Shown here piece by piece: positions 1-64,000 of a stretch of DNA of 64,000 nucleotides. The stretch covers positions 1 through 64,000 of the forward strand of contig JAQBPN010000071.1 of assembly GCA_028287505.1 (NCBI GenBank), written 5' to 3'. The notes beneath the pieces were generated by a model, which saw only the letters and a list, made by a program, of their open reading frames with translations, was not told the DNA's origin and did not search any database. How positions within the stretch are numbered: the first letter of the stretch is position 1; each line of letters begins with the position of its first letter. The stretch is from Fibrobacterota bacterium (GTDB taxonomy: Bacteria; Fibrobacterota; Fibrobacteria; UBA11236). Both the position numbers and the translations under genes were made by a program.

Positions 1-746
1 GCGTCCATAAGCTGATCATGCGGGTCCAAAGTTAAGTTTTTCTGGGTGATTTGCACGTCGAATCCCAACCCCGCCCGAACCGCTCGGTTGCCGGCGAGGT
101 ATCGGTCATAAAATCCCAAACCTTTGCCCAACCGCCCACCCCGGTTATCGAAGCAAAGCCCTGGAATCAGCACCAGATCGGGCTCCGGAGCCCCGTCCTT
201 CCTGAGTTCGGGCCTGGGCTCCAGGATTCCGAAGGCTCCTTCAGACACGTCCTTTTCCAGATCGGACACTTCCGCCATTCCCAGACCGGCGTCTTTGCCT
301 TCCCCCTTGACGACATAGGGCATCAACAGGGTTTTCCCGTCGCCGAGGATGCGTCTGAGGAGCGGCTCGGTATCCAATTCCTCCAAGGTCCCGGAAAAAC
401 AGGAAACCACCTTGGCGTTCTTGTAGCCGGGCCATTCGGCCACTTTCTCGACAATGGCCTTCGCCGCCTCCGCGCGATCTCCCGCGGGCAAGGCCTGGAT
501 CTGGCCTTTGGCCCAGACGCGCATGCCGGCCTTGTCGTTTTGCAGCTTCTCGCGCTTGTCGTTGGCTTCCGCTTCCAGGGTGATGGACTCAAGCTGGGAT
601 TTCACGTCCGACTGGATCTGGGAAACCTTGCGCTTGAGTTTTCCGAACTCGCGCATCACTTTGCCTAATTCTTTAGGCTTAACGAGTACGACAACGAGAG
701 CAACTACTACCCCCAGTTCGCCGATGCCTAATGAGTCGAAAATCAT
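1..746 (-). CDS. TatB-like segment fused to 5-formyltetrahydrofolate cyclo-ligase (3' end outside window)
   Basis: The frame is open from the ATG at 746 to the window edge, about 248 codons without a stop. Residues 1-45 look like a TatA/B family protein: a short N-terminus with a conserved Glu (GIGELG), one hydrophobic helix (VVVALVVVLV), a KPKELGK hinge and an amphipathic helix. After a charged linker, residues from about 65 match 5-formyltetrahydrofolate cyclo-ligase (MTHFS/YgfA): the LDTEPLLRRI motif, the nucleotide/substrate loop PGLCFDNRGGRLGKGLG with FYDRYL, and DPHDQLMD near the expected C-terminus. The cyclo-ligase converts 5-formyl-THF to 5,10-methenyl-THF using ATP and is normally a soluble protein of about 190 residues. 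The tatA and tatC genes lie upstream on the same strand, so the N-terminal part is most simply the TatB of this set. I see no good Shine-Dalgarno before the ATG. The fusion is seen directly in the sequence; that both halves are functional is inference. Confidence 0.85.
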   Translation of the reverse strand, partial: MIFDSLGIGELGVVVALVVVLVKPKELGKVMREFGKLKRKVSQIQSDVKSQLESITLEAEANDKREKLQNDKAGMRVWAKGQIQALPAGDRAEAAKAIVEKVAEWPGYKNAKVVSCFSGTLEELDTEPLLRRILGDGKTLLMPYVVKGEGKDAGLGMAEVSDLEKDVSEGAFGILEPRPELRKDGAPEPDLVLIPGLCFDNRGGRLGKGLGFYDRYLAGNRAVRAGLGFDVQITQKNLTLDPHDQLMD

Positions 747-828
747 GACAGTAGAGCTTGGAAGGGGGGGAAGAGATGTTGTAGTGGCAGGGGAGGGGGG
801 AGATGCCGGGGAGGTTGTAGAAGCGCTT

Positions 829-967
829 CGTCGGGCGTCGGGCGTCGGGCGTCGGGCGTTAAGATAAGAGTAGCAGTGGGCTGCGAAGGATGAGCCCCTG
901 CTCCTATTAAAAGCCAACCCTTCGGGTTTTGGCTTTTCGCCCGACGCCCGACGCCCGACGCCCGACG
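829..967. repeat. Nested palindromic element: 30-bp perfect arms of a tandem 7-mer enclosing two hairpins
   Basis: Positions 829-858 are four copies of the heptamer TCGGGCG preceded by CG, and 938-967 are its exact reverse complement. Between the arms lie two further hairpins. One is 872-882 with 893-902 (10 bp, one bulged T). The other is 909-920 with 924-937 (12 bp, two bulged T), which begins with AAAA and ends with TTTT and could act as a bidirectional terminator. The element fills most of the gap between tatC and the tatB-cyclo-ligase gene and codes for nothing evident. It could be a REP/BIME-like dispersed element or a transcript processing or termination structure. Confidence 0.85.
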
Positions 968-1014
968 ATTCAGTCGCATAAAGAGCCCAACTCTATTTCC
1001 AAAGCTCCATGCTC

Positions 1015-1752
1015 TCATACCGCCTCTTCCGCCTTCTCCACTTTCTTCTGCGCCAGCGCGCATATTCCTATCGACAAAATGTACAACACGCACAACGGCA
1101 CGGCCATCATCACCTGGGACACCGGATCCGGTCCGGGAGTGAGTATGGCGGCCACGGTGAAGATGATGATGATCGCGTATCGGAAGAACCGCCACATGCC
1201 TCCGGCCGTGATCAGGCCCATGCTGGCCATTACGTAGGCGGCCACGGGCAATTCGAAGATCACCCCGAAGGCGAGCATGAACTGGCTGATGAAGGAGGCG
1301 AAATCCCCCTGGCGCCAATTCTGGGTGATGGCGCCCTTGGTGTAGGTGGCCAGGAATGCGAGACCGGCGGGCAGCACGGCGAAATAGGCGAAGCAGGCGC
1401 CGACGGCGAACATGATGATGGAAGAGAAGAAGGCGATGCCGAAGACGCGCTTTTCCTTGGCGAAGAGGCCGGGGGCCAGGAAGCGCCAGACGTTCCACAT
1501 GATCCAGGGGAAGGAGATGATGACCCCGGAGATCAGGGACATCTTGAAACTGGTCATCAGGGTTTCCATCGGCGAGGTGGCGATGAGGTCCACCTTGAGA
1601 TGCTGTTTTGTGAGAGGGTAGGCGATGACGGCCCAGATTTTTTCCCAGAAGCCGTAGGCGACCGAGGAAGCGACCACGACGCCCAGCAGGATGCGGATCA
1701 GGCGGGAGCGGAGTTCTGAGATGTGGTCCCAGAAGGTGAGTTGGGAGTCCAA
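1015..1752 (-). CDS. tatC: Sec-independent protein translocase TatC
   Basis: TatC is the six-helix inner-membrane receptor of the twin-arginine pathway. It binds the signal peptide of folded substrates and recruits TatA. The 245-residue product has the family N-terminus (TFWDHISELRSRLIR), followed by several hydrophobic segments, the cytoplasmic APGLFAKEKR region typical of TatC, and a charged C-terminal tail. The length is normal for the family. The start is a TTG at 1752; I see no strong ribosome binding site, so it is tentative. It lies 69 nt downstream of tatA and upstream of the tatB-cyclo-ligase fusion, an apparent tatA-tatC-tatB order. Confidence 0.93.
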   Translation of the reverse strand: MDSQLTFWDHISELRSRLIRILLGVVVASSVAYGFWEKIWAVIAYPLTKQHLKVDLIATSPMETLMTSFKMSLISGVIISFPWIMWNVWRFLAPGLFAKEKRVFGIAFFSSIIMFAVGACFAYFAVLPAGLAFLATYTKGAITQNWRQGDFASFISQFMLAFGVIFELPVAAYVMASMGLITAGGMWRFFRYAIIIIFTVAAILTPGPDPVSQVMMAVPLCVLYILSIGICALAQKKVEKAEEAV

Positions 1753-1821
1753 TGCAGTCGCGAAGAGGAGGGAGGGAGAGGATGGGACCGGCGCCGGGCA
1801 AACCCGCCGCGCCGGAACTGC

Positions 1822-2028
1822 TCAGGACTTAGGGGTTTCCTTGGAGTCCGGATTGGCGATGGTCTTGGCGTTTTCGTCCGCCTCGTCCTTGCCGGCCATG
1901 GAGGACTTGAAGTCCCTGATGCCTTTACCCAGGCCTTTGGCGATTTCCGGGATCTTCTTTCCGCCGAAAAGCAGAATGACGATCAGCAGGATGATGATGA
2001 GTTCCGTGGGTCCAAGGTTTCCGAACAT
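1822..2028 (-). CDS. tatA: Twin-arginine translocase subunit TatA
   Basis: Small 68-residue pore-forming subunit of the Tat translocon. The N-terminus MFGNLGPTELI is followed by one hydrophobic helix, the FGGKKIPEIAKGLGKGI hinge and amphipathic helix typical of TatA, then a charged disordered tail. The start at 2028 is preceded on the minus strand by AGGAGG at ideal spacing. An in-frame upstream start 12 codons earlier would bury this ribosome binding site inside the gene. It is the first gene of the Tat locus, and a separate promoter probably lies in 2035-2185. Confidence 0.93.
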   Translation of the reverse strand: MFGNLGPTELIIILLIVILLFGGKKIPEIAKGLGKGIRDFKSSMAGKDEADENAKTIANPDSKETPKS

Positions 2029-2185
2029 TCCTACCTCCTGGCGTGAGTGAGACAAGTATAGCAAAAACCGGGCAAATCCGCTTGCCCCGCTTGCCGGCCG
2101 GCGCTAGTCGGGCCTGATTGCGGCTCAATCCGGTCCAATGGCGCGGCGATTCGAATTGAATCAGCGCAAGAAGCGCTGGATGGGT

Positions 2186-3349
2186 TCAGGAGTTTGATGC
2201 GGGCGGCGCCGCTTCTTTCGGTTTGAGCCAGGCGTCCAGAAGCAATTCTTCCTGCCATTTCATCCACTTGGCGGCGGCCATCATTTTCGGGCGCGAGTTG
2301 GCTCCCGTCAGCGCCACCGCGGTCAGGGTGGATTTGGTGGCGAGCAGGGAGGGGTCCATCTTCAGATCTTCGGCGATTTTGTCGCGGACGGTTTTCAAAT
2401 GGTTCAACACGGTGGAACTGGGGCTGGGAGCGATTTTCCTGGGCGTCCGCATGGGTTGCGGCCAGGCGCCCTCGGGAAGATCCAGGGCTTCCTGGAACGC
2501 ATCCAGAAAGCCCGTTTTGATTTTCGGATTGAGACGCGAAGGCAGGGACGGCACCTGTTCCGGTTCGCCTTCCTGGGGAACGGCCATGGAAAATCGCAGC
2601 AGGATGTCCGAAGGCATCACTTTGTAGCTGGGCAAGTCCAAATCCTTGGCGGTTTGATCCCGGAACTTCCACAGCGCTTGCAGGGCGGCCAATTGCCGCG
2701 GATAAAGCCGGGAAGAGCCGTCGATGCGCCAGGTGTTTTCCAGGTCCACTTCCTTGGATTTGGCGGTGGCTTTCACCAGTTCCCGGCAACACTCTTCGTG
2801 CCACTCCAGGCGCTGCTTCGCTTCCAGTTCCTGGGTCAGGGATTCGTAGAGACCCGGCAGGAAAAAAGTATCCTGGGCGCCGTATTGCAGCATCAAGGGG
2901 GGGAGGGGACGCAGGGACCAATCGGCCTTCTGCTGATCCTTCTTCAAGGTCACCCCGAAATACGCGTGCACCAGGGCGGCGAGACCGAATGCGGGCTTGC
3001 CGAGCAATTGGGCGGCCAGCATGGTGTCGTAGACCTGGTGGGGACGGAATCCGGAGGACTGGTAGAGCATGCGCAGATCGTAATCGGCGCCGTGGAGTAC
3101 CAGGACCTTCTTGGCCAGTTTCTTCAGAAAGCCGTCGAGGGAAATTTCGCTGAGGGGATCGACCAGATAGCAATGGTCGCCGACCAGGATTTGGATCAGA
3201 CAAATCTTGGCATAGTAATGGTGCATGCTGTCCGCTTCCAGATCCAGAAACACGGTATCTACCGAGTCCATGGCCTTGAGCAGCTTCTCCATACCGGAGG
3301 GGCTGTCGACATAGTCGATCGGAAAGGTCGGTTGGGAAGGTTGAATCAT
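2186..3349 (-). CDS. rnd: Ribonuclease D
   Basis: 3'-5' exoribonuclease involved in trimming tRNA and other stable RNA precursors. The N-terminal DEDDy nuclease domain (about residues 1-190) has motif I DLEAD (DxE), motif II HGADYDLRML and motif III YGAQDTFF, with the Tyr and Asp expected for DEDDy enzymes. The second half contains one or two HRDC-like helical regions, for example RLYPRQLAALQALWKFRD. The ATG at 3349 is used; an in-frame TTG lies two codons upstream, and no clear Shine-Dalgarno distinguishes them. It is monocistronic: a terminator separates it from the upstream minus-strand gene and a TATAAT box lies about 40 nt before the start. Confidence 0.9.
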   Translation of the reverse strand: MIQPSQPTFPIDYVDSPSGMEKLLKAMDSVDTVFLDLEADSMHHYYAKICLIQILVGDHCYLVDPLSEISLDGFLKKLAKKVLVLHGADYDLRMLYQSSGFRPHQVYDTMLAAQLLGKPAFGLAALVHAYFGVTLKKDQQKADWSLRPLPPLMLQYGAQDTFFLPGLYESLTQELEAKQRLEWHEECCRELVKATAKSKEVDLENTWRIDGSSRLYPRQLAALQALWKFRDQTAKDLDLPSYKVMPSDILLRFSMAVPQEGEPEQVPSLPSRLNPKIKTGFLDAFQEALDLPEGAWPQPMRTPRKIAPSPSSTVLNHLKTVRDKIAEDLKMDPSLLATKSTLTAVALTGANSRPKMMAAAKWMKWQEELLLDAWLKPKEAAPPASNS

Positions 3350-3390
3350 ATTCAAATAGGGAAGTTCATCATCAGAATGTGTTTATCTCT

Positions 3391-3396
3391 ATTATA
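3391..3396 (-). promoter_or_regulatory. Putative -10 box (TATAAT) of the rnd promoter
   Basis: A consensus TATAAT on the minus strand sits about 40 nt upstream of the RNase D start, in an AT-rich patch just after the terminator of the preceding gene. No convincing -35 box is found at 16-18 bp; the nearest TTGAAA is only 12 bp away. The call therefore rests on the -10 match and position alone. Confidence 0.4.
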
Positions 3397-3422
3397 TAAC
3401 GCTTTGTGTTTCAAAGGGTTAA

Positions 3423-3456
3423 GAAAAAAGAAAAAGGCCCCCGCACCACGGGCGCC
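3423..3456 (-). terminator. Rho-independent terminator of the 3532-4110 gene
   Basis: On the minus strand a GC-rich hairpin (arms 3436-3443 and 3449-3456, one mismatch, six-base loop) is followed by a T-rich run with two blocks of T. It lies 76 nt past the stop of the secreted protein gene and before the rnd promoter box. Confidence 0.75.
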
Positions 3457-3531
3457 TCTGGTTCCAAAAGTACAAAAATTCAATTTTGAAGAGGGACTTT
3501 TCTCCGGGTACCCATTAAAAGGGTTTCCCGG

Positions 3532-4110
3532 CTACTTCTGGCGCAGATACCCGAAGCTGAGAAGAACGTTGGAAACGGCCCCCTCCCGGGGTGCAACGTC
3601 TCCTTGCGCGCCTGCCCGCATGCCGTCCGGGAAGGGAATGACCTTCCCTTTCAGGACGTAGACGCCGGTTCCCGCCTTGGTCCGGTCCTTGGTCATGGGA
3701 AGCCACCGGAACCGTAAAGTCTTGTAACCGGTGGCATCCGGCTGCAGTTTGAGGATCATTTCCGGCGTGATCTCCCCGGAGGTCTTGGAAACGAATTGAC
3801 CCAGATTGTCGAACACCTGGAAGTTGTAGCGGAACCCGTATTTGCTCCGCACCGCCCATTCCGGATAGAGTTTGCTCTGCAGGAAGACGTTTTCGGTTCC
3901 GGACTTGCAATCGAGGCAGATTGACGCGCTCTTCGTCTGATTCCCCACCACGGCGAAGGGATTGGCGAAAACCGGCTCCGGGTAGGTCTCGGAAAGTCCG
4001 TTCCGCTCCAGGACCAGGGGGTTGACGAGCGTGATGAATTCCGAATCCGGTTGGCTGCGGGCCAGGACGACGCCTGCCACGAGCAAGAGAGCCGCAACAT
4101 TGCGGACCAT
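3532..4110 (-). CDS. Secreted protein consisting of a lineage-type C-terminal module
   Basis: 192 residues with an N-terminal signal peptide (hydrophobic AALLLVAGVVLA). No named family is recognised. About residues 60-192 align by eye with the last 145 residues of the large secreted protein at 31599-34085. Shared landmarks in order are CLDC, a block like FDNLGQFV, GEITPEM (GEVTEEM in the other), DATGYKT (DAQGYKT), WLP (WYP), GVYVLKG (GAYVVKG) and the terminal FGYLR (FGYVR). The W...G(V/A)Y part resembles a FlgD-type Ig-like fold found at the ends of secreted proteins. This gene may therefore be a free-standing copy of a module usually appended to larger surface proteins. Two cysteines in CLDC could form a disulphide. 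Role unknown; export is likely. Confidence 0.75.
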   Translation of the reverse strand: MVRNVAALLLVAGVVLARSQPDSEFITLVNPLVLERNGLSETYPEPVFANPFAVVGNQTKSASICLDCKSGTENVFLQSKLYPEWAVRSKYGFRYNFQVFDNLGQFVSKTSGEITPEMILKLQPDATGYKTLRFRWLPMTKDRTKAGTGVYVLKGKVIPFPDGMRAGAQGDVAPREGAVSNVLLSFGYLRQK

Positions 4111-4301
4111 AAAGACTCCTGGTTTCCCTGAAAAACGCCGGAACCGACTGACTGGACGGGTGTGGTTCCTTGCCTAAGATATCAACTTCGAAAGGGATTC
4201 GATGGGCGATTCTAAGCTAAATTTGGGAAGGATTCTAGATTCATATGTACGCGGGACCCCCGCGTCCGCCCCGGGAAAACCGGTCTGAAAGGGATTTGAC
4301 G

Positions 4302-5297
4302 ATGGCATTGCGGGCTTTGACGGGCATCAAACCTACTGGCGAACCCCATGTCGGGAACTGGCTGGGAGCCATCAGGCCCGCCCTGGAACTGGCATCGTCC
4401 TACGATACCTTCTATTTCATCGCCGACTACCATGCGCTGAACAGCATCTACGACGCGGATGCGCTGCGGAAGAATACCCTTTCCATCGCGGCCACCTATC
4501 TCGCCTTCGGGCTGGATCCCGGCCGTTCCATCTTCTACCGCCAAAGTGAAATCCCCGAGGTGTTCGAACTGGCGTGGATCCTGGCCTGCTTCACCCCCAA
4601 GGGCCTGATGAACCGGGCCCATTCCTATAAGGATTCCGTAGCCAAGAACGTGGAAGCGGGCAGGGACCCGGACCAGAACATCAACATGGGGCTGTACTCG
4701 TATCCCGTGCTGATGGCGGCGGACATTCTCATCTTCTCCGCCAACCTGGTTCCGGTGGGCGCGGATCAGAAACAGCATGTGGAAATCGCCCGGGACATCG
4801 CCGAGCGCATCAACCACAATTACAAGACCGCTCTATTCGTCCTGCCCGAGCCCAAGATAGACGACCACGTGAAAACGATCGTCGGCCTGGACGGCCGCAA
4901 GATGAGCAAGAGTTACGACAATACCATTCCGCTTTTCCTGGAAGAGAAGCCCCTGCTCAAGCGCATCAACCAGATCGTGACCAACTCGCAGGCTCCCGAG
5001 GAACCCAAGGACCCGGAGCAGAGTTCCATTTTCAATCTGCACAAGCTGCTGCTGTCCGGGCCGGAAGAGGAAGCCCTCCGGAGCCGCTATCGGGCCGGAG
5101 GCCTGGGCTGGGGCCATGCCAAGAAGGATTATTTCGAAGCCTTGAACGCAAGGCTGCAGGGGCCGAGGAAGGAATATCAACGCTTGATGTCCGACCCGGC
5201 CGCCTTGGAGGCCATTCTGGCGCAAGGCCGGGACAAGGCGCGCGCCAAGGCATCCGTTTTTCTGGACACGGTGCGGAGCACCATAGGCATTCGTTAG
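4302..5297 (+). CDS. trpS: Tryptophan--tRNA ligase
   Basis: Class I aminoacyl-tRNA synthetase that charges tRNA-Trp. The 331-residue product has the family length. The HIGH-type signature appears as PHVGNW (residues 15-20) and the KMSKS loop is intact (residues 200-204), both in the Rossmann catalytic domain. The segment ADYHALNSIYDADALR and the helical C-terminal part are typical of TrpS. The start at 4302 is chosen because the conserved MALRALTGIKPTGEPH begins there and GAAAGGGA precedes it; an upstream in-frame ATG at 4245 would add a non-conserved Pro/Arg-rich stretch. Confidence 0.96.
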   Translation: MALRALTGIKPTGEPHVGNWLGAIRPALELASSYDTFYFIADYHALNSIYDADALRKNTLSIAATYLAFGLDPGRSIFYRQSEIPEVFELAWILACFTPKGLMNRAHSYKDSVAKNVEAGRDPDQNINMGLYSYPVLMAADILIFSANLVPVGADQKQHVEIARDIAERINHNYKTALFVLPEPKIDDHVKTIVGLDGRKMSKSYDNTIPLFLEEKPLLKRINQIVTNSQAPEEPKDPEQSSIFNLHKLLLSGPEEEALRSRYRAGGLGWGHAKKDYFEALNARLQGPRKEYQRLMSDPAALEAILAQGRDKARAKASVFLDTVRSTIGIR

Positions 5298-5353
5298 GCT
5301 GATCGACGCCGGGCCTCCGACAGGCGGCCGGGCATCCCACTAAGGAGGACATC

Positions 5354-5968
5354 ATGAGCTTTACTTTGGAAACCGGGGCCACGGCCCCCGAATTCGATCT
5401 CCCCGGCAGCAACGGCCGGGACGTCAGGTTCGCCGACGTGCGCGGAGCCAACGGCACCCTGATATTCTTCACCTGCAACCATTGCCCGTACGTGGTGGGC
5501 AGCGAAGCCCGCATGAAGGCGCTGTTCGAGCGCTGCCAGAGCCTGGGCATCACCATGACCGCCATCCATTCCAACGAGACCAAGGATCATCCCGAGGACG
5601 ATTTCCCCGCCGTGATCGCCCGCGCCCGGGAAATGGATTTCAAATGGCTCTCCCTTAAGGACGACAAGCAACTCATCGCCCGGGAATACGGCGCCGAGCG
5701 CACGCCCCATTACTTTCTGTTCGACAAGGAAGACAAGCTGGTCTATTCCGGGCGCATGGACAACAGCCCCCGGGACGCCTCCAAGGCGAATTCCGACGAG
5801 CTGGAGGACGCCATCGCGGACATGCGCGGCGGCCGTCCCGCCAAGGTGCCGCGCACGGACGCCATCGGGTGCAATATCAAGTGGTGGGACCGGGAAAAGC
5901 ATTGGATGCCCAAGGACGCCTGCGACCTGGACTACCTGAACCTGAGGGAATCGACCAGCCCGGCCTAG
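5354..5968 (+). CDS. Thioredoxin-like (AhpC/TSA-fold) redox protein
   Basis: 204-residue cytoplasmic protein of the redoxin/thioredoxin superfamily. The N-terminal APEFDLPGSNGRDV segment is the usual AhpC/TSA entry motif. CNHCPYV at residues 41-47 is the redox centre, a CxxC with an Asn-His core as in the uncharacterised thioredoxin family proteins of many bacteria. The TPHYFLFD strand supplies the conserved cis-Pro region. There is no signal peptide. It starts after a consensus AAGGAGG 8 nt before the ATG and lies 56 nt after trpS. Its substrate is not predictable from the sequence. Confidence 0.85.
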   Translation: MSFTLETGATAPEFDLPGSNGRDVRFADVRGANGTLIFFTCNHCPYVVGSEARMKALFERCQSLGITMTAIHSNETKDHPEDDFPAVIARAREMDFKWLSLKDDKQLIAREYGAERTPHYFLFDKEDKLVYSGRMDNSPRDASKANSDELEDAIADMRGGRPAKVPRTDAIGCNIKWWDREKHWMPKDACDLDYLNLRESTSPA

Positions 5969-5992
5969 GGCGGCCGGAACGGTTCATGGCGC

Positions 5993-7219
5993 ATGGCTGA
6001 AGGCTCCCGCTCCTATCGCATCCGCCAGGAAGCGAATCCGGACAACCGCTTCGACTCCGTCAAAGTGGAGTGGGAGGACGGCGTGGAGCTGCCCCAGACC
6101 CTGCGCATCCACAAGGAGTCGGCGCGCAGCATCCTTTCCGAAAATTCGAGTCCGGACATTCCCTTCCGCTACAGCGTCAACCCTTACCGGGGTTGCGCCC
6201 ACGCCTGCGCCTATTGCTACGCCCGGCCCACCCACGAATACCTGGGCCTGGGGGCCGGCACGGATTTCGAAACCCAGATTTACGCCAAGACCAACGCCGC
6301 AGAATTGCTGCGTAAAAAACTGGCTTCCAAATCCTGGCGCCGCGAACCGATCACGTTCTCCGGCGTCACCGATTGCTATCAACCCGCGGAAAGCCAACTG
6401 AGGCTGACGCGGGCCTGCCTGGAAGCGTGCCTGGAGTTCCGCAATCCGGTTTCCGTCATCACCAAATCCACCCTGGTCCTGCGGGATCTGGACGTGCTGA
6501 CGGCTTTGGACCGCGAAGCCGGCGCGGGGGTGGTTATTTCCATTCCCTTCGCCGACGAGAAGACCGCGCGCTTGATTGAGCCGTTCGCGGCGCCGCCGGA
6601 ACTCCGTTTCCGGGCCCTGGAAAAACTGAGCCGCGCGGGTTTGCGCACGGGAATCTCCCTGGGCCCCGTGATCCCGGGATTGAACGACAGCGACATTCCG
6701 TCCTTGCTGGCGCGGGCCAAGGAATGCGGGGCGACTTTCGCCTTTTACGTGATGTTGCGGTTGCCGGGCACGGTGCGCGAGGTGTTCCTGGAACGCGTGA
6801 AAAAGCATCTCCCGGAGAAAGCCGGAAAAATCGAGCATCATATCCGCCAAGTGCGGGGCGGAGATCTTTACAACCCCGATTTCGCGAACCGCATGTCCGG
6901 GACCGGAACCATGGCGGATATGGTGGACAAGCTGTTCCATATCCATGCGCGCAAACTTGGCCTGGACACCGGGGAACGGATGGGGGAGCTGGAAGCCCGC
7001 AGCGCCGGTGAAGGAACGTTCACGGGAAGCGGCGCCGGTAGAGGCGGGAAAGAGGTGGCACCGGCGATGCCCGCCGGAAACGGGTATGCCATGGGAGCGG
7101 AGTGGGTTCAGGCCAAGGACACGGCCGCTGATCCGGTAAAGACCCCCGCCACCGGGATTGCCAAATCCAGGTCCAAGACGGATCCGGGTCAACTGGATCT
7201 CTTCGCCGCGCGTCCATGA
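5993..7219 (+). CDS. Radical SAM protein of the PA0069/SplB-related group
   Basis: 408-residue radical SAM enzyme. The cluster-binding motif CxxxCxxC is at residues 68-75 (GCAHACAYCYARP), the arrangement of the spore-photoproduct-lyase-related COG1533 group. The upstream SVNPYRGC and downstream TKSTLVLRDLDVL segments match the PA0069 subfamily. The C-terminal 80 residues are low-complexity (Gly, Ala, Lys, Pro) and end with the LDLF motif seen in several DNA-associated proteins. The COG1533 family includes a DNA repair enzyme, but most members, including this subfamily, have no proven substrate. The stop overlaps the next gene by 4 nt (ATGA). Confidence 0.87.
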   Translation: MAEGSRSYRIRQEANPDNRFDSVKVEWEDGVELPQTLRIHKESARSILSENSSPDIPFRYSVNPYRGCAHACAYCYARPTHEYLGLGAGTDFETQIYAKTNAAELLRKKLASKSWRREPITFSGVTDCYQPAESQLRLTRACLEACLEFRNPVSVITKSTLVLRDLDVLTALDREAGAGVVISIPFADEKTARLIEPFAAPPELRFRALEKLSRAGLRTGISLGPVIPGLNDSDIPSLLARAKECGATFAFYVMLRLPGTVREVFLERVKKHLPEKAGKIEHHIRQVRGGDLYNPDFANRMSGTGTMADMVDKLFHIHARKLGLDTGERMGELEARSAGEGTFTGSGAGRGGKEVAPAMPAGNGYAMGAEWVQAKDTAADPVKTPATGIAKSRSKTDPGQLDLFAARP

Positions 7220-7674
7220 GGCCCAAGCAAAAAGAGTTGAACGAGTTTCTCCTGGACTTCATTGAGTTCCTGGGAAAGCATTTCACCTCCTGTTTCGACA
7301 AAACGAAAATCGCGGGCGGCAACGAAGGCCTTTCCGTGACCATCCGGAACGGAAAATCGGATTCCGGATTGGAAATCGATACCGACCGCGCCCGGGTGAC
7401 TTTTCGGATCGCCGGCGTACCCCGGAACTTCGATAAGGACGCGGATAAGAACAGTCTGTTCTCCCAGGTCATGGCGGATCTGGTGTGCATTTTTGAAAAC
7501 CGCCTGTATCCGGTTATCGGGTATAAAGAGGACAAGTTTCTCGCCGGCGCATTTTACCGGGACGTGGCGGAAGAGGAAGCCCTCGCAGATTTCAAAACGC
7601 TCCACCCGGAGTGCGACAAGGTCGTAGTCAAGAAATGGACGGAAAAGGAAACCGGCCCCGGCGCCCCTTTTTGA
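7216..7674 (+). CDS. Hypothetical cytoplasmic protein
   Basis: 152 residues, no signal peptide or membrane segment, no family recognised. It is translationally coupled to the radical SAM gene through an ATGA overlap, which is the main support for it being real. The composition is mixed alpha/beta, charged, with no repeated or metal-binding motif. A functional partnership with the radical SAM protein is possible but only inferred from the overlap. Confidence 0.7.
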   Translation: MRPKQKELNEFLLDFIEFLGKHFTSCFDKTKIAGGNEGLSVTIRNGKSDSGLEIDTDRARVTFRIAGVPRNFDKDADKNSLFSQVMADLVCIFENRLYPVIGYKEDKFLAGAFYRDVAEEEALADFKTLHPECDKVVVKKWTEKETGPGAPF

Positions 7675-7689
7675 TCGAGTCCTGAATCC

Positions 7690-8634
7690 TCAGGCGGGCT
7701 TGCGGAAGCAGTAGGCGCAGTAGGCCCAAAGGCCTTGCTTCAAAGTGCGATATTGGTAGTAGGTAGCGTAGGCGTTTCCCAGTTTCTCGGAGCTGGTCAG
7801 GCGGAGTTTCCTGAGCATCCATCTAAGCGGAATGAAGATGAGTCCGAAGCGGAATATGGCCCGGGCATGGGGGAGCACGTCCGCGCTGATGTCTTCGCCG
7901 TGGAGGAGCTGGAATCCCGCGCGGGCGCCGTAGGTTTCCATTTCCGCCGGCGAGCAGAGATGGGGAACGGCCCAGCCCGCCAGGAAGCTCGAGTATTCCC
8001 TGGCCTGGGGGGCGTCTTCCGGGTTGCCGGCGCGGAAACCATCCGCGATGATCAGACGGCCGCCGGGCTTGAGCAGATCGAACATGGAGGCGACCCAGGC
8101 CTCCTTGTCCACCGCGTGGTCGAAACTTTCCACCGCCCACACCACGTCGAAGGATCCCGGTTTGAATGCGGGGACGTGGAAATCGTTGACCGCGAAGCGC
8201 GCGGGCGGGGCGGTATGTTTTCCCTTTCCGCCCGAAGGGTTTTTTGCCGGCGAGGCGCCGGCTTTCGCGAAGGACGCGGCAGCGAAGCCGCGCGCCAAAT
8301 GCGCCTGGCTTTCCACCAAGGTGATGCCGATGCATCTGCATCCCATTTCCCTGGCCAGGAATATCGAGGAACCTCCCACCCCGCAACCGGCGTCCAGTAC
8401 CTGGTCCCCCGGCTTCAGTCCGGCCAGCGCCGCCAGATACCGGACCATATGCTCGGTGGGATTCCCGCCCCGGGGCAGATCCCGGTCGAATCCATAGTGC
8501 ATATGGTGGTGCCATCCCGACTGGTAATACTTGAGATAATCCTCGGTGGTGGCCGCATAGTAGCGATGGACCTGGTCCTTGATTTCCCTATCCGTGGCCT
8601 GCTTTTCCACGGTCGTCGCAGTCGTTTCAGCCAT
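7690..8634 (-). CDS. SAM-dependent methyltransferase, tocopherol/sterol C-methyltransferase-like
   Basis: Class I methyltransferase of about 314 residues. Motif I is VLDAGCGVGGSSIFLA, followed by the acidic-loop region, FDVVWAVESFDH (motif II-like) and LLKPGGRLIIADGF (motif III-like), as in gamma-tocopherol, sterol and ubiE-related enzymes. The N-terminal YYAATTEDYLKYYQSGWHHHMHYG segment resembles that of small-molecule C/N-methyltransferases. The start at 8634 overlaps the upstream aminotransferase stop by 8 nt; a start nine codons further up is possible. An insertion of about 15 small and charged residues follows motif I. The acceptor is unknown; coupling to an aminotransferase suggests an amino-acid-derived or specialised metabolite. 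Confidence 0.85.
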   Translation of the reverse strand: MAETTATTVEKQATDREIKDQVHRYYAATTEDYLKYYQSGWHHHMHYGFDRDLPRGGNPTEHMVRYLAALAGLKPGDQVLDAGCGVGGSSIFLAREMGCRCIGITLVESQAHLARGFAAASFAKAGASPAKNPSGGKGKHTAPPARFAVNDFHVPAFKPGSFDVVWAVESFDHAVDKEAWVASMFDLLKPGGRLIIADGFRAGNPEDAPQAREYSSFLAGWAVPHLCSPAEMETYGARAGFQLLHGEDISADVLPHARAIFRFGLIFIPLRWMLRKLRLTSSEKLGNAYATYYQYRTLKQGLWAYCAYCFRKPA

Positions 8635-9799
8635 CGGCGGCCTCTTTCGCGCGGGCGACAATCCGCCGCAGGCCTTCGCGGAACTCCGCTTCCGGTCCCA
8701 ACAGGCTCACCACCAGGCGGCATCCCTCTTCGAAACCGAAAAGATGGCCCGGGTAGGCATACACATTGTGCGCTTCCACCATGTCCTGGGCGAAGGTTTC
8801 GTCATCGAGGGGCACGAGCAGGTCCAGGACCAGATACCAGCCGGCTTCCGGATGGAGCAGGCGCACATGGACGGACCCGGCGGCCAGCTTCCCGGCGGTG
8901 GCCAGATTGGCCCGCAACCTGGCCAGGATTGCCGTTTGGATGGAATGATCGAGTTTGAGCAAATCCCCAGCCGCTTCCTGCACCGGCGTGTTCACGGACA
9001 GGAAGGCATCGGCGATCCATTCCAGGTGGTCCAGGGCGGCCCGGACGGCGGAGTCCGCGCCCGCCACGTGGATCCATCCCAGCTTCATCTGGGGCAGGCC
9101 CAGCATCTTCGACAATCCGTTCAAGGTGAACACCAGCGGTCCTGAAGATTCGACTGCAAGAAACGGGCGCTCGCCCAACAGATAGTCCCGGAACACTTCA
9201 TCCACAATCAACGCCAGGCCGTACTCGTCGGCCAGTTCCAGGTACGCCCGGATTTCCTCCGCGTCCGTCAGATGCCCGGTGGGATTGTTGGGATTGACCA
9301 GGATCAGCGCCTTGGAGCGGGTGGACACGAGGCTGCGCAGGAATCCGAAATCCGCCTTCCAGCGCGCGGTCAGCCGCAAAGGGTAACGCACGAGTTTCAC
9401 ATGCTCCAGTTCCGCCAAGGCATCGAACAACGGATAGGTGGGCGACGGAATCAGGACTTCATCGCCCGGATTGCATAGGAGTTTGAAAAGGAAGGAATAG
9501 GCCTCGGAAGTGCTGGCGGTAAGGATGAGATCCTCGGGGCGGACGAGACGGCCGCGGGTTGCGTAATAGGCCGAGATGGCCGCGCGCGTTTCCGGACTTC
9601 CCTGGGGCGCGGGCCGATAGCGCATTATCGAGGGCCGGTCGAACAGGGCGGGGATGCCTTGGGGATAGGGGATACCGGCCACGGTGGGATTGGAGCCGGT
9701 CAAATCGATGACCTCGCCGCCGGAGGCTTCCCGGGAGAGTTTCGCCTCCCATTGGGGGTTGGGCTCCGCCGGGCCGCTTTCGAACCTGTCCGAAAACAT
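8627..9799 (-). CDS. Pyridoxal-phosphate-dependent aminotransferase, class I/II
   Basis: 390-residue fold-type I aminotransferase. The PLP lysine is K231 in NGLSKMLGLPQMKLGW. The conserved VNPNNPTGH block (about 168-176), the IVDEVFRDY segment with the Asp that contacts the pyridine nitrogen, and TASTSEAYSFLF near residue 95 all fit. The family includes aspartate, alanine and aromatic aminotransferases; the sequence alone does not fix the substrate. It lies 21 nt after metF and overlaps the methyltransferase gene, so the three minus-strand genes 10726-7690 probably form one transcript. Confidence 0.9.
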   Translation of the reverse strand: MFSDRFESGPAEPNPQWEAKLSREASGGEVIDLTGSNPTVAGIPYPQGIPALFDRPSIMRYRPAPQGSPETRAAISAYYATRGRLVRPEDLILTASTSEAYSFLFKLLCNPGDEVLIPSPTYPLFDALAELEHVKLVRYPLRLTARWKADFGFLRSLVSTRSKALILVNPNNPTGHLTDAEEIRAYLELADEYGLALIVDEVFRDYLLGERPFLAVESSGPLVFTLNGLSKMLGLPQMKLGWIHVAGADSAVRAALDHLEWIADAFLSVNTPVQEAAGDLLKLDHSIQTAILARLRANLATAGKLAAGSVHVRLLHPEAGWYLVLDLLVPLDDETFAQDMVEAHNVYAYPGHLFGFEEGCRLVVSLLGPEAEFREGLRRIVARAKEAADG

Positions 9800-9820
9800 G
9801 GAGGTCGCGGCTTGGCCGCC

Positions 9821-10726
9821 CTAGGCTTTGGCGGCTTTGGGCGCTTCCGGGGTAACCGGGAAGTGACCCAGCTTGCGCAGGTTTTCCGTAATCCGCGAGG
9901 AAGACTGGGATTGGTTCAGGGAATAGAGGTGGATGCCGGCGATGCCGTTCTTCAGAAGGTCCTGGCATTGGGTGGTGGCGAACTCGACTCCGCGCTGGGT
10001 CACCTCTTCGGGCTTGCCCGCGCTGAGGAATGCCACCATGGAATCAGGAATGATGCACCCGGAGAGTTCCTTGAAACGGGTGAGCTGGCCCAGGGTGAGA
10101 ACCGGCATGATGCCCGCCACGAACGGCATGGTCACGCCCTTGGCCGCGCACTTGTCGCGGAAACGGTAGAAGCTCCCATTGTCGAAAAACAACTGGCTGA
10201 TGGTGAATTGGGCGCCGTTGTCCTGCTTCAGCTTGAGGAAATCGATGTCCGCCTCCAGGGAGACGGCTTCCATGTGCTTCTCGGGATAGTACGCGCAGCC
10301 GATCTGCAGGGGGAAGTTGCCTTTGATGAACCCGATCAGGTCCGAAGCGTGCGCGAAGCCGTCCGGATGGGGCTTGAAAGCCTTGTCGCCTTTGGGAGGA
10401 TCTCCCCGCAGGGCCAGGACGTTGCGGATGCCGGACTTGACCAGGGTCTGCAGGATATCCCTGAGCTCGTCCCTCGAGTGGCCGACGCAGGTCAAATGCG
10501 CCATGGTTTCGATCCCGAGTTCATCCTGGATCCGGGACACCAGATCGACCGTCTTGGAGCGGGTGGACCCGCCGGCCCCGTAGGTTACGGAGATATAGTC
10601 CGGGGACAGCCGGGATATTTCCGCCATCGTCGTGTACAGGGTGGCCCAGCCCCCGGTATTCTTCGGGGGAAAGAGTTCATAGGAAAGGGTGGGCGTACCG
10701 TTAAGGAGCTTGTCTAGAATAGGCAT
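9821..10726 (-). CDS. metF: Methylenetetrahydrofolate reductase
   Basis: FAD-dependent TIM-barrel enzyme that reduces 5,10-methylene-THF to 5-methyl-THF for methionine synthesis. Family landmarks are present: LSYELFPPKN (catalytic Glu region), DYISVTYGAGGSTR, MAHLTCVGHSRDELRDIL, NVLALRGDPPKG and QLFFDNGSFYRFRDKC. Length from the ATG at 10726 is 301 residues, normal for bacterial MetF. An in-frame GTG at 10786 would leave only 2 nt to the divergent gene at 10789 and no room for promoters, so 10726 is preferred although no strong ribosome binding site is visible. Confidence 0.94.
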   Translation of the reverse strand: MPILDKLLNGTPTLSYELFPPKNTGGWATLYTTMAEISRLSPDYISVTYGAGGSTRSKTVDLVSRIQDELGIETMAHLTCVGHSRDELRDILQTLVKSGIRNVLALRGDPPKGDKAFKPHPDGFAHASDLIGFIKGNFPLQIGCAYYPEKHMEAVSLEADIDFLKLKQDNGAQFTISQLFFDNGSFYRFRDKCAAKGVTMPFVAGIMPVLTLGQLTRFKELSGCIIPDSMVAFLSAGKPEEVTQRGVEFATTQCQDLLKNGIAGIHLYSLNQSQSSSRITENLRKLGHFPVTPEAPKAAKA

Positions 10727-10788
10727 AGTATGGAGATCAAGTTTAGCAATTACAGGTCCGTCCTCCCAGAAGTAAGTATTTTTCACGC

Positions 10789-11502
10789 ATGAAAAAACCC
10801 GTTTTCATAGGCGCCTTCCTCTTCAGCCTCGTTCTGGCCGCGGCCAACAACCTCTTCAGCAAGCATTCCGTCGATTGGACCGGGGGCCCGGATGTCCTCG
10901 AGAAGCCGTCCGGATGGCCCAGCATGACCATCGCCCAGGGCATCCAGGCGGGTTTCAAGGTGGCCTGGAAAGGCTTTCTGGCCCACGAATACCTCATCCT
11001 GGGCGGGCTCCTGGCCATCGCCGTCATCATGTTCCTCATCCGCCGCAGCCGCTCGGCGTCGGTGGGCGTCATGGTCCGCACCGTGCTCCGCATCGGCCTG
11101 GGTTTGATGTTCCTGGTCGCCGCCTGGCCCAAGTTCTCCAGTCCCAAGGGGTTCGCCATCCTGGTGGCCCAGTATCAATTCCTCCCGCATTTCCTGGTGA
11201 ACGCTTTTTCATTGTGGCTGCCTGCCTTTGAAATCACCGTCGGCATCGGCATCATCATCACGCTCTGGGAAAAGGAATTCTCCGCGCTGGTGGGTCTATT
11301 GCTGCTCATGTTCATCGTCGCCCTCGGCCAAGCGCTGGTGCGGGACCTGGGCATCGCATGCGGTTGCTTCGACATCGAAGGGGCGCAGGATGCCGGCGAG
11401 GCCTGGTTCTCCCTGATCCGGGACGTGGTTCTGCTTGTGCCGGTCGCCTGGCTGGTCCTTTCGGGCGGCCGCCGCTACCTGCATTGGCCCCGTAATCGCT
11501 GA
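10789..11502 (+). CDS. DoxX/MauE-like integral membrane protein
   Basis: 237 residues with about five or six hydrophobic segments. The C-terminal two thirds (from about residue 90) resemble the DoxX/MauE superfamily: VMVRTVLRIGLGLMFLVAAWPKF, then paired helices and DLGIACGCFDIEG, a Cys-Gly-Cys motif typical of MauE-like proteins that assist disulphide or quinone-linked redox maturation. The N-terminal helix resembles an uncleaved signal anchor. No methylamine-utilisation genes are present, so the role is more likely general periplasmic redox or membrane homeostasis. It is divergent from metF with a 62-nt shared promoter gap. Confidence 0.75.
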   Translation: MKKPVFIGAFLFSLVLAAANNLFSKHSVDWTGGPDVLEKPSGWPSMTIAQGIQAGFKVAWKGFLAHEYLILGGLLAIAVIMFLIRRSRSASVGVMVRTVLRIGLGLMFLVAAWPKFSSPKGFAILVAQYQFLPHFLVNAFSLWLPAFEITVGIGIIITLWEKEFSALVGLLLLMFIVALGQALVRDLGIACGCFDIEGAQDAGEAWFSLIRDVVLLVPVAWLVLSGGRRYLHWPRNR

Positions 11503-11637
11503 TCCCCCGCACCAAACGGTACACATCGCCCGCCGCTTCGGAGCGCGCGCCCCCGAATAATGCGAATGCCGCGACCTGGGAATCGGCCTCCCGGCATTAT
11601 ATTTGGGAAGAGGGTGCAGCCGTCGCACCTGGAGGAC

Positions 11638-12591
11638 ATGCCCCTGACCCATTCCACTTTTTGGCGCGTGGCGCTTACGCTGCTGTTTTTCACCGTCCCG
11701 GCCCGCAGCTGGGATCTTTTCATTTCCGGCTCCGAAGGCTACACCCATTACGAGGCCAAGGATTTCAACCGGGTCCTGACCCTGATGGAAAAGACCACCA
11801 AGGAAAAGGGATTCAATCCGTACACCGTCAGTAAATTCGACGGCCATCCCCAGAACGCCCTGACCCTGGGCGTGAAGCAAGGACCCTGGGCCTTGGGGCT
11901 GGAAGCCGAATTCTGGGTGGAGAAATTCACCCAAAGCGAAGTGGCGTTCGACCTGGAAAACGCCGAGCGCGATACGGCGGTTACTTGCAGTGAACTTCGC
12001 AATCCCGCTTACAAACAGAGTTCGCTTTTCGGCTGCATCGAGGCCTCGGAGAAATTCGACTTCCTGCCCATCACCCTGCAACTGTCCTATGCGAAGGATC
12101 TGAGTCGATGGTTCCGCGTGGGCGCCGGCTATGGCATCGGCGTGCTGGCCGGGGCGGCCCAAATCGAAATGACCGCGAAGTACTACGGGGACAATGCCAT
12201 CGACAATGACCACATCGATTTCCAGATCTGGCCCGGGGTCAACATGGTGCAAAAAGCATTCGCCGATGCCGAATACCTTCCCTGGAAATGGATCGGCCTG
12301 GACTGGCGCATGGGGTGGCGGTTCTCCAAGATTGAAGGCCTTACCCTGCGCAACCAGCAAGGTGATTCCCGCATCTTCAAAAGCGTTTTTCCGGACGCCA
12401 AGGACGGAGCCCACATGTACTTCGCGTCGTACACGAACAATCCCGATGACGACAAGATTTACGTGGGTACGGAGGCGGACGCGAAGGCCAAGGCCGAACG
12501 CGAACCGGGAAGCCGCTTCCATCTCGTGAACGGCGATTTCACGGGCTGGTTCGTCGCCCTTAAGCTCAACCTCTATTGGAGGGACATCTGA
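11638..12591 (+). CDS. Predicted outer-membrane beta-barrel protein
   Basis: 317 residues with a signal peptide (RVALTLLFFTVPARS) and alternating amphipathic strands such as WALGLEAEFWVE, FRVGAGYGIGVLAGAA and GWFVALKLNLYW ending close to the C-terminus, as in OmpA/porin-type barrels. No named family is recognised. The start at 11638 has GGAGG 7 nt upstream; a longer in-frame start at 11560 lacks one. The stop and the next start overlap (TGATG), which suggests that barrel and lipoprotein are made together. Confidence 0.7.
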   Translation: MPLTHSTFWRVALTLLFFTVPARSWDLFISGSEGYTHYEAKDFNRVLTLMEKTTKEKGFNPYTVSKFDGHPQNALTLGVKQGPWALGLEAEFWVEKFTQSEVAFDLENAERDTAVTCSELRNPAYKQSSLFGCIEASEKFDFLPITLQLSYAKDLSRWFRVGAGYGIGVLAGAAQIEMTAKYYGDNAIDNDHIDFQIWPGVNMVQKAFADAEYLPWKWIGLDWRMGWRFSKIEGLTLRNQQGDSRIFKSVFPDAKDGAHMYFASYTNNPDDDKIYVGTEADAKAKAEREPGSRFHLVNGDFTGWFVALKLNLYWRDI

Positions 12592-13739
12592 TGCAACGCT
12601 CCACGATGAATCCGGGTATGCGCGCTTCCATGGGACGGGCGGGAGCCATCCTCGCGGGGATCTGCCTCGTGCTGCTGGCGGCTTCGGCATGCAGCAAGCA
12701 TGATGCCGATTTCGGCAGCAACGGACCCGTGTTCACGAATGACGCCTTCGTGCCGTACGATCCCTCCAAACCCGCCGATACCCTCCGCTTCGGCACCCTG
12801 AACATGAGCATCGGGTTTCCCGTGTCCCAACTGCTGTTCACGGACATGTCCGATACGGCCGTGGCCTATGTGGTCCTGGATTCCCTGTTCAAACGATATC
12901 AGCGCACGCTGCCGACCGAACGCATCAAGGGCATGGCCGCGACCCTCATCGACAGCAACATGGACGTGGTTGGCCTGCAGGAAGTCATGTCCTTTTCCAA
13001 GGATGGCGTGAAGGTCAACGATTTCCTGTCCGAGTTGGTGGCGGACATCAAGGCCGCGGGAGGCCCGGCCTACCAGGCCATAAGCTGCCCGCTGAACGAT
13101 ACCGTTCTCGCGGGAAGGAAGGACGGGAAATCCATTTCCATAGCCTTCCATGAAGGCGACGCCATCCTGGTCCATCCCAGGGTTCAGATATTGGACAGCG
13201 CCCGGTTCCTCTATTTCTCCCTGCTTCCCATTCCCACCAATGCCGGGACCAAGACCCAGAGGGCGCTCCAGTATGCGAAACTGAAGGGCCCGCACAACAT
13301 CGTCTGGCAGGTATACAATACCCATCTGGAAGTGTTCGAGGATTACAGCAGCAGCCAGGCCCTGGAGCTGCGCCGCCTGGTGGACAGCGTGAAAATCCAG
13401 GATGCGGCCAAGCGGGACGGCGCCCCCCAGATTGTCCTGGGGGATTTCAACGTGGACCCGAATACCAACGCCCACAACGTGATGCAGGAGGGGGGCTTCG
13501 AGGATACCTTCGATACCGCCTCCGTGGATCCCGGATTCACCTGCTGCGTGGCGGCCAGCGCGCTGTGGGCGCCCGATACCACCTTTTCCAATCGCCGCAT
13601 CGATTTCGTGTTCGGCCGGCATATGGTCAAGGTGGTGGACCACATGGTGGCGCTGAAAGGCCCCATCGTCACGGGATCGGGCGTGAAGGTGCTGGCCACC
13701 GATCATCGCATGATCATGACCCGCATCGTGGGACAATAG
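12591..13739 (+). CDS. Endonuclease/exonuclease/phosphatase-family lipoprotein
   Basis: 382-residue exported lipoprotein. The signal peptide ends in a lipobox (LLAASAC). The mature part carries the EEP-fold motifs: TLNMSIG at the start, VVGLQEVMS (metal-binding Glu), NTHLEVF (catalytic His region), LGDFNVDP (Asp and Asn), RRIDFVF and the C-terminal TDHRMI (Asp-His pair). EEP enzymes cleave phosphodiesters or phosphomonoesters in nucleic acids, sphingomyelin or inositides. A membrane-tethered extracytoplasmic form suggests an extracellular DNA, nucleotide or phospholipid substrate. GGAGGG precedes the start at 12591. Confidence 0.85.
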   Translation: MQRSTMNPGMRASMGRAGAILAGICLVLLAASACSKHDADFGSNGPVFTNDAFVPYDPSKPADTLRFGTLNMSIGFPVSQLLFTDMSDTAVAYVVLDSLFKRYQRTLPTERIKGMAATLIDSNMDVVGLQEVMSFSKDGVKVNDFLSELVADIKAAGGPAYQAISCPLNDTVLAGRKDGKSISIAFHEGDAILVHPRVQILDSARFLYFSLLPIPTNAGTKTQRALQYAKLKGPHNIVWQVYNTHLEVFEDYSSSQALELRRLVDSVKIQDAAKRDGAPQIVLGDFNVDPNTNAHNVMQEGGFEDTFDTASVDPGFTCCVAASALWAPDTTFSNRRIDFVFGRHMVKVVDHMVALKGPIVTGSGVKVLATDHRMIMTRIVGQ

Positions 13740-13761
13740 GCATTCCGGAGCGGATGGGAAA

Positions 13762-14184
13762 ATGCCTGAGTTGGATTCCGGAGCCACCGTATTCGACCCC
13801 GTGCGCAAGCGGCAGGTGGCCTCCACTCCGGAAGAAGCCGTGCGCCAAGCCGTGCTGCGCTACCTGATCGACACCCTCAAGGTCCCCATGAACCTGATCG
13901 GCGTGGAATTCTCCCTGGCCTCCCTGGAGCCCGGGAACTTCCGCCGCGTGGACATCGTGGTGTGGCGTCCGGGAGAGGGCCAGCTTTCGCCCTGGCTGCT
14001 GGTGGAGTGCAAGGAGCCTCGGGTCCGGATCGACGACGCGGTGGCCTTCCAGGCCGGCGATTACCTGAAAAAAATCCCCTGCCGCTATGTGATGCTTTCG
14101 AACGGGGCGGACACCCGGTATCTGGAACGTTACGGGGACGGCTATCGCCTGGTTGCGGGCCTGCCCTTCTATTCGCCGGAGTGA
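13762..14184 (+). CDS. Stand-alone type I restriction HsdR N-terminal-domain protein
   Basis: 140 residues matching the HSDR_N_2 type domain that in HsdR carries the PD-(D/E)xK nuclease. Visible landmarks: PEEAVRQAVLRYLI near the N-terminus, GVEFSL, RRVDIVVW (catalytic Asp), WLLVECKEPR (the ExK pair) and the helix DDAVAFQAGDYLKKI. No helicase domain follows and no hsdM or hsdS lies nearby, so this is an orphan domain protein, as found in other Bacteroidota/Fibrobacterota-group genomes, and not a restriction system. The biological role is unknown. Confidence 0.82.
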   Translation: MPELDSGATVFDPVRKRQVASTPEEAVRQAVLRYLIDTLKVPMNLIGVEFSLASLEPGNFRRVDIVVWRPGEGQLSPWLLVECKEPRVRIDDAVAFQAGDYLKKIPCRYVMLSNGADTRYLERYGDGYRLVAGLPFYSPE

Positions 14185-14187
14185 ACC

Positions 14188-15009
14188 GTGGCCGTCCGCT
14201 TCTTCCGCGCCTGCCTGCCCGCTTTGCTGCTATCCGCCTGCCTGTTCGAAACCGGGAGCGGAAACGGCGGGCCGCCGGATACCGATGGAGCGGGGTTCCC
14301 GGAAATCAGCCCCGACCTCGCCATCGGCAACCAGTGGATGTACCGATTCCGGCAATACACCGAGTACCAGGACGGCTCCAGGGGAGACACCACCCTGTAC
14401 TTCATCCATTATGAAATCACCGGTGACTCTCTCATCGCCGGGATCGGGTACCGGATCCTGGTCGAAGAGGATCTGGCTTTGTTCAACACCGACTTCGGCC
14501 TGGTCAAGAACCGGTCCGCCTACGCGGTCCTGGCCGGGTCTTCCGGCTTGCAGGTGAAGGCGCTGAAGGGCGGAGAACGGGCCACCGGGCGCTTCCCCTT
14601 CAAATCATCGGCCGGCTCCGGCATCGATACCCTCCATTTCAAAGACGAGGTCACGGCCTTGAAAATGCCCTTGGGCGCGGGCAAGGGCTGGGTCTACCGG
14701 GAACCCGGAAACCCGGACGGTACCTTGGCGGCGACCAAAACGTTTCTCGCCTGGGACACGATTTCCCTGGCCGGAGCGCCGACTCCGGCCCTTGAATTCC
14801 GGGTTGAAGTCGAGAATCTGGAATATATCCGGACCTTGGAATGGTATGCGGGGGATATCAAAGTCTTTTCGCGTTCCAGCGCTTCCACCACCTTCGCCGG
14901 CATGGACTCCTCGCGTTCGGAAGAGGAATACCTGGGCAAGCGGACCTTCACCAGGGATGACACCCTGGCGGTACTCAAGGGAACTATTTTCGATCCTGCC
15001 GCGGAGTGA
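14188..15009 (+). CDS. Hypothetical lipoprotein
   Basis: 273 residues starting with GTG three nt after the previous stop. The N-terminus is a lipoprotein signal with lipobox LLSAC at about residues 15-19, followed by a Gly/Asn/Asp-rich linker. The mature domain is rich in beta-forming segments (GNQWMYRFRQYTEYQD, EFRVEVENLEYI) with no catalytic motif I recognise. It lies downstream of the barrel, EEP lipoprotein and HsdR-N genes and may share their transcript. Confidence 0.75.
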   Translation: MAVRFFRACLPALLLSACLFETGSGNGGPPDTDGAGFPEISPDLAIGNQWMYRFRQYTEYQDGSRGDTTLYFIHYEITGDSLIAGIGYRILVEEDLALFNTDFGLVKNRSAYAVLAGSSGLQVKALKGGERATGRFPFKSSAGSGIDTLHFKDEVTALKMPLGAGKGWVYREPGNPDGTLAATKTFLAWDTISLAGAPTPALEFRVEVENLEYIRTLEWYAGDIKVFSRSSASTTFAGMDSSRSEEEYLGKRTFTRDDTLAVLKGTIFDPAAE

Positions 15010-15021
15010 AAATATCCGCCT

Positions 15022-15056
15022 GAAATGAAAAAGGGCCGCCCCGAGAAGGACGGCCC
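15022..15056 (-). terminator. Rho-independent terminator of the 15082-16809 gene
   Basis: On the minus strand arms 15033-15041 and 15048-15056 form a 9-bp stem with one mismatch and a six-base loop, followed by a T-rich tail (15022-15032). It lies 26 nt after the stop of the dehydrogenase-like gene. It may also slow transcription from the convergent lipoprotein gene. Confidence 0.8.
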
Positions 15057-15081
15057 ATACGTTTCATCGCGGGAAACCGGT

Positions 15082-16809
15082 TCAGATGCCGGCGGGGATC
15101 CAGCGGTATTTCAAAGCGCCGGTATGCAGATTGGAGGGCAGGCGGAAGGTTTCGCCGGCTTTGAGGTCGCGTTTGTTCCAGGTCTGCTTTCCCGAAATGT
15201 CATAGAGTTCTATTCCGGACATTCCCTGGGGAACCTTGATCAGGCTGGAGGCGCCCAGATTGATCAGGAAGCCCGAGCGGCGGGATACCATATCGAAACG
15301 GGTTTCGGCCAGGCCGGTGGGGGTTTCCAGTTTCGGCGTCGCGGGGCGGCAAGTGCCCTTATAGGAGATTTTCATGATGCTGGTATTGTTGCCGGTGGTG
15401 AAGTTCTGGAATCCGTAATTGACGATGTATAAAGCGCCATCGGGTCCCTGACGGAAGTCCACCGGGCCTTGGAAAATCGTTCCGTTCAGGAACGGCTGGT
15501 ATCCGGTCGCCTGGCTTCCGTCGGCGGCCACGTCGAACACATACAGGTTACCGGCGGTATAGTCGGTGACGAACCACTTCCGGTTGAAATGGGGAGGGAA
15601 TTTGACGGTGGAGGTCAAATCGCCATCATAGAGGTAGAGCGGTCCGGAAATGGGAGCGGTCCGCAGCTTCGAGGTCCGGAAAGCGTCCGGCAAAACCGTC
15701 GTCGGCCGGGCCGGAGGCAAGGTGGTCAGGCCGGTATTCCATTTGGAAGTGTTGGTGGGAGCGGCGGCATTCTTGTTTCCCACGAAGCTCTTGTTGGCCC
15801 CGATGAAATAGGGCCACCCTTCGAAACCGGGGGTCGATCTGAGATTGTACTCCTCGCGCTCGGCGGCGGAATATTCGTCCGCGCCCACGTCTCCCCACAA
15901 CACCCAGCGCCTCACGGGATCCAAAGCCATACTGTAATTGTTCCGGGTTCCCTTGATGTAGATCTCCGGATATACCTTGCTCGTGTCCAGGTATTCGGGC
16001 TTGTTCAAAGTGCGGGCGAAATATTCGCCGAAATTATCCTTGGGGATGGTGTACTTGCCCTCCGGGGTGGGGTGGATGCGGAGGAAGCCGCCGCGCATGC
16101 CGTGGGTGTTTGTCGTGCCCCATTCCTCGCTCTTGTACCTGTCCACCTCGTTCATGGATATGGGCGGATTGCTGGTGGTGCTTCCGACGGCATTGCCGCC
16201 ATTGGCGCCTTGGGCGATCCACAAATCCCCGTAGGCATCGAATGCCATGGAGCCGCCCGTGTGGCAGCACAAATCCCGTTGGGCCTCGTATTGCAGGACG
16301 ATCTTTTCCGTGGTCAGGTCGATTTTGTCGTTGGCCACGGTGAATCTGGAAATGCGGAAAACCACCGCGCTGGCCGGAGACCAGTGGATGTAGACCCAGC
16401 CGTTCGTCTTGAAGTTGGGATCGAGAACGATGCCGGTGGCGCCCTCTTCGATGCTGGTGCCTTTGTTGTTCTGCTTGTCGGGATACGGTCCCTTCCAGAC
16501 GGGAAGGGTCACGAGCGTGGTCACCGTTTTGGTTTTCGCGTTATAGCGTTTGATGTTGCCGGGACGGATTTCGGTGAAATAGACGTCCACGTTGCCCGCG
16601 GCGTCCATGTCGAATGCCAGCTTGTCCGGTTCCGCGAGGTTGGGATCGGGGGCGATGCTGCGGCGCATCAGGGTGTCCACTTTGAAGTCGGCATCGGTCA
16701 CGTCCGGGCAGCCTTGGTAGGTCCACTTGGCCTGCCCAAAGCTTTCCATTTGGAACGCGGCCAGACAAATCAAAACATTGGCAATGCCAAATCGGTATTG
16801 GAATCTCAT
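15082..16809 (-). CDS. Secreted glucose/sorbosone dehydrogenase-like protein with C-terminal sorting-type domain
   Basis: 575 residues. After a signal peptide (VLICLAAFQMESFGQA) the protein has a six-bladed beta-propeller typical of PQQ-dependent soluble glucose/sorbosone dehydrogenases: AFDMDAAGNVDVYFTEIRPGNIKRY, GIVLDPNFKTNGWVYIHW, HTGGSMAFDAYGDLWIA, a distal EGWPYF and the PDGALYIVNYG blade. The last 80 residues form a separate domain ending in GIELYDISGKQTW and LPSNLHTGALKYRW, like Por/T9SS-type C-terminal domains of Fibrobacterota and Bacteroidota secreted enzymes. The family oxidises sugars or cyclitols at the periplasm or surface. Start at 16809 is favoured because GTGGGGA precedes it and the signal peptide begins there. 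Confidence 0.82.
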   Translation of the reverse strand: MRFQYRFGIANVLICLAAFQMESFGQAKWTYQGCPDVTDADFKVDTLMRRSIAPDPNLAEPDKLAFDMDAAGNVDVYFTEIRPGNIKRYNAKTKTVTTLVTLPVWKGPYPDKQNNKGTSIEEGATGIVLDPNFKTNGWVYIHWSPASAVVFRISRFTVANDKIDLTTEKIVLQYEAQRDLCCHTGGSMAFDAYGDLWIAQGANGGNAVGSTTSNPPISMNEVDRYKSEEWGTTNTHGMRGGFLRIHPTPEGKYTIPKDNFGEYFARTLNKPEYLDTSKVYPEIYIKGTRNNYSMALDPVRRWVLWGDVGADEYSAAEREEYNLRSTPGFEGWPYFIGANKSFVGNKNAAAPTNTSKWNTGLTTLPPARPTTVLPDAFRTSKLRTAPISGPLYLYDGDLTSTVKFPPHFNRKWFVTDYTAGNLYVFDVAADGSQATGYQPFLNGTIFQGPVDFRQGPDGALYIVNYGFQNFTTGNNTSIMKISYKGTCRPATPKLETPTGLAETRFDMVSRRSGFLINLGASSLIKVPQGMSGIELYDISGKQTWNKRDLKAGETFRLPSNLHTGALKYRWIPAGI

Positions 16810-17139
16810 GCATTTCCCCACTTTGTTAGAATCCCCGATTTCGAACCTAGGATTTGGGATCGAGTCTTTCAAGGATTACCGCTCTCCCGGAGCCTTAAAA
16901 ATAGCAGGAAACCGGCTTTTTGCTGGGGGAAACGCCATCGTTTTGCCATTAGGCGTTCTCAAATCGGAAACGTTCCGCTATGATCGCTGAATTTTTACCT
17001 GCAAGCGGGGGGCATTTACATAAGCATCGGCGGGGCTTGGACTTTCCCGCTTCGAACCTGCAAGGCTTAGAGGGAAGGGTGAAGACGTCCCGGGCCCGGA
17101 AATAGGCGCGAGCCCGGGACGCTGGTGCTTTGCGCCTTT
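16810..17139. other. Non-coding gap with one GC-rich hairpin
   Basis: About 330 nt between two minus-strand genes without a supportable gene. It should hold the promoter of the dehydrogenase-like gene, though no clear -35/-10 pair is seen. The only structure is a perfect 9-bp inverted repeat (17087-17095 with 17112-17120) 20 nt beyond the stop of the small lipoprotein gene. It lacks a T-run and may be a factor-dependent or processing-type 3' end. Confidence 0.6.
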
Positions 17140-17583
17140 TCAGGCACCGCACTGCATACTGCCGTACAACCTGTCCCAGGCCGCCCGCAACTTGGACGCA
17201 TTCGCCTGGACCGAGTCCGATGCGTCCCCGACCGTGGACCGGCCTCCGGGAACGTTGTTCACCGAGCTTTGGAGTTCCTTCCACGCGGCCTGGACCTCCA
17301 AGGTGCCGGGATTGTCGATTTTATTGGCCGAGGACTGCACGTCATTGACCGCCTTTTCAACTTGATCATTGGCGTCCTTGACGGCCGACAGCGGCGTATC
17401 CTGGTTTATGTCGGGATAATTCCGGATGGCGGACTGCTTTTCAGACATGTTCTGGCAGAGCTTGGCCTCCGCGTTCGCCTTGGTTTCCGAGGCGGCGGCA
17501 GGGGCGCTTCTGTTCATCATCTTTGAGCAACCGGCCATCAGAAAGACGCCGGATATCATCATGCACCAATTCAGTTTGTTCAT
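17140..17583 (-). CDS. Small helical lipoprotein
   Basis: 147 residues with a lipoprotein signal peptide (lipobox LMAGC, residues about 14-18). The mature part is almost entirely helical, with heptad-like spacing (DANDQVEKAVNDVQSSANKI, AAWKELQSSVNNV) and a single Cys near the C-terminus (MQCGA). No family is recognised. The start at 17583 is preceded by AAAGGAAA; an upstream in-frame ATG lacks a site. It follows the FG-GAP gene on the same strand by 46 nt and may be cotranscribed. Confidence 0.72.
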   Translation of the reverse strand: MNKLNWCMMISGVFLMAGCSKMMNRSAPAAASETKANAEAKLCQNMSEKQSAIRNYPDINQDTPLSAVKDANDQVEKAVNDVQSSANKIDNPGTLEVQAAWKELQSSVNNVPGGRSTVGDASDSVQANASKLRAAWDRLYGSMQCGA

Positions 17584-17629
17584 GGTTGTTTCCTTTTGAA
17601 TGCAGTGGGGCGCCTTGCCGGAAGGCGTC

Positions 17630-18946
17630 CTACTTAAAATAGGGACTGGCCTCCGGAGATACAATGACGGAGGCGCTTACATCCGATTGGCGTTTGCCGA
17701 CAAGGTTATAGCGTCTTGACCCTTTCCGGAAGATCCACGGCGGCGAATCTTGCAAGGATTTCGATTCGACGTCCGGACCCGCGCTTCTGAAGATGGACGC
17801 GCGGCTTCCGGAACTGAGCCAAAGTTCCTGGTCGCTCTGGTTGACATCGTCCGAGCTGAGGATGTCCGGGAATCCATCTCCGTTCACATCCGCCAATACG
17901 GCCTGCCAGACGCCGTGGGGCGTTTCCCAGGCCTGTTCCTGCCAGAGATCGCCGCGGCCGTGATCCTTGTCATAGTAGATGAGCATTTCCTTGGAGCCGC
18001 GATGGTCCGCGCCGGTCAGGATGTCCGGATATCCGTCCTGGTCGATGTCGCCTATCTGCAGGCTGTGGACATAGGCCGCCCGTCCCGCAGGCATGACGAT
18101 ATGCTCGATCCAGGGCCCCGATTTGGGGGTGGAGGATTCATACCAGGCCGTTTTCAGGCTCAGGGACGTATCGGAAGGGGAGACCACGATGTCCATGCGG
18201 CCGTCCTTGTTCACGTCCGCGATGGCCACGCGCGTCTGGGGGGAGCCGAAGCCGGTATTGAAATCATGCCGTATCCATGCCCCATGGACGGGGTCGGCGG
18301 GCGTTTCCAGCCATACCAGGCCGTCGGAAATGTCCAAATCCCCGTCGCCGTCCAGATCCCCGACGGCCGTGCCTTCTCCATTGCCGAAAGCCAGATTGAG
18401 ACGGACCGTTTGCCAGACACCGTCCGCACCGTTCAGAAATACGCGGAACTCCCTGGTGCCCTGGATCCTCAGGACCGCGTCCGGTTTGCCGTCTCCGTTG
18501 ATGTCCCCGACTTTGAAATCGTGCGGAAACCCATCGTCCCAGGACCCGACGGGATGCCGCACCCACGGCGCGTTGCGATCTCCGCCTTTGGCCGGATTCT
18601 CCCACCAGAATACTTGCTTGGCCGTGATTTCCGGGGCGAGGACATCGCAATCCCCGTCTCCATCCACGTCGCCGGCCTGGACTTCCATCCAGATATCGCC
18701 GCCCTCGGCGATGGAATGGGATTGCAGGGAAGGGTAGGACAGCCACTGCAAAGGCTGGGGCCCGCGCGCCACCACGATATCCTTACGACCGTCGCCGTCG
18801 ATGTCTCCCATTGCGAATGCGCCGTTGTCTCCATGATGCAAAACGGTCAGGGAAAAATCCGGCACGCCTGCGAAGACCGGCAGGAAGGTCAGAAACAGCA
18901 ACAGGATGGAGGCCTTGGCCCAGGCGGGAGGGACGTGTGCGCGCAT
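17630..18946 (-). CDS. Secreted FG-GAP/VCBS-repeat protein
   Basis: 438 residues: signal peptide (ILLLFLTFLPVFAG), then about seven integrin-alpha-like FG-GAP repeats forming a beta-propeller. Each carries a calcium-binding loop of the DxDGDGxxD type, for example GDIDGDGRKDIV, GDVDGDGDCDVL, GDINGDGKPDAV, GDLDGDGDLDIS, ADVNKDGRMDIV, GDIDQDGYPDIL and ADVNGDGFPDIL. The C-terminus RYNLVGKRQ... faintly recalls a T9SS sorting domain but is short. Such proteins usually act in adhesion or carbohydrate binding; the ligand is unknown. Confidence 0.88.
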   Translation of the reverse strand: MRAHVPPAWAKASILLLFLTFLPVFAGVPDFSLTVLHHGDNGAFAMGDIDGDGRKDIVVARGPQPLQWLSYPSLQSHSIAEGGDIWMEVQAGDVDGDGDCDVLAPEITAKQVFWWENPAKGGDRNAPWVRHPVGSWDDGFPHDFKVGDINGDGKPDAVLRIQGTREFRVFLNGADGVWQTVRLNLAFGNGEGTAVGDLDGDGDLDISDGLVWLETPADPVHGAWIRHDFNTGFGSPQTRVAIADVNKDGRMDIVVSPSDTSLSLKTAWYESSTPKSGPWIEHIVMPAGRAAYVHSLQIGDIDQDGYPDILTGADHRGSKEMLIYYDKDHGRGDLWQEQAWETPHGVWQAVLADVNGDGFPDILSSDDVNQSDQELWLSSGSRASIFRSAGPDVESKSLQDSPPWIFRKGSRRYNLVGKRQSDVSASVIVSPEASPYFK

Positions 18947-18969
18947 GTTCCACCTTGGTCGATCCGGGA

Positions 18970-18996
18970 CGTTTCCGGAAGCACGTTCCGGAAACG
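18970..18996. promoter_or_regulatory. Perfect 11-bp hairpin upstream of the FG-GAP gene
   Basis: Arms 18970-18980 and 18986-18996 are exact reverse complements around a five-base loop, 24 nt before the FG-GAP start. There is no T-run on either side, so it is more likely an operator or 5' leader structure than a terminator, although it could end transcription from the upstream oxidoreductase gene. Confidence 0.5.
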
Positions 18997-19061
18997 ATCT
19001 TCAATCAAATCGTTCCGGGTACCCGGATCAATCACCAAGATGGCAAACGGGCGCCATCCGA

Positions 19062-19991
19062 TCAGACCACCTTCAACGCGATTTTCCCTCGCACATGCCC
19101 GGTCTGGCTCAACTCATGGCCCTTGCGGACTTCGCTGAGCGGCAAAACCGTTTCCACGATCGGGCGAAGCTTGCCTGCATCCGCCAAAGCGGCCAACTCA
19201 CGCAGTCCTTCGGCATTGGGCCGGTTCGCGATAAGTTTCCCCGTGACACCGGGGATGGGCGAGGACGCCTGGGATACGGTCGAGGCCAGGATGCCGCCTT
19301 TTTTCAGGACGGCCCAGGAACGCTTCTCCGTATCGCCGCCCACCGTGTCGATGATGAGGTCCACGTCGGATACGGCTTTTTCAAAAGGCGTGGCGGTATA
19401 GTCGATGGCCTGGTCGACACCCAGTTCCTTCAGCAGGGACTGGTTGCGGGTTTGCGCCGTGCCGATCACTTTCGCGCCCATGGCCTTGGCGATTTGCACC
19501 GCGAAGCTTCCCACGCCTCCCGCGGCCCCGTGGATGAGAACCTTCTGGCCCGCCTTCAGGCCTCCAAACTCCTTCAGGCCATGCCAGGCCGTCAACCCCG
19601 CCAAGGGAATGGCCGCGGCGCGCACGTGGTCCAGGGTCCTGGGTTTGAGGGCGAGAATGGCTTCGTTCACGGTGGTATATTCGGCGTAGGTTCCGCTCTT
19701 GCCGGATTCCTGCATCGCATAGACTTCATCCCCCGTCTTGAAACGGCTCACCTCGGATCCCACGGACTCGACGATGCCGGAAAGGTCCCATCCCAGGATG
19801 GCGGGAAGGGTCAGCTTGATGTATTCCTTGAAATAGCCGGCGCGGACTTTCCAGTCGGCGGGATTGATGGATGCGGCATGGATCCGGACCAGGACTTCCT
19901 TGGGGCCGGGAATGGGACGCGGCATATCTTCGTATGTCAGGACTTCGGGGCCGCCATAGGCTTTGATTCGCACTGCTTTCATGTCGGGCAT
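19062..19991 (-). CDS. NADP-dependent quinone-oxidoreductase-like (zinc-free MDR) protein
   Basis: 309-residue medium-chain dehydrogenase/reductase. The N-terminal GroES-like half has AYGGPEVLTYEDMPRPIPGPKEVLVRIHAASINPADWKVRAG and GWDLSGIVESVG; the NADPH-binding half has LIHGAAGGVGSFAVQIAKAMGAKVIGTA. Catalytic zinc ligands are absent, as in quinone oxidoreductase (QOR) subfamilies that reduce quinones or enones. The start at 19991 follows AAGGAG; upstream in-frame sequence has no similarity. Exact substrate unknown. Confidence 0.9.
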   Translation of the reverse strand: MPDMKAVRIKAYGGPEVLTYEDMPRPIPGPKEVLVRIHAASINPADWKVRAGYFKEYIKLTLPAILGWDLSGIVESVGSEVSRFKTGDEVYAMQESGKSGTYAEYTTVNEAILALKPRTLDHVRAAAIPLAGLTAWHGLKEFGGLKAGQKVLIHGAAGGVGSFAVQIAKAMGAKVIGTAQTRNQSLLKELGVDQAIDYTATPFEKAVSDVDLIIDTVGGDTEKRSWAVLKKGGILASTVSQASSPIPGVTGKLIANRPNAEGLRELAALADAGKLRPIVETVLPLSEVRKGHELSQTGHVRGKIALKVV

Positions 19992-20244
19992 GGGCTCTCC
20001 TTGCGGACGCGTTGTGGGTGGACCGGGGGCGCGTATCGGCTTCGCGGTCCAAATTATGTTATCGGCGGGGTCGAAGCCAGAAAAACCGTTGTAAGGGGCA
20101 AGGGTAACCGGATGGTGTCGTCGGCCGTGCTGGGCGGCGGGGCCGGACGGCAGGGAGGGCCCGTAATTTCTAAAATTCCGGGGTCGGGTGTTTTTGTTTC
20201 CGGACGGTGACACTTTCCCGTCTCCACGGTGTTCAAAGGAACAA

Positions 20245-20730
20245 ATGGGATTGGAATATGGCGAAATCACCGCTCTCTATGAGCGTTACCGGGGCATGGT
20301 CCTGCGGCGCTGCCGGCAAATGCTGCGGGACGAGAAGCTCGCGGAAGACGCGGCCCAGGACGTTTTCGTCCAGTTCCTGCGCCATGGGGACCGGCTTACG
20401 GCGGAATTCCCATCGAGTCTGCTCTACCGCATCGCCACCAATCATTGCCTGAACCTGATCCGCGATGTCCGGCGCCAGGATCCGCATATCGAGGAATGGC
20501 TGCGCAGGGTGGCGGATTGGGACGACCCGGGGCCGAGGCTGGAAGCGCGCAGCATCCTCGCGCGGCTGTTCGGCCGGCACGAAGAATCAACCCGCACCAT
20601 GGCGGTGCTCCATCTGCTGGACGGCATGACCTTGGAGGAAGTGGCCCGGGAGGTGGGAATGTCGGTTTCCGGAGTCCGCAAACGCTTGCGCACCTTGCGG
20701 GAAACCCTTGTCGAATTGGAGGCGTTATGA
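20245..20730 (+). CDS. ECF-type RNA polymerase sigma factor
   Basis: 161-residue sigma-70 family protein with only regions 2 and 4. Region 2 includes LAEDAAQDVFVQFLRH (core RNA polymerase and -10 binding) and region 4 contains the helix-turn-helix MTLEEVAREVGMSVSGVRKRL for the -35 element. The start at 20245 has AAAGGA 6 nt upstream; an upstream in-frame start at 20188 lacks this. The stop overlaps the downstream anti-sigma-like gene by 4 nt (ATGA), the usual sigma/anti-sigma coupling. Its regulon is probably at least its own operon; the upstream 19992-20244 gap should hold the autoregulated promoter. Confidence 0.92.
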   Translation: MGLEYGEITALYERYRGMVLRRCRQMLRDEKLAEDAAQDVFVQFLRHGDRLTAEFPSSLLYRIATNHCLNLIRDVRRQDPHIEEWLRRVADWDDPGPRLEARSILARLFGRHEESTRTMAVLHLLDGMTLEEVAREVGMSVSGVRKRLRTLRETLVELEAL

Positions 20731-21533
20731 AAAAGTCCGACGGGCATCCGGATTTTCCGGTTTGGAAATTGGAGCGATACCTGCTTGGGGAATTGCCGGC
20801 TCCGGAGATGGAGCGGATAAGCAGGCTGAAGGAAACCGATCCCGCCTTGGCGGAATGGATCCGGGCGCTGGAAGCGGAGCATGCGGATCTGGCGGAAATG
20901 CATCCCACCGGCCGCGTGGCCGGGCGCATCTGGAACCGGTTGCGTGAAAGCGCGCCCGCGCCCCGGCGGGCTTGGAATGCTCCCGCAATCTGGGTGCCGG
21001 CATTGGGCCTGCTTCTGATGGCGGCGCTGCTGCCCTTGAATTATTCCGCGTGGATCCACTCCGGCGGCCGGCCAACGGAAGAACCCGAAGAGACCCGCCT
21101 GAAAGGTCTGCAGCCCGCTCTGTTCCTGTACAGGAAAACGGGCGAAAGCGCCATGAACCTGAACTCCGGGGACCGGGTGCGTCCCGGGGATCTCATCCAG
21201 ATGTATTACGATGCGGCCGGACGGGGCTATGGCGCCATCTTCTCCCTCGACAGGGACGGCAACGTGACCTGGCATCTTCCCGATGACGGCGGGCATTCGG
21301 CTCCCCTGATCAAGGGCGGAAAGGTTCCCCTGGGTTTCGCGTTCGAGTTGGACTCCCTGGCGGGTTTCGAACGTTTCTTCTTCGTCGCGGCGGACAGGCC
21401 CTTCGAGCTTGCGCCCGTCCTGAAGGAGATCCCCAAGGCCGAATGGCAATCTCCGCGCGGCCCGGAACGATTGCGCTTGGACAAAAGCTTTTTCCAGAAC
21501 TCGATCGTTCTGCTGAAGGAACCCAGAATATGA
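20727..21533 (+). CDS. Anti-sigma-factor-like single-pass membrane protein with DUF4384-like outer domain
   Basis: 268 residues. The N-terminal part (about 1-80) is a short helical cytoplasmic region in the style of anti-sigma domains (FPVWKLERYLLGELPAPEME) but without the HxxxCxxC zinc motif. One membrane helix spans about residues 88-110 (IWVPALGLLLMAALLPLNY). The extracytoplasmic part (about 115-268) contains NSGDRVRPGDLIQMYYDAAGRGYGAIFSLDRDGNVTW, like DUF4384-type domains found next to sigma factors and caspase-fold proteins in several phyla. Predicted role: hold the upstream sigma factor and respond to a periplasmic or envelope cue. Both junctions are ATGA overlaps. Function is inferred from context. 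Confidence 0.78.
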   Translation: MKKSDGHPDFPVWKLERYLLGELPAPEMERISRLKETDPALAEWIRALEAEHADLAEMHPTGRVAGRIWNRLRESAPAPRRAWNAPAIWVPALGLLLMAALLPLNYSAWIHSGGRPTEEPEETRLKGLQPALFLYRKTGESAMNLNSGDRVRPGDLIQMYYDAAGRGYGAIFSLDRDGNVTWHLPDDGGHSAPLIKGGKVPLGFAFELDSLAGFERFFFVAADRPFELAPVLKEIPKAEWQSPRGPERLRLDKSFFQNSIVLLKEPRI

Positions 21534-23959
21534 ACCCATCCCTCGCCATGATTGTACTCCTGGTCGCCCTGCGATCCTTCTGGCCCATGAACGGCTGGGC
21601 CGCGGAGCGCGCGGCGCCGGGAGAACAGGCTTCCGTCCGGCGGTTTTCCCTGGCCATCGGATCCAGTTTCGGAGGGCCTTCCCGGGACACCTTGCTCTAT
21701 ACCGCTTCCGATGCCGCGGCGTTCGGAAAGGTGTTGGGCGAGATGGGCGGCGTGGCCGATGCGGACACCAAGGTGATCGCCAATCCCACGCCATCGCAAT
21801 TGGACGCGGCCTTGTCGGAACTCAGGAAGAAGGTGGCCGCCGCGCAATCCCGCCCCGGCCGCACCGAGGTCATCGTCTACTATTCGGGACATGCGGACGA
21901 CAAAGGCCTTTTGTTGGGCGAGGAAAGTTTCGAATACGATCGTTTCCGCCGGGACATGGATTCCATCCCCGCCCATGTGCGCATAGCCGTGCTGGACGCC
22001 TGCGCCAGCGGCGCCATCACGCGTCTCAAAGGCGGACGGCGCCGGCCGGCATTCACCGTGGACGCCTCTTCGGACATGCGCGGGTATGCGTTCCTCACCT
22101 CCAGTTCCCCCGAAGAAGCCTCCCAGGAATCCGATCAGATCGGAAGCTCTTTCTTCACCCATTATCTTGTCAGCGGCCTGCGCGGCGCCGCCGACGTGTC
22201 CGGCGACGGCAAGGTGACTTTGGGGGAAGCCTATCAGTTCGCATTCCATGAAACCCTGGCCCGCACGGAGAGGACCAAAGGGGGACCGCAGCATCCCGCC
22301 TACGACATGAAACTTTCCGGTACCGGGGACGTGGTCATGACGGATATGCGGGAAACCTCCGCGGGCCTGGTGCTGGACAAGGAATTGGAGGGGCGGTTCT
22401 TCGTCCGCACGCCCGCCGGCCAATTGATCGCCGAACTCTACAAGCCCCAGGGCCGCATGGTGGAACTGGGCCTGCCGCCGGGACCCTATGCCATCCGGGT
22501 GGAGCGGCCCAAGGCCCAATATACGGCCTCGGTGGAATTGGCGGATGGAAAAAGGCAGACCTTGGTGGCCGCGGATTTCCAGCCCGCCTCCAAGGACCTC
22601 GCCATCCAGCGGGACAAAGGCGGCAAAGAAGAGAAGGACGGAAGCGGCGCCGCCGTACCCGGCTCCGAACCCGCCGGAGGCTTCGCCATGGAGATCAACG
22701 ACCATGTGGACGTGGACGTCTATCGGAGCATGGACAAGGACTATACCTTTTCCATCGGCTTCTTCCTGAACCGGCAACCCCGGCCGTTCCACGGCCTGCA
22801 ACTCGCGCTTTTCTTCAACCATGCCGCCACCCTGTGGGGCGGACAGATTGCCGTGATCGGAAACAGCGTGGGCGGACCCATGCAAGGATTCCAGGTGGCC
22901 GCCATCGGCAACGTGGCGCTGGATTCCACCCATGGCCTGCAACTCGCGCCCATCCTCAACATCGCCAAGGGATCCGTCACGGGCGGCCAGGGATCCGCCG
23001 TGATGAATGTGTCCCGGGGCCTCTCGGGCGGGCAGGGGGCGGCGGTGATGAACATTTCCGCGGGACCGGTAACGGGCGGCCAGGGCGCCGGAGTGCTGAA
23101 CGTGGCCGGGCCCGTGCATGGCGGCCAAGGCGCGGGCGTGGCCAACTTCGCCCTGGGACCCTTGCATGGGGGGCAGGCCGCCGCCGTGCTGAACGTGGCC
23201 GGCAGCGTGGACGGCGGACAGGCCGCGGCGGTGGCGAATATCGCCTGGGGACACATGCAGGGCGGACAGGCCGCGGCCGTGCTGAATGTCGCCAAAGGCG
23301 CGGAGGGCGGGCAGGTGTCGGCCGTTGCCAATATTTCCCTGGGCGACGTCCAGGGCGCGCAGGTGACCGCGGTGGCGAACGCCGCGCGGGATGTGAAAGG
23401 CGTCCAGGTCTCGGCCGTGCTCAATGCGGCGCGGGATGTCGATGGCTGCCAGGTGGGGTTGGTGAACATCTCCCACGACATCCGCAACGGAATCCCGTTC
23501 GGCCTCGTCAACTACAGCCATACCGGCTTGCACAGCGCCAATCTCTCGGCCGATGAACTGGGATTCCAGCATCTCACCCTGGTGTCCGGGAGCCGTAACT
23601 TCTATACCTATCTCTCCGCCGGGGACAAACTGCTCTCTTCCGGAAGAGCGCTGGCCCTGGGAGCGGGCATGGGCGTACAGATTCCCCGAGGACGTTGGTT
23701 CGGTGCCGCCGACCTGGGCGTGACCGATTTCCACTACCACTACGATTTCGACGGGAACGGGCCGGAACTCTACCGCTTGCGCCTTTCGGCCGGACGCTCG
23801 CTGATCCCGTACGTCTCCGCCTTCGGCGGATTATCGCTCAACGTATTCTGGGATCAGACGGACGGACTCTCTTTCCCCGTGGGGAATTACCAGGCCAAGA
23901 TCGCATCGGATGTCTACGCCTGGCCGGGACTTTACCTGGGACTCCGGTTCGGCAGATAA
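21530..23959 (+). CDS. Exported caspase-fold protein with LA_2272-type surface repeats
   Basis: 809 residues, predicted exported (signal peptide about 1-24). Residues about 35-270 are a caspase/metacaspase (C14-type) domain with the His in YYSGHAD (H121) and the Cys in LDACASG (C158), each followed by the expected small residues. A linker of about 120 residues with strand-rich segments follows, then sixteen 15-16 residue repeats (about 422-668), and a final 140 residues with amphipathic strands ending YLGLRFGR, a barrel-like C-terminus. The repeats and C-terminal part resemble Leptospira LA_2272-family surface repeat proteins. The caspase domain would sit outside the cytoplasm, unlike most bacterial metacaspases. 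It is the third gene of the ECF operon (ATGA overlap). The 3' end overlaps the convergent gene by 28 nt. Confidence 0.85.
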   Translation: MNPSLAMIVLLVALRSFWPMNGWAAERAAPGEQASVRRFSLAIGSSFGGPSRDTLLYTASDAAAFGKVLGEMGGVADADTKVIANPTPSQLDAALSELRKKVAAAQSRPGRTEVIVYYSGHADDKGLLLGEESFEYDRFRRDMDSIPAHVRIAVLDACASGAITRLKGGRRRPAFTVDASSDMRGYAFLTSSSPEEASQESDQIGSSFFTHYLVSGLRGAADVSGDGKVTLGEAYQFAFHETLARTERTKGGPQHPAYDMKLSGTGDVVMTDMRETSAGLVLDKELEGRFFVRTPAGQLIAELYKPQGRMVELGLPPGPYAIRVERPKAQYTASVELADGKRQTLVAADFQPASKDLAIQRDKGGKEEKDGSGAAVPGSEPAGGFAMEINDHVDVDVYRSMDKDYTFSIGFFLNRQPRPFHGLQLALFFNHAATLWGGQIAVIGNSVGGPMQGFQVAAIGNVALDSTHGLQLAPILNIAKGSVTGGQGSAVMNVSRGLSGGQGAAVMNISAGPVTGGQGAGVLNVAGPVHGGQGAGVANFALGPLHGGQAAAVLNVAGSVDGGQAAAVANIAWGHMQGGQAAAVLNVAKGAEGGQVSAVANISLGDVQGAQVTAVANAARDVKGVQVSAVLNAARDVDGCQVGLVNISHDIRNGIPFGLVNYSHTGLHSANLSADELGFQHLTLVSGSRNFYTYLSAGDKLLSSGRALALGAGMGVQIPRGRWFGAADLGVTDFHYHYDFDGNGPELYRLRLSAGRSLIPYVSAFGGLSLNVFWDQTDGLSFPVGNYQAKIASDVYAWPGLYLGLRFGR
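22793..23533 (+). repeat. Sixteen in-frame 15-16-codon repeats (GGQ-type) in the caspase-fold protein
   Basis: Consensus about GGQAAAVLNVAxGxVx. Invariant or near-invariant positions are Gly1, Gln3 and Asn9. The central units are closest, for example GGQGAAVMNISAGPVT and GGQAAAVANIAWGHMQ, and the first and last units are degenerate. The period of 15-16 with regular Gly, small hydrophobic and Asn positions suggests a solenoid or stacked strands. Confidence 0.88.
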
Positions 23960-24690
23960 TCGGCCCCCGCGGAATCGGACTGCAGGATACGCCCGGCTAT
24001 TTCCCCGAAGGCGCCGCCGAAATGGTGGCCGCCCGTCATGGGAATGGTCGTGGCCAGGTCCGCGGGGAGATCCGGGCACAGGCTTTCGCTCTCCTCTTTT
24101 CCGTAGATGCACAGGATTCGCATCCCCCTCAGTTTTTCCACCTCCGGCAGCAGGGGAAGGTTTCCTTCCCGGGGGGACCAGAGCCACTCGGTAACGTGGA
24201 ACTCCAGATCATAGGACTGGGCCGCGCCCAGCAGGGTGAGGGAGGCTATTTTCCCCCGCAAGCCGGGCGGAAGACCATTGATCATGGTGGGAAATACGTC
24301 CGCTCCCAGGGAGTAGCCGATCAACAGGAATCGATCCCGGCCCCAGGCTTTGCCGTAGTGGCGCATTATCCTGGCCAGGTCCGCCGAGACCGCTTGCGGA
24401 GATTTGCGGTGGAACAGGTATTGGAAGGAATTCAGCCCGACCGTGGGGACGCCGCTATCCGCCAACCGGGAGGCGATGCGCCGGACGAAATAGGCCCAGC
24501 CTCCGTCCCCGGTGATCAGAATCGCCATCACGTCCTTGCCGGGCCCGGCGGCCTTGACCTCTTGCAACGGAAGGTCGGAAACGTCGGCGTCGCCGGTGGA
24601 ATCGGATGGGGAAACGGGATTTTCCGCGGCCGGAACGGAGGCGGCCAGCAGCATGCCAATCCAGATCGATGCCAGCCATGCCGATTTCAT
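23932..24690 (-). CDS. AcvB/VirJ-family periplasmic serine hydrolase
   Basis: 252 residues with a signal peptide (SIWIGMLLAASVPAAE) and the VirJ/AcvB alpha/beta-hydrolase domain. Landmarks: AILITGDGGWAYF (oxyanion-type loop), VPTVGLNSFQYLF, RFLLIGYSLGADVFP (nucleophile Ser in GYSLGA), HVTEWLWSPREG, ILCIYGKEESESLCP and TGGHHFGG (catalytic His). In Agrobacterium and Rhizobium, AcvB hydrolyses aminoacyl-phosphatidylglycerol made by LpiA/MprF. Here the gene overlaps mprF by 4 nt (ATGA), strong context for the same role. VirJ is also linked to type IV secretion, but none is seen here. The 3' end overlaps the convergent caspase-fold gene by 28 nt. Confidence 0.88.
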   Translation of the reverse strand: MKSAWLASIWIGMLLAASVPAAENPVSPSDSTGDADVSDLPLQEVKAAGPGKDVMAILITGDGGWAYFVRRIASRLADSGVPTVGLNSFQYLFHRKSPQAVSADLARIMRHYGKAWGRDRFLLIGYSLGADVFPTMINGLPPGLRGKIASLTLLGAAQSYDLEFHVTEWLWSPREGNLPLLPEVEKLRGMRILCIYGKEESESLCPDLPADLATTIPMTGGHHFGGAFGEIAGRILQSDSAGADYLPNRSPR

Positions 24691-27332
24691 TTTCCCAGAA
24701 TTCCCCCGACTCCTCCGGAGATGAGGGTGGCGATATTGGTGAGAACGCGCGGGAGGGCCAACCCGCTGGGGGAGGCCAGGTAGCGGGGCTCCCATACCGG
24801 ATCGAACTGGTCCTTGAATCCGCGCAGTCCCTGGAAGTTGTAGAAATGTTCTCCGTGCCGGAAAATCACGGCGCCGACCCGGTTCCATAAGGGCGCCAGC
24901 GGGCGGCTGTCCAAACCGGCCAGGGGCGCCATACCCAGATTGAACCAGGCATAGCCGTTCTCTTTCCCCCACAACATCAGCTTCACGAAAAGGAAAACCA
25001 TGACGTCCTTGGAATCGGAAGGACGGTGCCGCATCAAATCGATGGAGAGCTCCTGATGATCCCCTCCGGTGATGATGTTGGCGAAGGCCAGGATTTTTCC
25101 CTCTTTGCGGATCACGGCTACCGGAAACCGCGCCAGATAGGGCGCATCGAAGTATCCCAGGGAAAATCCTTTTTCGCGGGTGTGCTTGAGGGCCAGCCAT
25201 TCATCCGAGATCTGCTTCAAGTCCCCCAGCAAGGAGGGGACGGCTTCCCTGGGCATCATTTCGAAAACCAGCCCTTCCTTTTCTCCGCGGTGGCAGATAT
25301 ACCGGAGATCCTTGCGCGCGTTTCCAACCAGGGAGAAAGCGGACAAGTCCACCCGGGCTTCCTCGCCCAGCTTCACCAGGGAGAGCCCGATGTCCACATA
25401 CAAGGGCAGGAAGGCGGGTTCGGCCTGGTAGAAAACCGGCAATGCGGCATAGTCGTCGCAGGAATCCTTGAATAGCCAGACCAGTTCGGGGAATTCGGAA
25501 ACCTGGCCGACCGGATCGCCCAAGGCCACCCAACTGCGGCCTTCCACGCCGTACATGATGAAGCTTTTTCCGCTGGGGCTGAACATCAGGGACTTGTCTC
25601 CCAGCAAGGCCAGGCATGCGCCGCTCCGCGTCGAAGTCCGGACGACGGCCTCGGCCTTTTCCAAATCGGCGTCATCGGGGGGCTTGGGCGAATAATGCGC
25701 CGGGGCGAGCAGGCGGGAAATGCCAGCCAAGAGCACGAAGGCGGCCGCGCCCACCGTGGCCCTCAGGAACCGGGAGACGTTTCCGTCCAGGCTGAAACGC
25801 CACCACAATTCATGGGAGTAGGCCACGTGCTTATAGGAGAAGATGCCGAGCCAGATGGCCCCCGCGAATACCAGCGCCACCGCCAGCAGCCATCTGGAGG
25901 TAAAGGAGGAGCCGAACAGGGAGGCCTGGCGGTAGAAATGCCTTTGGGCGGGCCACAAGGCCAATAGGAGGACTCCCAGCGCCAGGGCCTCCTCGTAGTC
26001 CAATCCCTTCAAGAGGGAGAAGACAATCCCCGCGGCCAGCAATGCGATGGCGGCATGGTAGGCCGCATCCACGCGGCGGCGCAACCCTTGCGAAAGCAAA
26101 AGCAGGATCGCTCCGGTGATGCTCGCAAACAAGTGAGAAGTTTCCAGAACCGGAAGGGGGATGAATCCGGAGAGCCAACGCAGGCGATTCTCCATGCCGG
26201 GCGTGGAGCCGGAAAAAATGAGCAGAACCCCGCCCAGAAAGCAGAGCACGGAATAGACCATCGGCATGAGCGGGAACAGCCATTTGTCCAGGAACCCCGC
26301 CCACTTGGCCACCCGTTCCTTTTTGGAATAAGCTTCGAATCCGGTCAGGGACAGGGCGGCAACGCATAGCGGAACCACGTAGTAGACGACCCGGAAGAGC
26401 AGGAGCGAACTGAGCAATTGCGGGGCGGGGATCCGGGAGCCCATCATCAGGATCATGGCGGACTCGAAAACGCCCAGGCCGCCGGGAACATAGCTGACGA
26501 GGCCGAGAACGCAGGCCGCTATGAAAGCGCTCAGGACCGTAGTGAAAGGGATGGCAAGACCCGGAGGGAGCAGGAAATAAAAGACCGTTCCCGCGGCCAG
26601 CCAATCCATGGACCCCAGGGCGAATTGGGCCAGCACCATGGAAGGGCGGGGGAAGCTCAACTCCCATCCCCGGATGGCCATGGGTTTCCGTATGAATACC
26701 GATGCCAGGAAATAAGCGCTGCACAGGGTCAGGAAAAGGATCCCGATGGGACGCGTGGTGCCAAAGGGCAGCCAGCCCAGGTGCGGAATCGGCAAAGGGT
26801 TCAGGGAGAAGGTAAGCCCCCCCGCGAACAGAACGCCCACCCAGAAGGTGATGGCGCAGAAAGCCAAGACCCGGGCCATGTCGCCCAGGGACAGGTCGAA
26901 GCCGGCGTAGAGGCGATAGCGGACCACCCCGCCCGTAACCGCGGCGAAACCCAGGATGTTGGTGAAGGCGTAGCTGATGAATGAAGCCAGCGCGGTTCTG
27001 CGGTAAGGTATCCGCCTGCCCGCGTAGGCGAGGCCCCCGGCGTCGAAACCGGTCAGGGTCAGAAAGCTCAGGCAAGTGAAGGCGAAGGCCAGGAGGAGAC
27101 GGGGAAGAGGGACATCCCGCAAATGGGCGATGACCTCGTGATAATTGTAATTCTTGAGTTCCTTATGCAGGGTCCACATGGCCGCGGAGAAAAGCAATAA
27201 AGCGCAAACGGGGATCAATACCCGCTTCCAACTCACCGTTCCCTGCGCCGATCCGCTCACTGCTGAACCATCCGTTTCCGGAACCAAATTAGATTTCCGG
27301 TCCCGGGTCTGTCGGTCGATTATCGTCCCCAC
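24687..27332 (-). CDS. mprF: Bifunctional aminoacyl-phosphatidylglycerol synthase/flippase
   Basis: 881 residues, the size of full-length MprF. The N-terminal 540 residues are a multi-helix flippase (for example TGFDAGGLAYAGRR, LGFAAVTGGVVRYRLY and VSYVPGGLGVFES, typical of the MprF membrane part). The C-terminal 320 residues are the DUF2156 synthase domain, with GLVFEMMPREAV, SIDLMRHRP, VMVFLFVKLMLWG and NLGMAPLAGLDSRP. It transfers Lys or Ala from aminoacyl-tRNA to phosphatidylglycerol and moves the lipid outward, reducing the surface negative charge and giving resistance to cationic peptides. Amino-acid specificity is not predictable by eye. The start is a GTG at 27332, overlapping the RIO kinase stop by 13 nt. 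Confidence 0.94.
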   Translation of the reverse strand: MGTIIDRQTRDRKSNLVPETDGSAVSGSAQGTVSWKRVLIPVCALLLFSAAMWTLHKELKNYNYHEVIAHLRDVPLPRLLLAFAFTCLSFLTLTGFDAGGLAYAGRRIPYRRTALASFISYAFTNILGFAAVTGGVVRYRLYAGFDLSLGDMARVLAFCAITFWVGVLFAGGLTFSLNPLPIPHLGWLPFGTTRPIGILFLTLCSAYFLASVFIRKPMAIRGWELSFPRPSMVLAQFALGSMDWLAAGTVFYFLLPPGLAIPFTTVLSAFIAACVLGLVSYVPGGLGVFESAMILMMGSRIPAPQLLSSLLLFRVVYYVVPLCVAALSLTGFEAYSKKERVAKWAGFLDKWLFPLMPMVYSVLCFLGGVLLIFSGSTPGMENRLRWLSGFIPLPVLETSHLFASITGAILLLLSQGLRRRVDAAYHAAIALLAAGIVFSLLKGLDYEEALALGVLLLALWPAQRHFYRQASLFGSSFTSRWLLAVALVFAGAIWLGIFSYKHVAYSHELWWRFSLDGNVSRFLRATVGAAAFVLLAGISRLLAPAHYSPKPPDDADLEKAEAVVRTSTRSGACLALLGDKSLMFSPSGKSFIMYGVEGRSWVALGDPVGQVSEFPELVWLFKDSCDDYAALPVFYQAEPAFLPLYVDIGLSLVKLGEEARVDLSAFSLVGNARKDLRYICHRGEKEGLVFEMMPREAVPSLLGDLKQISDEWLALKHTREKGFSLGYFDAPYLARFPVAVIRKEGKILAFANIITGGDHQELSIDLMRHRPSDSKDVMVFLFVKLMLWGKENGYAWFNLGMAPLAGLDSRPLAPLWNRVGAVIFRHGEHFYNFQGLRGFKDQFDPVWEPRYLASPSGLALPRVLTNIATLISGGVGGILGK

Positions 27333-28171
27333 TCCGTTTTTTTGAGGATTTTCTCCTCGTGTTCCAGGCGGGCATCCTTGATTGCCGCCAGTACCCCGCC
27401 CACGTTGGCTTCCAGCTGGTTTCCCCGGAAGACTCCGGTGAATTCGGTATCAGGGGTGAGTTTGCCCTGTTCGTAGACCGCCCAGATCTCCTTGCCGTAT
27501 TCCGTGGCCAGCAGTTCCGGGGCGAAGGCTCCGAAATATTCCGCCATATTGCGGACGTCGCGATCGAGCATCATGCTGGCGCTGTTATTGCCCCCCGCAT
27601 TCACCGCCTGCGGCAAATCGATGATCACGGGCCCGCCGGCATCCACCAATACGTTGAATTCGGAAAGATCCCCGTGGATGATCCCGGAAGCCAGCATCCG
27701 CACGATTTGGCGGATGAGGATTTGATGGTATTCCCGGGCCACGCCGGTTTCCAGGGAGAGATCATTGAGCCGGGGGGCGGGATTCCCGTCCGCGTCGACG
27801 ATGAGCTCCATGATCAATACTCCGTCGAAGAATCCGAAAGGTTTCGGGACCCGGACTCCGGCGGCGGTCAGTTTGTACAGGGCATCCACTTCCGCGGAGA
27901 TCCAGGACGCTTCCGCTTCTTTCTGGCCGAAGCGGGTGCGCTTGCCGATGGCGCGCGCGGTGCGGCTGTTCTTGACGGAACGGCCTTCCTGGTATTGGAC
28001 GGCTTGTTTGAAACTGCGGTTGTTGGCGTCCTTGTAGACTTTGGCGCAGCGCAATTCATCGCCGCAGCGCACAACGTACACTTGGGCCTCTTTGCCGCTT
28101 TTCACTTCGCCCACCACTTCGTCGATGATGCCATCTTCGATGAGGGGCGAAAGCCTTTTGGGGATTTTCAT
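27320..28171 (-). CDS. RIO-type serine/threonine protein kinase
   Basis: 283-residue kinase of the PA4780-like bacterial RIO1 group. Visible: the glycine-poor RIO nucleotide loop SGKEAQVYVV, the Lys of CAKVYK, the RIO-specific flexible loop (SRTARAIGKRTRFGQKEAEASW), the catalytic HGDLSEFNVLV (D and N of HGDxxxxN) and the metal-binding IIDLPQAV. The ATG at 28171 has CAGGAA upstream; a TTG five codons earlier is the alternative. In eukaryotes and archaea RIO kinases act in ribosome maturation; the bacterial substrates are unclear. It is the first gene of the mprF-acvB transcript, with a 13-nt overlap. Confidence 0.9.
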   Translation of the reverse strand: MKIPKRLSPLIEDGIIDEVVGEVKSGKEAQVYVVRCGDELRCAKVYKDANNRSFKQAVQYQEGRSVKNSRTARAIGKRTRFGQKEAEASWISAEVDALYKLTAAGVRVPKPFGFFDGVLIMELIVDADGNPAPRLNDLSLETGVAREYHQILIRQIVRMLASGIIHGDLSEFNVLVDAGGPVIIDLPQAVNAGGNNSASMMLDRDVRNMAEYFGAFAPELLATEYGKEIWAVYEQGKLTPDTEFTGVFRGNQLEANVGGVLAAIKDARLEHEEKILKKTEWGR

Positions 28172-28207
28172 GGATTCCTGGGACAAATCAGGAAATGTAG
28201 TTCCGAA

Positions 28208-28756
28208 TCAGAAACTGTACGACAGCCTCACGGAATTGGGGCCGATGCCCAAATCGACCCGGCCCCCGGCGTCGATGTCCTGCTGGAACCGCTCCCGCTT
28301 GTGGTTTCCCACGCGGTTCAGGATGATTCCCGTGGTGATCAGGGGAGGAGCCACCAGCACCGCGGCGAGGTAGCCAATCACCAAGGCCGTCTCTCCGTTG
28401 CCGCTTCTGGTTTCATTCCCATATTGATCGACCCGGTTGTTGCGGTCCATCTGATTGGCGCCGGTCACCATCAGCAGTACGCCCCCCACGCCGGCTCCGA
28501 TTCCTCCCATCAACAGGCCGAAACCGTTGTTCTGCATGCGTTGGAAACGGTCGCGTCTTTCCACCAGGTATCCCATGTCTTCCGCGGGTCGGGCATGACC
28601 CGTTGCCGACGGGGCCGGGGCGGGAACCTGGATGTAGACGGTGTCTTTCTTCACTTCCGGTAGCGCAGCGCCGTCGGCCAGGGAGAGGACGATATTGAAA
28701 CAGACGGCTGCGGTCAGAATGCCTGCGAATCTGGATTTTGCGCAAATGGAATCCAC
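28208..28756 (-). CDS. Hypothetical secreted or membrane protein
   Basis: 182 residues from a GTG at 28756, with CGGAGA 8 nt upstream. An N-terminal signal-like hydrophobic segment (AGILTAAVCFNIVLSLADG) is followed by a short linker with VKKDTVYIQVPAPAP and two further hydrophobic stretches (FGLLMGGIGAGVGGVLLMVTG and ALVIGYLAAVLVAPPLIT). The C-terminus SVRLSYSF is strand-like. No family is recognised. It is 36 nt upstream of the RIO kinase on the same strand and may share its transcript. Confidence 0.65.
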   Translation of the reverse strand: MDSICAKSRFAGILTAAVCFNIVLSLADGAALPEVKKDTVYIQVPAPAPSATGHARPAEDMGYLVERRDRFQRMQNNGFGLLMGGIGAGVGGVLLMVTGANQMDRNNRVDQYGNETRSGNGETALVIGYLAAVLVAPPLITTGIILNRVGNHKRERFQQDIDAGGRVDLGIGPNSVRLSYSF

Positions 28757-28865
28757 GTAGATTCTCCGATTTTCGATGTGTGTGTCGGCGCGGGCCGGTG
28801 AATACAGGGTGAAATATAGTTTTCTTTTATATTTGGAAGGACCGCCGCAAACCCGAGAGAAAGCC

Positions 28866-29303
28866 ATGAAGCACACCTATCTGGACGCCTATGAATTCGA
28901 CGATGATTTGGGAAGATTGGATTACCCGGTCTTGGAGGCCTGGCTTTCGGGAACCTATTGGTCGCCCCGGATCAAGGCCGCGGAGATCGAGAAAGGGGCC
29001 GTCAATTCCACCCTGGTGGCCGGATGCTATCTGGACGGCCGGCAAGTGGGGTATATGCGGCTGATAAGCGACAAGACCCGTTTCGCGTACATCATGGATG
29101 TATTCGTGGAGGACGCGCATCGCCGCAAGGGGATTGCGGAAAACCTGGTCCGGTTCGCCATGGGCCACCCGGAATTGCAGGACGTCTATATGTGGCTGTT
29201 GGGAACCCAGGATGCCCATTCGGTGTATCGCAAAGCCGGCTTCGGCCCGGTGGCCAGCCCCGAGAACCTGATGATGTTCAAAAAGGAAAAGCTGCGCCCG
29301 TGA
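28866..29303 (+). CDS. GNAT-family N-acetyltransferase
   Basis: 145 residues with the acetyl-CoA-binding pyrophosphate loop DVFVEDAHRRKGIAENLVRF (R/Q-x-x-G-x-A motif) and the C-terminal strand-helix VYRKAGFGPVASP seen in small GNATs such as the sgaA-like group. The acceptor is unknown. The start at 28866 follows AGAGAAAG and is divergent from the 28208 gene. Confidence 0.88.
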   Translation: MKHTYLDAYEFDDDLGRLDYPVLEAWLSGTYWSPRIKAAEIEKGAVNSTLVAGCYLDGRQVGYMRLISDKTRFAYIMDVFVEDAHRRKGIAENLVRFAMGHPELQDVYMWLLGTQDAHSVYRKAGFGPVASPENLMMFKKEKLRP

Positions 29304-29332
29304 AATTGGTAATTTGCCTTTGAGGTGAAGCC

Positions 29333-30460
29333 ATGAAAACGTTCGGAAGCAAGGCCAAGGGAACACGGTTGGAACGCATGAAAGCCTCTCCGCTCTGGGC
29401 GGACGGCTCTTTCCGGAACATCCGTCCCATTCCGCCCAATCTCAAATCGCCGCTGACCGTCCCCGTCATCGGCGATTTTTTCTGCGGAGGCGTCCGCCGC
29501 ACCCCCGTGGCGCCATTGCCCTCCCTCAATCCCCTGGAAGCGTGGAAGCGGAAACCCGAAACGGGATTGCGCGCGACCTGGCTGGACCATTCCACCGTGC
29601 TGATCGAGATCGACGGCTTCCGGGTGCTGACCGATCCGGTTTGGGGAGATCGGGCTTCGCCCCTGACCATCGCCGGTCCCAAGCGCTTCCAGCCCGTGCC
29701 GGTCTCCATCGCCGGCCTGCCTCCCATCGACGCCGTGATCATTTCCCATGATCATTACGACCATCTGGACTATCCCACCCTCCTGGAAATGGCGAGGTTG
29801 GACGTCCCCTTCGTCACCTCCCTGGGCGTGGGGGCCCATCTCCAATCCTGGGGCATCCCCGCGGAACGGATTTTCGAATTGGACTGGTGGGAGTCCTGGA
29901 AGCCGGCCAGGGGTGACCTGGAGGTTACGGCCGCGCCTTCGCAGCATTTTTCCGGCCGCACCATCGGAGGCCGCAATGAAACCCTGTGGTCCTCCTTCGC
30001 CGTCAAGGGATCCAGGCACTCCTTTTTCTTCAGCGGCGATACGGGACTGACCGATGAGTATGCGGCAATCCGCGGGAGGTTGGGACCCTTCGATCTGGTC
30101 ATGCTGGAGGTGGGCGCCTTCCACCCCGCCTGGGGCGACATCCATCTGGGTCCGGAAAATGCCCTGAAAGCCCTGTCCTGGTTGGGCGGCGGAAGTTTCC
30201 TTCCCGTCCATTGGGGCACGTTCAATTTGGCCTTGCATGCCTGGGACGATCCGGCGGAGACCCTCATGCGGCTGGCTCCGTCCGCCGGTGCGCATCTGTT
30301 GATGCCGCGCCTGGGTGAACCCGTCGAGCCGTCCCGGTCGGGAATAGCGGAGCCTTGGTGGCGCGCCGTGGAGGCGTCCGGAAAAAAGGCGGATCAACCC
30401 CGGGTGGAGGAGCCGATCCCGGAAGAAATCGGGAAAACCATTCCCTGGCCCTTGGACTGA
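29333..30460 (+). CDS. Metallo-beta-lactamase-fold hydrolase, NAPE-PLD-like
   Basis: 375 residues. The core has ATWLDHSTVLIEIDGFRVLTDPVWGDRAS, the metal-binding SHDHYDHLD, HFSGRTIGGRNETLWSSF and FSGDTGLTD, then LPVHWGTFNLALHAWDDP near the end. This order fits the UlaG/NAPE-PLD-like group of MBL-fold phosphodiesterases and lactonases. There is no signal peptide. Members cleave N-acyl-phosphatidylethanolamine or related lipids; the substrate here is unproven. It is 29 nt after the GNAT gene and ends 7 nt from the convergent oxidoreductase. Confidence 0.88.
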   Translation: MKTFGSKAKGTRLERMKASPLWADGSFRNIRPIPPNLKSPLTVPVIGDFFCGGVRRTPVAPLPSLNPLEAWKRKPETGLRATWLDHSTVLIEIDGFRVLTDPVWGDRASPLTIAGPKRFQPVPVSIAGLPPIDAVIISHDHYDHLDYPTLLEMARLDVPFVTSLGVGAHLQSWGIPAERIFELDWWESWKPARGDLEVTAAPSQHFSGRTIGGRNETLWSSFAVKGSRHSFFFSGDTGLTDEYAAIRGRLGPFDLVMLEVGAFHPAWGDIHLGPENALKALSWLGGGSFLPVHWGTFNLALHAWDDPAETLMRLAPSAGAHLLMPRLGEPVEPSRSGIAEPWWRAVEASGKKADQPRVEEPIPEEIGKTIPWPLD

Positions 30461-30467
30461 TGCCCCT

Positions 30468-31538
30468 TCAGATGAACGCTCTGGCGTATTGCACGGGGGG
30501 CGCCGGGTTCCGTTTTCCATTCTCCACCTTGGCATGCCGCAACGGCCAATAGGGATCCCGCAGGAATTCCCGCGCCATGAAAACGAGATCGGCTTTGCCT
30601 TGTAAAATGATATCCCCGGCCTGATCGGGGCCGGCGATCAATCCGACCGCGGATGTGGCTATCGCCACATCCTGTTTGATGCGCTCGGAAAAGGGGACCT
30701 GGTATCCGGCCGAGACGGGAATCCGGACCTGGGGCACGGTGCCGCCCGAACTGCAATCGACCAGGTCCACGCCCTCATCCTTGAGCAGGCTCGCGAACGC
30801 CACGCTTTGCTCGATGTCCCAGCCGCCGTCCACCCAATCCGTGCAGGATAGGCGCACGGCCAGGGGTTTGTCCTGCGGCCATATTCCGCGCACTTCGCGG
30901 ATTACCTCCAGGGGGAAACGCACCCGGTTCTGGAAAGAGCCTCCGTACGAGTCCGTCCGCTGGTTGGAAATGGGGGAGAGGAAGCTGTGGAGCAGATACC
31001 CGTGCGCGGCATGCAGTTCCAGCCAAGTGAATCCGGCCGAAAAGGCGCGGATCGCGGCCCTGCGGAAATCCTGCCTCACCTGTTCCATATCGGCCGTGTC
31101 CATGGCCCTTGGCGTGGGGCTGTGGGCGTCGAACGGGATGGGGCTGGGGCCCAGGGGTTCCCATCCGCCTTCCGAGAGGGAAAGGGGCTTGCCGCCCTCC
31201 CAGGGTCTTCGCGTGGAGGCTTTGCGGCCGGCATGGGCTAGTTGGATTCCCGGGGCGGCTCCCTGTTCGGCGATGAAGCGGGTGATGCGGGAGAGCATTT
31301 CCACGTGCCGATCGTCGTAGAGTCCCAGGTCATTGGGGGAGATGCGGCCTTCCGGACTCACGCCCGTAGCCTCCGCGACCACCAGCCCCGCGCCACCCAC
31401 GGCGCGGGATCCCAGATGGACCAGGTGCCAGTCGTTCGCGAAGCCGTCCAGGGAGGAATACTGGCACATGGGCGAAACGCCGATGCGGTTGCGAAGGGTC
31501 ACCCCGCGCAAGGTGAAAGGATCGAAGAGTGAAGCCAT
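30468..31538 (-). CDS. NADH:flavin oxidoreductase, YqjM-like Old Yellow Enzyme
   Basis: 356-residue FMN-dependent TIM-barrel ene-reductase. The N-terminus SLFDPFTLRGVTLRNRIGVSPMCQYSS has the regulatory Cys that stacks on FMN in thermophilic-like OYEs. Further landmarks are GIQLAHAGRKAST, ELHAAHGYLLHSFLSPISN (substrate-binding His pair) and AREFLRDPYWPLRHA. Enzymes of this group reduce activated alkenes and nitro compounds and act in stress response. The C-terminal PPVQYARAFI fits the family. Confidence 0.93.
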   Translation of the reverse strand: MASLFDPFTLRGVTLRNRIGVSPMCQYSSLDGFANDWHLVHLGSRAVGGAGLVVAEATGVSPEGRISPNDLGLYDDRHVEMLSRITRFIAEQGAAPGIQLAHAGRKASTRRPWEGGKPLSLSEGGWEPLGPSPIPFDAHSPTPRAMDTADMEQVRQDFRRAAIRAFSAGFTWLELHAAHGYLLHSFLSPISNQRTDSYGGSFQNRVRFPLEVIREVRGIWPQDKPLAVRLSCTDWVDGGWDIEQSVAFASLLKDEGVDLVDCSSGGTVPQVRIPVSAGYQVPFSERIKQDVAIATSAVGLIAGPDQAGDIILQGKADLVFMAREFLRDPYWPLRHAKVENGKRNPAPPVQYARAFI

Positions 31539-31598
31539 GGGAAATCCCCTTTCTTCCTAAAATAGGATCTGGAAAGGGGATGCGGGATCGCTTTCAGA

Positions 31599-34085
31599 TC
31601 AATCGCGGACGTATCCGAACCGGAGCAGCACCCGTTCCGATGCGGCGGGCACGGACACGGGTATTCCCAGGACCAGGGTGCCGGAAGCGCCCGCCTTGGT
31701 GGCGACGGATCCTTTCACGACATAGGCGCCGGTTGCGACCTGGGTGCCGGATACGCTGACGGGATACCACTGCAGGCTCACCGTCTTGTAGCCTTGCGCA
31801 TCCGCCGCCACGCCCTTCAGCATCTCTTCCGTGACTTCGCCCTTGGCCCGGTTTACAAGTTCCCCAAGCGTGCTGAAGTAGGCCAGGTCGAAGGTGAAAG
31901 GCCATCGCGTCGTTACCTTCACCTCCGGACCCGGCGGCAGCGCGTCGGCTTCGAAGCGGGCGGGATCCGCCTTCTTCCACTCCCGCGTGAGGCAATCCAG
32001 GCATTGGACGGTTTTCCGGATCTCGGCGCATCCCGTGGCCGGTCCGGGATCCCGGGGCGCTATGACGCTGACGGGAATATCCAGGGGATGGGGCGCGTTG
32101 ATCGGGCCGCCCCGGATGCAGCCTCCTCCGGAGACGACCATGTCGGCCGCAATGGTGGGCATTTTCCCCGTCACCTCGACATAGGTGGACATGTTGCCGG
32201 GGTTTCCCAATGCGTCCTTGACCTGGGACGTCAGCCGCAGGGAATCGGTGGGCATCGGGAACAATACGGAGCTGAAGCTGTACCTGTAGATATCGCCTCC
32301 CAGCGCCTCCACTTCCGCAACCTGGAGCTTGCCGGTAATATCCTCGTTCCCGCGCCGCACCTGCAAGGGGAAGAATCCCGCCTGGCCGGTATTCTCAACG
32401 GCTTCGGAGAATTTCACGATGAGCCGCCGGGTGCCGCCGCTGTCCAGGGAGACCTGCGCCTGGGCCGATATCACCATTGGCCCTGCGCCGTCCCGGATGT
32501 TGAAGGCGTTGCCGTTGTACCCGATGCCTTCGTCCTTGAACGCGCCGAAGGGCCCGGTCGTGAATCCCGTTCCCGGGGAGAAGGGACGGTTGCTGAAATC
32601 CGCCCACAGGGCGGTATGTCCCGCGGAGTCCCATTTCAGATCGGCCCCGGTCGCTTCCACCTTCCGGCCCGCGTTGAAGGGGTCGATCAGGAACACGGAA
32701 AGGGGCGGAGCGGTGGGCGAACCTTCCACGGAGATCCTGGCCGATTCAATCCGTCCATCTCCGTTCCGGTCGAAGTAGATCGCGTCGGCCGCTTTGAAGA
32801 CGGGAGCGAAAAGGAATTCCGCCACCTCGCTGTTGTCCCGGGGGGACTGGATGGCGATTACCTTCAGGACCTTGCTCCCGGAGAGCGTGAAGGGCGCGCC
32901 GGTATAGCTCGTGTTCCCGGTGGTGGGGGGATCGCAGGGGGTTCCGGCATCGCAAATCCGGTAATACATCCTGGCGCCCTCGGCCTGGCTCAGGGTCACG
33001 CTGACGTTACCCGTGAACGCGCCCCCGGGAGGGGCCGCCGCGGGTTTGCTCCATTGCAGTCTGGCTACGGTATAGGTGGCGGAAACGATATCGCTGGCTT
33101 CGAACCGGGTGATGTTTCCGCCGTTGTCCACCTCGGTTCGTTTCCAGGCCATGGCCTTGACGGTGGCGGTGGCCGCTATGGGCAACGCCGAGACGTATTG
33201 CTTCGTGGTCCCCAGGGGCTGTCCGGAACTGTCCGCCTTGGGGTCGGAACCGTCCGTGGTATAGAAGATGCCGGCATTCGCGTTGATGGCCGCCGGGTCG
33301 TTGAGGAGGCTGACTTTGTGGCTGCCGTCGGCTTCCTTGGCGTCCGCAAAGGAGGGCGGCAGGAGATGGAAGGATTCCGAGATGAGCCCCACCCCGGAAA
33401 CCCGGAATACGATGTCGTTGAAAATGCGATCGTCCGCGTCCTCGAACTGGAATTGCTTTTCGTCGGTGCCCGGCACGCTGGCGGCCACGCACCAACGGTT
33501 ATAGGTATGGCCTTCCCAATCCCATACGCCGCCGCTGACCGGCTTGGGTTTGCCGTTGATGGCCAGGCTTTTCAGGACCGGATCCGCGTTGAAATCATAG
33601 GTGCCGGCCACGTTGTCCCCGGAATAGCGGGGGAAGGTCTTGAAGGACTTCTCCTTTCCGTCCACGTTCACGTATTTGAAAACAATCGGCGCCCCCTTGG
33701 GGAAGATGCCCAGGCTGATCACCTTGCCGGAATCGTTTTCATGGGTCACCCAATCCTTCTGGTTGCGGAAAAGCGGTTTGTCCTCGCCGGTCACGGGATC
33801 GAGCACGGAAAGCTCCCCGATGTAATTGGGCACGCCCACCTTCCGCGGAGTGATTCCGTCGTTGTTGTAGACTTGTCCCAGGAAGCCCATGTGGGTCACC
33901 TTCACTTCTCCTCCCTTGGCGACGAAGCCGTCCCCGAGGATGAACAGCATGCCTGGATAGCCCGGGTAGGCGCAGCCTTTAAGGCAGGCTTCCTGGGCGG
34001 AAACCGGGTAAAGGCATAAGCCGGCGGCAAGGACGAGGGCCGCGGACAATAGCATGGCGCGTCGAATACATGCAAATGCATTCAT
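31599..34085 (-). CDS. Large secreted multi-domain protein with chitobiase-like and lineage-type C-terminal modules
   Basis: 828 residues with a signal peptide (LLSAALVLAAGLCLYPVSA). Around residues 200-230 an acidic block EDADDRIFNDIVFRV resembles the end of DUF4114-type domains. Around 265-330 is a chitobiase/beta-hexosaminidase C-terminal-type fold (GIFYTTDGSDPK with VKAMAWKR), and a second copy follows (RMYYRICDAGTP). A segment around 430-460 has a DRNGDGRIE calcium-like loop. The last 145 residues match the module of the gene at 3532-4110, including CLDC, GYKT, GAYVVKG and the final FGYVR. No catalytic domain is seen. Probably a cell-surface or matrix protein; the ligand is unknown. Confidence 0.75.
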   Translation of the reverse strand: MNAFACIRRAMLLSAALVLAAGLCLYPVSAQEACLKGCAYPGYPGMLFILGDGFVAKGGEVKVTHMGFLGQVYNNDGITPRKVGVPNYIGELSVLDPVTGEDKPLFRNQKDWVTHENDSGKVISLGIFPKGAPIVFKYVNVDGKEKSFKTFPRYSGDNVAGTYDFNADPVLKSLAINGKPKPVSGGVWDWEGHTYNRWCVAASVPGTDEKQFQFEDADDRIFNDIVFRVSGVGLISESFHLLPPSFADAKEADGSHKVSLLNDPAAINANAGIFYTTDGSDPKADSSGQPLGTTKQYVSALPIAATATVKAMAWKRTEVDNGGNITRFEASDIVSATYTVARLQWSKPAAAPPGGAFTGNVSVTLSQAEGARMYYRICDAGTPCDPPTTGNTSYTGAPFTLSGSKVLKVIAIQSPRDNSEVAEFLFAPVFKAADAIYFDRNGDGRIESARISVEGSPTAPPLSVFLIDPFNAGRKVEATGADLKWDSAGHTALWADFSNRPFSPGTGFTTGPFGAFKDEGIGYNGNAFNIRDGAGPMVISAQAQVSLDSGGTRRLIVKFSEAVENTGQAGFFPLQVRRGNEDITGKLQVAEVEALGGDIYRYSFSSVLFPMPTDSLRLTSQVKDALGNPGNMSTYVEVTGKMPTIAADMVVSGGGCIRGGPINAPHPLDIPVSVIAPRDPGPATGCAEIRKTVQCLDCLTREWKKADPARFEADALPPGPEVKVTTRWPFTFDLAYFSTLGELVNRAKGEVTEEMLKGVAADAQGYKTVSLQWYPVSVSGTQVATGAYVVKGSVATKAGASGTLVLGIPVSVPAASERVLLRFGYVRD

Positions 34086-34139
34086 AAGGACTCACTTTCT
34101 GCGATGTTGGAATGGCGCCCCGTTCCGGGAGGCGCGGGA

Positions 34140-36176
34140 TCAGTCGATCAGATTCCTGCCCTGGATGTTCTTGCTTCCGCCTTGCCCATCCAGCACTTGG
34201 GGTTGGAATTTATCGCCGCGGATAAGACGCAGTCCCCTGGAGCCGGTCCGGCTATGGGCGCTTCCCAGCACGCCCACCGCCACCGCCTGGGGGTTGAGGA
34301 CCTTAGGCGCGGAAAACGCAGTCAGTTTTTCCTGATTCGCGAAAACGGGTTTGTCCGTGAAGAGATGGAACTCCCCGGGCTGCAACGGTATTTCCACGGC
34401 GGCAGCGAGGGTGAATTTCTCATTCGAGAAAAAGTCGTACCAGGTGCCTGTCAGGTTCAAAACGGCTTTGTCCGCCGTGACCCCGAAATTGCCGACCGCG
34501 TAGGCATTGATGGACCCATGGGTCAATTTCCAATTCCGCACCCCGCCGTCCGGCTTCCATGCGAACGCGCCGTCCTTGAATGCGGCCTGGAATTGCTGGC
34601 GGAAATGCAGGAGGCTCGCATAGGTGTTCCAGACCTTGAGCCGGGCCGCATCCTGGCGGTACCCTTCGGGCAGGGGTTTCCTCCCCATCCGTTCCTCGGG
34701 CGTTACCCCCTTGGGCCGATCGTCCCCCCATTCGCCCCATTCCCACAGTTGTTTCGGGCCTGGAATCCCGAACAGGAAAAGGGCGGTCAGCTTGGCTCTC
34801 TCCAGGCCCGTGTTCAGGTTCTTGACGTCGTATCCGCCGCTGTTGAGCCCGTTCATGTCCGCCCTGGCCACGATGCGCTCCTCATCGTGGCTTTCCATAT
34901 AGGTGACCAGGTGGTTCTCGGCCCATCCCCGGTTCTTGGCGCAGGCCCAGGCGAAATTGGTGGTGATGCGGCCTTCTTCCGCGTACCCGTGATCGAAGGA
35001 GCTGTTGCCCCAAAGCAGGAAGCCCTGGGAAGAGAGCAGTTTCTCTTCATCGTTGTCCGCGAAATGCTCCAGGATGAGGAATGCATCCGGGTCCGCGGTC
35101 CGGGCGGCGGCCGCCAACTCCCCCAGGATGCGGACGCGCGAGGTATCCAGATGTCCCCAGGCCGCCACGTCTCCCAAGGTGTTCTTCTGGGTCAGGCCCT
35201 TGGACAGATCGATCCGGTATCCGTCCACGTGGTATTCGCGGAGCCAATGTTGCAGCACCTGCTTGTAGTAGGAAAGCGTGTACTGGCTTCCGTAATTGAG
35301 ATCGAAGCCCACGTTGTAATCGTGCCTGGGGACCACGTTCGCATAAGGGTTGTCGGCCATAAGCTTGTTCGAGGCTTTGTCCCAATACATCCGGATCAAA
35401 GGGCTTTGACCCATGGCATGGTTGAGGACGATGTCCAGGATGACGGCCATGCCCTGCGCATGGGCGGCTTGCACCAGGCTCTTCAGCTCATCCGCGGGAC
35501 CGTAGTACTTGTCCACGGCGAACATGTAGGAGGGGTTGTACCCCCAGCTGTCGTTGTTTTCGAATTCCATCACCGGCATCAATTCGATGGCGTTCACTCC
35601 CAGCCGCTTGAAGTAGGCGAGACTGTCCCGCACTTCCCGGAAAGAATGGGTTTTCACGAAATCCCGCACCAGGGTTTCGTAGATGAGCAGGTTTTCCGGC
35701 GCCGGTTTCACGAAGGGCGCCGGCGCCGGGACCGGGGCGGGCATGCCGGCCGTGAATACCGATGCGGGCCCGTCGAATTCGCGGGTGTAGGGGATCAATC
35801 CGGGATACACTCCGTCTTTGACGATCTCCTTGTCGAAAATGAAGTCGACGATTTTTTCCGCGTACGGATCCCCGACCTTGATGCCGTCGTCGATCCAATA
35901 CTGGAAGATGTATTCCCGGCCGGGAACCAGGTTTCCGATCGTGATCCAGAACTTGTCGCCTTCCTGGGTCATCAGGTTCTGGGCGGAAGGCGTCCAAGCA
36001 TTGAAATCGCCCACGGCATTGACCTTGGTTTTGCCCGGGGCCTGCAGACAGAGGAGAACCTCGGTGTCGGAAAGGGGATGGATTCCGGGCACCAATGGAT
36101 CCAGGGGCGCCTTGGCCTGAACCAGGAGCGCCCAGGCGAATAAAAGCCCGATTGGCATAATTCCGAAAGATTTCAC
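34140..36176 (-). CDS. Secreted GH13 alpha-amylase-family glycoside hydrolase
   Basis: 678 residues from a GTG at 36176, preceded by GTGGGGA; signal peptide PIGLLFAWALLVQAKA. An N-terminal early-set/CBM48-like domain (VNAVGDFNAWTPSAQNLM) leads into the GH13 barrel. Conserved regions: I DIVLNHA (about residue 249), II GYRIDLSKG with the nucleophile Asp (about 322), III LILEHFADN with the acid/base Glu (about 368), and IV ESHDEER with the stabilising Asp (about 427). A C-terminal beta-sandwich follows, then a 50-residue tail (RTGSRGLRLIRGDKF). Likely cleaves alpha-glucans such as starch or glycogen. It is 54 nt upstream of the large secreted protein on the same strand, so both may be cotranscribed. 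Confidence 0.9.
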   Translation of the reverse strand: MKSFGIMPIGLLFAWALLVQAKAPLDPLVPGIHPLSDTEVLLCLQAPGKTKVNAVGDFNAWTPSAQNLMTQEGDKFWITIGNLVPGREYIFQYWIDDGIKVGDPYAEKIVDFIFDKEIVKDGVYPGLIPYTREFDGPASVFTAGMPAPVPAPAPFVKPAPENLLIYETLVRDFVKTHSFREVRDSLAYFKRLGVNAIELMPVMEFENNDSWGYNPSYMFAVDKYYGPADELKSLVQAAHAQGMAVILDIVLNHAMGQSPLIRMYWDKASNKLMADNPYANVVPRHDYNVGFDLNYGSQYTLSYYKQVLQHWLREYHVDGYRIDLSKGLTQKNTLGDVAAWGHLDTSRVRILGELAAAARTADPDAFLILEHFADNDEEKLLSSQGFLLWGNSSFDHGYAEEGRITTNFAWACAKNRGWAENHLVTYMESHDEERIVARADMNGLNSGGYDVKNLNTGLERAKLTALFLFGIPGPKQLWEWGEWGDDRPKGVTPEERMGRKPLPEGYRQDAARLKVWNTYASLLHFRQQFQAAFKDGAFAWKPDGGVRNWKLTHGSINAYAVGNFGVTADKAVLNLTGTWYDFFSNEKFTLAAAVEIPLQPGEFHLFTDKPVFANQEKLTAFSAPKVLNPQAVAVGVLGSAHSRTGSRGLRLIRGDKFQPQVLDGQGGSKNIQGRNLID

Positions 36177-36454
36177 CACCGTATCCCCACGTTTTGAACC
36201 CAACCACCGGGTCGGATTCAGGAATGAACTTATCATCAAAGCCTGAATTCGGATTGGCACCCGGGGAAATAGCGTATTCAAGCCGATCACACCCAAAGAG
36301 CCTCTTTTTTGAGGAAGCTTTACCTTTCGTTAACCCCATATGGTATGGAAAAGGCCTTCGCTTTCCATTACTATGGAATTTTCCGAAACACCAGAACCTG
36401 GAGTCATTTTTGAAAAACCGATTGAAGCATTCGGGCGCGATCCGTTTTGACGGA

Positions 36455-37300
36455 ATGGCAAAATGCGCTGCCCTATTCATTCTCCTTCTGGCGGCAAAGG
36501 GGTATTCCCAAGCTTCCGATTCTTTGTCCGCGCCCCCGGATTCCCTGCCCGCGGCGCAGCCGCTTCCGGAAGCGGCCTCCGAAGCCAAACCCGAAATGAA
36601 AGCCGAGCCGAAACCGGAGGCCAAGGCCGTCTCCAAACAACTCCCTGCGGGATACATGGGCCTATGGGACATGGCCATTGCCGCGGGGTTTCACCACAAC
36701 TCCACCCATGAATCCTTCAATCCCACCGGGACCGAGGATACCAAGCTCAATCAGGGTTATTTGCTGGGCCATTTCCAGGAAAGCCTGTTGTCCAATTATA
36801 TGTGGGCCAGAAATCAGGATCAGAAGGTCAAGTTCGGGTTCCAGGAGACGCTCGATTTGGGCGGTGCGTATGGGTCGAAAAGCACCAGCTCCGAGAATGC
36901 CGGCGTGCCGGACGTCGATCCCGAAAGCGGAGCCGAATTCCAGATCGCCTACGAAGCCGCCTTCGCCGTCGTCTACAAGGTCAACGACCTGATGGATGCG
37001 GGCTTCAGTTATTATCCGTTCATCGCCTCGTCTTTCACCTCTTCCAACAAGTACGCCAAATTCCGGTTCCGGTACGCCCATTACATGGCGGAGGTATCCG
37101 CCTTCGGGAAAACCGCCCTTGATCTCAAATACGTGATGGCCTCGGTGAACAAGTCCGGCCAATTCGACCGCACCAGCAGCGAGTATATCGGACTGACCTA
37201 TACCGGTTGGAGCGAGGACCGCGGCTCGACCTCGGGCGTGGGGGGCAAATTCGAGGAAGGCTCCCATTTCGTCCAACTCAGCTACGGATTCATCTTTTAG
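36455..37300 (+). CDS. Predicted outer-membrane barrel-like protein
   Basis: 281 residues from the ATG at 36455; a TTG at 36410 with CTGGAG 6 nt upstream is an equally good start. The signal peptide (CAALFILLLAAKGYSQA) is followed by a Pro/Ala/Lys-rich linker (about 40 residues with EAKPEMKAEPKPEAKA) and then a strand-rich region with alternating hydrophobic residues, ending in VQLSYGFIF. A terminal Phe is the usual signal for outer-membrane barrel assembly. No named family is recognised. It is divergent from the GH13 gene across a 278-nt AT-rich promoter gap. Confidence 0.7.
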   Translation: MAKCAALFILLLAAKGYSQASDSLSAPPDSLPAAQPLPEAASEAKPEMKAEPKPEAKAVSKQLPAGYMGLWDMAIAAGFHHNSTHESFNPTGTEDTKLNQGYLLGHFQESLLSNYMWARNQDQKVKFGFQETLDLGGAYGSKSTSSENAGVPDVDPESGAEFQIAYEAAFAVVYKVNDLMDAGFSYYPFIASSFTSSNKYAKFRFRYAHYMAEVSAFGKTALDLKYVMASVNKSGQFDRTSSEYIGLTYTGWSEDRGSTSGVGGKFEEGSHFVQLSYGFIF

Positions 37301-37435
37301 CCGTATTTTCCGGCCTTCCCCAAAGAAATCGGCCGGTCCGTTTAATCGGAAAAGACAAAAGTTCCCTCGGTTCTATCAACAGGGGGAGCGTCTTTTGGCT
37401 GCATCTTAAAGACGGACACTTTGGGGGACCGTAAC

Positions 37436-38446
37436 ATGCAGATTCCTAAGCCTTTCACCGCCTTCCTTTCGGCCGTTTTTCTCGCGGCTTCCCTGGCCTC
37501 CGCCGGGCAGGTCATTTCCTGGGTCGCGCCTTACAAGGTGGACCAATCCAAGGCCATGCTGCAAAAGGATTTCGGCGGGGTGGGGATGAAGGACGGCCTG
37601 ACCTGGCTGGCCCTGCAATTCTGGGTCACCAACGGACCCAATGTGGTCCAGGACGGCAACGTGGCCGGAGCCGGATTCGACGACAAGGTCAAATGGTTCC
37701 GGGATTGGGGCCATGCCAACGGCATCAAGGTCACCCTTTGCGTGACGGATTTCGTCGGGGACTGGAACTGGCCCGAGGCGCGCCGATCCTTCCTGGACAA
37801 CCGGGCCGCCTTCGTGAAATCCCTGGTGGCCGAGGCCGACAGGCTGGGCCTGGACGGGGTGGAACTGGATCTGGAAGGTAACCTGGAGGCTACGGCGGCG
37901 GACGTCTCGGGTTTCATCGCCTTTTCGGCGGAACTGGCCGCGGCCCTGCATCCCAAGGGAAAGACCGTCACCGTGGCCTCGTTCGCGGCCCAATGGAACG
38001 CGCCGAATTGGAAATGGTGGCCGGAACTGATGAAGTCCGTCGACGGCGTCACCAGCATGGGCTATGAGAAGACGGGCCGCAATTCCAACAACGGATACAA
38101 CTACGCGGATCAGAAAAAGCAGGCCATCCCGCCCTACAAATTGATGATCGGCATGCCGGGATACTTCGGTTCCTGGGAAGGCAATACCGCGGCGGAGCAG
38201 TTGGATTGGGCGGTCCAGGACGGAGAAGTGGGAGTCGGTATCTGGGATTGCGGCCTGGATAACGGGGCCTGGCAGACCGCCGCCGTCTGGAAGCAGCTGG
38301 CCAAAATCCGCGCTTCAAAACCCGCCGCCGTCGCGCCGGAGATCACAAGTCCATCCTTTGGGAATGCGCCCACAACGCTTTTCCATGCGGACGGGAGCGC
38401 TTTGGGAAAGCGTCGGCACATGCCGGTTTTTGGTAAGCGCCGGTAA
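37436..38446 (+). CDS. Secreted GH18-like glycosidase
   Basis: 336 residues with signal peptide (LSAVFLAASLASA) and a GH18-type barrel. The chitinase signature DxxDxDxE appears as DGVELDLEG, with E143 replacing one Asp and E147 as the proton donor. ANGIKVTLCVTDF and VTVASFAAQWNAPNW are typical GH18 strands, and the VTSMGYEK motif is present. The substrate may be chitin or an N-acetylglucosamine-containing glycan. The last 20 residues (ALGKRRHMPVFGKRR) look unusual and overlap a short inverted repeat with a T-run (38414-38431), so the true C-terminus may have been altered by mutation. GGGGGA precedes the ATG. Confidence 0.8.
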   Translation: MQIPKPFTAFLSAVFLAASLASAGQVISWVAPYKVDQSKAMLQKDFGGVGMKDGLTWLALQFWVTNGPNVVQDGNVAGAGFDDKVKWFRDWGHANGIKVTLCVTDFVGDWNWPEARRSFLDNRAAFVKSLVAEADRLGLDGVELDLEGNLEATAADVSGFIAFSAELAAALHPKGKTVTVASFAAQWNAPNWKWWPELMKSVDGVTSMGYEKTGRNSNNGYNYADQKKQAIPPYKLMIGMPGYFGSWEGNTAAEQLDWAVQDGEVGVGIWDCGLDNGAWQTAAVWKQLAKIRASKPAAVAPEITSPSFGNAPTTLFHADGSALGKRRHMPVFGKRR

Positions 38447-38637
38447 GCGGCGAGTTACCTGTGCAATTCGCCCCGTAACCCAGATGGGGCCTGGGTTGGA
38501 GGGCATTATACCACCGCGCCGAGACGGTTTCAAGCTCGTGGATTTTCCCAAAATCCACGCTTACCGGAAGCAAAAACATTAACATTTTTGGCCGGTTACA
38601 TGTAGTTTATGCATGGTCTCGTCCGCCAGAGGATTCC

Positions 38638-39069
38638 ATGAAAATCTGCATCCCGATTTTTCTCGTTGCAATGGTATGCTCCGTGGTTTCGGCGCGATCC
38701 AAAGTCGAGTTCCAGGGAATGGGCGGGCTGGTCCGGATTGCCGTGATCCCTTCGGGCGAAGACTTCGATTCCATTTCCATCGCGAATGATTTCGACTCCG
38801 CGTTGAAAGGCAATCCGCCCGACTCGGCAGGAATTTCCTCCGAGGCCGGTTTCGCAGGCGCACTCCTCGATGTCTATCTTCTGGAAATCTCCTCCGGGGA
38901 AGAGTTGCGTTTCCCCGTCAAGTACCCGCAAATCCGCGCTTACCTCGCGCAACATACGGATGAACTTCGGTCCTCGCCGCCGGATGATCTGGTGGTGGCC
39001 ATGATCAGAGAGTTGTCGGTAAACCTATGCGTCCGTATGAAGCCTTCCGAAACCGGAGGCGGAAAATGA
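38638..39069 (+). CDS. Hypothetical secreted protein
   Basis: 143 residues with a signal peptide (CIPIFLVAMVCSVVSA). No recognisable domain. It overlaps the next gene by 4 nt (ATGA), which supports expression. The upstream 38447-38637 gap is GC-rich with a 7-bp inverted repeat (38477-38483/38491-38497) and no clear promoter. It is the first gene of a three-gene secreted-protein operon. Confidence 0.65.
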   Translation: MKICIPIFLVAMVCSVVSARSKVEFQGMGGLVRIAVIPSGEDFDSISIANDFDSALKGNPPDSAGISSEAGFAGALLDVYLLEISSGEELRFPVKYPQIRAYLAQHTDELRSSPPDDLVVAMIRELSVNLCVRMKPSETGGGK

Positions 39070-40868
39070 AACTGCCGAAAATCCTGTCGGCCCTGGTTTT
39101 TTCCTTGCCCGCGCTGTCGCAGGCTTTTTCCTATCCCGCCTTGGATACCACGTCCCACTGGTCCATCAAGGACTATGGATTCAATGCCGGCCAGGGGTTC
39201 TACGTGCAAGGCGCGGAAAAGAAGGTCTGGCTCGGTCCGGGGCAACCCACCAGCAAAACCGTCTTTTACAATCTCGCCGTTCTGGGCGCCCGGAAGGACG
39301 GGGTCGATTGCAAACTGCAAAGCCAGGATTTCCTCGGGGAGATGCAGGGCGACGGCTATATCGGCAAGTACGGAAGCTTCAAGGTCGCGCCGAACGTCAG
39401 CCTGGTCGTGATTCTTTTCTTCATGGACGACGGAAAATTCGAGGTGACCACCTATTTTACCGGATCGGAATATTCGAACTCGAACCGTTGGGATGTGATG
39501 CTTCGCGCGGATTACGACATGGCCGGGGCAGGGAACAATATCGCCGAGTTCGTCTGGAACAACGGCAGCGAAGGCCGGTCCCCTAATCCGCCCCAATATC
39601 CCCGCAAGGAGGTTTCCGACGGCTTGCTAGCCTATTCGGCCCCGCCGGGTTCGAGTTCTTCGTATTGGGCCGCTTCGGCGCACGAGATTTCCGTCGCCTT
39701 TCCGCCCCTGGCCAGGGATGGATACCTTGGAATCGAGAATGCCGGTTTCGCGCGCATTCTCAACGCCTCGAATCCCCAGTTCGGAATGGTCCTTTGGGGG
39801 AGTTCCACTACGCCCGTCCAGGCTACTTTCAAGGCCTATACTTCCTATAACGGCATAATGGATCCCGGTCCCGACATATCCACGCAATTGCAATACACGG
39901 GGGAGTCCGGAAGTTATCCCCGCTACGCCTTCGCGGGAAGGGACCAACTGGCGTTCCTGAAATTGGGCCCGCCTTCGAACGGGAACACGTATCAGTTCGG
40001 CGGCAAGCTTTTCCAGAGAAACGCCTCGCGGCCTCTGTCCGTCACCGTTCATCAGCATCCCCCCGATCAATTGGGCGGGTTCGATTTCGATCCCGATATG
40101 GTCGTGCGTTATACGGACCAGGGAGGGCGAACTTTCCGCAATGCAGTGAGCGAGCTGTCCGGTCCCGACGATCTGGTGCTTGTCCATAGCGGTCAGTCCG
40201 GCGTTCCTTATCTTCCCTTTGATGGCTATGCGCAGCCCGGCCAGGCGGTCACGGAAGCGCAGCTCCACAATCTGATGATGGCTTCCAGGGAAGTCTCCAC
40301 GGTGGGCCTGGAAAACGTCAGGGAGTGGCGGTTGGATCTGTATCTGGTGGATTGGTGGTTGCAGGGCGAACCGGGGACCTCGGAGGCCATGTTCGATTAC
40401 GGAGGCGCGGACGGGAATCTGATCGCGCGGGAGGGCGCCGCGGTTTTCTGGCCGGTGCTGGCCGGTGCGGGCTCGGACTACCAGCGCCGGCAATCGGTGT
40501 TGAGCGCGTTGCACGCCACCGGATTGACTCTCAATATGAATCCCTCCTGGGGGAGCTGTCCGTTTGCCGGGTATTGTTGGAACGACGCGGGCGCATGCGG
40601 TGGCCTGCGGTGCGGGTCCTCCTGTCCTCCCGGGGCCTCTGGCTGCCGCTATCAGGCATTCAATTGCGCGAACGAGTGTTCGGACGGAAGCATCATGAGC
40701 CTCACCGATGTGAACAAAAGCACCATACGCTTCAGCCGCCAAGCCGCCAAGGGATCCGCTTTTTCCGAAGTGGATTGGTATCAGCGCGCCCCCGAAGCTT
40801 GGGTCAAGCCCGGCCGGTTCGGAGCGCCTTCCGTCTCCGGTCCGATGCCCCCCTTCACCTCTTATTGA
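39066..40868 (+). CDS. Large secreted protein with a possible degenerate metzincin domain
   Basis: 600 residues with a signal peptide (LSALVFSLPALSQAFS). No database family is recognised by eye. At residues 483-493 the sequence HATGLTLNMNP lines up with the zinc motif HExxHxxGxxH, with His1 kept but Glu, His2, Gly and His3 replaced by Ala, Leu, Asn and Pro. It is followed by a Cys-rich segment (about 499-540) and SIMS (Met544), like a Met-turn. The mid-region (about 250-440) contains strand-rich segments. If the alignment is right this is a catalytically dead protease-like protein, perhaps a binding protein. Alternatively the match is chance. Confidence 0.6.
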   Translation: MKLPKILSALVFSLPALSQAFSYPALDTTSHWSIKDYGFNAGQGFYVQGAEKKVWLGPGQPTSKTVFYNLAVLGARKDGVDCKLQSQDFLGEMQGDGYIGKYGSFKVAPNVSLVVILFFMDDGKFEVTTYFTGSEYSNSNRWDVMLRADYDMAGAGNNIAEFVWNNGSEGRSPNPPQYPRKEVSDGLLAYSAPPGSSSSYWAASAHEISVAFPPLARDGYLGIENAGFARILNASNPQFGMVLWGSSTTPVQATFKAYTSYNGIMDPGPDISTQLQYTGESGSYPRYAFAGRDQLAFLKLGPPSNGNTYQFGGKLFQRNASRPLSVTVHQHPPDQLGGFDFDPDMVVRYTDQGGRTFRNAVSELSGPDDLVLVHSGQSGVPYLPFDGYAQPGQAVTEAQLHNLMMASREVSTVGLENVREWRLDLYLVDWWLQGEPGTSEAMFDYGGADGNLIAREGAAVFWPVLAGAGSDYQRRQSVLSALHATGLTLNMNPSWGSCPFAGYCWNDAGACGGLRCGSSCPPGASGCRYQAFNCANECSDGSIMSLTDVNKSTIRFSRQAAKGSAFSEVDWYQRAPEAWVKPGRFGAPSVSGPMPPFTSY

Positions 40869-40873
40869 GTCCC

Positions 40874-41866
40874 ATGAAATCGGTGGATCTCCGGAGCGCC
40901 TCCGCGATTCTGGCGGCGGCCCTGCTCTATGTGCCTGCTTCCTCCGCCCCCGTCCGCAGCAGGGCGTTCACCTTGACGGCGGAACGGAGCAGCTACCTTC
41001 TGGGCGAACCGGTTTACCTGCGCATTCAATCCGCGAAACCGGCCACGCCGTCCTTGGAAGAGGGCACGGTGCTCCTTGCGATCAAATGCGCGGGGGAAGG
41101 GGAGCGGATATACCGCCCGCCCTTGCGCTTGCGAGGGACGCCCGCGGCCCCGGCACGAATGCCCGAATCCTCCGGCGGATCCGTGCGATTCGCCAGGATT
41201 ATCTTTTCCGACGGGGAATTGGTGTTCGGGAAGCCTGGAAGGTATCGTTTGCGCCTGCTTTCCGCGGCGTCCTCGGCATCGGCCGGACCGGGTAAGGTCC
41301 CCGGATCCGGAACATCGCAGACCAACGGGGATGCGGCTGGGTTGGCCTTATCGGATTCCCTGGCGGTGGTCTTCAGGGAGCCCACCCTTCCCCCGGACAA
41401 ACAAGCCTATGCCATTATTTCCCGCAATCCGGGGGAGTACGGGTTGGCCGTGTATCTGGAAGGCGGGGACCAACTGCGGCAAGGGTTGGCCATCATGAGC
41501 GACCTGGCCGCCTCCCAGAGCGCCTATAGCCGCGTGGCGTCATTCGTGCTCTCATCGGATTGGTCCCAGGATTTCACCGATTATCGGGGGCCGCATTCCA
41601 GGCCCATCGATCTGCAGAAGGCCTTGGCCTGGGCGCAATGGGACAGGAGCCAGGGCGCATACATTCCCCTCCGCAACGCATACCGTTTGAAATCCGGGGC
41701 GGATATCCTCGCCGGCCGTAATCCTTCCGCTCCGGGTTTGGACGCGGTCCGAGGCAAGCTGGCGGGATTCATGGCTTCCCTTACGCCGGAAGAAGCGGCC
41801 TGGTTCCGGTCCTTTTCTCCCCCCGTCCCAACCTCCCTGACTGCCCCCCAAGCCCCCTCGAAGTAA
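40874..41866 (+). CDS. Hypothetical secreted protein
   Basis: 330 residues with signal peptide (AILAAALLYVPASSA). The first 130 residues are strand-rich (FTLTAERSSYLLGEPVYLRIQS), similar to Ig-like or alpha-2-macroglobulin-type N-terminal domains, and the rest is more helical (LRQGLAIMSDLAASQSAYSRV). No motif is recognised. It starts 5 nt after the previous stop and probably belongs to the same operon. Confidence 0.65.
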   Translation: MKSVDLRSASAILAAALLYVPASSAPVRSRAFTLTAERSSYLLGEPVYLRIQSAKPATPSLEEGTVLLAIKCAGEGERIYRPPLRLRGTPAAPARMPESSGGSVRFARIIFSDGELVFGKPGRYRLRLLSAASSASAGPGKVPGSGTSQTNGDAAGLALSDSLAVVFREPTLPPDKQAYAIISRNPGEYGLAVYLEGGDQLRQGLAIMSDLAASQSAYSRVASFVLSSDWSQDFTDYRGPHSRPIDLQKALAWAQWDRSQGAYIPLRNAYRLKSGADILAGRNPSAPGLDAVRGKLAGFMASLTPEEAAWFRSFSPPVPTSLTAPQAPSK

Positions 41867-41914
41867 ACGCCTCCCGGTCGGCCTGGGTTTTTCCTTGCTT
41901 CCCCGTTTCCAAAC

Positions 41915-42037
41915 TGCTTACCTTAGATACCTGTAAATGGCTAAATCATATTCTTCCCAAAATTGATTTAGCTCAATAAATTTGGGAGTGAAAGCCACTT
42001 AAGCCGCTTATATATGCTTACCTTGAGTAAGCGGTTT
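41915..42037 (+). promoter_or_regulatory. AT-rich leader with direct repeats and alternative hairpins upstream of the TIGR02147 gene
   Basis: A 10-bp direct repeat TGCTTACCTT occurs at 41915-41924 and 42015-42024. Stem 41955-41961/41981-41987 (7 bp) is followed by a longer stem 42001-42010/42028-42037 (10 bp with one G-U pair). The second stem's 3' arm can pair instead with 42016-42021 (GCTTAC with GTAAGC at 42027-42032), so the two hairpins exclude each other. This 123-nt patch is clearly lower in GC than its surroundings and contains no gene. Confidence 0.6.
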
Positions 42038-42099
42038 CTGAAATTAACTGTTGTACCCGGTAGTTTGGAATAATAAAGTTTCCTTAGGTTAAGCCAGAC

Positions 42100-42927
42100 A
42101 TGCTCGATATCTACCAATACTCCGATTACCGGAAATTCCTGAAAGAGCTTCTCGAAGAGAAGAAGAAGGAGAACAGGCTTTTTTCCCATCGGGCCGTATT
42201 GCAGAAAATGGGCATCAGCTCCACGGGATTCCTGGCCAACGTGCTCTCCGGCCGCAAGAACCTCACGCCGGACCAGGTCCAGAAACTCGCCGTCATCCTC
42301 AAGCTGAAAGCGGCGGAAGCCCGCTACTTCGAATGCCTGGTGCTTTTCACCCAGGCGCGTTCGCTGGAAGACCGGAACGCGCACATGAAGCGCATGGTCG
42401 CCAACCAGAAAGTGGAGACCCGGGCCCTTTCCAAGAAGCAGTTGAATCTCTTCTCCAGCTGGCACTATGTGGTTTTGAGGGAGATGCTCTTCTTCCATCG
42501 CCTCAAGGACGATTTCCGGACCGCTTCGCGCATGCTCATGCCCGCCATCACCACGGATGAGGTGGAGAAGGCCGTCAAGGAGCTGGAAGCCCTGGACTTC
42601 ATCGAGAAGGATGCGGAAGGCATTTACCGGCAGAAGGACGCCGCCGTCACCACCGGCAACGAAATCCGTTCCTTGCAGGTGGCGAATTTCCAGATGGAGA
42701 CGATGGAGCTGGCCAAGGCCGCCCTGGACAAGCTGCCCATGTCCGAGCGCGACATTTCCTGCATGACCGTGACTCTTTCCATGGAGAGCTTCGACCAGGT
42801 GAAATCCGAAATCCAGGCTTTCCGCAAACGGCTTTCCGCCATCGCCGTGGCCGATCAGAAGTCGGATCAGGTTTTCCAATGCAATATCCAGTTTTTCCCC
42901 GTGACCAAAAAAGAGGGAACGGTATGA
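42100..42927 (+). CDS. TIGR02147/DUF4423-family protein (Fibrobacter paralogous family)
   Basis: 275 residues of the TIGR02147 family, expanded in Fibrobacter genomes. The N-terminal region YQYSDYRKFLKELLEEKK and ISSTGFLANVLSGRKNLTPDQVQKLA is a helix-turn-helix-like DNA-binding part. The middle (YVVLREMLFFHRLKDDFRTA) and C-terminal (DISCMTVTLSMESFDQVKSEIQAF) parts match the DUF4423 domain. Its stop overlaps the next lipoprotein gene by 4 nt (ATGA). Family members commonly precede secreted-protein genes, so a regulatory role on the adjacent lipoprotein is a fair inference, not proven. Confidence 0.92.
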   Translation: MLDIYQYSDYRKFLKELLEEKKKENRLFSHRAVLQKMGISSTGFLANVLSGRKNLTPDQVQKLAVILKLKAAEARYFECLVLFTQARSLEDRNAHMKRMVANQKVETRALSKKQLNLFSSWHYVVLREMLFFHRLKDDFRTASRMLMPAITTDEVEKAVKELEALDFIEKDAEGIYRQKDAAVTTGNEIRSLQVANFQMETMELAKAALDKLPMSERDISCMTVTLSMESFDQVKSEIQAFRKRLSAIAVADQKSDQVFQCNIQFFPVTKKEGTV

Positions 42928-45344
42928 ACAAGCCCCGCGCATCCGTCTTCGTGAACGGCATTGCGGCCCTGTGGGCCCTGGTTCTGTTCGCCTGCCTCCC
43001 GATGGGGGATCGCGTGGCGGGGAGTTCCACCGAGGCCGGCAATGCAGGCGGGAAGCTGTCCATGGCCGATGGGAAGCCAGCGGCTGGCGTTTCGGTGGCC
43101 TTGGTGGCCAGGAGTTACCTGCCTGATACCCTCGACGACGGGAGCGCCAAGGGCGATGTGGCCGGTTCCTATTACCGCACCCGGACGGGAACGGACGGGC
43201 GCTACCAATTCTCCGAAGTCACCCCGGGAGACTACCGCGTAGTGGCCATCGGCCAGGGCACGGGCTGCATGGCGGATTCCGTTTCCATCGCGGCGGGCGG
43301 CGATACCGCCTTGATCGACCGGGTCCTGAAGCCGCTGGGCGGCATCCGCGGGATCGCCAAGGTGGTGGGGTCCAAGGAAAACGTCAATGTCTGGGTCAGG
43401 CCCAAAGCCACCCTGAAGACCCCGCCCCGGGCCGACCTGGCGAACGGCGGGTTCGCCCTGGATTCCCTGCCCGAAGGCGAGTATGAGCTGGTCCCGCTTT
43501 GCTTCAGTTGCCAACCCCTCAAGGATGGCTATCGGGTAAAAGTGACCGCAGGCAAGGATACCGTCCTGCCCGATACCTTGAAAGTCTATCCGGAATACTT
43601 CTACGACTTTCCCGATAGCGGCGACCTTGACGTCCGGACCGCCTGGCTTCCCCTCCGGATCGGAGGCAAGATCAACCGCGGAGCGGCCGGCGAGGGAATG
43701 CCGGTTACCATAGCCTGGGACTGGAACGGATCGTCCCTGGCGGGAACCGACATCGCCAGGCCGGAAGGGGTTTCCGAAACATCCATGCTTCTGGATTCTT
43801 CGATGTTCGCCGGGCTCGCGGAAGGTACCTTGCGCGTTACTGTGGCATTCCCCGACACCACCATAGTCCGGGAGTGGCATGTCAGGCTGGATTCGGAGAA
43901 CAGGATCTGGCCGCTCAGCGCGGTGGGGGTGGACAGCATGGTGAAGGTTTCCGGTCCCCTCCCCCATATGTGGCGCTTCCGCGTGGCCGGGAGCCGCCTG
44001 CTGGATTTGGCCGACGTCGCTTTCTGGGGTGTCAATGCCGGGGTGGAGGCCAACCAGACGGCCCTGCCAGGGTGGCTCTATCTGGCCGTAGACAACGTGG
44101 TTGAGAAGCAGCTGGAATCGGGAAGCCAGGGCGGACTTACCTTCATCCTGGTTCCCGACGGCATGTTGGGGGGACGGGTCGTGCGGCCGAGATGGAACGA
44201 ACGTCTCGCGGATTTCAGGGAGATACGCTACCTGGACCTGGCGCAATTGGGGTTCGCGGAAACGCCCGAGCCGTCCATGCTGCCCGGCGGACTGGTGGTG
44301 GATCGCGAGCGCGGTTTCCTGATCCACCAACGGTATCGCATCGATTCGTCGGGCCGCGTGGAAGAGTTGTTGGGCGCGTTGCCCATTCTGGATCCTAAGC
44401 CAGGGACGGCCATGCCCGCCGAACCGCCCATCCTGTTCTATCGTTCCGGGGCGGCCGCCGACGGCTTCTCCTGGGACAAGCCTTTACGGGACGCTGCCAA
44501 ATCCTTGGCAGTGACCCGAGAAGGCTACGCCGTCCGTTTGGACGGTTCCGGCATCGCCGTGAACCTGACGGCAGGCCAATTGGATTCGCTGAAGGCCTTG
44601 CTGGCGCCTTTGGCCCAGGATCCTTCCTCCATGGCCGACACGGCCGGCATACCGGAGACCGGCAATCTGGAATACGTCTGGGGTGGCAAGCGCGGATTGC
44701 TGCGCGCATCCGGTTCAGGAACGTCCGCCGACACCCTGCTGTCGGCCCTCAGGGATTGGATCGTCCGGAATGGCCTGGAGGAGACTCCGCGATTCGACCT
44801 GTCCGGCCCGGAATGGAGGTTCTTGGCATTCGAGAGCGACTCTTCGGGGACCCGTTACACGGGGGATACCCTGGTCCTGGAGATAGCGGACACCGGCTCG
44901 GGCGCAAGCGTGCGGGAGTTCCTCGCTCCGGGTTCGCCTTCGCGGGCAAACGATTCGGCGGTCCTTGAATATGGGCTGATGGTGGCGCGGGACAGCCTGG
45001 TAGGCGTAGGAGCCGCATTGCCCGTGAACTCACGCCTGTTCGGAAAAATCAACGGGGCGCCGGGAATCTTCCCTTTGACCGGCCTGAAGCCGATCGCTCC
45101 CGAATTCCGGAACGGCCTCCCCATTCTCACCGGGAACGGCAATACTCTCGCGGGAAGGCTGGAAACCAGCGTGGATGTACATGGCCGATCCGTGGCGGCG
45201 CCGCGGGTGTGGCTGGATGGCCGGGGCATCGGCGGGCAGTCCAAGCAAGGCTTGGGCTTCCTGTATACGCCGGAAAGCGGTTTGGAAAAGGCCTGGCGCT
45301 TCAACGGAAGCGACGGGTCCGTAAAAGGGTGGGACAGGAATTGA
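42924..45344 (+). CDS. Large surface lipoprotein coupled to the TIGR02147 protein
   Basis: 806 residues. A lipoprotein signal (lipobox LFAC, about residues 21-24) is followed by a carboxypeptidase-regulatory-like Ig domain (GGKLSMADGKPAAGVSVALVARSY ... GRYQFSEVTPGDYRVVA). A second strand-rich region follows, then a long segment with LPGWLYLAVDN, LRDAAKSLAVTREGYAV and a concanavalin-like finish. The C-terminus GLGFLYTPESGLEKAWRF suggests a lectin-like sandwich. Likely exposed at the cell surface for adhesion or polymer binding; no catalytic site is recognised. Confidence 0.72.
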   Translation: MNKPRASVFVNGIAALWALVLFACLPMGDRVAGSSTEAGNAGGKLSMADGKPAAGVSVALVARSYLPDTLDDGSAKGDVAGSYYRTRTGTDGRYQFSEVTPGDYRVVAIGQGTGCMADSVSIAAGGDTALIDRVLKPLGGIRGIAKVVGSKENVNVWVRPKATLKTPPRADLANGGFALDSLPEGEYELVPLCFSCQPLKDGYRVKVTAGKDTVLPDTLKVYPEYFYDFPDSGDLDVRTAWLPLRIGGKINRGAAGEGMPVTIAWDWNGSSLAGTDIARPEGVSETSMLLDSSMFAGLAEGTLRVTVAFPDTTIVREWHVRLDSENRIWPLSAVGVDSMVKVSGPLPHMWRFRVAGSRLLDLADVAFWGVNAGVEANQTALPGWLYLAVDNVVEKQLESGSQGGLTFILVPDGMLGGRVVRPRWNERLADFREIRYLDLAQLGFAETPEPSMLPGGLVVDRERGFLIHQRYRIDSSGRVEELLGALPILDPKPGTAMPAEPPILFYRSGAAADGFSWDKPLRDAAKSLAVTREGYAVRLDGSGIAVNLTAGQLDSLKALLAPLAQDPSSMADTAGIPETGNLEYVWGGKRGLLRASGSGTSADTLLSALRDWIVRNGLEETPRFDLSGPEWRFLAFESDSSGTRYTGDTLVLEIADTGSGASVREFLAPGSPSRANDSAVLEYGLMVARDSLVGVGAALPVNSRLFGKINGAPGIFPLTGLKPIAPEFRNGLPILTGNGNTLAGRLETSVDVHGRSVAAPRVWLDGRGIGGQSKQGLGFLYTPESGLEKAWRFNGSDGSVKGWDRN

Positions 45345-45378
45345 TCGCGCGTATGTTTGTTTCGGAAGGAAGGCCCGC

Positions 45379-45825
45379 ATGTTGAAAACAAAATCCATGA
45401 ACCATCCCAGCGACGCGGAGACGCGCAGCGCCTCACACACCTGGAGCCCGCTTCCCGCCAAGGCCATCCTGATCGTGGAGGACGAGACCGCCATCCGTCA
45501 GTTGCTGGTCAGCCTGCTGTCCTCCCAGGGATATCGCATCGAGTCCGTGGCGGACGGCACCCTCGCCTTGCGCATCCTGGAGGACGATCCCGATATCGAT
45601 CTGGTGCTCACGGATCTGGCCATGCCCGGCATTTCCGGCACCGCGGTCGCGGAGTTCATCGCGCATACGCGGCCAGAGGTCAAGGTGGTGTGCATGTCGG
45701 GCAATCCCCAGCCCCACGAGAAGAGCCTGAAAAGGTTGCTGGAACGGCGGCTGGTGGATTTCCTGCCCAAGCCTTTCACGCCGATGCAGGTATTGCAGTT
45801 GGTCAAACGTCTGCTGGATCGCTAG
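45379..45825 (+). CDS. Response regulator receiver-domain protein
   Basis: 148 residues: a receiver (CheY-like) domain preceded by about 27 polar residues. Phosphoacceptor Asp is in LVLTDLAMPG; the acidic pair is VEDE, the conserved Thr/Ser position is VVCMSG and the Lys is in FLPKPF. No output domain, so it works in cis with a partner or by direct binding. The start at 45379 has AAGGAAGG upstream. The adjacent small gene at 45853 may be cotranscribed. Confidence 0.92.
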   Translation: MLKTKSMNHPSDAETRSASHTWSPLPAKAILIVEDETAIRQLLVSLLSSQGYRIESVADGTLALRILEDDPDIDLVLTDLAMPGISGTAVAEFIAHTRPEVKVVCMSGNPQPHEKSLKRLLERRLVDFLPKPFTPMQVLQLVKRLLDR

Positions 45826-45852
45826 CCGATAGCCGGAGGAGTGAGAACCACT

Positions 45853-46137
45853 ATGGCAAACATGGGACTACCTGTAAGGATGGCGGCGAAATGGCGGTCC
45901 TTCCGGCTGCGCCGGAGGATGCACCGATTCGCCAATCTGCTGATCAAGGCCCGGGAAGCGAAACCGGAACTGTTGAGCTACCTGGAGAGGCTGGAAATGC
46001 GCTCGGAGAACCAGGCCCGGGAGCTGAAGATGTTGCGCTGGACCCTGGCCGGGGAACAGATGGCGGACTGGGACCAGGAGCAGGACAGGATTGAATGGCT
46101 CTTGAGGCTGGGCCGCGTGAAGGACGCGGGAGGATGA
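45853..46137 (+). CDS. Small basic coiled-coil protein
   Basis: 94 residues from the ATG at 45853 (GGAGGAG upstream; a GTG at 45841 is too close to it). Basic N-terminus (RMAAKWRSFRLRRRMHRF), then heptad-like helical stretches (LIKAREAKPELLSYLERLEMRSENQARELKMLRW). No family is recognised. It follows the response regulator by 27 nt and may act with it. Confidence 0.6.
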   Translation: MANMGLPVRMAAKWRSFRLRRRMHRFANLLIKAREAKPELLSYLERLEMRSENQARELKMLRWTLAGEQMADWDQEQDRIEWLLRLGRVKDAGG

Positions 46138-46152
46138 AGGGACGCCGGCCCC

Positions 46153-48831
46153 TTATCCTTTCCCGGAGGCCGCGCTTTTGAACTGCCGCAAATAGACGCG
46201 CACCCGCGCCTGATCCCGCGAACGGATCTCCGCCAATCGATCCACTTCCGCTTCCACCTTTTCCATTTCCTTGACGATGCCGGGAACCCGGCCGTCCAAT
46301 TTCAGGAAGACGGCTTTTGCCAGGGCCCATTTTTCCGGCGTGGAGCGCCCGGCGAACCAGGGCAGGTAGGCGGCGTCGTCCAGGGGCCGCTTCTTGATGA
46401 TGGGTTCGAGATTCCCCAACACCCATGCGAGCGCGGCCGCGTTGTGCTCGCGCCAGGATGCGATGTTCCTGGGGATGGACATCAGCTCATGGGGCCTTAG
46501 CGGACCGTGCAGGGCATAGTCCAGCGCACTGTCCACGACGCCTGCTTCCCGGAAACCGCCCAGGGCGGCAAGCAACAGATCCCTGGAAACCGGTGTGTGG
46601 GCTTTTTCGAACGCAAGCCGATAGGTGTGGAAAAGTCCGGGTCCGCCCCGGTTCGCGGAAACGGAGAGGGCCACCCGCGCCAAGGATGCATCGACTTTGC
46701 GGGGGTCTTTAAGGTACAGGGCGGCCATCGCCTGAGCCCGCGCGCCTGCCTGCTCGGATTTGCCTTGGCGGGCCAGCATGGAAAAGGCGCGGGAACGCAG
46801 GTCCGGAATCAATTCCCCTTCGCCGGGCCTGGCTTCCCAGCCGATCCGTTCCATCAGCGGATTCAGCAGGGAAGAGACGTAGGCGCCGAAGTCCGTTTCC
46901 GAAGCGGAATCGATCAGGTCCGAATCCACCTCTTCCAGGACTCCTATCAGGGATTGGACCACCTGCGGGCTGGTATCCGATGCGATGGGGATGAGCCTCT
47001 GCAACAATGCATCCGGACCCATTATCCCCGCGGTGGCGAGCGCTCCCAGGTTGCCCACGAAGGCATTCCGTTCCCGTTCCGTCAGAAAGCCGGGAGCCTG
47101 GACGGCCAGGGAGTCCATGGCGGCCTCGGAAAGCGTCCAGCGGTAGTATCCGCGCTCATCCTGATTGGGATGGCACAACGTCAAGGGGCCGGCGCCGGGG
47201 GTGAATTCCGCCTCGGGAGCGTCCAGCAGATAGTCGGCCGTGAAATCCTTGCCGCCCGACCGGCAATGGAAGACCATGGGAATCCGCCATTCGCGCGCGT
47301 CCACAGGAGCGCGCGGGGACAGGAGGAAACGTTTTTGTTTCAGGCGGATGGTCCCGCCCTGGATGGCCACGTCCACCAGGGGAACGCCGGCCTGATCCAA
47401 AAAGCCGGCCATGAGGGTATCCACATCCTTGCCTGCGGCCTTTCCCAGGCTGCTCCACAAATCCCCTGCCTGGGCATTCTTCCACGACCAGAGCTTCAGG
47501 TAATCCTTGATCCCATTTCGAAAGGTCTCTTCTCCCATCCAGGCTTCCAGCATGCCCAGGACTTCCTGTCCTTTATCGTATGCCAGTCCGTCGAAGGATT
47601 GGCTGGGATTGTCCGTGGGCAGGATTTGCGTGCGGATGGCGCGCGCCGTGGGCATGGCGTCCAGCATCATGGCCCATTGGCGGCCCGATACGGATCCTAC
47701 GGGGACTTTGAACCCGGGATAGACCTTGTCCACCGTCTTGTCTCCCATCCAGGAGGCGAAGGATTCGTTCAGCCAGAGATCGTTCCACCATTGCATGGTG
47801 ACCAGGTCCCCGAACCACAGATGGGACATTTCATGGGCCATGACGGAAGCGAGCCAGCTCTTGCGGTTGGTGGTGGCCTCCGTAGTGTCCAAGAGGATCA
47901 GGCTTTCCCGGAAGGTGATGGCGCCAGGATTTTCCATCGCGCCCGCCATGAATTCCGGAACCGCGATCAGGTCGAGCTTGGGATACGGGCAGCGGCCGCC
48001 GAAATAGTCCTCCAGGGAATGGAGCAAGGGCGCCGCCATGGACGCCGCGAATCCGGCCAGATGGGACTGCCCCTTGACCGTATAAACGCTTCCCGGCACG
48101 GACATGCCGGGAATGGGAACGCGGTCGAACTCGCCGACCGCCATAGCCATCAGGTAGGAGGGCATGGGATCGGTCCTGGCGAAGACGATTTTCCGGCGCG
48201 AGCCATCGGTGGTTTCCGAGGCGATGGGATAGTTGCCCAGGGCGGTGAGGCCCGCGGGAACCACCAGGGTCAGGTTCCAGGGGATCTTGAAGGCCGGCTC
48301 ATCGAAGCAGGGGAAGGCCTTGCGCGCGTCCCATGCCTCGAATTGGGAAAAGACATAATTGCGATCCTGGACCTTCACCTTGTACAGGCTGGTGCTTTGG
48401 GTGTTGAACGATTGGGTGAAGGCGATGCGCAGGGTGGCCGTGCCGGCCCGGAACGGCCGCTTGGCATGCAGGGATAGCAATCCGGCGGGTCGGACCGCGG
48501 CGTCCAAGGCGAAGCTTTCCCCGTTTTGCTCCAGGACCGCCGTCTTGATTGTCAGCCCCTCGGCGTGCAGGCGCAGGGAATCGGCGCCGGTGCCGATGCG
48601 CAGGGGAATGGCGGTCTCCCCGGAATAGCCCGACGAATCGGGATCGATTTCCAGCAGCAAATCCTGCGATAGGGGGGTGATGTCGGGGTCCAGGCGCATG
48701 GGATGGAGTGCCATAGGGACGGAGGTCCGATGGGAACCGTTACAACCTATAAAAATACACAGGAATGAAAGCCAAGCCGAGGCCAGACCGGCGGAAACCA
48801 GGGATGGGGGCAGGTCTTTTTTCGGATTCAC
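46153..48831 (-). CDS. M1-family aminopeptidase lipoprotein
   Basis: 892 residues. Signal peptide with lipobox (FIGC), so likely anchored at the outer membrane. The M1 domain has GAMENPGAITF (about residue 295, substrate N-terminus binding), zinc motif HEMSHLWFGDL (about 333) and NESFASWM 18 residues later with the third ligand Glu. A helical ERAP1-like C-terminal half follows. It removes N-terminal residues from peptides; here probably extracellular or periplasmic peptides. The start is a GTG at 48831 with GGAGG directly before it, closer than usual, so tentative. Confidence 0.93.
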   Translation of the reverse strand: MNPKKDLPPSLVSAGLASAWLSFLCIFIGCNGSHRTSVPMALHPMRLDPDITPLSQDLLLEIDPDSSGYSGETAIPLRIGTGADSLRLHAEGLTIKTAVLEQNGESFALDAAVRPAGLLSLHAKRPFRAGTATLRIAFTQSFNTQSTSLYKVKVQDRNYVFSQFEAWDARKAFPCFDEPAFKIPWNLTLVVPAGLTALGNYPIASETTDGSRRKIVFARTDPMPSYLMAMAVGEFDRVPIPGMSVPGSVYTVKGQSHLAGFAASMAAPLLHSLEDYFGGRCPYPKLDLIAVPEFMAGAMENPGAITFRESLILLDTTEATTNRKSWLASVMAHEMSHLWFGDLVTMQWWNDLWLNESFASWMGDKTVDKVYPGFKVPVGSVSGRQWAMMLDAMPTARAIRTQILPTDNPSQSFDGLAYDKGQEVLGMLEAWMGEETFRNGIKDYLKLWSWKNAQAGDLWSSLGKAAGKDVDTLMAGFLDQAGVPLVDVAIQGGTIRLKQKRFLLSPRAPVDAREWRIPMVFHCRSGGKDFTADYLLDAPEAEFTPGAGPLTLCHPNQDERGYYRWTLSEAAMDSLAVQAPGFLTERERNAFVGNLGALATAGIMGPDALLQRLIPIASDTSPQVVQSLIGVLEEVDSDLIDSASETDFGAYVSSLLNPLMERIGWEARPGEGELIPDLRSRAFSMLARQGKSEQAGARAQAMAALYLKDPRKVDASLARVALSVSANRGGPGLFHTYRLAFEKAHTPVSRDLLLAALGGFREAGVVDSALDYALHGPLRPHELMSIPRNIASWREHNAAALAWVLGNLEPIIKKRPLDDAAYLPWFAGRSTPEKWALAKAVFLKLDGRVPGIVKEMEKVEAEVDRLAEIRSRDQARVRVYLRQFKSAASGKG

Positions 48832-48890
48832 GCCTCCAGAAAGTAGGCTATATCCCCGCCGCGGTCAAGGGAACGCGGCTCGGGGATGGC

Positions 48891-50789
48891 TCACTCCAGA
48901 TAGGTGTATCCGTACAGTCCCGACCGGTAAATGGCCAGGAATTCCCTGCCTTCCAAGAGGGAAATCTTTCCCTCCTTGACGGATGCGGAAACCCAGGATT
49001 CCATGGTGCGCACCAGGTTCTTGTCGCTGAACTGCACGTAATCGAGAACGTCCGCCACCGACTCGCCGTCGATGACCTGCTCGATCTGATACCCATCTTT
49101 GCCTTTGCAGACGATGTGCACCGCGTTGGTATCTCCGAACAGGTTGTGCAGATCGCCCAGGATTTCCTGGTAGGCACCCACCAGATAGACCGCCACGTAG
49201 TAGCTCTCCTCCGGCTTGAGCTGGTGCAGGGGAACACTGCGGGAAAAGTCCCCCGGGCCGATGAAGTGATCGATTTTCCCGTCCGAGTCGCAGGTGATGT
49301 CCTGCAAGGTGACGGATTGGGTCGGCTCCTCGTCCAGCCGGGAGATGGGCATGATGGGAAAGATCTGATCGAAAGCCCAGGAATCCGGGAGGGATTGGAA
49401 CAGGGAGAAATTGCAGAAATACTTTTCCGCCAGCAGCATGGGGATGCTCTGCAGCTCGATGGGCGGGTGCTTCATCTGCTTGGCCAGCCTGTCCGCCTTC
49501 TGGGCGATGGACCAGAAAAGGCGCTCAGCCATGGCGCGGGTCTTGAGATCGACCATACCCAGGTTAAACCGGTCCAGCACCTCTTCGCGGGTCTGCAAGG
49601 CGTCGTGCCATCCTTCCAGCATGTTGTTGGAGGAGTAGTTCTTGTAGATGGTATGCATCTCCCGCAGGGTCTCGTGGTCTTGTTCGGTCACGGTGTGGAT
49701 CTGTTCATCCCAGTAGGGAGGCCGCGCGACTTCCAGGACGTTGAAGACCAGCACGGAGTGATGGGCCGTAAGGGCCCGGCCGGACTCGGCGATGATATTG
49801 GGGTGGGCCAGATTGTGCTTGTCCGAGACCTGGCAGATGGTGTAGATGACGTCGTTGGCGTATTCCTGGATGGAATAGTTGACGCTGCTGTTGCCCGTGG
49901 AGCGGGTGCCGTCATAGTCCACCCCCAGGCCGCCGCCCACGTCCACGAAATCGATCTTGCATCCCATGGCCTGGATCTGGATGAAGAACTGGGCGATCTC
50001 CTTCAGCCCCGCTTTGATCTTGCGGATGTTGGTGATCTGGCTGCCCAAGTGGAAATGGATAAGACGGATATAATGGAGGATGCCTTCTTCCCGCGCATAA
50101 TCCAGGGCTTCCAGGAGCTCGGAGGAGTTCAGGCCGAACTTGCTCTGATCGCCGCCGGAATCCTCCCATTTGCCGCTGCCGGAGCTGGAAAGCTTGATGC
50201 GGATGCCCACGTTCGGGGTCACGTTCAGGCGCAAGGCCATGTTCTTGATCAGCTTGAGCTCGTTGACCTTCTCGACCACGACGAAAATCTTCTTGCCCAT
50301 TTTCTGGGCCAATAGGGCGAGTTCGATGAACTCCTCATCCTTGTAGCCATTGCAGATGATCAGGGACTCGGGGTTGTCCATGATGGCCAGCACGGCGTGC
50401 AGCTCCGGCTTGGAACCGGCTTCCAGGCCGATGTTGAACTTCTTGCCGTGGCGGACGATTTCCTCCAGCACCGGGCGCTGCTGGTTCACCTTGATGGGGT
50501 AGACGTTGTAGTATTGTCCCTTATAGCCGTACTCCTTGGAGGCGGCTTCGAAACAATTGGAGATCTGCTCGATGCGATCGTCCAGGATGTCCGGGAAGCG
50601 CAACAGGACCGGCAGGCCCACGTCCCGGAAGGTCACTTCATCCACCAACTCTTTGAGATCGATCTCGAAGCCGTTGGTCCGCTGCGGGCTGACCGTGGCA
50701 TGGCCTTTTTCGTTGATGCCGAAATAGCCGACCCCCCAACCCGCCGTGTTGTAGAGTTCCCGGGAATCTTCAATCCGCCATTTGCGCAT
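48891..50789 (-). CDS. speA: Biosynthetic arginine decarboxylase
   Basis: 632-residue PLP-dependent fold-type III decarboxylase (arginine to agmatine, first step of polyamine synthesis). PLP lysine is in YPIKVNQ (about residue 96). Further landmarks: the HFHLGSQ barrel region, FVDVGGGLGVDYDG, the ESGRALTAHHSV substrate region and CDSDGKID. Length and motifs match bacterial SpeA. The start at 50789 is preceded by a purine-rich GGACGAG. Confidence 0.95.
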   Translation of the reverse strand: MRKWRIEDSRELYNTAGWGVGYFGINEKGHATVSPQRTNGFEIDLKELVDEVTFRDVGLPVLLRFPDILDDRIEQISNCFEAASKEYGYKGQYYNVYPIKVNQQRPVLEEIVRHGKKFNIGLEAGSKPELHAVLAIMDNPESLIICNGYKDEEFIELALLAQKMGKKIFVVVEKVNELKLIKNMALRLNVTPNVGIRIKLSSSGSGKWEDSGGDQSKFGLNSSELLEALDYAREEGILHYIRLIHFHLGSQITNIRKIKAGLKEIAQFFIQIQAMGCKIDFVDVGGGLGVDYDGTRSTGNSSVNYSIQEYANDVIYTICQVSDKHNLAHPNIIAESGRALTAHHSVLVFNVLEVARPPYWDEQIHTVTEQDHETLREMHTIYKNYSSNNMLEGWHDALQTREEVLDRFNLGMVDLKTRAMAERLFWSIAQKADRLAKQMKHPPIELQSIPMLLAEKYFCNFSLFQSLPDSWAFDQIFPIMPISRLDEEPTQSVTLQDITCDSDGKIDHFIGPGDFSRSVPLHQLKPEESYYVAVYLVGAYQEILGDLHNLFGDTNAVHIVCKGKDGYQIEQVIDGESVADVLDYVQFSDKNLVRTMESWVSASVKEGKISLLEGREFLAIYRSGLYGYTYLE

Positions 50790-51073
50790 GCTCGTCCTAG
50801 CCCTTAGGGATCGCCCGTTCCGGACGCCGCGCCTTTTCGGGGCGCGCGGCATAAATTTATCAATTTTTGCCGGAATGACGGGGGTTCCGGATCGGTAAAT
50901 GGAAGGGAACCCATGTTACATGTCCATTTCCCGCCGGGGGATCCGTAGGTCGGCGGAATTTATCTTGCTTGTAAGGCCCGTCCCCGCCACCCGGCTCTGC
51001 CGGCCGGCCTTGCCTCCCGTCTGTCCGGGCGGCCGGGCTCCGACGGTCTCGAGGCCCGGAAGGGGAGAATGCC

Positions 51074-51388
51074 ATGAAAACGACCGCCAAGAAAGCCGCA
51101 CCCCACCGCCAACCCGCGGGCGCGCGACGTTGGTCCAAGCAGGTGATGGAAACCAGCGACGCCATGGACCTGGAAAAAGGCGTTTTCACGAAAGCGGATC
51201 CGGCGGTTATAGCCCGGTCCCTCAAGCGTTCCGCCGAACGCAGCCGGCGGAAAAAGACAGACTCTTTCCGCTCGGCCATGTCCATGCTCAACTTCTATAT
51301 CAACCGGGGCGGAAAAAAACTTTCCAAGGAAAGGTTGCGCACCTTGGAGGCCGCCAAAAAAGAGTTGCGCGGCCTGTTCGGAAAGTGA
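51074..51388 (+). CDS. DUF3175-family protein
   Basis: 104 residues matching the DUF3175 consensus nearly end to end: RRWSKQVMETSDAMDLEKGVF, IARSLKRSAERSRRKK, the invariant SAMSMLNFYINRGG block and LEAAKKELRGLF. Function unknown; usually found near DNA-related or stress genes. The basic N-terminus suggests nucleic acid association, not shown. Confidence 0.9.
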   Translation: MKTTAKKAAPHRQPAGARRWSKQVMETSDAMDLEKGVFTKADPAVIARSLKRSAERSRRKKTDSFRSAMSMLNFYINRGGKKLSKERLRTLEAAKKELRGLFGK

Positions 51389-51404
51389 TGTCGTGGGCTG
51401 GCGG

Positions 51405-52070
51405 CTAGATGTCTTCCAGGGTGTCGTTGAGGAATCGCTCGAAGGGCATCAGCACCTTGAAGGCAGCGGCCGCCTCTTTGGCGAAGCCCGGGGCCAAGAC
51501 TTCCGCGTCCTTGAGCTGGCGCATGGCCAGGAAGTCCTTGTGGCGCAGCAGATCGATGTGCGTGTGCTCTTTTGAAAATCCCTGGGGCACCGTTTTCACG
51601 GTGTCGCCCGTCATGGCGCCGAATTGTTTTTTGAAAGCGGGCGCGGTGATGAGACGGCGGAAGAACTTCCCGTCTTCGGCGATGGCGTTGCGGATGGCCT
51701 TGAGCCATGGGGAAGAGGGCGTATAGGCGCCGCCGCCCAGGAAGCAATTGCCGGGCTCAACGTGCAGATAGTACCCGGCCCGCTCCTGGAACTTGTTCTC
51801 CTTGGCGCTGATATGCGCGCCGAAGTTGGTCTTGTACGGGGACTTGTCCTTGGAAAAGCGCGCGTCCCGGAAGATGCGGAAGCTGCATTTGCGCGGATCC
51901 AGGCCCTGGACGGACTTGTCGAACGCGGCGATGCGCTGGATGAGTTCGCCCACCAGGGTTTCGAAGTCCTCCTTGGCTTCCAGGTAAGCCGGCTTGTTCT
52001 CCAGGAACCAATCGCGATCGTTGTGCTTCTTCAACGCGGCCAGAAAAGCGAAAGTCCTTTTGGAAAGCAT
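51405..52070 (-). CDS. DUF2461-family protein (TIGR02453)
   Basis: 221 residues with the DUF2461 signature: KKHNDRDWFLENKPAYLEAKEDFETLV, RIFRDARFSKDKSPYKTNFGAHI, GYYLHVEPGNCFLGGGAY and ending in FLNDTLEDI. Widely distributed, function unknown. It starts one nt after the stop of the rlmI-type gene, so the two share a transcript. Confidence 0.9.
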   Translation of the reverse strand: MLSKRTFAFLAALKKHNDRDWFLENKPAYLEAKEDFETLVGELIQRIAAFDKSVQGLDPRKCSFRIFRDARFSKDKSPYKTNFGAHISAKENKFQERAGYYLHVEPGNCFLGGGAYTPSSPWLKAIRNAIAEDGKFFRRLITAPAFKKQFGAMTGDTVKTVPQGFSKEHTHIDLLRHKDFLAMRQLKDAEVLAPGFAKEAAAAFKVLMPFERFLNDTLEDI

Positions 52071-52071
52071 T

Positions 52072-53253
52072 TCAGCGCCCCCACTTTTGCAGGATGAAGA
52101 ATTTCAGGTACCGTCCCTCCGGAAAGGAGAGGTGATAGGGATGATCGAAAGGCTGCTCGCGGCTTTCCAGCACCTTGAGGCTGCACCGCGTGTTCACGCT
52201 GCTCTGGTGCAGGATCTTGATGAAGGTGCTCTGGTCCACGTGCGACGTGCAGGAGGAGGAAACCAGGATCCCTCCGTCCGGCAGCTTCTCCAGCGCCTTG
52301 GAATTGATGGTGGTATAGGCCTTGATGGCGTTGGTCAGCTGTTTCTTGTTCTTGGCGAAGGAGGGCGGATCCAGGATGATCATGTCGAATGCGCCGGGTT
52401 GCATCTCCTTCAGGAAATCGAAAACGTCCTGGGCCAGGAAATCCCCTTCATTGACCGCATGGCCGTTCAGGCGGAAGTTGCGCCGGCAATATTCGGTCGC
52501 GGGCTTGGAGATGTCCACGCTTACCACGCGCTTGGCCACGGATGCGGCGTACACGGAAAATCCGCCGGTATAGCTGAAACAATTGGCCAGGGTGCGGCCC
52601 TTGGCGTACTTGACCAGGGCCTGGCGGTTGTCCCGCTGGTCCAGGAAAAACCCGGTTTTCTGCCCCTCGATGACGTGGACCAGGAATTTGAATCCGTTCT
52701 CCTCGATTTCCACTTCCTGCACGTCCGTACCATGCAGGATACCCACGGGCTTGTCTTCCAGGCCTTCCATGGTCCGGATGGCCACGTCGCTGCGTTCCAC
52801 CACGGTCTTGGGGCCGTAGGCCTTGACCAAGCCCTCCACCACCAGCGGCTTGAGGCGATCCATTCCCATGGTGTGGAATTGCGCCACCAGGGTTTTATCG
52901 TATTTGTCCACCACCAGGCCCGGCAGACCGTCGCTCTCGGCGAACACGGCCCGGTAGGCATTGGTCCTGGCGGGCAGCCATTCCTCTTTGCGCCGGCGCA
53001 GCAGGCGGAAGCGTTCCGCGAAGAAACCGGCGTCGATGGGTTCGTCCCGGAGGGTGAGCATGCGTACGGCGATGTCCGTATGGCTGTTGTAGTAGCCGAT
53101 TCCCAGGAATTGCGATCCGCACAGAACCCGGACCACCACGCCATCCGGGATATGCGGCTTTTGCGCCAGGGCGCCGGAGAAGATCCAGGGATGTCCCGCC
53201 AGCACGCTTTTCAGGCGCTCATTGCGGATTTGAACTTTGTGCATTTCGGCCAT
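52072..53253 (-). CDS. RlmI/RlmK-type 23S rRNA cytosine-5 methyltransferase
   Basis: 393 residues. N-terminal PUA domain (KSVLAGHPWIFSGAL ... VRVLCGSQFLGIGYYN), then the linker ESDGLPGLVVDKYD, then a Rossmann methyltransferase with NCFSYTGGFSVYA (motif I), VVSVDISKPA (motif II), DMIILDPPSFAKNKKQ (motif IV) and SSSCTSHVD (motif VI). The order matches RlmI, which makes m5C in 23S rRNA. ATG at 53253 is used; an alternative ATG three codons later is possible. Confidence 0.92.
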   Translation of the reverse strand: MAEMHKVQIRNERLKSVLAGHPWIFSGALAQKPHIPDGVVVRVLCGSQFLGIGYYNSHTDIAVRMLTLRDEPIDAGFFAERFRLLRRRKEEWLPARTNAYRAVFAESDGLPGLVVDKYDKTLVAQFHTMGMDRLKPLVVEGLVKAYGPKTVVERSDVAIRTMEGLEDKPVGILHGTDVQEVEIEENGFKFLVHVIEGQKTGFFLDQRDNRQALVKYAKGRTLANCFSYTGGFSVYAASVAKRVVSVDISKPATEYCRRNFRLNGHAVNEGDFLAQDVFDFLKEMQPGAFDMIILDPPSFAKNKKQLTNAIKAYTTINSKALEKLPDGGILVSSSCTSHVDQSTFIKILHQSSVNTRCSLKVLESREQPFDHPYHLSFPEGRYLKFFILQKWGR

Positions 53254-53493
53254 GTGAATCCAAGGTGAAGGAGGCCCCAAATTAGAATTTTTTCGCGACT
53301 TATCGCCTGGCTCCCGGGGGAGGACTTTTCGGGCTATATCCCATGTTTGAATGCGGCTTTTCGACCCGGGCCCGGTACCCCCGGAACCCTTGGCTGGAGC
53401 GGACCGAATTACCTCTTTCCGGGTGATTTCCGGCCGTAGAATTGATATGCTCAACCTGGATCGCCCTTTTGTAATGCACATGCCGGGGATCCC

Positions 53494-54633
53494 ATGGAGT
53501 CGCTCATGATTGAAAATCTTGCCGTCCGGGAAACCACTAATGACCTTCTCCTGGAAGCGAATCTCGCCGCCTTGCGTAAATATCAGCCGGATATCGCGGA
53601 GGAAATCAGGAAGGCGGGAGAAGACGCGGAAATCCGGGTGACGGTTTCCCGCAGCGGACATCCGGTTCCCGTCATGAAGCAAAAGCCCATCAACTCTTTG
53701 GAAGATCCCATCCAGGAAGCGGAACAGATCGCCAGGCAGCTTCTCCCCGACCCGTTCCAGCAAAGGGTGATTTTCTTCGGTTTCGGTTTCGGGTACCATG
53801 TGATGCCATTCGTCCGCCTGGGATTCAGTCCCATCATAGTAGAGCCTTCCGCGGCCATGCTCCGGTTGGCCATGTCGAAGGTCGATTTCCGGGATGTCAT
53901 GCCTTACCTCTTTTTCCATCTCGGCAACGTCATTCCGGACATCCCCCGTTCCACCAAAGTCGTGGCCCTGCCGGCCTACGCCGAACTCTACCCGGACCAG
54001 ATCGGACGCCTTTCGGCGAAGATTATCGTCGATTACCCCACCAAGACCGACGACATCCACGAGGGAACATACTACGGCGCCTATCGCAACGTGACCTTGC
54101 TGAAGAATCCCTGCGACCTGCTCGTCTACCAGATGCTCCTTTTCCTGATCCGCCCCACCTTGATCATCGAGATCGGAGCCTGTCGCGGCGGGTCCGCCCT
54201 CTGGTTCGCGGACACGCTTCGCCTTATGGGAGGCGATCGGCGCGTCCACACCTATGACGTGGTTGCGGAAGGGGCCCCGGACATCCTCAAGGATCCGATG
54301 ATCACATACCACTTGGGAGGCCATGCCACCTTCGATCCGTCCATCATCCGCAAGGATGATCGGGTTTTCATCATCGAGGACTCGTCCCACACGTACGAGA
54401 ACACCCTGGAAGTGATGCATAAATTCGCGCCCTACGTGAGCCCGAACTCCTATTTCGTGGTGGAAGACGGCGTAGGCGGGCTGACCCGGCCGCATCTCAA
54501 CGGCGGTCCGCTGCGGGCCATCGAGGAGTTCATGCTGACCGATACCCGCTATGAAATCGATCAGCGTTGGGAACATTTTTACGGATCCAAGAACACCAAC
54601 TGCCTCAAGGGATTCCTGCGCCGGAAGATTTGA
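53494..54633 (+). CDS. Fusion of a Maf-like N-terminal region and CmcI-type (cephalosporin hydroxylase/O-methyltransferase) domain
   Basis: 379 residues. About 80-150 resemble the N-terminal domain of flagellin-modifying Maf proteins (RVIFFGFGFGYHVMPFVRLGF and IIVEPSAAMLRLA). From about residue 215 the CmcI/rhamnosyl O-methyltransferase family domain starts: LIIEIGACRGGSALWFADTL (SAM motif I), VHTYDV, FIIEDSSHTYENTLEVM and SYFVVEDGV. CmcI-like enzymes methylate hydroxyl groups on sugars or beta-lactams. Context in the glycan locus favours sugar O-methylation. The start is uncertain between 53494 and 53506. Confidence 0.78.
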   Translation: MESLMIENLAVRETTNDLLLEANLAALRKYQPDIAEEIRKAGEDAEIRVTVSRSGHPVPVMKQKPINSLEDPIQEAEQIARQLLPDPFQQRVIFFGFGFGYHVMPFVRLGFSPIIVEPSAAMLRLAMSKVDFRDVMPYLFFHLGNVIPDIPRSTKVVALPAYAELYPDQIGRLSAKIIVDYPTKTDDIHEGTYYGAYRNVTLLKNPCDLLVYQMLLFLIRPTLIIEIGACRGGSALWFADTLRLMGGDRRVHTYDVVAEGAPDILKDPMITYHLGGHATFDPSIIRKDDRVFIIEDSSHTYENTLEVMHKFAPYVSPNSYFVVEDGVGGLTRPHLNGGPLRAIEEFMLTDTRYEIDQRWEHFYGSKNTNCLKGFLRRKI

Positions 54634-54720
54634 AGGGCCGGGGCGGCGGCGTGCCGCTTGCGCCCGGCGGATCGCCCATGATAAGATCCTCATAGAGCCA
54701 AACGAGTTCCGGAGTGCAGA

Positions 54721-55941
54721 ATGCAAAAATGCCGCGCATGTGATTCAAGCATCAACCCCTTCATGTCCTTCGGGAAACAGCCCATCGCGAACGGCTTCCT
54801 GGCGAAGGATCAGTTCCCCAAGGAATACTTTTTTGAAATGCAGGTGGCCTCCTGCCCCAAATGCGGCCTTTTCCAGCTCATCGAGCAGCCGGACAAGGAA
54901 ATGATGTTCCACGGGAACTATGCCTTCTTTTCCGGCACGTCCTCGGCGATGCAAAAGCATTTCGCCGGCTACGCCGAAATGGTGAAAACGGAATATCTCA
55001 AGGAGCCGGATCCCTTCGTGGTCGAAATCGGAAGCAACGACGGGATCCTGCTGGTCAATTTCGCCCAGGCCGGTATCCGGCACATGGGAGTGGAACCTTC
55101 CGCGAATGTGGCCGATGTCGCCCGCAAGCGCGGCGTCCAGACCCTCAACAAGTTCTTCAACCGGGAAACGGCGGTCGAAATCGTCGCGGGGCAGGGAAAG
55201 GCCGATGCCTTCATGGCGGCCAACGTCATGTGCCATATTCCCTTCTTCCATTCCGTGATCGAAGGCATCGACGCGCTGCTCAAGGACCGCGGCGTGGTGA
55301 TCTTCGAGGAACCCTACCTTGGCGACGTTCTCGCCAAAACCTCCTATGATCAGATCTACGATGAACACGTTTTCCTGTTTTCCCTGACCTCCATCGCCTA
55401 CGTTTTCGGCGTGCACGGTTTCGAACTGGTGGACGTGCATCCGCAGGAAACGCACGGCGGGTCCATGCGTTATGTCCTGGCGCGCAAGGGCATGCGCCCC
55501 GTTTCCGCGAAAGTCGGCCAATTCCTCAAGGCGGAAAAGGACGCGGGCCTGGACAAGCCGGAAACCTATGCCAAATTCAAGGCAGCCTGCGAAAAATCGA
55601 AACGTGAATTGACCGGCCTCCTCGGGGATCTGAAAGCAAAGGGCAAACGCGTGGTGGGGTATGCCGCCACTTCCAAGAGCACCACCGTACTGAACTATTG
55701 CGGCATCGGACCGGACCTGCTGGAATATATCAGCGACACCACTCCCATCAAGCAGGGGAAGTTCAGCCCGGGCATGCACATTCCCGTATTGAGCAACGAA
55801 GTGTTCGCGGCGCGGTATCCGGACTATGCTTTGCTTCTGGGCTGGAACCACTCCCGGGAGATAATGGCCAAGGAACAGGCGTTCAAGCGGGGCGGGGGCA
55901 AGTGGGTGTCTTTCGTTCCCACCGTCGGGATCCTGGAATGA
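54721..55941 (+). CDS. NovU/TylC3-type sugar C-methyltransferase
   Basis: 406 residues with the three-part NovU/TylC3 architecture. An N-terminal zinc ribbon (C4, C7, C45, C48; KCRACDSS and SCPKCGL), a central SAM-binding domain (VVEIGSNDGILL) and a C-terminal domain (VVGYAATSKSTTVLNYC and GIGPDLLEYISDTTPIKQG). The catalytic His/Glu region is in VFLFSLTSIAY and ETHGGSMRYV. These enzymes add a methyl group to C3 or C5 of dTDP- or GDP-4-keto-6-deoxysugars. Overlap with the next gene is ATGA. Confidence 0.93.
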   Translation: MQKCRACDSSINPFMSFGKQPIANGFLAKDQFPKEYFFEMQVASCPKCGLFQLIEQPDKEMMFHGNYAFFSGTSSAMQKHFAGYAEMVKTEYLKEPDPFVVEIGSNDGILLVNFAQAGIRHMGVEPSANVADVARKRGVQTLNKFFNRETAVEIVAGQGKADAFMAANVMCHIPFFHSVIEGIDALLKDRGVVIFEEPYLGDVLAKTSYDQIYDEHVFLFSLTSIAYVFGVHGFELVDVHPQETHGGSMRYVLARKGMRPVSAKVGQFLKAEKDAGLDKPETYAKFKAACEKSKRELTGLLGDLKAKGKRVVGYAATSKSTTVLNYCGIGPDLLEYISDTTPIKQGKFSPGMHIPVLSNEVFAARYPDYALLLGWNHSREIMAKEQAFKRGGGKWVSFVPTVGILE

Positions 55942-57062
55942 TACCCTGCAGCGATCCCCGCGCCCAATACCTTTCGCATAAAGAGGAAATCCGCTCCGCC
56001 ATGGACAAGGTCCTGGAAGGAGGCCGCTATGTGCTGGGGCAGGAGGTGGCGGCGTTCGAAACCGAATTCGCGGCTTATATCGGGGTGCGGCACGCAGTAG
56101 GCGTGGCCAACGGCACCGACGCCCTGCACTTGGCCCTTACGGCGCTGGGGGTGGGACCCGGAGACGAAGTCATCACCGTATCCCATACCGCGGTGGCCAC
56201 CGCGGCGGCGGTCCGCCTGACGGGCGCAGTGCCGGTTTTCGCGGACATCGAAAGGGATTTTTTCACCTTGGATCCGGTCCGGGTGGAAGCTGCGATTACG
56301 CCCCGCACAAAGGCGATCATCGCCGTCCATCTTTACGGGCAGTCCGCGGACCTGGATGCGCTCGCCAAATTGGCCCGGAGCCGCGGTCTAAAGCTTATCG
56401 AGGATTGCGCGCAATGCCACGGAGCCCGCCTGGGGGAGCGCCGGCTGGGGTCCATAGGGGACATCGGCTGCTTCAGCTTCTATCCCACCAAGAACCTGGG
56501 CGCCATCGGCGACGGAGGCATGGCCGTAACGGACGACCCGGAACTGGCCGGAAGGCTGCGCCTGCACCGGGAATACGGATGGTCGGAACGCTATGTAAGC
56601 GCCGTGGATGGCTGGAATTCCAGACTGGACGAGATCCAGGCCGCCGTGCTCCGCATCAAATTGAAGAGCCTGGACCGGGACAACGCGCGCCGCGCCCATC
56701 TGGCCGGCATCTACACCGAAGGTCTGCAGGCTTCCGGGCTTGTGCTTCCGGTGACCCGCCCGGGAGCCACCCACGTATACCATCTCTACGTGATCCGGAC
56801 GGCCCATCGGGACGCCATGCAGAAATTCCTGACCGGGAGGGGAGTGAACACCCTGATCCATTACCCCATGCCCATCCACATGCAACCGGCCTACCGGGCC
56901 AAGGCGAGCCCCCAACGGCTGCCTCAGACGGAAACAGCCGCCTTGGAGGTCCTATCGCTTCCCATGTATCCGGAGCTCGAGGAAAAATCGGCCCGGGAGG
57001 TAATCGCGGCGGTAAAAGAGTTCCTGGCGACCGGACCCGGGCAAGGAGCATTGCATGATTGA
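55938..57062 (+). CDS. DegT/DnrJ/EryC1/StrS-family sugar aminotransferase (first of three)
   Basis: 374 residues; PLP lysine K185 in FSFYPTKNLGAIGDGG, the usual spacing for sugar aminotransferases that convert a 3- or 4-ketosugar nucleotide to an aminosugar. The N-terminus IPCSDPRAQYLSHKEEIRSAMDKVLEGGRYVLGQEV and NGTDALHLALTALG are typical. Overlaps the C-methyltransferase gene (ATGA) and the cupin gene by 8 nt. Confidence 0.94.
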   Translation: MIPCSDPRAQYLSHKEEIRSAMDKVLEGGRYVLGQEVAAFETEFAAYIGVRHAVGVANGTDALHLALTALGVGPGDEVITVSHTAVATAAAVRLTGAVPVFADIERDFFTLDPVRVEAAITPRTKAIIAVHLYGQSADLDALAKLARSRGLKLIEDCAQCHGARLGERRLGSIGDIGCFSFYPTKNLGAIGDGGMAVTDDPELAGRLRLHREYGWSERYVSAVDGWNSRLDEIQAAVLRIKLKSLDRDNARRAHLAGIYTEGLQASGLVLPVTRPGATHVYHLYVIRTAHRDAMQKFLTGRGVNTLIHYPMPIHMQPAYRAKASPQRLPQTETAALEVLSLPMYPELEEKSAREVIAAVKEFLATGPGQGALHD

Positions 57063-57513
57063 AGGCGTGGTCTGGAAAGAACTCAAGACCTTCCCGGACG
57101 AGCGCGGCTATTTCCGCGAACTGATCCGCGAGACCGATGAATTCTTCAAGGAAGGATTCGGCCAATGGAGCATTTCCTTTCTGCACCAGGGAGTGGCCAA
57201 AGCCTGGCATATCCACAAGGTGCAGATAGACTGGTGGTACGTCGCATCCGGCGTCCTCAAGTCCGTCGTGCATGATCTGAGGCCGGGATCGCCCACCAAA
57301 GGTGCCACGATGGAGTTCTTCATGGGGGACAATCACCCCGCGGGCATCCTTCGGATTCCCCCCGGCGTAGCCCATGGGTGCAAGTGCATCGCGGGCCCGG
57401 CCCAACTCTTCTATATCACCTCAAAAACCTATGATCCCTCGGACGAGGGCCGCATTCCCCATGATGATCCGGGCATCGGATACGACTGGGAAAAAGGTCC
57501 GCTCATCAAGTGA
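57055..57513 (+). CDS. RmlC-like cupin, dTDP-4-dehydrorhamnose 3,5-epimerase-related
   Basis: 152 residues of the RmlC/WxcM-like cupin group. The DERGYFRELIRE start, WSISFLHQGVAKAWHIHKVQ with the catalytic-type His pair, VASGVLKSVVHDLR and PPGVAHGCKCI are typical. Some family members epimerise C3/C5, others are 3,4-isomerases of dTDP-4-keto-6-deoxyglucose, which would feed a 3-amino sugar path. The overlap with the aminotransferase supports the latter. Confidence 0.88.
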   Translation: MIEGVVWKELKTFPDERGYFRELIRETDEFFKEGFGQWSISFLHQGVAKAWHIHKVQIDWWYVASGVLKSVVHDLRPGSPTKGATMEFFMGDNHPAGILRIPPGVAHGCKCIAGPAQLFYITSKTYDPSDEGRIPHDDPGIGYDWEKGPLIK

Positions 57514-57532
57514 CGCGGACGCGCCGATATAT

Positions 57533-57549
57533 GGAGGCGGAGAGCCTCC
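57533..57549 (+). terminator. Small GC hairpin after the cupin gene
   Basis: Perfect 6-bp stem (57533-57538 with 57544-57549) and a five-base loop 20 nt beyond the stop, without a T-run. The following 57550-57724 stretch would have to carry a promoter if the next gene is separate. Confidence 0.3.
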
Positions 57550-57724
57550 GGTAATCGCGCGGAATCCTTCAAGTTTCTCCCGCACTTTGACTTCAGGTTC
57601 CCGCGCCGCCGCCGCCGGCGTGACCACCATTTGATGGCACCGCGCGCGCCGGGTAGTGTAAAATCGATCCGGAGCCCATCCCGGCTCCCGCATGCGCCCC
57701 ATGGCTGCTAAGGAAGCGTTGAAA

Positions 57725-58849
57725 ATGGAAAAGATTTACATGGCGGGCCCCTGGATCACCGAGCATGAAGTCAAGACCGTTCTGGATGCCATGCAAAACG
57801 GGTGGTACGAACACCCTTACGATTATGTCGAGAAATTCCAGAAGGAATTCGCCGCCTACCATGGCCGGAAATTCGGCATCATGACTCCCAACGCCACCTC
57901 CGCCATCCACCTTCTCCTGACAGCCCTCGGCATCAAGGCCGGCGACGAAGTGATCGTGCCCGATTGCACCTGGATTGCCAGCGCCGCTCCCATCTCCTAT
58001 GTGGGCGCGGTACCGGTCTTCTGCGATATCGATCGCGCCAATTGGTGCCTGGATCCGGAAGCGGTGGAACGCGCCATCACCCCCAAAACCAAGGCCATCA
58101 TCGCCGTGGATCTCTTTGGCAACATGCCGGACATGGACGCCATCAAGGCGTTGGCCGATCGCCGCGGATTGATCCTCATCGAGGATTCCGCCGAAGCCCT
58201 CGGTTCCACCTATCACGGCGTGCGGGCGGGAAAGTTCGGCGTGGGCTCGGTCTTCAGCTTCCATCGCACCAAGACACTGGTCACGGGCGAGGGCGGCATG
58301 CTCCTCCTGGACGACGAGAAGCTCTTCGATCGCTGCATGATCCTGCGCGACCACGGCCGCAAACCGGGCGGCGCCATGTATTACAACTATGAAGTCACCT
58401 ACAAGTACATGCCTTTCAATTTGCAGGCCGCGCTCGGCTACGCGCAGTTCCAGCGCCTGGATGAACTGGTGGGCCGCAAACGCTGGATTTTCGACAAGTA
58501 CAAGGAAAAGCTCGCCGACATCCCCGACCTGCAATTCAACGCCGAGCCGGACAAAGGGTTCAACAGCGTTTGGATCACGGGACTCGTGTTCGGCAAGAGC
58601 CATAATATGAACAAACCGGACGCCATAGCCGGGCTGGACAAGATGGGATTGCCCTTGCGCCCGTTCTTCTATCCTCTTTCCTCGCTTCCGGCCTATCCCG
58701 GGTTCGAGGAGCGTTATCGCAAGCTGAATCCCGTAGCCTACGACGTCTCCTCCCGCGGGGTGAATCTGCCCGGGGCTCTCAACCTGACCGAAGATCAGAT
58801 TGACGCGATGTGCGACGGCATCCGCGCCCTTCTCAAAAGGTCGCGTTAG
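57725..58849 (+). CDS. DegT-family sugar aminotransferase (second of three)
   Basis: 374 residues, PLP lysine K183 in FHRTKTLVTGEGGM, the pattern of perosamine- and 4-amino-4,6-dideoxysugar-type enzymes. TPNATSAIHLLLTALG and DCTWIASAAPISYVGA are family blocks. The ATG at 57725 has AAGGAAG upstream. Substrate probably a UDP- or GDP-4-keto-6-deoxysugar; the downstream PglD-like acetyltransferase supports a 4-amino product. Confidence 0.93.
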   Translation: MEKIYMAGPWITEHEVKTVLDAMQNGWYEHPYDYVEKFQKEFAAYHGRKFGIMTPNATSAIHLLLTALGIKAGDEVIVPDCTWIASAAPISYVGAVPVFCDIDRANWCLDPEAVERAITPKTKAIIAVDLFGNMPDMDAIKALADRRGLILIEDSAEALGSTYHGVRAGKFGVGSVFSFHRTKTLVTGEGGMLLLDDEKLFDRCMILRDHGRKPGGAMYYNYEVTYKYMPFNLQAALGYAQFQRLDELVGRKRWIFDKYKEKLADIPDLQFNAEPDKGFNSVWITGLVFGKSHNMNKPDAIAGLDKMGLPLRPFFYPLSSLPAYPGFEERYRKLNPVAYDVSSRGVNLPGALNLTEDQIDAMCDGIRALLKRSR

Positions 58850-58863
58850 GAATGGGATCGGGA

Positions 58864-59559
58864 ATGCGCGCGCACGAACTGAACAAGGTGCCCGACCAGG
58901 TTATCCTGTGGGGCGGCACCGGCCAGGCCAAGGTGGTCCGGCCCATTCTCGAGCATTACGGGGCCAAGGTGGTCGCCGTCTTCGACGAAACCCCCGGGTT
59001 GCCTTCTCCCTTTCCGGACGTCCCGATTTTCCGGGGTTGGAATGGATTTCTCCAATGGAAGGCCGACAGGAAGCCGGGAACGGTCGGGTTCTGCGTGGCC
59101 ATAGGCAACCCCCATGGAAGGGTCCGGCTGATGCTCCATGATCGCCTGGTCGCGGAAGGACTGGAACCGCTTACCTTCGCCCATCCCACCGCCTACATCG
59201 AAGCGAACGCAATCATCGGGACGGGCACCCAGATCATGGCGGGAGCCTACGTGGGCGTGGAAGCCAGCGTAGGCATGCAATGCATCATCAACACCAAGAC
59301 GAGCATCGACCATGAGGACGCCATCGCGGACGGGGTAGAGTTGTCTCCCGGGGCCGTTCTGTGCGGGTCCGTGAAGATAGAGATCAACGCCTGGGTTTGC
59401 GCCGGCTCCCTGGTCCTTCCCAGGGTCAGGATTGGAGCGGACGCGATCGTCGGCGCGGGCTCCGTGGTCACCAAGGACGTCCAGCCGGGAACCACCGTGG
59501 TAGGGGTGCCGGCCCGGCCCATGCCCGGCAGGACCGGCGCGAAGGCGGGTGGCGCTTGA
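58864..59559 (+). CDS. PglD/NeuD-type sugar O/N-acetyltransferase (left-handed beta-helix)
   Basis: 231 residues from ATG 58864 (an ATG at 58852 is the alternative). N-terminal Rossmann-like sugar-nucleotide-binding part (VILWGGTGQAKVVRPILEHYGAKVVAVFDE) and a C-terminal hexapeptide-repeat helix (IIGTGTQIMAGAYVGVEASVGMQCIINTKTSIDHEDAI, SPGAVLCGSVKI, IVGAGSVVTKDV). In Campylobacter PglD acetylates the 4-amino group of UDP-bacillosamine precursor. It is the natural partner of the preceding aminotransferase. The stop overlaps the next start by 4 nt (TTGA). Confidence 0.9.
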   Translation: MRAHELNKVPDQVILWGGTGQAKVVRPILEHYGAKVVAVFDETPGLPSPFPDVPIFRGWNGFLQWKADRKPGTVGFCVAIGNPHGRVRLMLHDRLVAEGLEPLTFAHPTAYIEANAIIGTGTQIMAGAYVGVEASVGMQCIINTKTSIDHEDAIADGVELSPGAVLCGSVKIEINAWVCAGSLVLPRVRIGADAIVGAGSVVTKDVQPGTTVVGVPARPMPGRTGAKAGGA

Positions 59560-60551
59560 ACGAGGCGGTACCGGCCCTGAAAGGCAAACGGGTTCTCATC
59601 ACCGGAGGATTCGGATTCATCGGAAGCAATCTTGCCCACGAATGCGTGCGGCAGGGCGCCCAGGTGACCATTTACGACTGCCTGGATCCCCGCTCGGGAG
59701 GCAATATCCAGAACATCCAGGAAGTCCGCGGCGAAGTGGCCATGGTGATAAACGACATCCGCAACCTGGAAGCCATCTGCGCCAACGTTCTCAACCAGGA
59801 TGTGGTGTTCAACTGCGCCGCGTACACCTCCCATCCCAATTCCATGCGGGAACCGTATATCGATATCGACGTGAACTGCAAGGGTGTGATCAATCTCCTC
59901 GAGGCCATGCGCCGTTTCAATCCCGAGGGCAAACTGGTGCATATCGGCACCAGCACTCAGATCGGCAAGATGCGGGTGGATCCCATCGACGAAGACCATC
60001 CGGAGTTCCCCTTCGACATCTATTCGGCCAACAAAAGCGCCTCCGAGAAATACGTCCTGGTCTATGGGCACGCCTTCAAAATGCATACGACCGTAGTGCG
60101 GCTGGCAAACAACTTCGGGCCGCGCTCCAACATACGCACGCCCGAGTTCGGCTTCATGAACTATTTCATCGGACTGGCCCTGCAAGGCAAGGAAATCTCC
60201 GTGTTCGGCGACGGCGCGCAACTCAGGAACATCAGCTTCGTCCAGGACTCGGTGAACGCCATGATTGCCGCGGCGGTGGATCCCAAATCCGACAACCATG
60301 TCTTTTTCGCCACTGCGGATCGTCAGCTCTCGGTCGCCGAAGTCTCCAAGACCATCACGGAAGTGGTGGGAGGCTCGGTCCGTTTCGTGGAATGGCCGCC
60401 GGATCGCAAGGCCATCGAAATCGGGGACGCGGTCATCATCAACAAGAAAATCAAATCGGTATTGGGATGGAAGCCCTGCGTTGATTTGCGCGAAGGGTTG
60501 CTCCGTACCAAGGAATATTTTACGCCGCGCCAGCGGCTTTACCTGGGGTAA
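59556..60551 (+). CDS. Extended SDR NAD-dependent epimerase/dehydratase
   Basis: 331 residues from a TTG at 59556 with AGGCGG upstream. Rossmann motif GGFGFIGSN, catalytic YSANK in SASEKYVLVYGHAF (YxxxK) and Thr in STQIG; extended-SDR pattern DALRNI (RNISFVQDSVNAMIA). Acts on a sugar nucleotide, as dehydratase, epimerase or reductase; which is not determinable by eye. Confidence 0.92.
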   Translation: MNEAVPALKGKRVLITGGFGFIGSNLAHECVRQGAQVTIYDCLDPRSGGNIQNIQEVRGEVAMVINDIRNLEAICANVLNQDVVFNCAAYTSHPNSMREPYIDIDVNCKGVINLLEAMRRFNPEGKLVHIGTSTQIGKMRVDPIDEDHPEFPFDIYSANKSASEKYVLVYGHAFKMHTTVVRLANNFGPRSNIRTPEFGFMNYFIGLALQGKEISVFGDGAQLRNISFVQDSVNAMIAAAVDPKSDNHVFFATADRQLSVAEVSKTITEVVGGSVRFVEWPPDRKAIEIGDAVIINKKIKSVLGWKPCVDLREGLLRTKEYFTPRQRLYLG

Positions 60552-60553
60552 TC

Positions 60554-61510
60554 ATGAGAATCGTCGTCACCGGAGCCCTTGGGCACATCGGGTCCAGCCT
60601 CATCCGCGAGCTGCCTTCGCTCCTGCCCGGGCGGCCGATAATGCTCGTGGACAATATGCTTACGCAAAGGTATTGCTCCCTGTTCGACCTTCCCAAGCAG
60701 GGCGATTACACCTTCCAGGAAGCCGACATCCTCACGGCGGATTTGGACAAACTGCTCCAGCCCGGGGATGCCGTGGTGCATCTGGCCGCCATCACGGATG
60801 CCGCGAACAGTTTCCAAAACCCGGGAAAAGTCGAAGAAGTGAATGCGGACGGCACGGAAAGGGTGGCGCGCGCCTGCGCCGCAAAAGGCTGCAAGCTGCT
60901 CTTCCTGTCCTCCACCAGCGTATATGGCACCCAGGCGGAAGAGGTGGACGAGGAATGCGGTCCGGACGAGCTCAAGCCACAAAGCCCTTATGCGGAGTCC
61001 AAACTGAAAGGGGAGGCCATGCTGACCGGTCTCGGCCGCACGGCGGGCCTCCGATACGTCATCTTCCGCTTCGGCACCATCTTCGGGGTGTCGCCGGGCA
61101 TGCGTTTCCATACCGCCATCAACAAATTCGTCTGGCAGGCCTGCCTGGGCTCGCCCATCACGGTATGGCGGACGGCCATCGATCAACAAAGGCCCTACTT
61201 GGATCTGTCCGACGCCGTGCGCGCCATAGGGTTCGCCCTTTCCAAGGATCTCTTCGACGGGAAAATCTACAACGTGCTGACGTTGAACACCACGGTGAGA
61301 TCCATCGCGGACGCCATCAAGCGCTTCGTGCCGGATCTCCAGGTGAAATTGGTGGATGAACGCATCATGAACCAGCTTTCCTACCGGGTGGCGAACGAAC
61401 GTTTCCGCAAGGCGGGGTTCGAGTTCCAGGGGAACCTGGAAACCGGTATTCGGGAGTCCGTGGAAAGATTGTCGGCACTGGCGGCCGGACGCTTGGGAAA
61501 GAAAACCTAG
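60554..61510 (+). CDS. Extended SDR NAD-dependent epimerase/dehydratase
   Basis: 318 residues: GALGHIGSSLIRELPS Rossmann motif, SSTSVYG and catalytic Y in SPYAESKLKGE (YxxxK) typical of UDP-glucose epimerase-like enzymes. Two nt downstream of the previous gene. Possibly the partner reductase or epimerase of the locus. Confidence 0.92.
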   Translation: MRIVVTGALGHIGSSLIRELPSLLPGRPIMLVDNMLTQRYCSLFDLPKQGDYTFQEADILTADLDKLLQPGDAVVHLAAITDAANSFQNPGKVEEVNADGTERVARACAAKGCKLLFLSSTSVYGTQAEEVDEECGPDELKPQSPYAESKLKGEAMLTGLGRTAGLRYVIFRFGTIFGVSPGMRFHTAINKFVWQACLGSPITVWRTAIDQQRPYLDLSDAVRAIGFALSKDLFDGKIYNVLTLNTTVRSIADAIKRFVPDLQVKLVDERIMNQLSYRVANERFRKAGFEFQGNLETGIRESVERLSALAAGRLGKKT

Positions 61511-61529
61511 GCCGCCCGGGACCGGGGTA

Positions 61530-62666
61530 TCAACCGCCCGTCGCTTTGATCCCTTCCAATAAGGCCGCCACTACCGCGCGGCAGTCCTCATCGGTCAGCT
61601 TCAGATGGATGGGCAGGGTAATCAGCTCCTGGGACATGGCCTGCGCCCGCGGACAGCTTCCATGGGCGTATGCGTAGGGCTGGTATTCGGTGTTGTCGAC
61701 GTAGTGCACCCCGGGATAAATCTCCTTCGAATAGAAATGCTGCAGTACCAGGTCCCGGTTTTTCACAAGGATCTGGTAGAGGTGCCGGGAGCTTTTGCAG
61801 CGATCGGAGTGGGGGATGCGTTTCACCGAAGACGCATCTTTCAACAGGGTATCGTACAGGGAAGCGATCTGCCTCCTTCGATCATTGTCCTGATCCAGAT
61901 ATTTGAGCTGCACCAGCGCTATGGAAGCCTGGATGGAATTGCCGTGGTATTTGAAGCCTACATTGGGGACGTCGTACCTCCACTTATAGGCTCCGCCCTG
62001 GAAACGTTGATAGGTATCCTTGTTGATGCCCAGCCAGCTCAACTCCCTCGCCAGCTTGTCCAGGTTCCCGTCGTTGAAGCACACCATGCCCGCGTCCGAG
62101 GTCGGGAGGTTTTTCACGGCTTGATAGCTGAATACGGTGCAGTCGGCATCGAAGCCCACGTGACGGTCCCCGACATAGGTTCCGGACATGTGGGCCGCAT
62201 CCAGGATCAGGATCAGGTTTTTCCGTTTGCATAGTTCGACGACGGCGGGATATTGGCCGATGTTTCCGCCGATGCCCACGAACAATACGGCTTTCGTCTT
62301 CGGGGTGATTCTCGCTTCGATGGATTTCGGATCGAGGCAGAGGGATTCGTCCACGTCGGCGAAAACGGGTTTGAGCCGTTCATACATGATGGCATGGTTG
62401 GTCGATACGAAAGTGAGCGGAGTGGTGATGATTTCATCGTCGTCCCGCCAGTTCCGCGTCAACCCATAGACGTGGAGGGCGAGATGCAAGCCGACGGTAT
62501 TGGAAGACAGGAAATGCGCATGGGGGAGGCCGGTGTACTTTTTCCAGGCCTCTTCGAATTCGACGGTCTTGAAACCCAATCCCGTCCAGCCCTTTTCCAG
62601 GCACTCGCGGATGCCGACCAGGATTTCATCGACGTGGAAGGACGGAACGAAAACATTGATCGCCAT
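61530..62666 (-). CDS. DegT-family sugar aminotransferase (third of three)
   Basis: 378 residues, PLP lysine K185 in FSYQAVKNLPTSDAGMV. SSNTVGLHLALHVYG and TPLTFVSTNHAIM are family blocks; the region around GIGGNIGQYPAVV differs from the other two copies. Convergent with the SDR genes (19-nt gap). Same strand as the GNAT and methyltransferase at the end of the window. Confidence 0.92.
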   Translation of the reverse strand: MAINVFVPSFHVDEILVGIRECLEKGWTGLGFKTVEFEEAWKKYTGLPHAHFLSSNTVGLHLALHVYGLTRNWRDDDEIITTPLTFVSTNHAIMYERLKPVFADVDESLCLDPKSIEARITPKTKAVLFVGIGGNIGQYPAVVELCKRKNLILILDAAHMSGTYVGDRHVGFDADCTVFSYQAVKNLPTSDAGMVCFNDGNLDKLARELSWLGINKDTYQRFQGGAYKWRYDVPNVGFKYHGNSIQASIALVQLKYLDQDNDRRRQIASLYDTLLKDASSVKRIPHSDRCKSSRHLYQILVKNRDLVLQHFYSKEIYPGVHYVDNTEYQPYAYAHGSCPRAQAMSQELITLPIHLKLTDEDCRAVVAALLEGIKATGG

Positions 62667-62681
62667 TATCGAATCTCCATG

Positions 62682-63314
62682 CTAGCGCCGTTTTCCGCTC
62701 ATTCTCAGGGCCATCCAGTCCTCTTTCAGCAGGCCCATATGGGCGATGTCGCGGAACTTTCCGTCCGAGTAGCGGGCCTGCCTGGCCACGCCCTCCAATT
62801 CGAAGCCGAATTTGCGATACAGGCCGATGGCGGGCAGGTTGCCGGCCCATACTTCCAGATAAAGGCGATGCATGTTCAGCTGCACGAATGCGAAGTTGAC
62901 CAGCAACTCCAGCGCTTCGCTGGCCAGTCCCTTATGGGTGTGTTCGCCGATCAATACGTTGCCCACTTCCAGGCTCAGGTTGATGGGATCGATTTGATCG
63001 AAGGAAAACGTCCCCACGGCCTTTCCCTTGGCCAGGCACACCATGAAGAATTTGCGGGCCGGATTGTCCAAAAGGGATTGGAACCATGATCTTTGGTTGA
63101 TCTGGCTGAGGGGGAAACGGTTGAAGAACTGCTGCCAATTCCTGGGATCGTTGCGCCACTTCACCAGGAGCGGCAAATCGAACTCTTCCAGCAGGCGGAG
63201 ATGCACTTTGGGTCCCCGCAGCCAGACATCCTTGTTCGGCGCTCCGTCGTATTCCGGGTTGATGTCAAAGCCGGCATTTTCCTTCCCGGTCTTCCTACTC
63301 CGCTTTACAACCAC
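62682..63314 (-). CDS. GNAT-family acetyltransferase
   Basis: 210 residues from a GTG at 63314, preceded by GGAGG. Matches RimJ/RimL-like GNATs: KVHLRLLEEFDLPLLVKWRNDP, GNVLIGEHTHKGLASEALELLVNFAF with the CoA loop and NLPAIGLYRKFGFELEG. RimJ/L-like proteins acetylate N-termini, and related enzymes acetylate amino sugars. The basic N-terminal extension of about 30 residues is unusual. Context suggests an amino-sugar acceptor. Confidence 0.87.
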   Translation of the reverse strand: MVVKRSRKTGKENAGFDINPEYDGAPNKDVWLRGPKVHLRLLEEFDLPLLVKWRNDPRNWQQFFNRFPLSQINQRSWFQSLLDNPARKFFMVCLAKGKAVGTFSFDQIDPINLSLEVGNVLIGEHTHKGLASEALELLVNFAFVQLNMHRLYLEVWAGNLPAIGLYRKFGFELEGVARQARYSDGKFRDIAHMGLLKEDWMALRMSGKRR

Positions 63315-63330
63315 TTTTCCTCCAGTTTCC

Positions 63331-64000
63331 TCAAGCCATTCTCGACAAAATGCTATGCAGCGCGGCCAGGTTTTCCCGCAGGGGAGCAGGCACGGAGGCG
63401 AAAGTCGGCGAGGCCGACAGAATCTGGATGGCCGATTCCTGGCTCCTGCCCACGGGCCTGGCGCTTTCCTCTTCTTCGCGGAAAAGGACGGTGATGCCGT
63501 AGTTGGTGTCCCCGAAATGATGCATCCGCAAATCGACAATCGGGCGGGGCGCATTGGCGAAGAGGAAGGCCAGGAAGCGCGGCATGGAATACGTGTTGTT
63601 GTGGAAGGCTTGCTTGTCCCAGTTTTCCGAAGGGTCGCTGAAGTGGACCTGGTCCTCCATGCCCGGGTGGAACCAGCAGGCGATATATAGTTTGTCGCGG
63701 GCGATCCGCATGAGCTCCTTCACGGGCTGTTCATAGCCCGGCAGATGCTGGAGCACATGGATATTGATCACGTTGGCCTGGGACGCATCCAGCATATCGA
63801 TATTGAAAATATCCGTGGTGCGGAAGTTCACGTCCGGCGTCCGGCCCCGGGCGAGCTTGAGCATTTCCTGGCTGATGTCGCCGCCTTGATAGCTTTTGGC
63901 GTCGACCAATCCGTGTTCGCGCATCTTGTGGAATATAAGGCCGGAGCCGCAGCCCACTTCGAAGATGCCGTCGCCGGGCTTGAAGTTCCGCTTGAGCTGT
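63331..64000 (-). CDS. SAM-dependent methyltransferase (5' end outside window)
   Basis: Open to the window edge (about 223 codons). IFEVGCGSGLIFHKM is motif I, GGDISQEMLKLA motif II, NIHVLQHLPGYEQPVKEL the motif typical of class I small-molecule methyltransferases. N-terminus lies beyond 64000. Probably modifies a sugar or a lipid precursor in the same locus. Confidence 0.86.
   Translation of the reverse strand, partial: QLKRNFKPGDGIFEVGCGSGLIFHKMREHGLVDAKSYQGGDISQEMLKLARGRTPDVNFRTTDIFNIDMLDASQANVINIHVLQHLPGYEQPVKELMRIARDKLYIACWFHPGMEDQVHFSDPSENWDKQAFHNNTYSMPRFLAFLFANAPRPIVDLRMHHFGDTNYGITVLFREEEESARPVGRSQESAIQILSASPTFASVPAPLRENLAALHSILSRMA

Follow-up and report, generated by a model that had tools for sequence, protein, structure and literature searches.

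The window, by which we mean the whole 64,000-nucleotide stretch of DNA that was analysed, begins inside a gene that joins a TatB-like membrane segment to a 5-formyltetrahydrofolate cyclo-ligase (FCL). FCL is normally a soluble, single-domain enzyme, and the locus raises the question whether this gene is a genuine tatB, an enzyme with a membrane tether, or an artefact of assembly. We consider it probable that the gene is the organism's TatB, with the cyclo-ligase as its cytoplasmic C-terminal domain. The features of the locus are as follows.

1 to 746, minus strand: tatB::FCL fusion gene, its 3' end on contig C93
591 to 746, minus strand: TatB domain (amino acids 1-52), comprising a TM helix (8-21) with Glu10, a KP hinge (23-24) and an amphipathic helix
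534 to 590, minus strand: linker (amino acids 53-71), poorly conserved, predicted helical
3 to 533, minus strand: FCL domain (amino acids 72-248; Pfam/NCBIfam, Foldseek), truncated by the contig edge
829 to 967, no strand: inverted repeat with tandem arms of a heptamer (CGTCGGG), between tatC and the fusion
1015 to 1752, minus strand: tatC (PF00902, 217 bits)
1822 to 2028, minus strand: tatA (TIGR01411, 66.5 bits, above cut-off)
2186 to 3355, minus strand: rnd-like gene (3'-5' exonuclease plus HRDC), a conserved upstream neighbour in the window's class

The boundaries between the TatB-like part, the linker and the FCL part are our own placement; the TatB domain was delimited with NCBIfam TIGR01410, AF2 and an alignment with E. 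coli TatB and stand-alone relatives. From the ATG at 746 the reading frame runs for 248 amino acids to window base 1 without a stop, so the single uninterrupted frame claimed by the first-pass annotation holds, and it is unbroken in many relatives as well. The same annotation called the cyclo-ligase complete-looking. The domain does score well above the cut-offs, but contig C45 starts at window base 1, which cuts off the 3' end of the gene. Over window positions 1-171, inside the fused gene, C45 overlaps the end of contig C93 at 96% identity (57 amino acids); C93 provides the final ~18 amino acids and the stop of FCL, followed by carA. As carA is also the next gene 3' of the fusion in relatives, C45 and C93 most likely carry one gene split by the assembler, and strain variation in the MAG probably broke the assembly at this overlap.

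On the minus strand the gene order is rnd-like exonuclease, tatA, tatC and fusion. The fusion had been described as lying immediately downstream of tatA and tatC; both genes are indeed upstream on the same strand, but ~270 bp separate it from tatC in this genome, compared with a zero gap in G159 and G156 of the same genus. The inverted repeat in this interval is a dispersed MITE/REP-like element inside the tat operon; its exact 22-mer has 117 genomic copies, frequently in opposed pairs ~80-170 bp from each other. The earlier remark that no other TatB candidate is visible was borne out for the whole genome, in which no TatA/B/E protein above cut-off was found except the adjoining tatA. The Tat system seems to be in use, as six sites in the genome score above the threshold of TIGR01409, a model of Tat signals.

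We searched 167 Fibrobacterota genomes with the window protein, TatC and TatA_B_E, and inspected the loci of most genomes outside genus g9 (presumed Fibrobacter, in the presumed Fibrobacteraceae, f4; both assignments are inferred). The same fusion turned out to be conserved through the phylum. It is present in 45 of the 167 genomes and in 10 of 13 families (f1, f2, f4 with genera g8, g10 and g14, f5, f7, f9, f10, f11, f12 and f13), almost always directly after tatC, and was not found in f3, f6 and f8; in G020, tatC and the fusion lie on different contigs. The window protein gave full-length matches (query 1-248) in other families of the phylum. Forty-four of the fusions form alignment A1, from which G156 was excluded for an in-frame TAG. 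Outside g9, 69 genomes carry tatC, and these divide into 45 with the fusion, 19 with a stand-alone TatB, four in which no TatB was found and one cut by a contig end (G155). The stand-alone TatB, of 52-54 amino acids, directly follows tatC (G008-G010, G024, G025, G029, G030 and all 12 g7 genomes), and FCL lies elsewhere wherever its locus was inspected in these genomes, fused to rnd in g7 (three loci). A 4-bp overlap between the tatC stop and the start of the following gene is seen in at least 28 of the 44 fused loci and in 9 of 9 mini-TatB loci examined.

The enzyme half was readily identified. Pfam 5-FTHF_cyc-lig (PF01812) matches amino acids 73-248 of the window protein with 108.7 bits (cut-off 27, E 4e-31), and NCBIfam TIGR02727, which also matches 44/44 fused proteins, scores 107.4 bits against a cut-off of 84.9. 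Foldseek ranked human MTHFS and bacterial cyclo-ligases first (human MTHFS 3hy6, E 1.7e-13). The motifs K-x-x-[LM]-R, Glu and [RK]-G-x-G-[FY]-Y-D, whose residue roles are general knowledge, are all present in the window protein, and residues E123, P143, E176, P195, F199, R205, G207, G209, D214, Q232 and D244 of the FCL part are invariant in the 44 aligned copies. No second FCL was found in this genome beyond the C93 piece of the fused gene. With its motifs preserved and no other copy found to stand in for it, the enzyme is probably active, and FCL is most likely a working enzyme attached to TatB. In the AF2 model of the window protein (mean pLDDT 87.9), a TM helix at 8-21 is followed, after a break, by a single helix at 24-84 and by the FCL fold.

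The identity of the N-terminal half required more comparisons. TIGR01410 (tatB) matched amino acids 6-70 of the window protein with 27.5 bits (E 3e-6), under its curated cut-off of 56.5. All eight stand-alone TatBs of the phylum that were tested, located after tatC, also score below it (25-44 bits); the cut-off is therefore non-discriminating here and was dropped as the decider. TIGR01411 (tatA) gave no match to the window protein at E<=10. Among the fused proteins TIGR01410 matches 37/44 and TIGR01411 (tatAE) 20/44, while Pfam TatA_B_E detects just 20/44. Searched against the PDB, the A1 profile found E. coli TatB (2mi2, E 5e-10; 9dzz_B, E 1.5e-9) and, more weakly, bacterial TatA (2l16, E 6e-5; 2mn6 and 2mn7, E 0.003). 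An HMM of the mini-TatBs gave the fused proteins a median of 27.2 bits, TatAs 20.8 bits and the window copy 18.4 bits, and the window protein, used alone against the PDB, matched a TatA chain from a chloroplast (E 0.045) and none of TatB. On these comparisons the fused N-terminus appears closer to TatB than to TatA, with the last two tests giving the weaker support. Glu10 aligns with Glu8 of E. coli TatB and is invariant in 44/44 fused copies; a review (PMC13186574) suggests that this conserved TatB residue (E8) may aid membrane-driven movement.

Within genus g1 the TatB part is under strong purifying selection, with pN of 0.02-0.10 and pS of 0.43-0.78, the values for the FCL part being 0.10-0.23 and 0.50-0.61 (Nei-Gojobori, five pairs, with dS saturated in some). 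Conservation is lowest in the linker, which has a mean top-residue frequency of 0.23 vs 0.50 for FCL and varies in length.

In the mechanism that we propose, the TM helix would insert with its N-terminus out, Glu10 would sit in the membrane against TatC, and the amphipathic helix would lie on the cytoplasmic face and continue by way of the long helix to FCL. The TatB part would act in the TatBC receptor, and the cytosol-facing FCL would carry out the ATP-driven conversion of 5-formyl-THF to 5,10-methenyl-THF. Most likely, the gene arose by read-through fusion of adjacent genes in an old tatA-tatC-tatB-FCL operon; the link would have started as chance read-through and may be passive. Such a fusion would be tolerated because TatB past about residue 50 is dispensable for export: E. 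coli TatB cut by engineering to ~50 amino acids still exports substrates, as reported in PMC9436932. The natural TatB of 52-54 amino acids in the same slot of relatives agrees with this, and an enzyme replacing the tail should be tolerated.

The loss of tatC bears directly on this reading. Outside g9, 18 genomes are without tatC, of which 15 have a full FCL (G004, G007, G026-G028, G041-G044, G146-G148 and G151-G153); the TatB part is present in none of these 15. The other three gave a weak partial FCL match (G001), no FCL match (G037) or chance-level matches (G165). Genomes of f4 that are without the native operon show rnd > FCL or rnd::FCL instead of rnd > tatA > tatC > TatB::FCL. In seven of them, all tatC-less (G044, G146-G148 and G151-G153), rnd lies directly 5' of FCL, and in G043 the two are in a single frame. 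Since rnd adjoins FCL, the tat genes and the TatB part appear to have been excised in f4.

Two further arrangements of FCL were observed. Genes joining an RNase D-like exonuclease with HRDC to FCL (rnd::FCL) occur at L082:2780-4573 (G054) and the other g7 loci L081 and L087, and at L127 (G043), where the frame examined covers the FCL part and the rnd tail; they apparently arose after deletion of the intervening tat genes. At L193:1468-3534 (G041) and L126:55-2499 (G042), FCL is the N-terminal part of a frame of ~700-800 amino acids with a multi-TM-looking C-terminal part, which in G042 has no Pfam match.

In a tree of 73 FCLs of the phylum, 45 are fused in genomes with tatC, 14 unfused without tatC, 14 unfused with tatC and none fused without it. 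Parsimony required seven changes on this tree; of three supported independent pairs, too small a number for a test, 2.5 agreed in direction and 0 were opposite, which is not significant. The FCLs mostly track family labels, and fused members occur in both deep groups, so that one ancient fusion with later splits is the simplest history. TatCs that accompany a mini-TatB form a single clade (99/100) to which g7 of f4 also belongs, suggesting a transfer into g7. The TatCs of g9 and the second copies of g10 belong to a distant type near E. coli, on long branches. At L094 and L115 (g10) and L118, L120 and L122 (g9), a tatA-tatC pair of this type has no TatB after it; the pair was possibly acquired from outside.

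A different explanation is that the TatA/B-like segment merely anchors the enzyme to the membrane and that TatA and TatC alone do the export; we regard this as rather unlikely. Its best support comes from g9 (80 genomes), in which a hydrophobic N-terminal segment, ending in most cases in a TatB-like FGS motif, is present in 17/17 FCLs sampled. Six of the 17 genomes are without tatC (G060, G064, G067, G102, G105 and G106) and retain the segment, so a membrane anchor can persist without Tat; the other 11 have tatC, and those that were typed (G062, G088 and G103) carry the distant form. Similarly, three tatC-less genomes of g15 (L117, L091 and L116) have a separate TM ORF of ~45 amino acids between rnd and FCL, a membrane segment without Glu and likely a TatB remnant separated from FCL. 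Two-component TatAC systems with a bifunctional TatA exist (PMC13186574), this genome's own TatA carries a Glu at the position matching Glu10, and four g21 genomes (G011-G014) have tatA-tatC and no TatB that we could find, which suggests that TatA may suffice in places.

Against a mere anchor stand the invariance of Glu10, which an anchor does not need, the stand-alone TatB that occupies the slot in the 19 genomes with FCL elsewhere, and the absence of the TatB part from all 15 tatC-less genomes with full FCL outside g9. The g9 anchors themselves are without Glu in 15/17 cases (G061 and G099 have one at position 2). The first FCL helix is missing from the 17 sampled g9 proteins (no K-x-x-[LM]-R; loci L119, L121, L123 and L150-L155), and the activity of this shortened FCL appears doubtful. 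The g9 anchor probably descends from TatB and outlasted the native Tat operon; it is either vestigial, or keeping FCL at the membrane is useful in its own right. Because Glu is invariant and the TatB part is usually lost together with tatC, tethering of the enzyme, one of the two possibilities raised by the first-pass annotation, is insufficient by itself, and the other, a genuine fused TatB, is well supported, whether or not the enzyme serves it as an inert cytoplasmic cap.

It is improbable that FCL has become functional within the Tat receptor, for instance by replacing the proofreading helical tail of TatB or by linking the ATP or folate state to export. That each of the two deep FCL groups contains fusions would fit such a role, as would the AF2 model, in which one long helix leads from the TatB amphipathic helix to FCL, and E. 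coli TatB beyond ~50 residues has been implicated in folding quality control (PMC9436932). The linker, however, is poorly conserved and variable in length, and relatives carry the two halves as separate genes. We give similarly little credence to the broader form of this idea, in which FCL would serve the receptor across Fibrobacterota (as a folding check or in one-carbon/ATP coupling) and Fibrobacter would keep a membrane-bound enzyme after loss of its native translocase. A misassembly or frameshift joining two genes, to which the cut of the gene by a contig end in this MAG might point, is ruled out for practical purposes by the fusion in 45 genomes and by a junction far from the contig edge.

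Beyond the phylum, the A1 profile was run on the 224 other bacterial genomes of our set of 391 (167 being Fibrobacterota), and there was no fusion among the matches listed. None of these matches starts before profile position 22, and the only ones to start before 42, in G204 and G304, both contain several stops. Two TatB-part patterns, run against a named collection described as comprising 84,980 genomes, matched 75 stretches, of which 13 encode relatives; all 13 are from Fibrobacterota and none from outside the phylum. Rare fusions outside Fibrobacterota are possible. In the literature, a TatB::FCL fusion is unreported as far as titles and abstract openings go.

The gene preferred here, a TatB with FCL as its C-terminal domain, places a housekeeping enzyme on a core translocase subunit; the two are kept joined in most tatC-bearing lineages and are separate in others, so that the phylum offers natural experiments on what TatB needs. 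The stand-alone TatB of Fibrobacterota is close in length to the shortened E. coli TatB that still supports export. With the fusion one could also ask directly if attachment to the membrane is important for the recycling of folate or for proofreading by Tat. For annotation it is a hazard, as tatB in this genome and its relatives may be overlooked or filed under folate metabolism.

Compared with known TatBs (TIGR01410; PDB 2mi2 and 9dzz), the fusion has the same N-terminal TM helix with Glu, hinge and amphipathic helix, is encoded beside tatA and tatC, and matches PDB TatB as a profile; it differs in that its C-terminal tail is an enzyme and that the window protein falls below the curated cut-off. 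Its gene order is tatA-tatC-tatB, in contrast to tatA-tatB-tatC in E. coli. With FCL/MTHFS (TIGR02727; human 3hy6 and B. anthracis 2jcb) it shares the whole fold (TM-score by target 0.79 and 0.83, respectively) and the conserved motifs, but the Fibrobacterota enzyme would be attached to the membrane via TatB. Minimal TatAC systems, as described in the review PMC13186574, resemble those Fibrobacterota that have tatA and tatC only, whereas here tatC is followed by a third, conserved member of the TatA/B family. The fused TatC of Halobacterium (TatC2), mentioned in the same review, is likewise a natural fusion with a Tat subunit; there, however, two TatC copies are joined, while here a Tat subunit is joined to a metabolic enzyme.

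Follow-up and report, generated by a model that had tools for sequence, protein, structure and literature searches.

To our knowledge, a natural substrate or a defined function has been established for few bacterial caspases, and the locus studied here raises the question of what a caspase may be doing when it is exported and encoded behind an ECF sigma factor and a membrane protein. The window, i.e., the whole analysed stretch of 64,000 nucleotides from a Fibrobacterota bacterium, contains such a cassette, whose features are collected in Table 1. The three genes described in the initial annotation were recovered as an operon, at or no more than a few bases from the positions given there, together with both ATGA overlaps (20727 to 20730 between the sigma and anti-sigma genes and 21530 to 21533 between the anti-sigma and caspase genes). 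The first product was confirmed as an ECF sigma factor, with a TIGR02937 score above the cut-off and an ECF profile comprising only region 2 and region 4.

Table 1. Positions of the cassette features in the window
Feature	Coordinates	Strand	Evidence
ECF-type promoter, GTGACAC-N14-GGTGTT (predicted)	20207..20233	+	Motif and spacing shared with promoters of orthologous sigma genes
ECF sigma factor, 161 aa	20245..20730	+	TIGR02937 E=6e-18; Sigma70_r2 E=9e-13
Membrane anti-sigma factor (268 aa) with a cytoplasmic anti-sigma domain, one TM, and a DUF4384-like domain in the periplasm	20727..21533	+	Profile matches, DUF4384 E=1.7e-4, AF2 model
Transmembrane segment, residues 86-104	20982..21038	+	Hydropathy maximum 2.0
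R124-L-K126-G127 linker motif, proposed site-1 cleavage K126|G127	21096..21107	+	Conservation, low-confidence model stretch
DUF4384-like periplasmic beta domain, PF14326, residues 151-225	21177..21401	+	
Exported caspase, 809 aa, with surface repeats and barrel-like end	21530..23959	+	PF00656 E=1.6e-8
Signal peptide at the N terminus, cut near residue 25	21530..21604	+	MNPSLAMIVLLVALRSFWPMNGWAAE; hydrophobic start
Catalytic His121	21890..21892	+	Kept in 82/82
Catalytic Cys158	22001..22003	+	Kept in 82/82
Loop motif T164-R-L-K-G-G169, counterpart of the anti-sigma linker motif	22019..22036	+	Conservation; covariation with partner motif
16 LA_2272/VC2662-like repeats, 15-16 aa, GxQxxxxxN	22793..23509	+	NCBIfam matches of relatives
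C-terminal region, probable outer-membrane barrel	23510..23956	+	PF13505 in homologues L228 and L036; inferred for the window protein

By its sequence features the second product is an anti-sigma factor, since both an N-terminal anti-sigma domain and a transmembrane segment are present, and its family profile matched the structures of RslA (8e-5), ChrR, DdvA, and RsiW. Its putative binding and inhibition of the sigma factor is deduced from the operon pairing. The single hydrophobic segment agrees with the single-pass topology initially annotated, and the outer domain is DUF4384-like only, with a PF14326 score (22 bits, E=1.7e-4) below the Pfam cut-off of 27. No FecR domain was matched in the Pfam search, and Foldseek with the anti-sigma model yielded no convincing match. 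In an alignment of 76 anti-sigma factors, the most conserved columns are K126 and G127, each kept in 75 of 76 sequences, and in the weak structure model (mean pLDDT 66 for the whole protein) both residues fall within a low-confidence stretch (residues 101 to 127), which places them in a predicted disordered periplasmic linker.

The third product is an exported caspase-fold protein, as initially described, with an N-terminal signal peptide and a PF00656 (Peptidase C14) score of 34.9 bits, above the cut-off of 21.4. The match to the EACC1-associated caspase NF047832 (60.3 bits, E=1.8e-16) stays below its cut-off of 140. Its closest relatives of solved structure are metacaspases (5e-8), and Foldseek with the caspase model gave no significant match, metacaspases and legumain being among the weak hits. 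Single-sequence searching of the PDB gave no match. The dyad residues H121 and C158 are exactly those first assigned, lie within YYSGH and DAC motifs, and are invariant among the homologues. The acids D61 and D156, conserved in 82/82, can be equated with Asp95 and Asp211 of the basic S1 pocket of TbMCA2 (PMC4357240), which suggests a preference for a basic P1 residue. The caspase is presumably an active protease. Sixteen repeats were counted by eye, as in the initial annotation (residue 422 to approximately 660), while a strict pattern yields 12. The LA_2272 repeat profile NF047436 (cut-off 25) gave a weak 13.1 (E=0.064) for the window protein, compared with 28.2 for relative L048 and 37.2 for the regulon protein L174, and the LA_2272 surface repeat was matched in relatives with E-values of 1.2e-6 and 1.8e-9. 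The repeats do not form the core of the device, since paralogues and members from a second phylum consist of the caspase and a barrel-like end without repeats. For this end, PF13505 scored 26.1 and 24.4 bits in homologues, among them L228 and L036 (cut-off 28.7), and was not matched in the window protein; the caspase is probably tethered to the outer membrane. The predicted caspase structure, obtained with three sequences, has a mean pLDDT of 46, which is too weak to prove the barrel or to place the loop discussed below.

The anti-sigma linker and the caspase have a peptide in common. Six residues past the catalytic Cys, the caspase carries an R-x-K-G-G loop, which was absent from the three unrelated bacterial caspases compared and whose R-x-K-G is also that of the anti-sigma linker. 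Among 82 caspases, K167 is kept in 79, G168 in all 82, and G169 in 77. On the anti-sigma side, the K-G pair is retained in 7/7 cassettes of the second phylum, Acidobacteriota, and is absent in 8/8 anti-sigma relatives unlinked to a caspase. These eight form a single orthologous group, found beside hemB in the source genome, and their lack of K-G therefore counts as one evolutionary event. Mutual information over all columns was ambiguous, since the motif pair ranked within the top 1% but not at the top (when the alphabet was reduced, P2-P2 came 232nd among 59,095), and therefore partners were matched directly, with shuffles within clades. In this test, the P3 and P2 residues agree better in true partners than in shuffled ones, within clades too (p ~0.0005). 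P4 was no longer significant once the strictest shuffle was applied (p=0.21), a result that doubles as an internal control.

The search for conserved synteny showed that the arrangement is strongly maintained. Homologues of the cassette occur in 126 of 151 Fibrobacterota genomes, and at 74 of the 82 caspase loci of this phylum both the anti-sigma and the sigma genes lie directly upstream on the same strand; the cassette is also complete in the seven acidobacterial members checked (7/7). The source genome has five such operons, its five caspases matching five cassette-type anti-sigma factors one to one. In genus g11, the caspase is not adjacent to a sigma/anti-sigma pair, and no cassette-type anti-sigma factor was found in two genomes, both of them incomplete. 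The caspase of this genus nevertheless retains R-x-K-G-G, and the motif must therefore have some role of its own in the caspase. A plasmid search for relatives returned distant, unlinked caspases only.

The reading that we favour, if by a modest degree of confidence, is a self-amplifying signalling cassette running from the outer membrane to the cytoplasm, in which the caspase cuts the anti-sigma factor at K126|G127 and the sigma factor is then freed via RseP; here we infer the cut, the caspase activity, the outer-membrane topology, and the signal. The anti-sigma factor would hold the sigma factor at the inner membrane. The exported caspase would be periplasmic, with its C-terminal repeat/barrel part serving both as outer-membrane anchor and as sensor. 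Once activated by a signal at the cell surface, the caspase, perhaps after cutting or exchanging its own R-x-K-G-G loop peptide, would cut the exposed periplasmic linker at R-x-K|G. Loss of the DUF4384 domain would allow an RseP-type protease to release the sigma factor, and RseP-family (M50) genes are present. The freed sigma factor would fire the promoter at 20207-20233 and yield more of the cassette. We consider it an evenly balanced question whether, more generally, the outer-membrane-tethered caspase is a dedicated ECF site-1 protease in at least two phyla, sharing an R-x-K-G that co-evolves with its substrate and present in a genome as many as five times, each copy insulated from the others.

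The same peptide might instead work as a pseudosubstrate, the R-x-K-G of the anti-sigma factor replacing the caspase's own loop in the active site. Docked there, it would keep the protease off, or the partners bound to each other, until they are separated by a signal, and the real substrate would lie elsewhere in the envelope. Equal conservation of the motif in both proteins, its covariation, and its retention in caspases whose genes are not adjacent are in line with this. However, the motif sits in a disordered linker near the membrane, at the position expected of a site-1 cut, a placing that a pure inhibitor does not need, and a basic P1 residue fits the predicted S1 acids; we regard the pseudosubstrate as unlikely.

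The region 19992-20244, put forward as the promoter of the operon, does contain a predicted ECF-type site (Table 1), which scores 28.1 bits, compared with 3.0 for the next best site in the window, and has its last base 11 nt upstream of the start codon of the sigma gene, in a near-leaderless arrangement. The same motif with identical spacing precedes orthologous sigma genes in several families and in one member of the second phylum. In Fibrobacter, further copies of the site lie in front of a TonB receptor gene and an ExbB/ExbD/TonB operon, and under the favoured cleavage mechanism the sigma factor would drive this receptor and its motor as well. A regulon beyond the operon was rejected for the source genome, where the operon promoter is the only convincing site, all others scoring at background level, and a homologue of the TonB cluster on contig C95 lacks such a promoter; the Fibrobacter regulon is thus not transferable to the source species. 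That the operon is its own sole clear target, and that ECF operons often include their own targets, could mean that the caspase is the main output of an ordinary envelope-stress switch and acts on foreign proteins or on different proteins of the envelope; chance together with structural constraint would then account for the motif in both partners. This, too, seems improbable, as it leaves unexplained the near-invariant K-G, its absence from the caspase-less relatives, its recurrence in a second phylum, and the partner-specific covariation. Caspases of other bacteria belong to defence systems, and these together with the caspase fold could suggest a sigma-switched death protease, which we deem very improbable given that the caspase is exported rather than cytoplasmic, that neither it nor the anti-sigma factor matches a defence family, that in Fibrobacter the regulon comprises TonB transport and not death genes, and that up to five parallel copies occur per genome.

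The earlier proposal was correct on export, envelope location, and sigma control, and its envelope protease that senses something holds as a loose idea. The shared R-x-K-G, however, points to signalling rather than to damage-triggered proteolysis for its own sake. For a self-recognition device we found no evidence, and the shared peptide points to a caspase acting on the anti-sigma factor.

Among known systems, the proposed scheme resembles DegS-RseA-RseP (sigma-E) in its periplasmic site-1 cut near the transmembrane segment followed by a site-2 cut; DegS, however, is a serine protease of the inner membrane whose gene lies apart from the sigma operon. Metacaspases and orthocaspases share the fold, the His-Cys dyad, and the acids expected for basic P1, whereas the cassette caspase is secreted, fused to a surface repeat/barrel part, and equipped with the extra R-x-K-G-G loop after the Cys. 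LA_2272/VC2662 surface repeat proteins have similar GxQ...N repeats of ~15 aa, which here are fused behind a caspase and are missing in several paralogues. In FecA-FecR-FecI (PMC9249621), an outer-membrane protein, a membrane anti-sigma factor, and an ECF sigma factor are likewise combined, with RseP in anti-sigma proteolysis, and the TonB-system target genes in Fibrobacter add to the likeness. The cassette has neither a FecR domain nor an N-terminal signalling domain according to the Pfam search and would thus work in a FecIRA-like manner without being a member; furthermore, its outer-membrane partner would itself be the protease, while FecR undergoes Gly-Thr self-cleavage and processing by Prc (PMC9249621). 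Craspase, with Csx29, Csx30, and CASP-sigma (PMC10028731), is alike in that a caspase-fold protease cuts an ECF sigma inhibitor, which in our case is a prediction, but it relies on a cytoplasmic RNA-guided CHAT protease from a CRISPR locus and on an unrelated inhibitor, without a membrane step. The initial annotation knew of no described pathway with this exact architecture; yet sigma-70/metacaspase operons were listed in 2012 for Myxococcus, Anaeromyxobacter, Haliangium, Sorangium, Ralstonia, and Fibrobacter (PMC3501461), a gene pairing like that of the cassette, whose family is near-universal in the phylum. The operon section of that paper gives no anti-sigma factor, export topology, motif, promoter, or mechanism. 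In the literature outside subscription journals and preprints, we found no paper tying a metacaspase or orthocaspase to the cutting of an anti-sigma factor.

While the sigma/metacaspase pairing and the cytoplasmic Csx29/Csx30 precedent were already known, the K-G linker motif shared with the caspase loop is new here. Genomics alone leads to a specific prediction concerning one bond, K126-G127, with the promoter as its read-out, and orthologous as well as insulated paralogous pairs are available for questions of specificity. Homologues occur throughout Fibrobacter, a cellulose-degrading rumen genus. If true, the proposed mechanism would extend regulated intramembrane proteolysis by a branch that a caspase drives, with a caspase-fold protease serving signalling instead of death, and would account for the sigma/metacaspase operons that the 2012 paper lists for myxobacteria and other bacteria.

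The three cassette genes overlap pairwise through two ATGA overlaps, as described in the initial annotation, and the H121 and C158 that it had assigned to the caspase protein are exact in position and invariant. PDB matches of the anti-sigma domain family profile are RslA, ChrR, DdvA, and RsiW, and the outer domain is termed DUF4384-like since its DUF4384 match lies below the cut-off.

Coordinates of the cassette and of neighboring features in the window
Feature	Position	Strand	Evidence
Cassette promoter	20207-20233	+	GTGACAC-N14-GGTGTT
ECF sigma	20245-20730	+	General ECF profile match, E=6e-18
Anti-sigma	20727-21533	+	Anti-sigma domain, one TM (residues 86-104), then DUF4384-like domain
Caspase protein	21530-23959	+	Caspase domain, E=1.6e-8
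VirJ/AcvB-type hydrolase and MprF-type lysyl-phosphatidylglycerol synthase genes	23935-27332	-	
FG-GAP repeat protein	17633-18946	-	Five FG-GAP repeat stretches

The caspase protein runs from a signal-peptide-like start through the caspase domain, to which metacaspases are the nearest solved structures, a beta-rich segment, and sixteen GxQ repeats of 15 to 16 residues each (twelve by strict pattern, the others counted by eye) to a barrel-like end. The Pfam outer-membrane barrel PF13505 was matched at the C terminus of two homologues below the cut-off (1e-5 and 4e-5), and relatives match the surface families LA_2272 and VC2662; given the signal peptide and the C-terminal barrel, the caspase domain is predicted to face the periplasm. 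The repeats are an add-on, because paralogues in the same genome and members in a second phylum, Acidobacteriota, lack them. The VirJ/AcvB-type and MprF-type genes, a second envelope-modifying pair, are convergent with the caspase gene and overlap its end; the FG-GAP repeat protein is probably secreted.

Homologues were detected in 126 of the 151 genomes of the phylum searched, and the genome carrying the window has five caspases, every one in a separate sigma/anti-sigma/caspase operon. The synteny on which the initial annotation made its reading depend is kept at 74 of 82 caspase loci, where the sigma and anti-sigma genes immediately precede the caspase gene in the same orientation. The remaining loci are four at contig edges, an operon with changed gene order in an Acidobacteria MAG (L036), and those of the genus g11 (L093 to L095), whose caspase is not adjacent to sigma and anti-sigma; in the g11 genome G073 this pair lies on a different contig from the caspase, and in two incomplete g11 genomes no cassette-type anti-sigma was found. 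A draw of 297 Acidobacteriota genomes yielded seven cassette-type anti-sigmas (E values 1e-52 to 1e-77), all adjoining sigma and caspase. A decayed cassette (L042, G002:C23:38000-46500) has lost sigma, anti-sigma, and caspase domain together, leaving a 361-aa remnant of repeats and barrel end only. Two divergent cassettes (L063, G005:C172; L118, G002:C13) keep KG in both anti-sigmas, and the L063 caspase has DVCFGAS...NAKGF in place of DACxSG...RxKGG.

Across 77 anti-sigmas, no columns of the protein are better conserved than K126 and G127 (75 of 76 each), with R124 kept in 60 of 76; in a diverse 31-row alignment of 20% overall identity, every row has G127 and nearly every row K126. Both residues lie about 20 residues past the TM, ahead of the DUF4384-like domain, in a stretch (residues 101-127) that is disordered in the predicted model (pLDDT <50). 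The same peptide recurs in the caspase as R165-x-K167-G168-G169, six residues past the catalytic Cys (K in 79 and G in 82 of 82), and R-x-K-G-G is absent from three unrelated bacterial caspases compared. The motifs of paired anti-sigma and caspase often match closely: they are identical at L039 and L083 (RSKG/RSKG) and L047 (RTKG/RTKG) and alike at L040 and L058 (QAKG/TAKG); with the Lys as P1, P2 is aromatic in both partners at L072, L073, and L075, and Lys becomes Arg in both at L074 (FRG/YRG). The anti-sigma linker of L087 (G131:C24) carries another KG (GIKGG) ahead of the aligned TRTKG, possibly a duplicated site.

In 58 non-redundant pairs, true partners reached a BLOSUM similarity of 4.55 at P3 plus P2. 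Free shuffles gave 2.16 and strict shuffles inside caspase clusters (identity at least 50%) gave 3.84, with p of about 0.0005 in each case; P4 matching in these pairs had no significance under the strict shuffle. Mutual information gave a weaker signal (P2-P2 232nd of 59,095 pairs, reduced alphabet). Eight caspase-less anti-sigma relatives of the window's family, a control group amounting to one orthologous gene, contain no Lys-Gly; where the motif would stand, they read GENSTF...GGNG. The second-phylum anti-sigmas have Lys-Gly 9 to 25 residues past the TM in 7 of 7 cases, compared with 5 of the 22 TM-containing generic anti-sigmas, for which any position within 60 residues counted, and their caspases contain R-x-K-[G/S]-G. 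TRVKG is retained in the G073 anti-sigma, which is encoded on a different contig from its caspase; the g11 caspases stand alone yet keep the motif, which limits the motif argument. The gene of the caspase-less control group, conserved and anti-sigma-like with ENSTF near-invariant past the TM, occurs at L113 to L117 and L119 to L121; its copy in the window's own genome (G000:C74:17862-18317) adjoins hemB, and neither caspase nor cassette-type sigma was found beside it at these loci.

A cut of the anti-sigma by the caspase is plausible. D61 and D156 are conserved in 82 of 82 caspases and, from the metacaspase alignment and the DxC context, would be the counterparts of Asp95 and Asp211, which a clan CD review includes in the TbMCA2 S1 site (PMC4357240). 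Prokaryotic orthocaspases are described as cleaving after basic residues (PMC6426788), and Csx29-Csx30 offers the precedent of a caspase-fold protease cutting the inhibitor of an ECF sigma (PMC10028731). M50-family genes are present, one of them a strong RseP-like match. Starting from the operon, the motif, its covariation, and the promoter, which are the steps read from sequence, we infer a model in which a surface signal would reach the outer-membrane caspase, the caspase, if active and so oriented, would cut at K126-G127, RseP would act next to free sigma, and sigma would drive more cassette from its promoter. FecA-FecR-FecI (PMC9249621) has a similar logic, but here the outer-membrane partner would be the protease itself, and the cassette, in which no FecR or signalling domain was found by Pfam match, does not belong to that family. 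The gene pairing is known, because PMC3501461 lists sigma/metacaspase operons, Fibrobacter among them. In the literature we found no account of the motif in the anti-sigma, of its counterpart in the caspase loop, of the cassette promoter, or of an exported caspase in the role of site-1 protease.

A common element, GTRACAC(TTTT)-N14-GGTGTT, precedes the orthologous sigma genes; about ten bases separate its end from the start codon, so that the sigma mRNA is probably nearly leaderless. The exact pattern gave 83 sites among the matches listed in 46 genomes, far above the reversed-pattern control; the window promoter scores 28.1 bits versus 3.0 for the next best in the window, and no second site above background was found in its genome. 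The same promoter occurs in one second-phylum member (L228), and G010, an order-level relative, has sites at ExbB-ExbD genes and at a stand-alone LA_2272-repeat protein. In Fibrobacter, further sites (L160 in G026, L163 in G039, L169 in G022, and L051 in G011, which has the FMN reductase gene) precede genes for a TonB-dependent receptor, a DUF4249 lipoprotein, and a flavin reductase, as well as the operon DUF3450-TolQ/ExbB-ExbB-ExbD-TonB, and they mark a candidate TonB regulon of these cellulose-degrading rumen bacteria.
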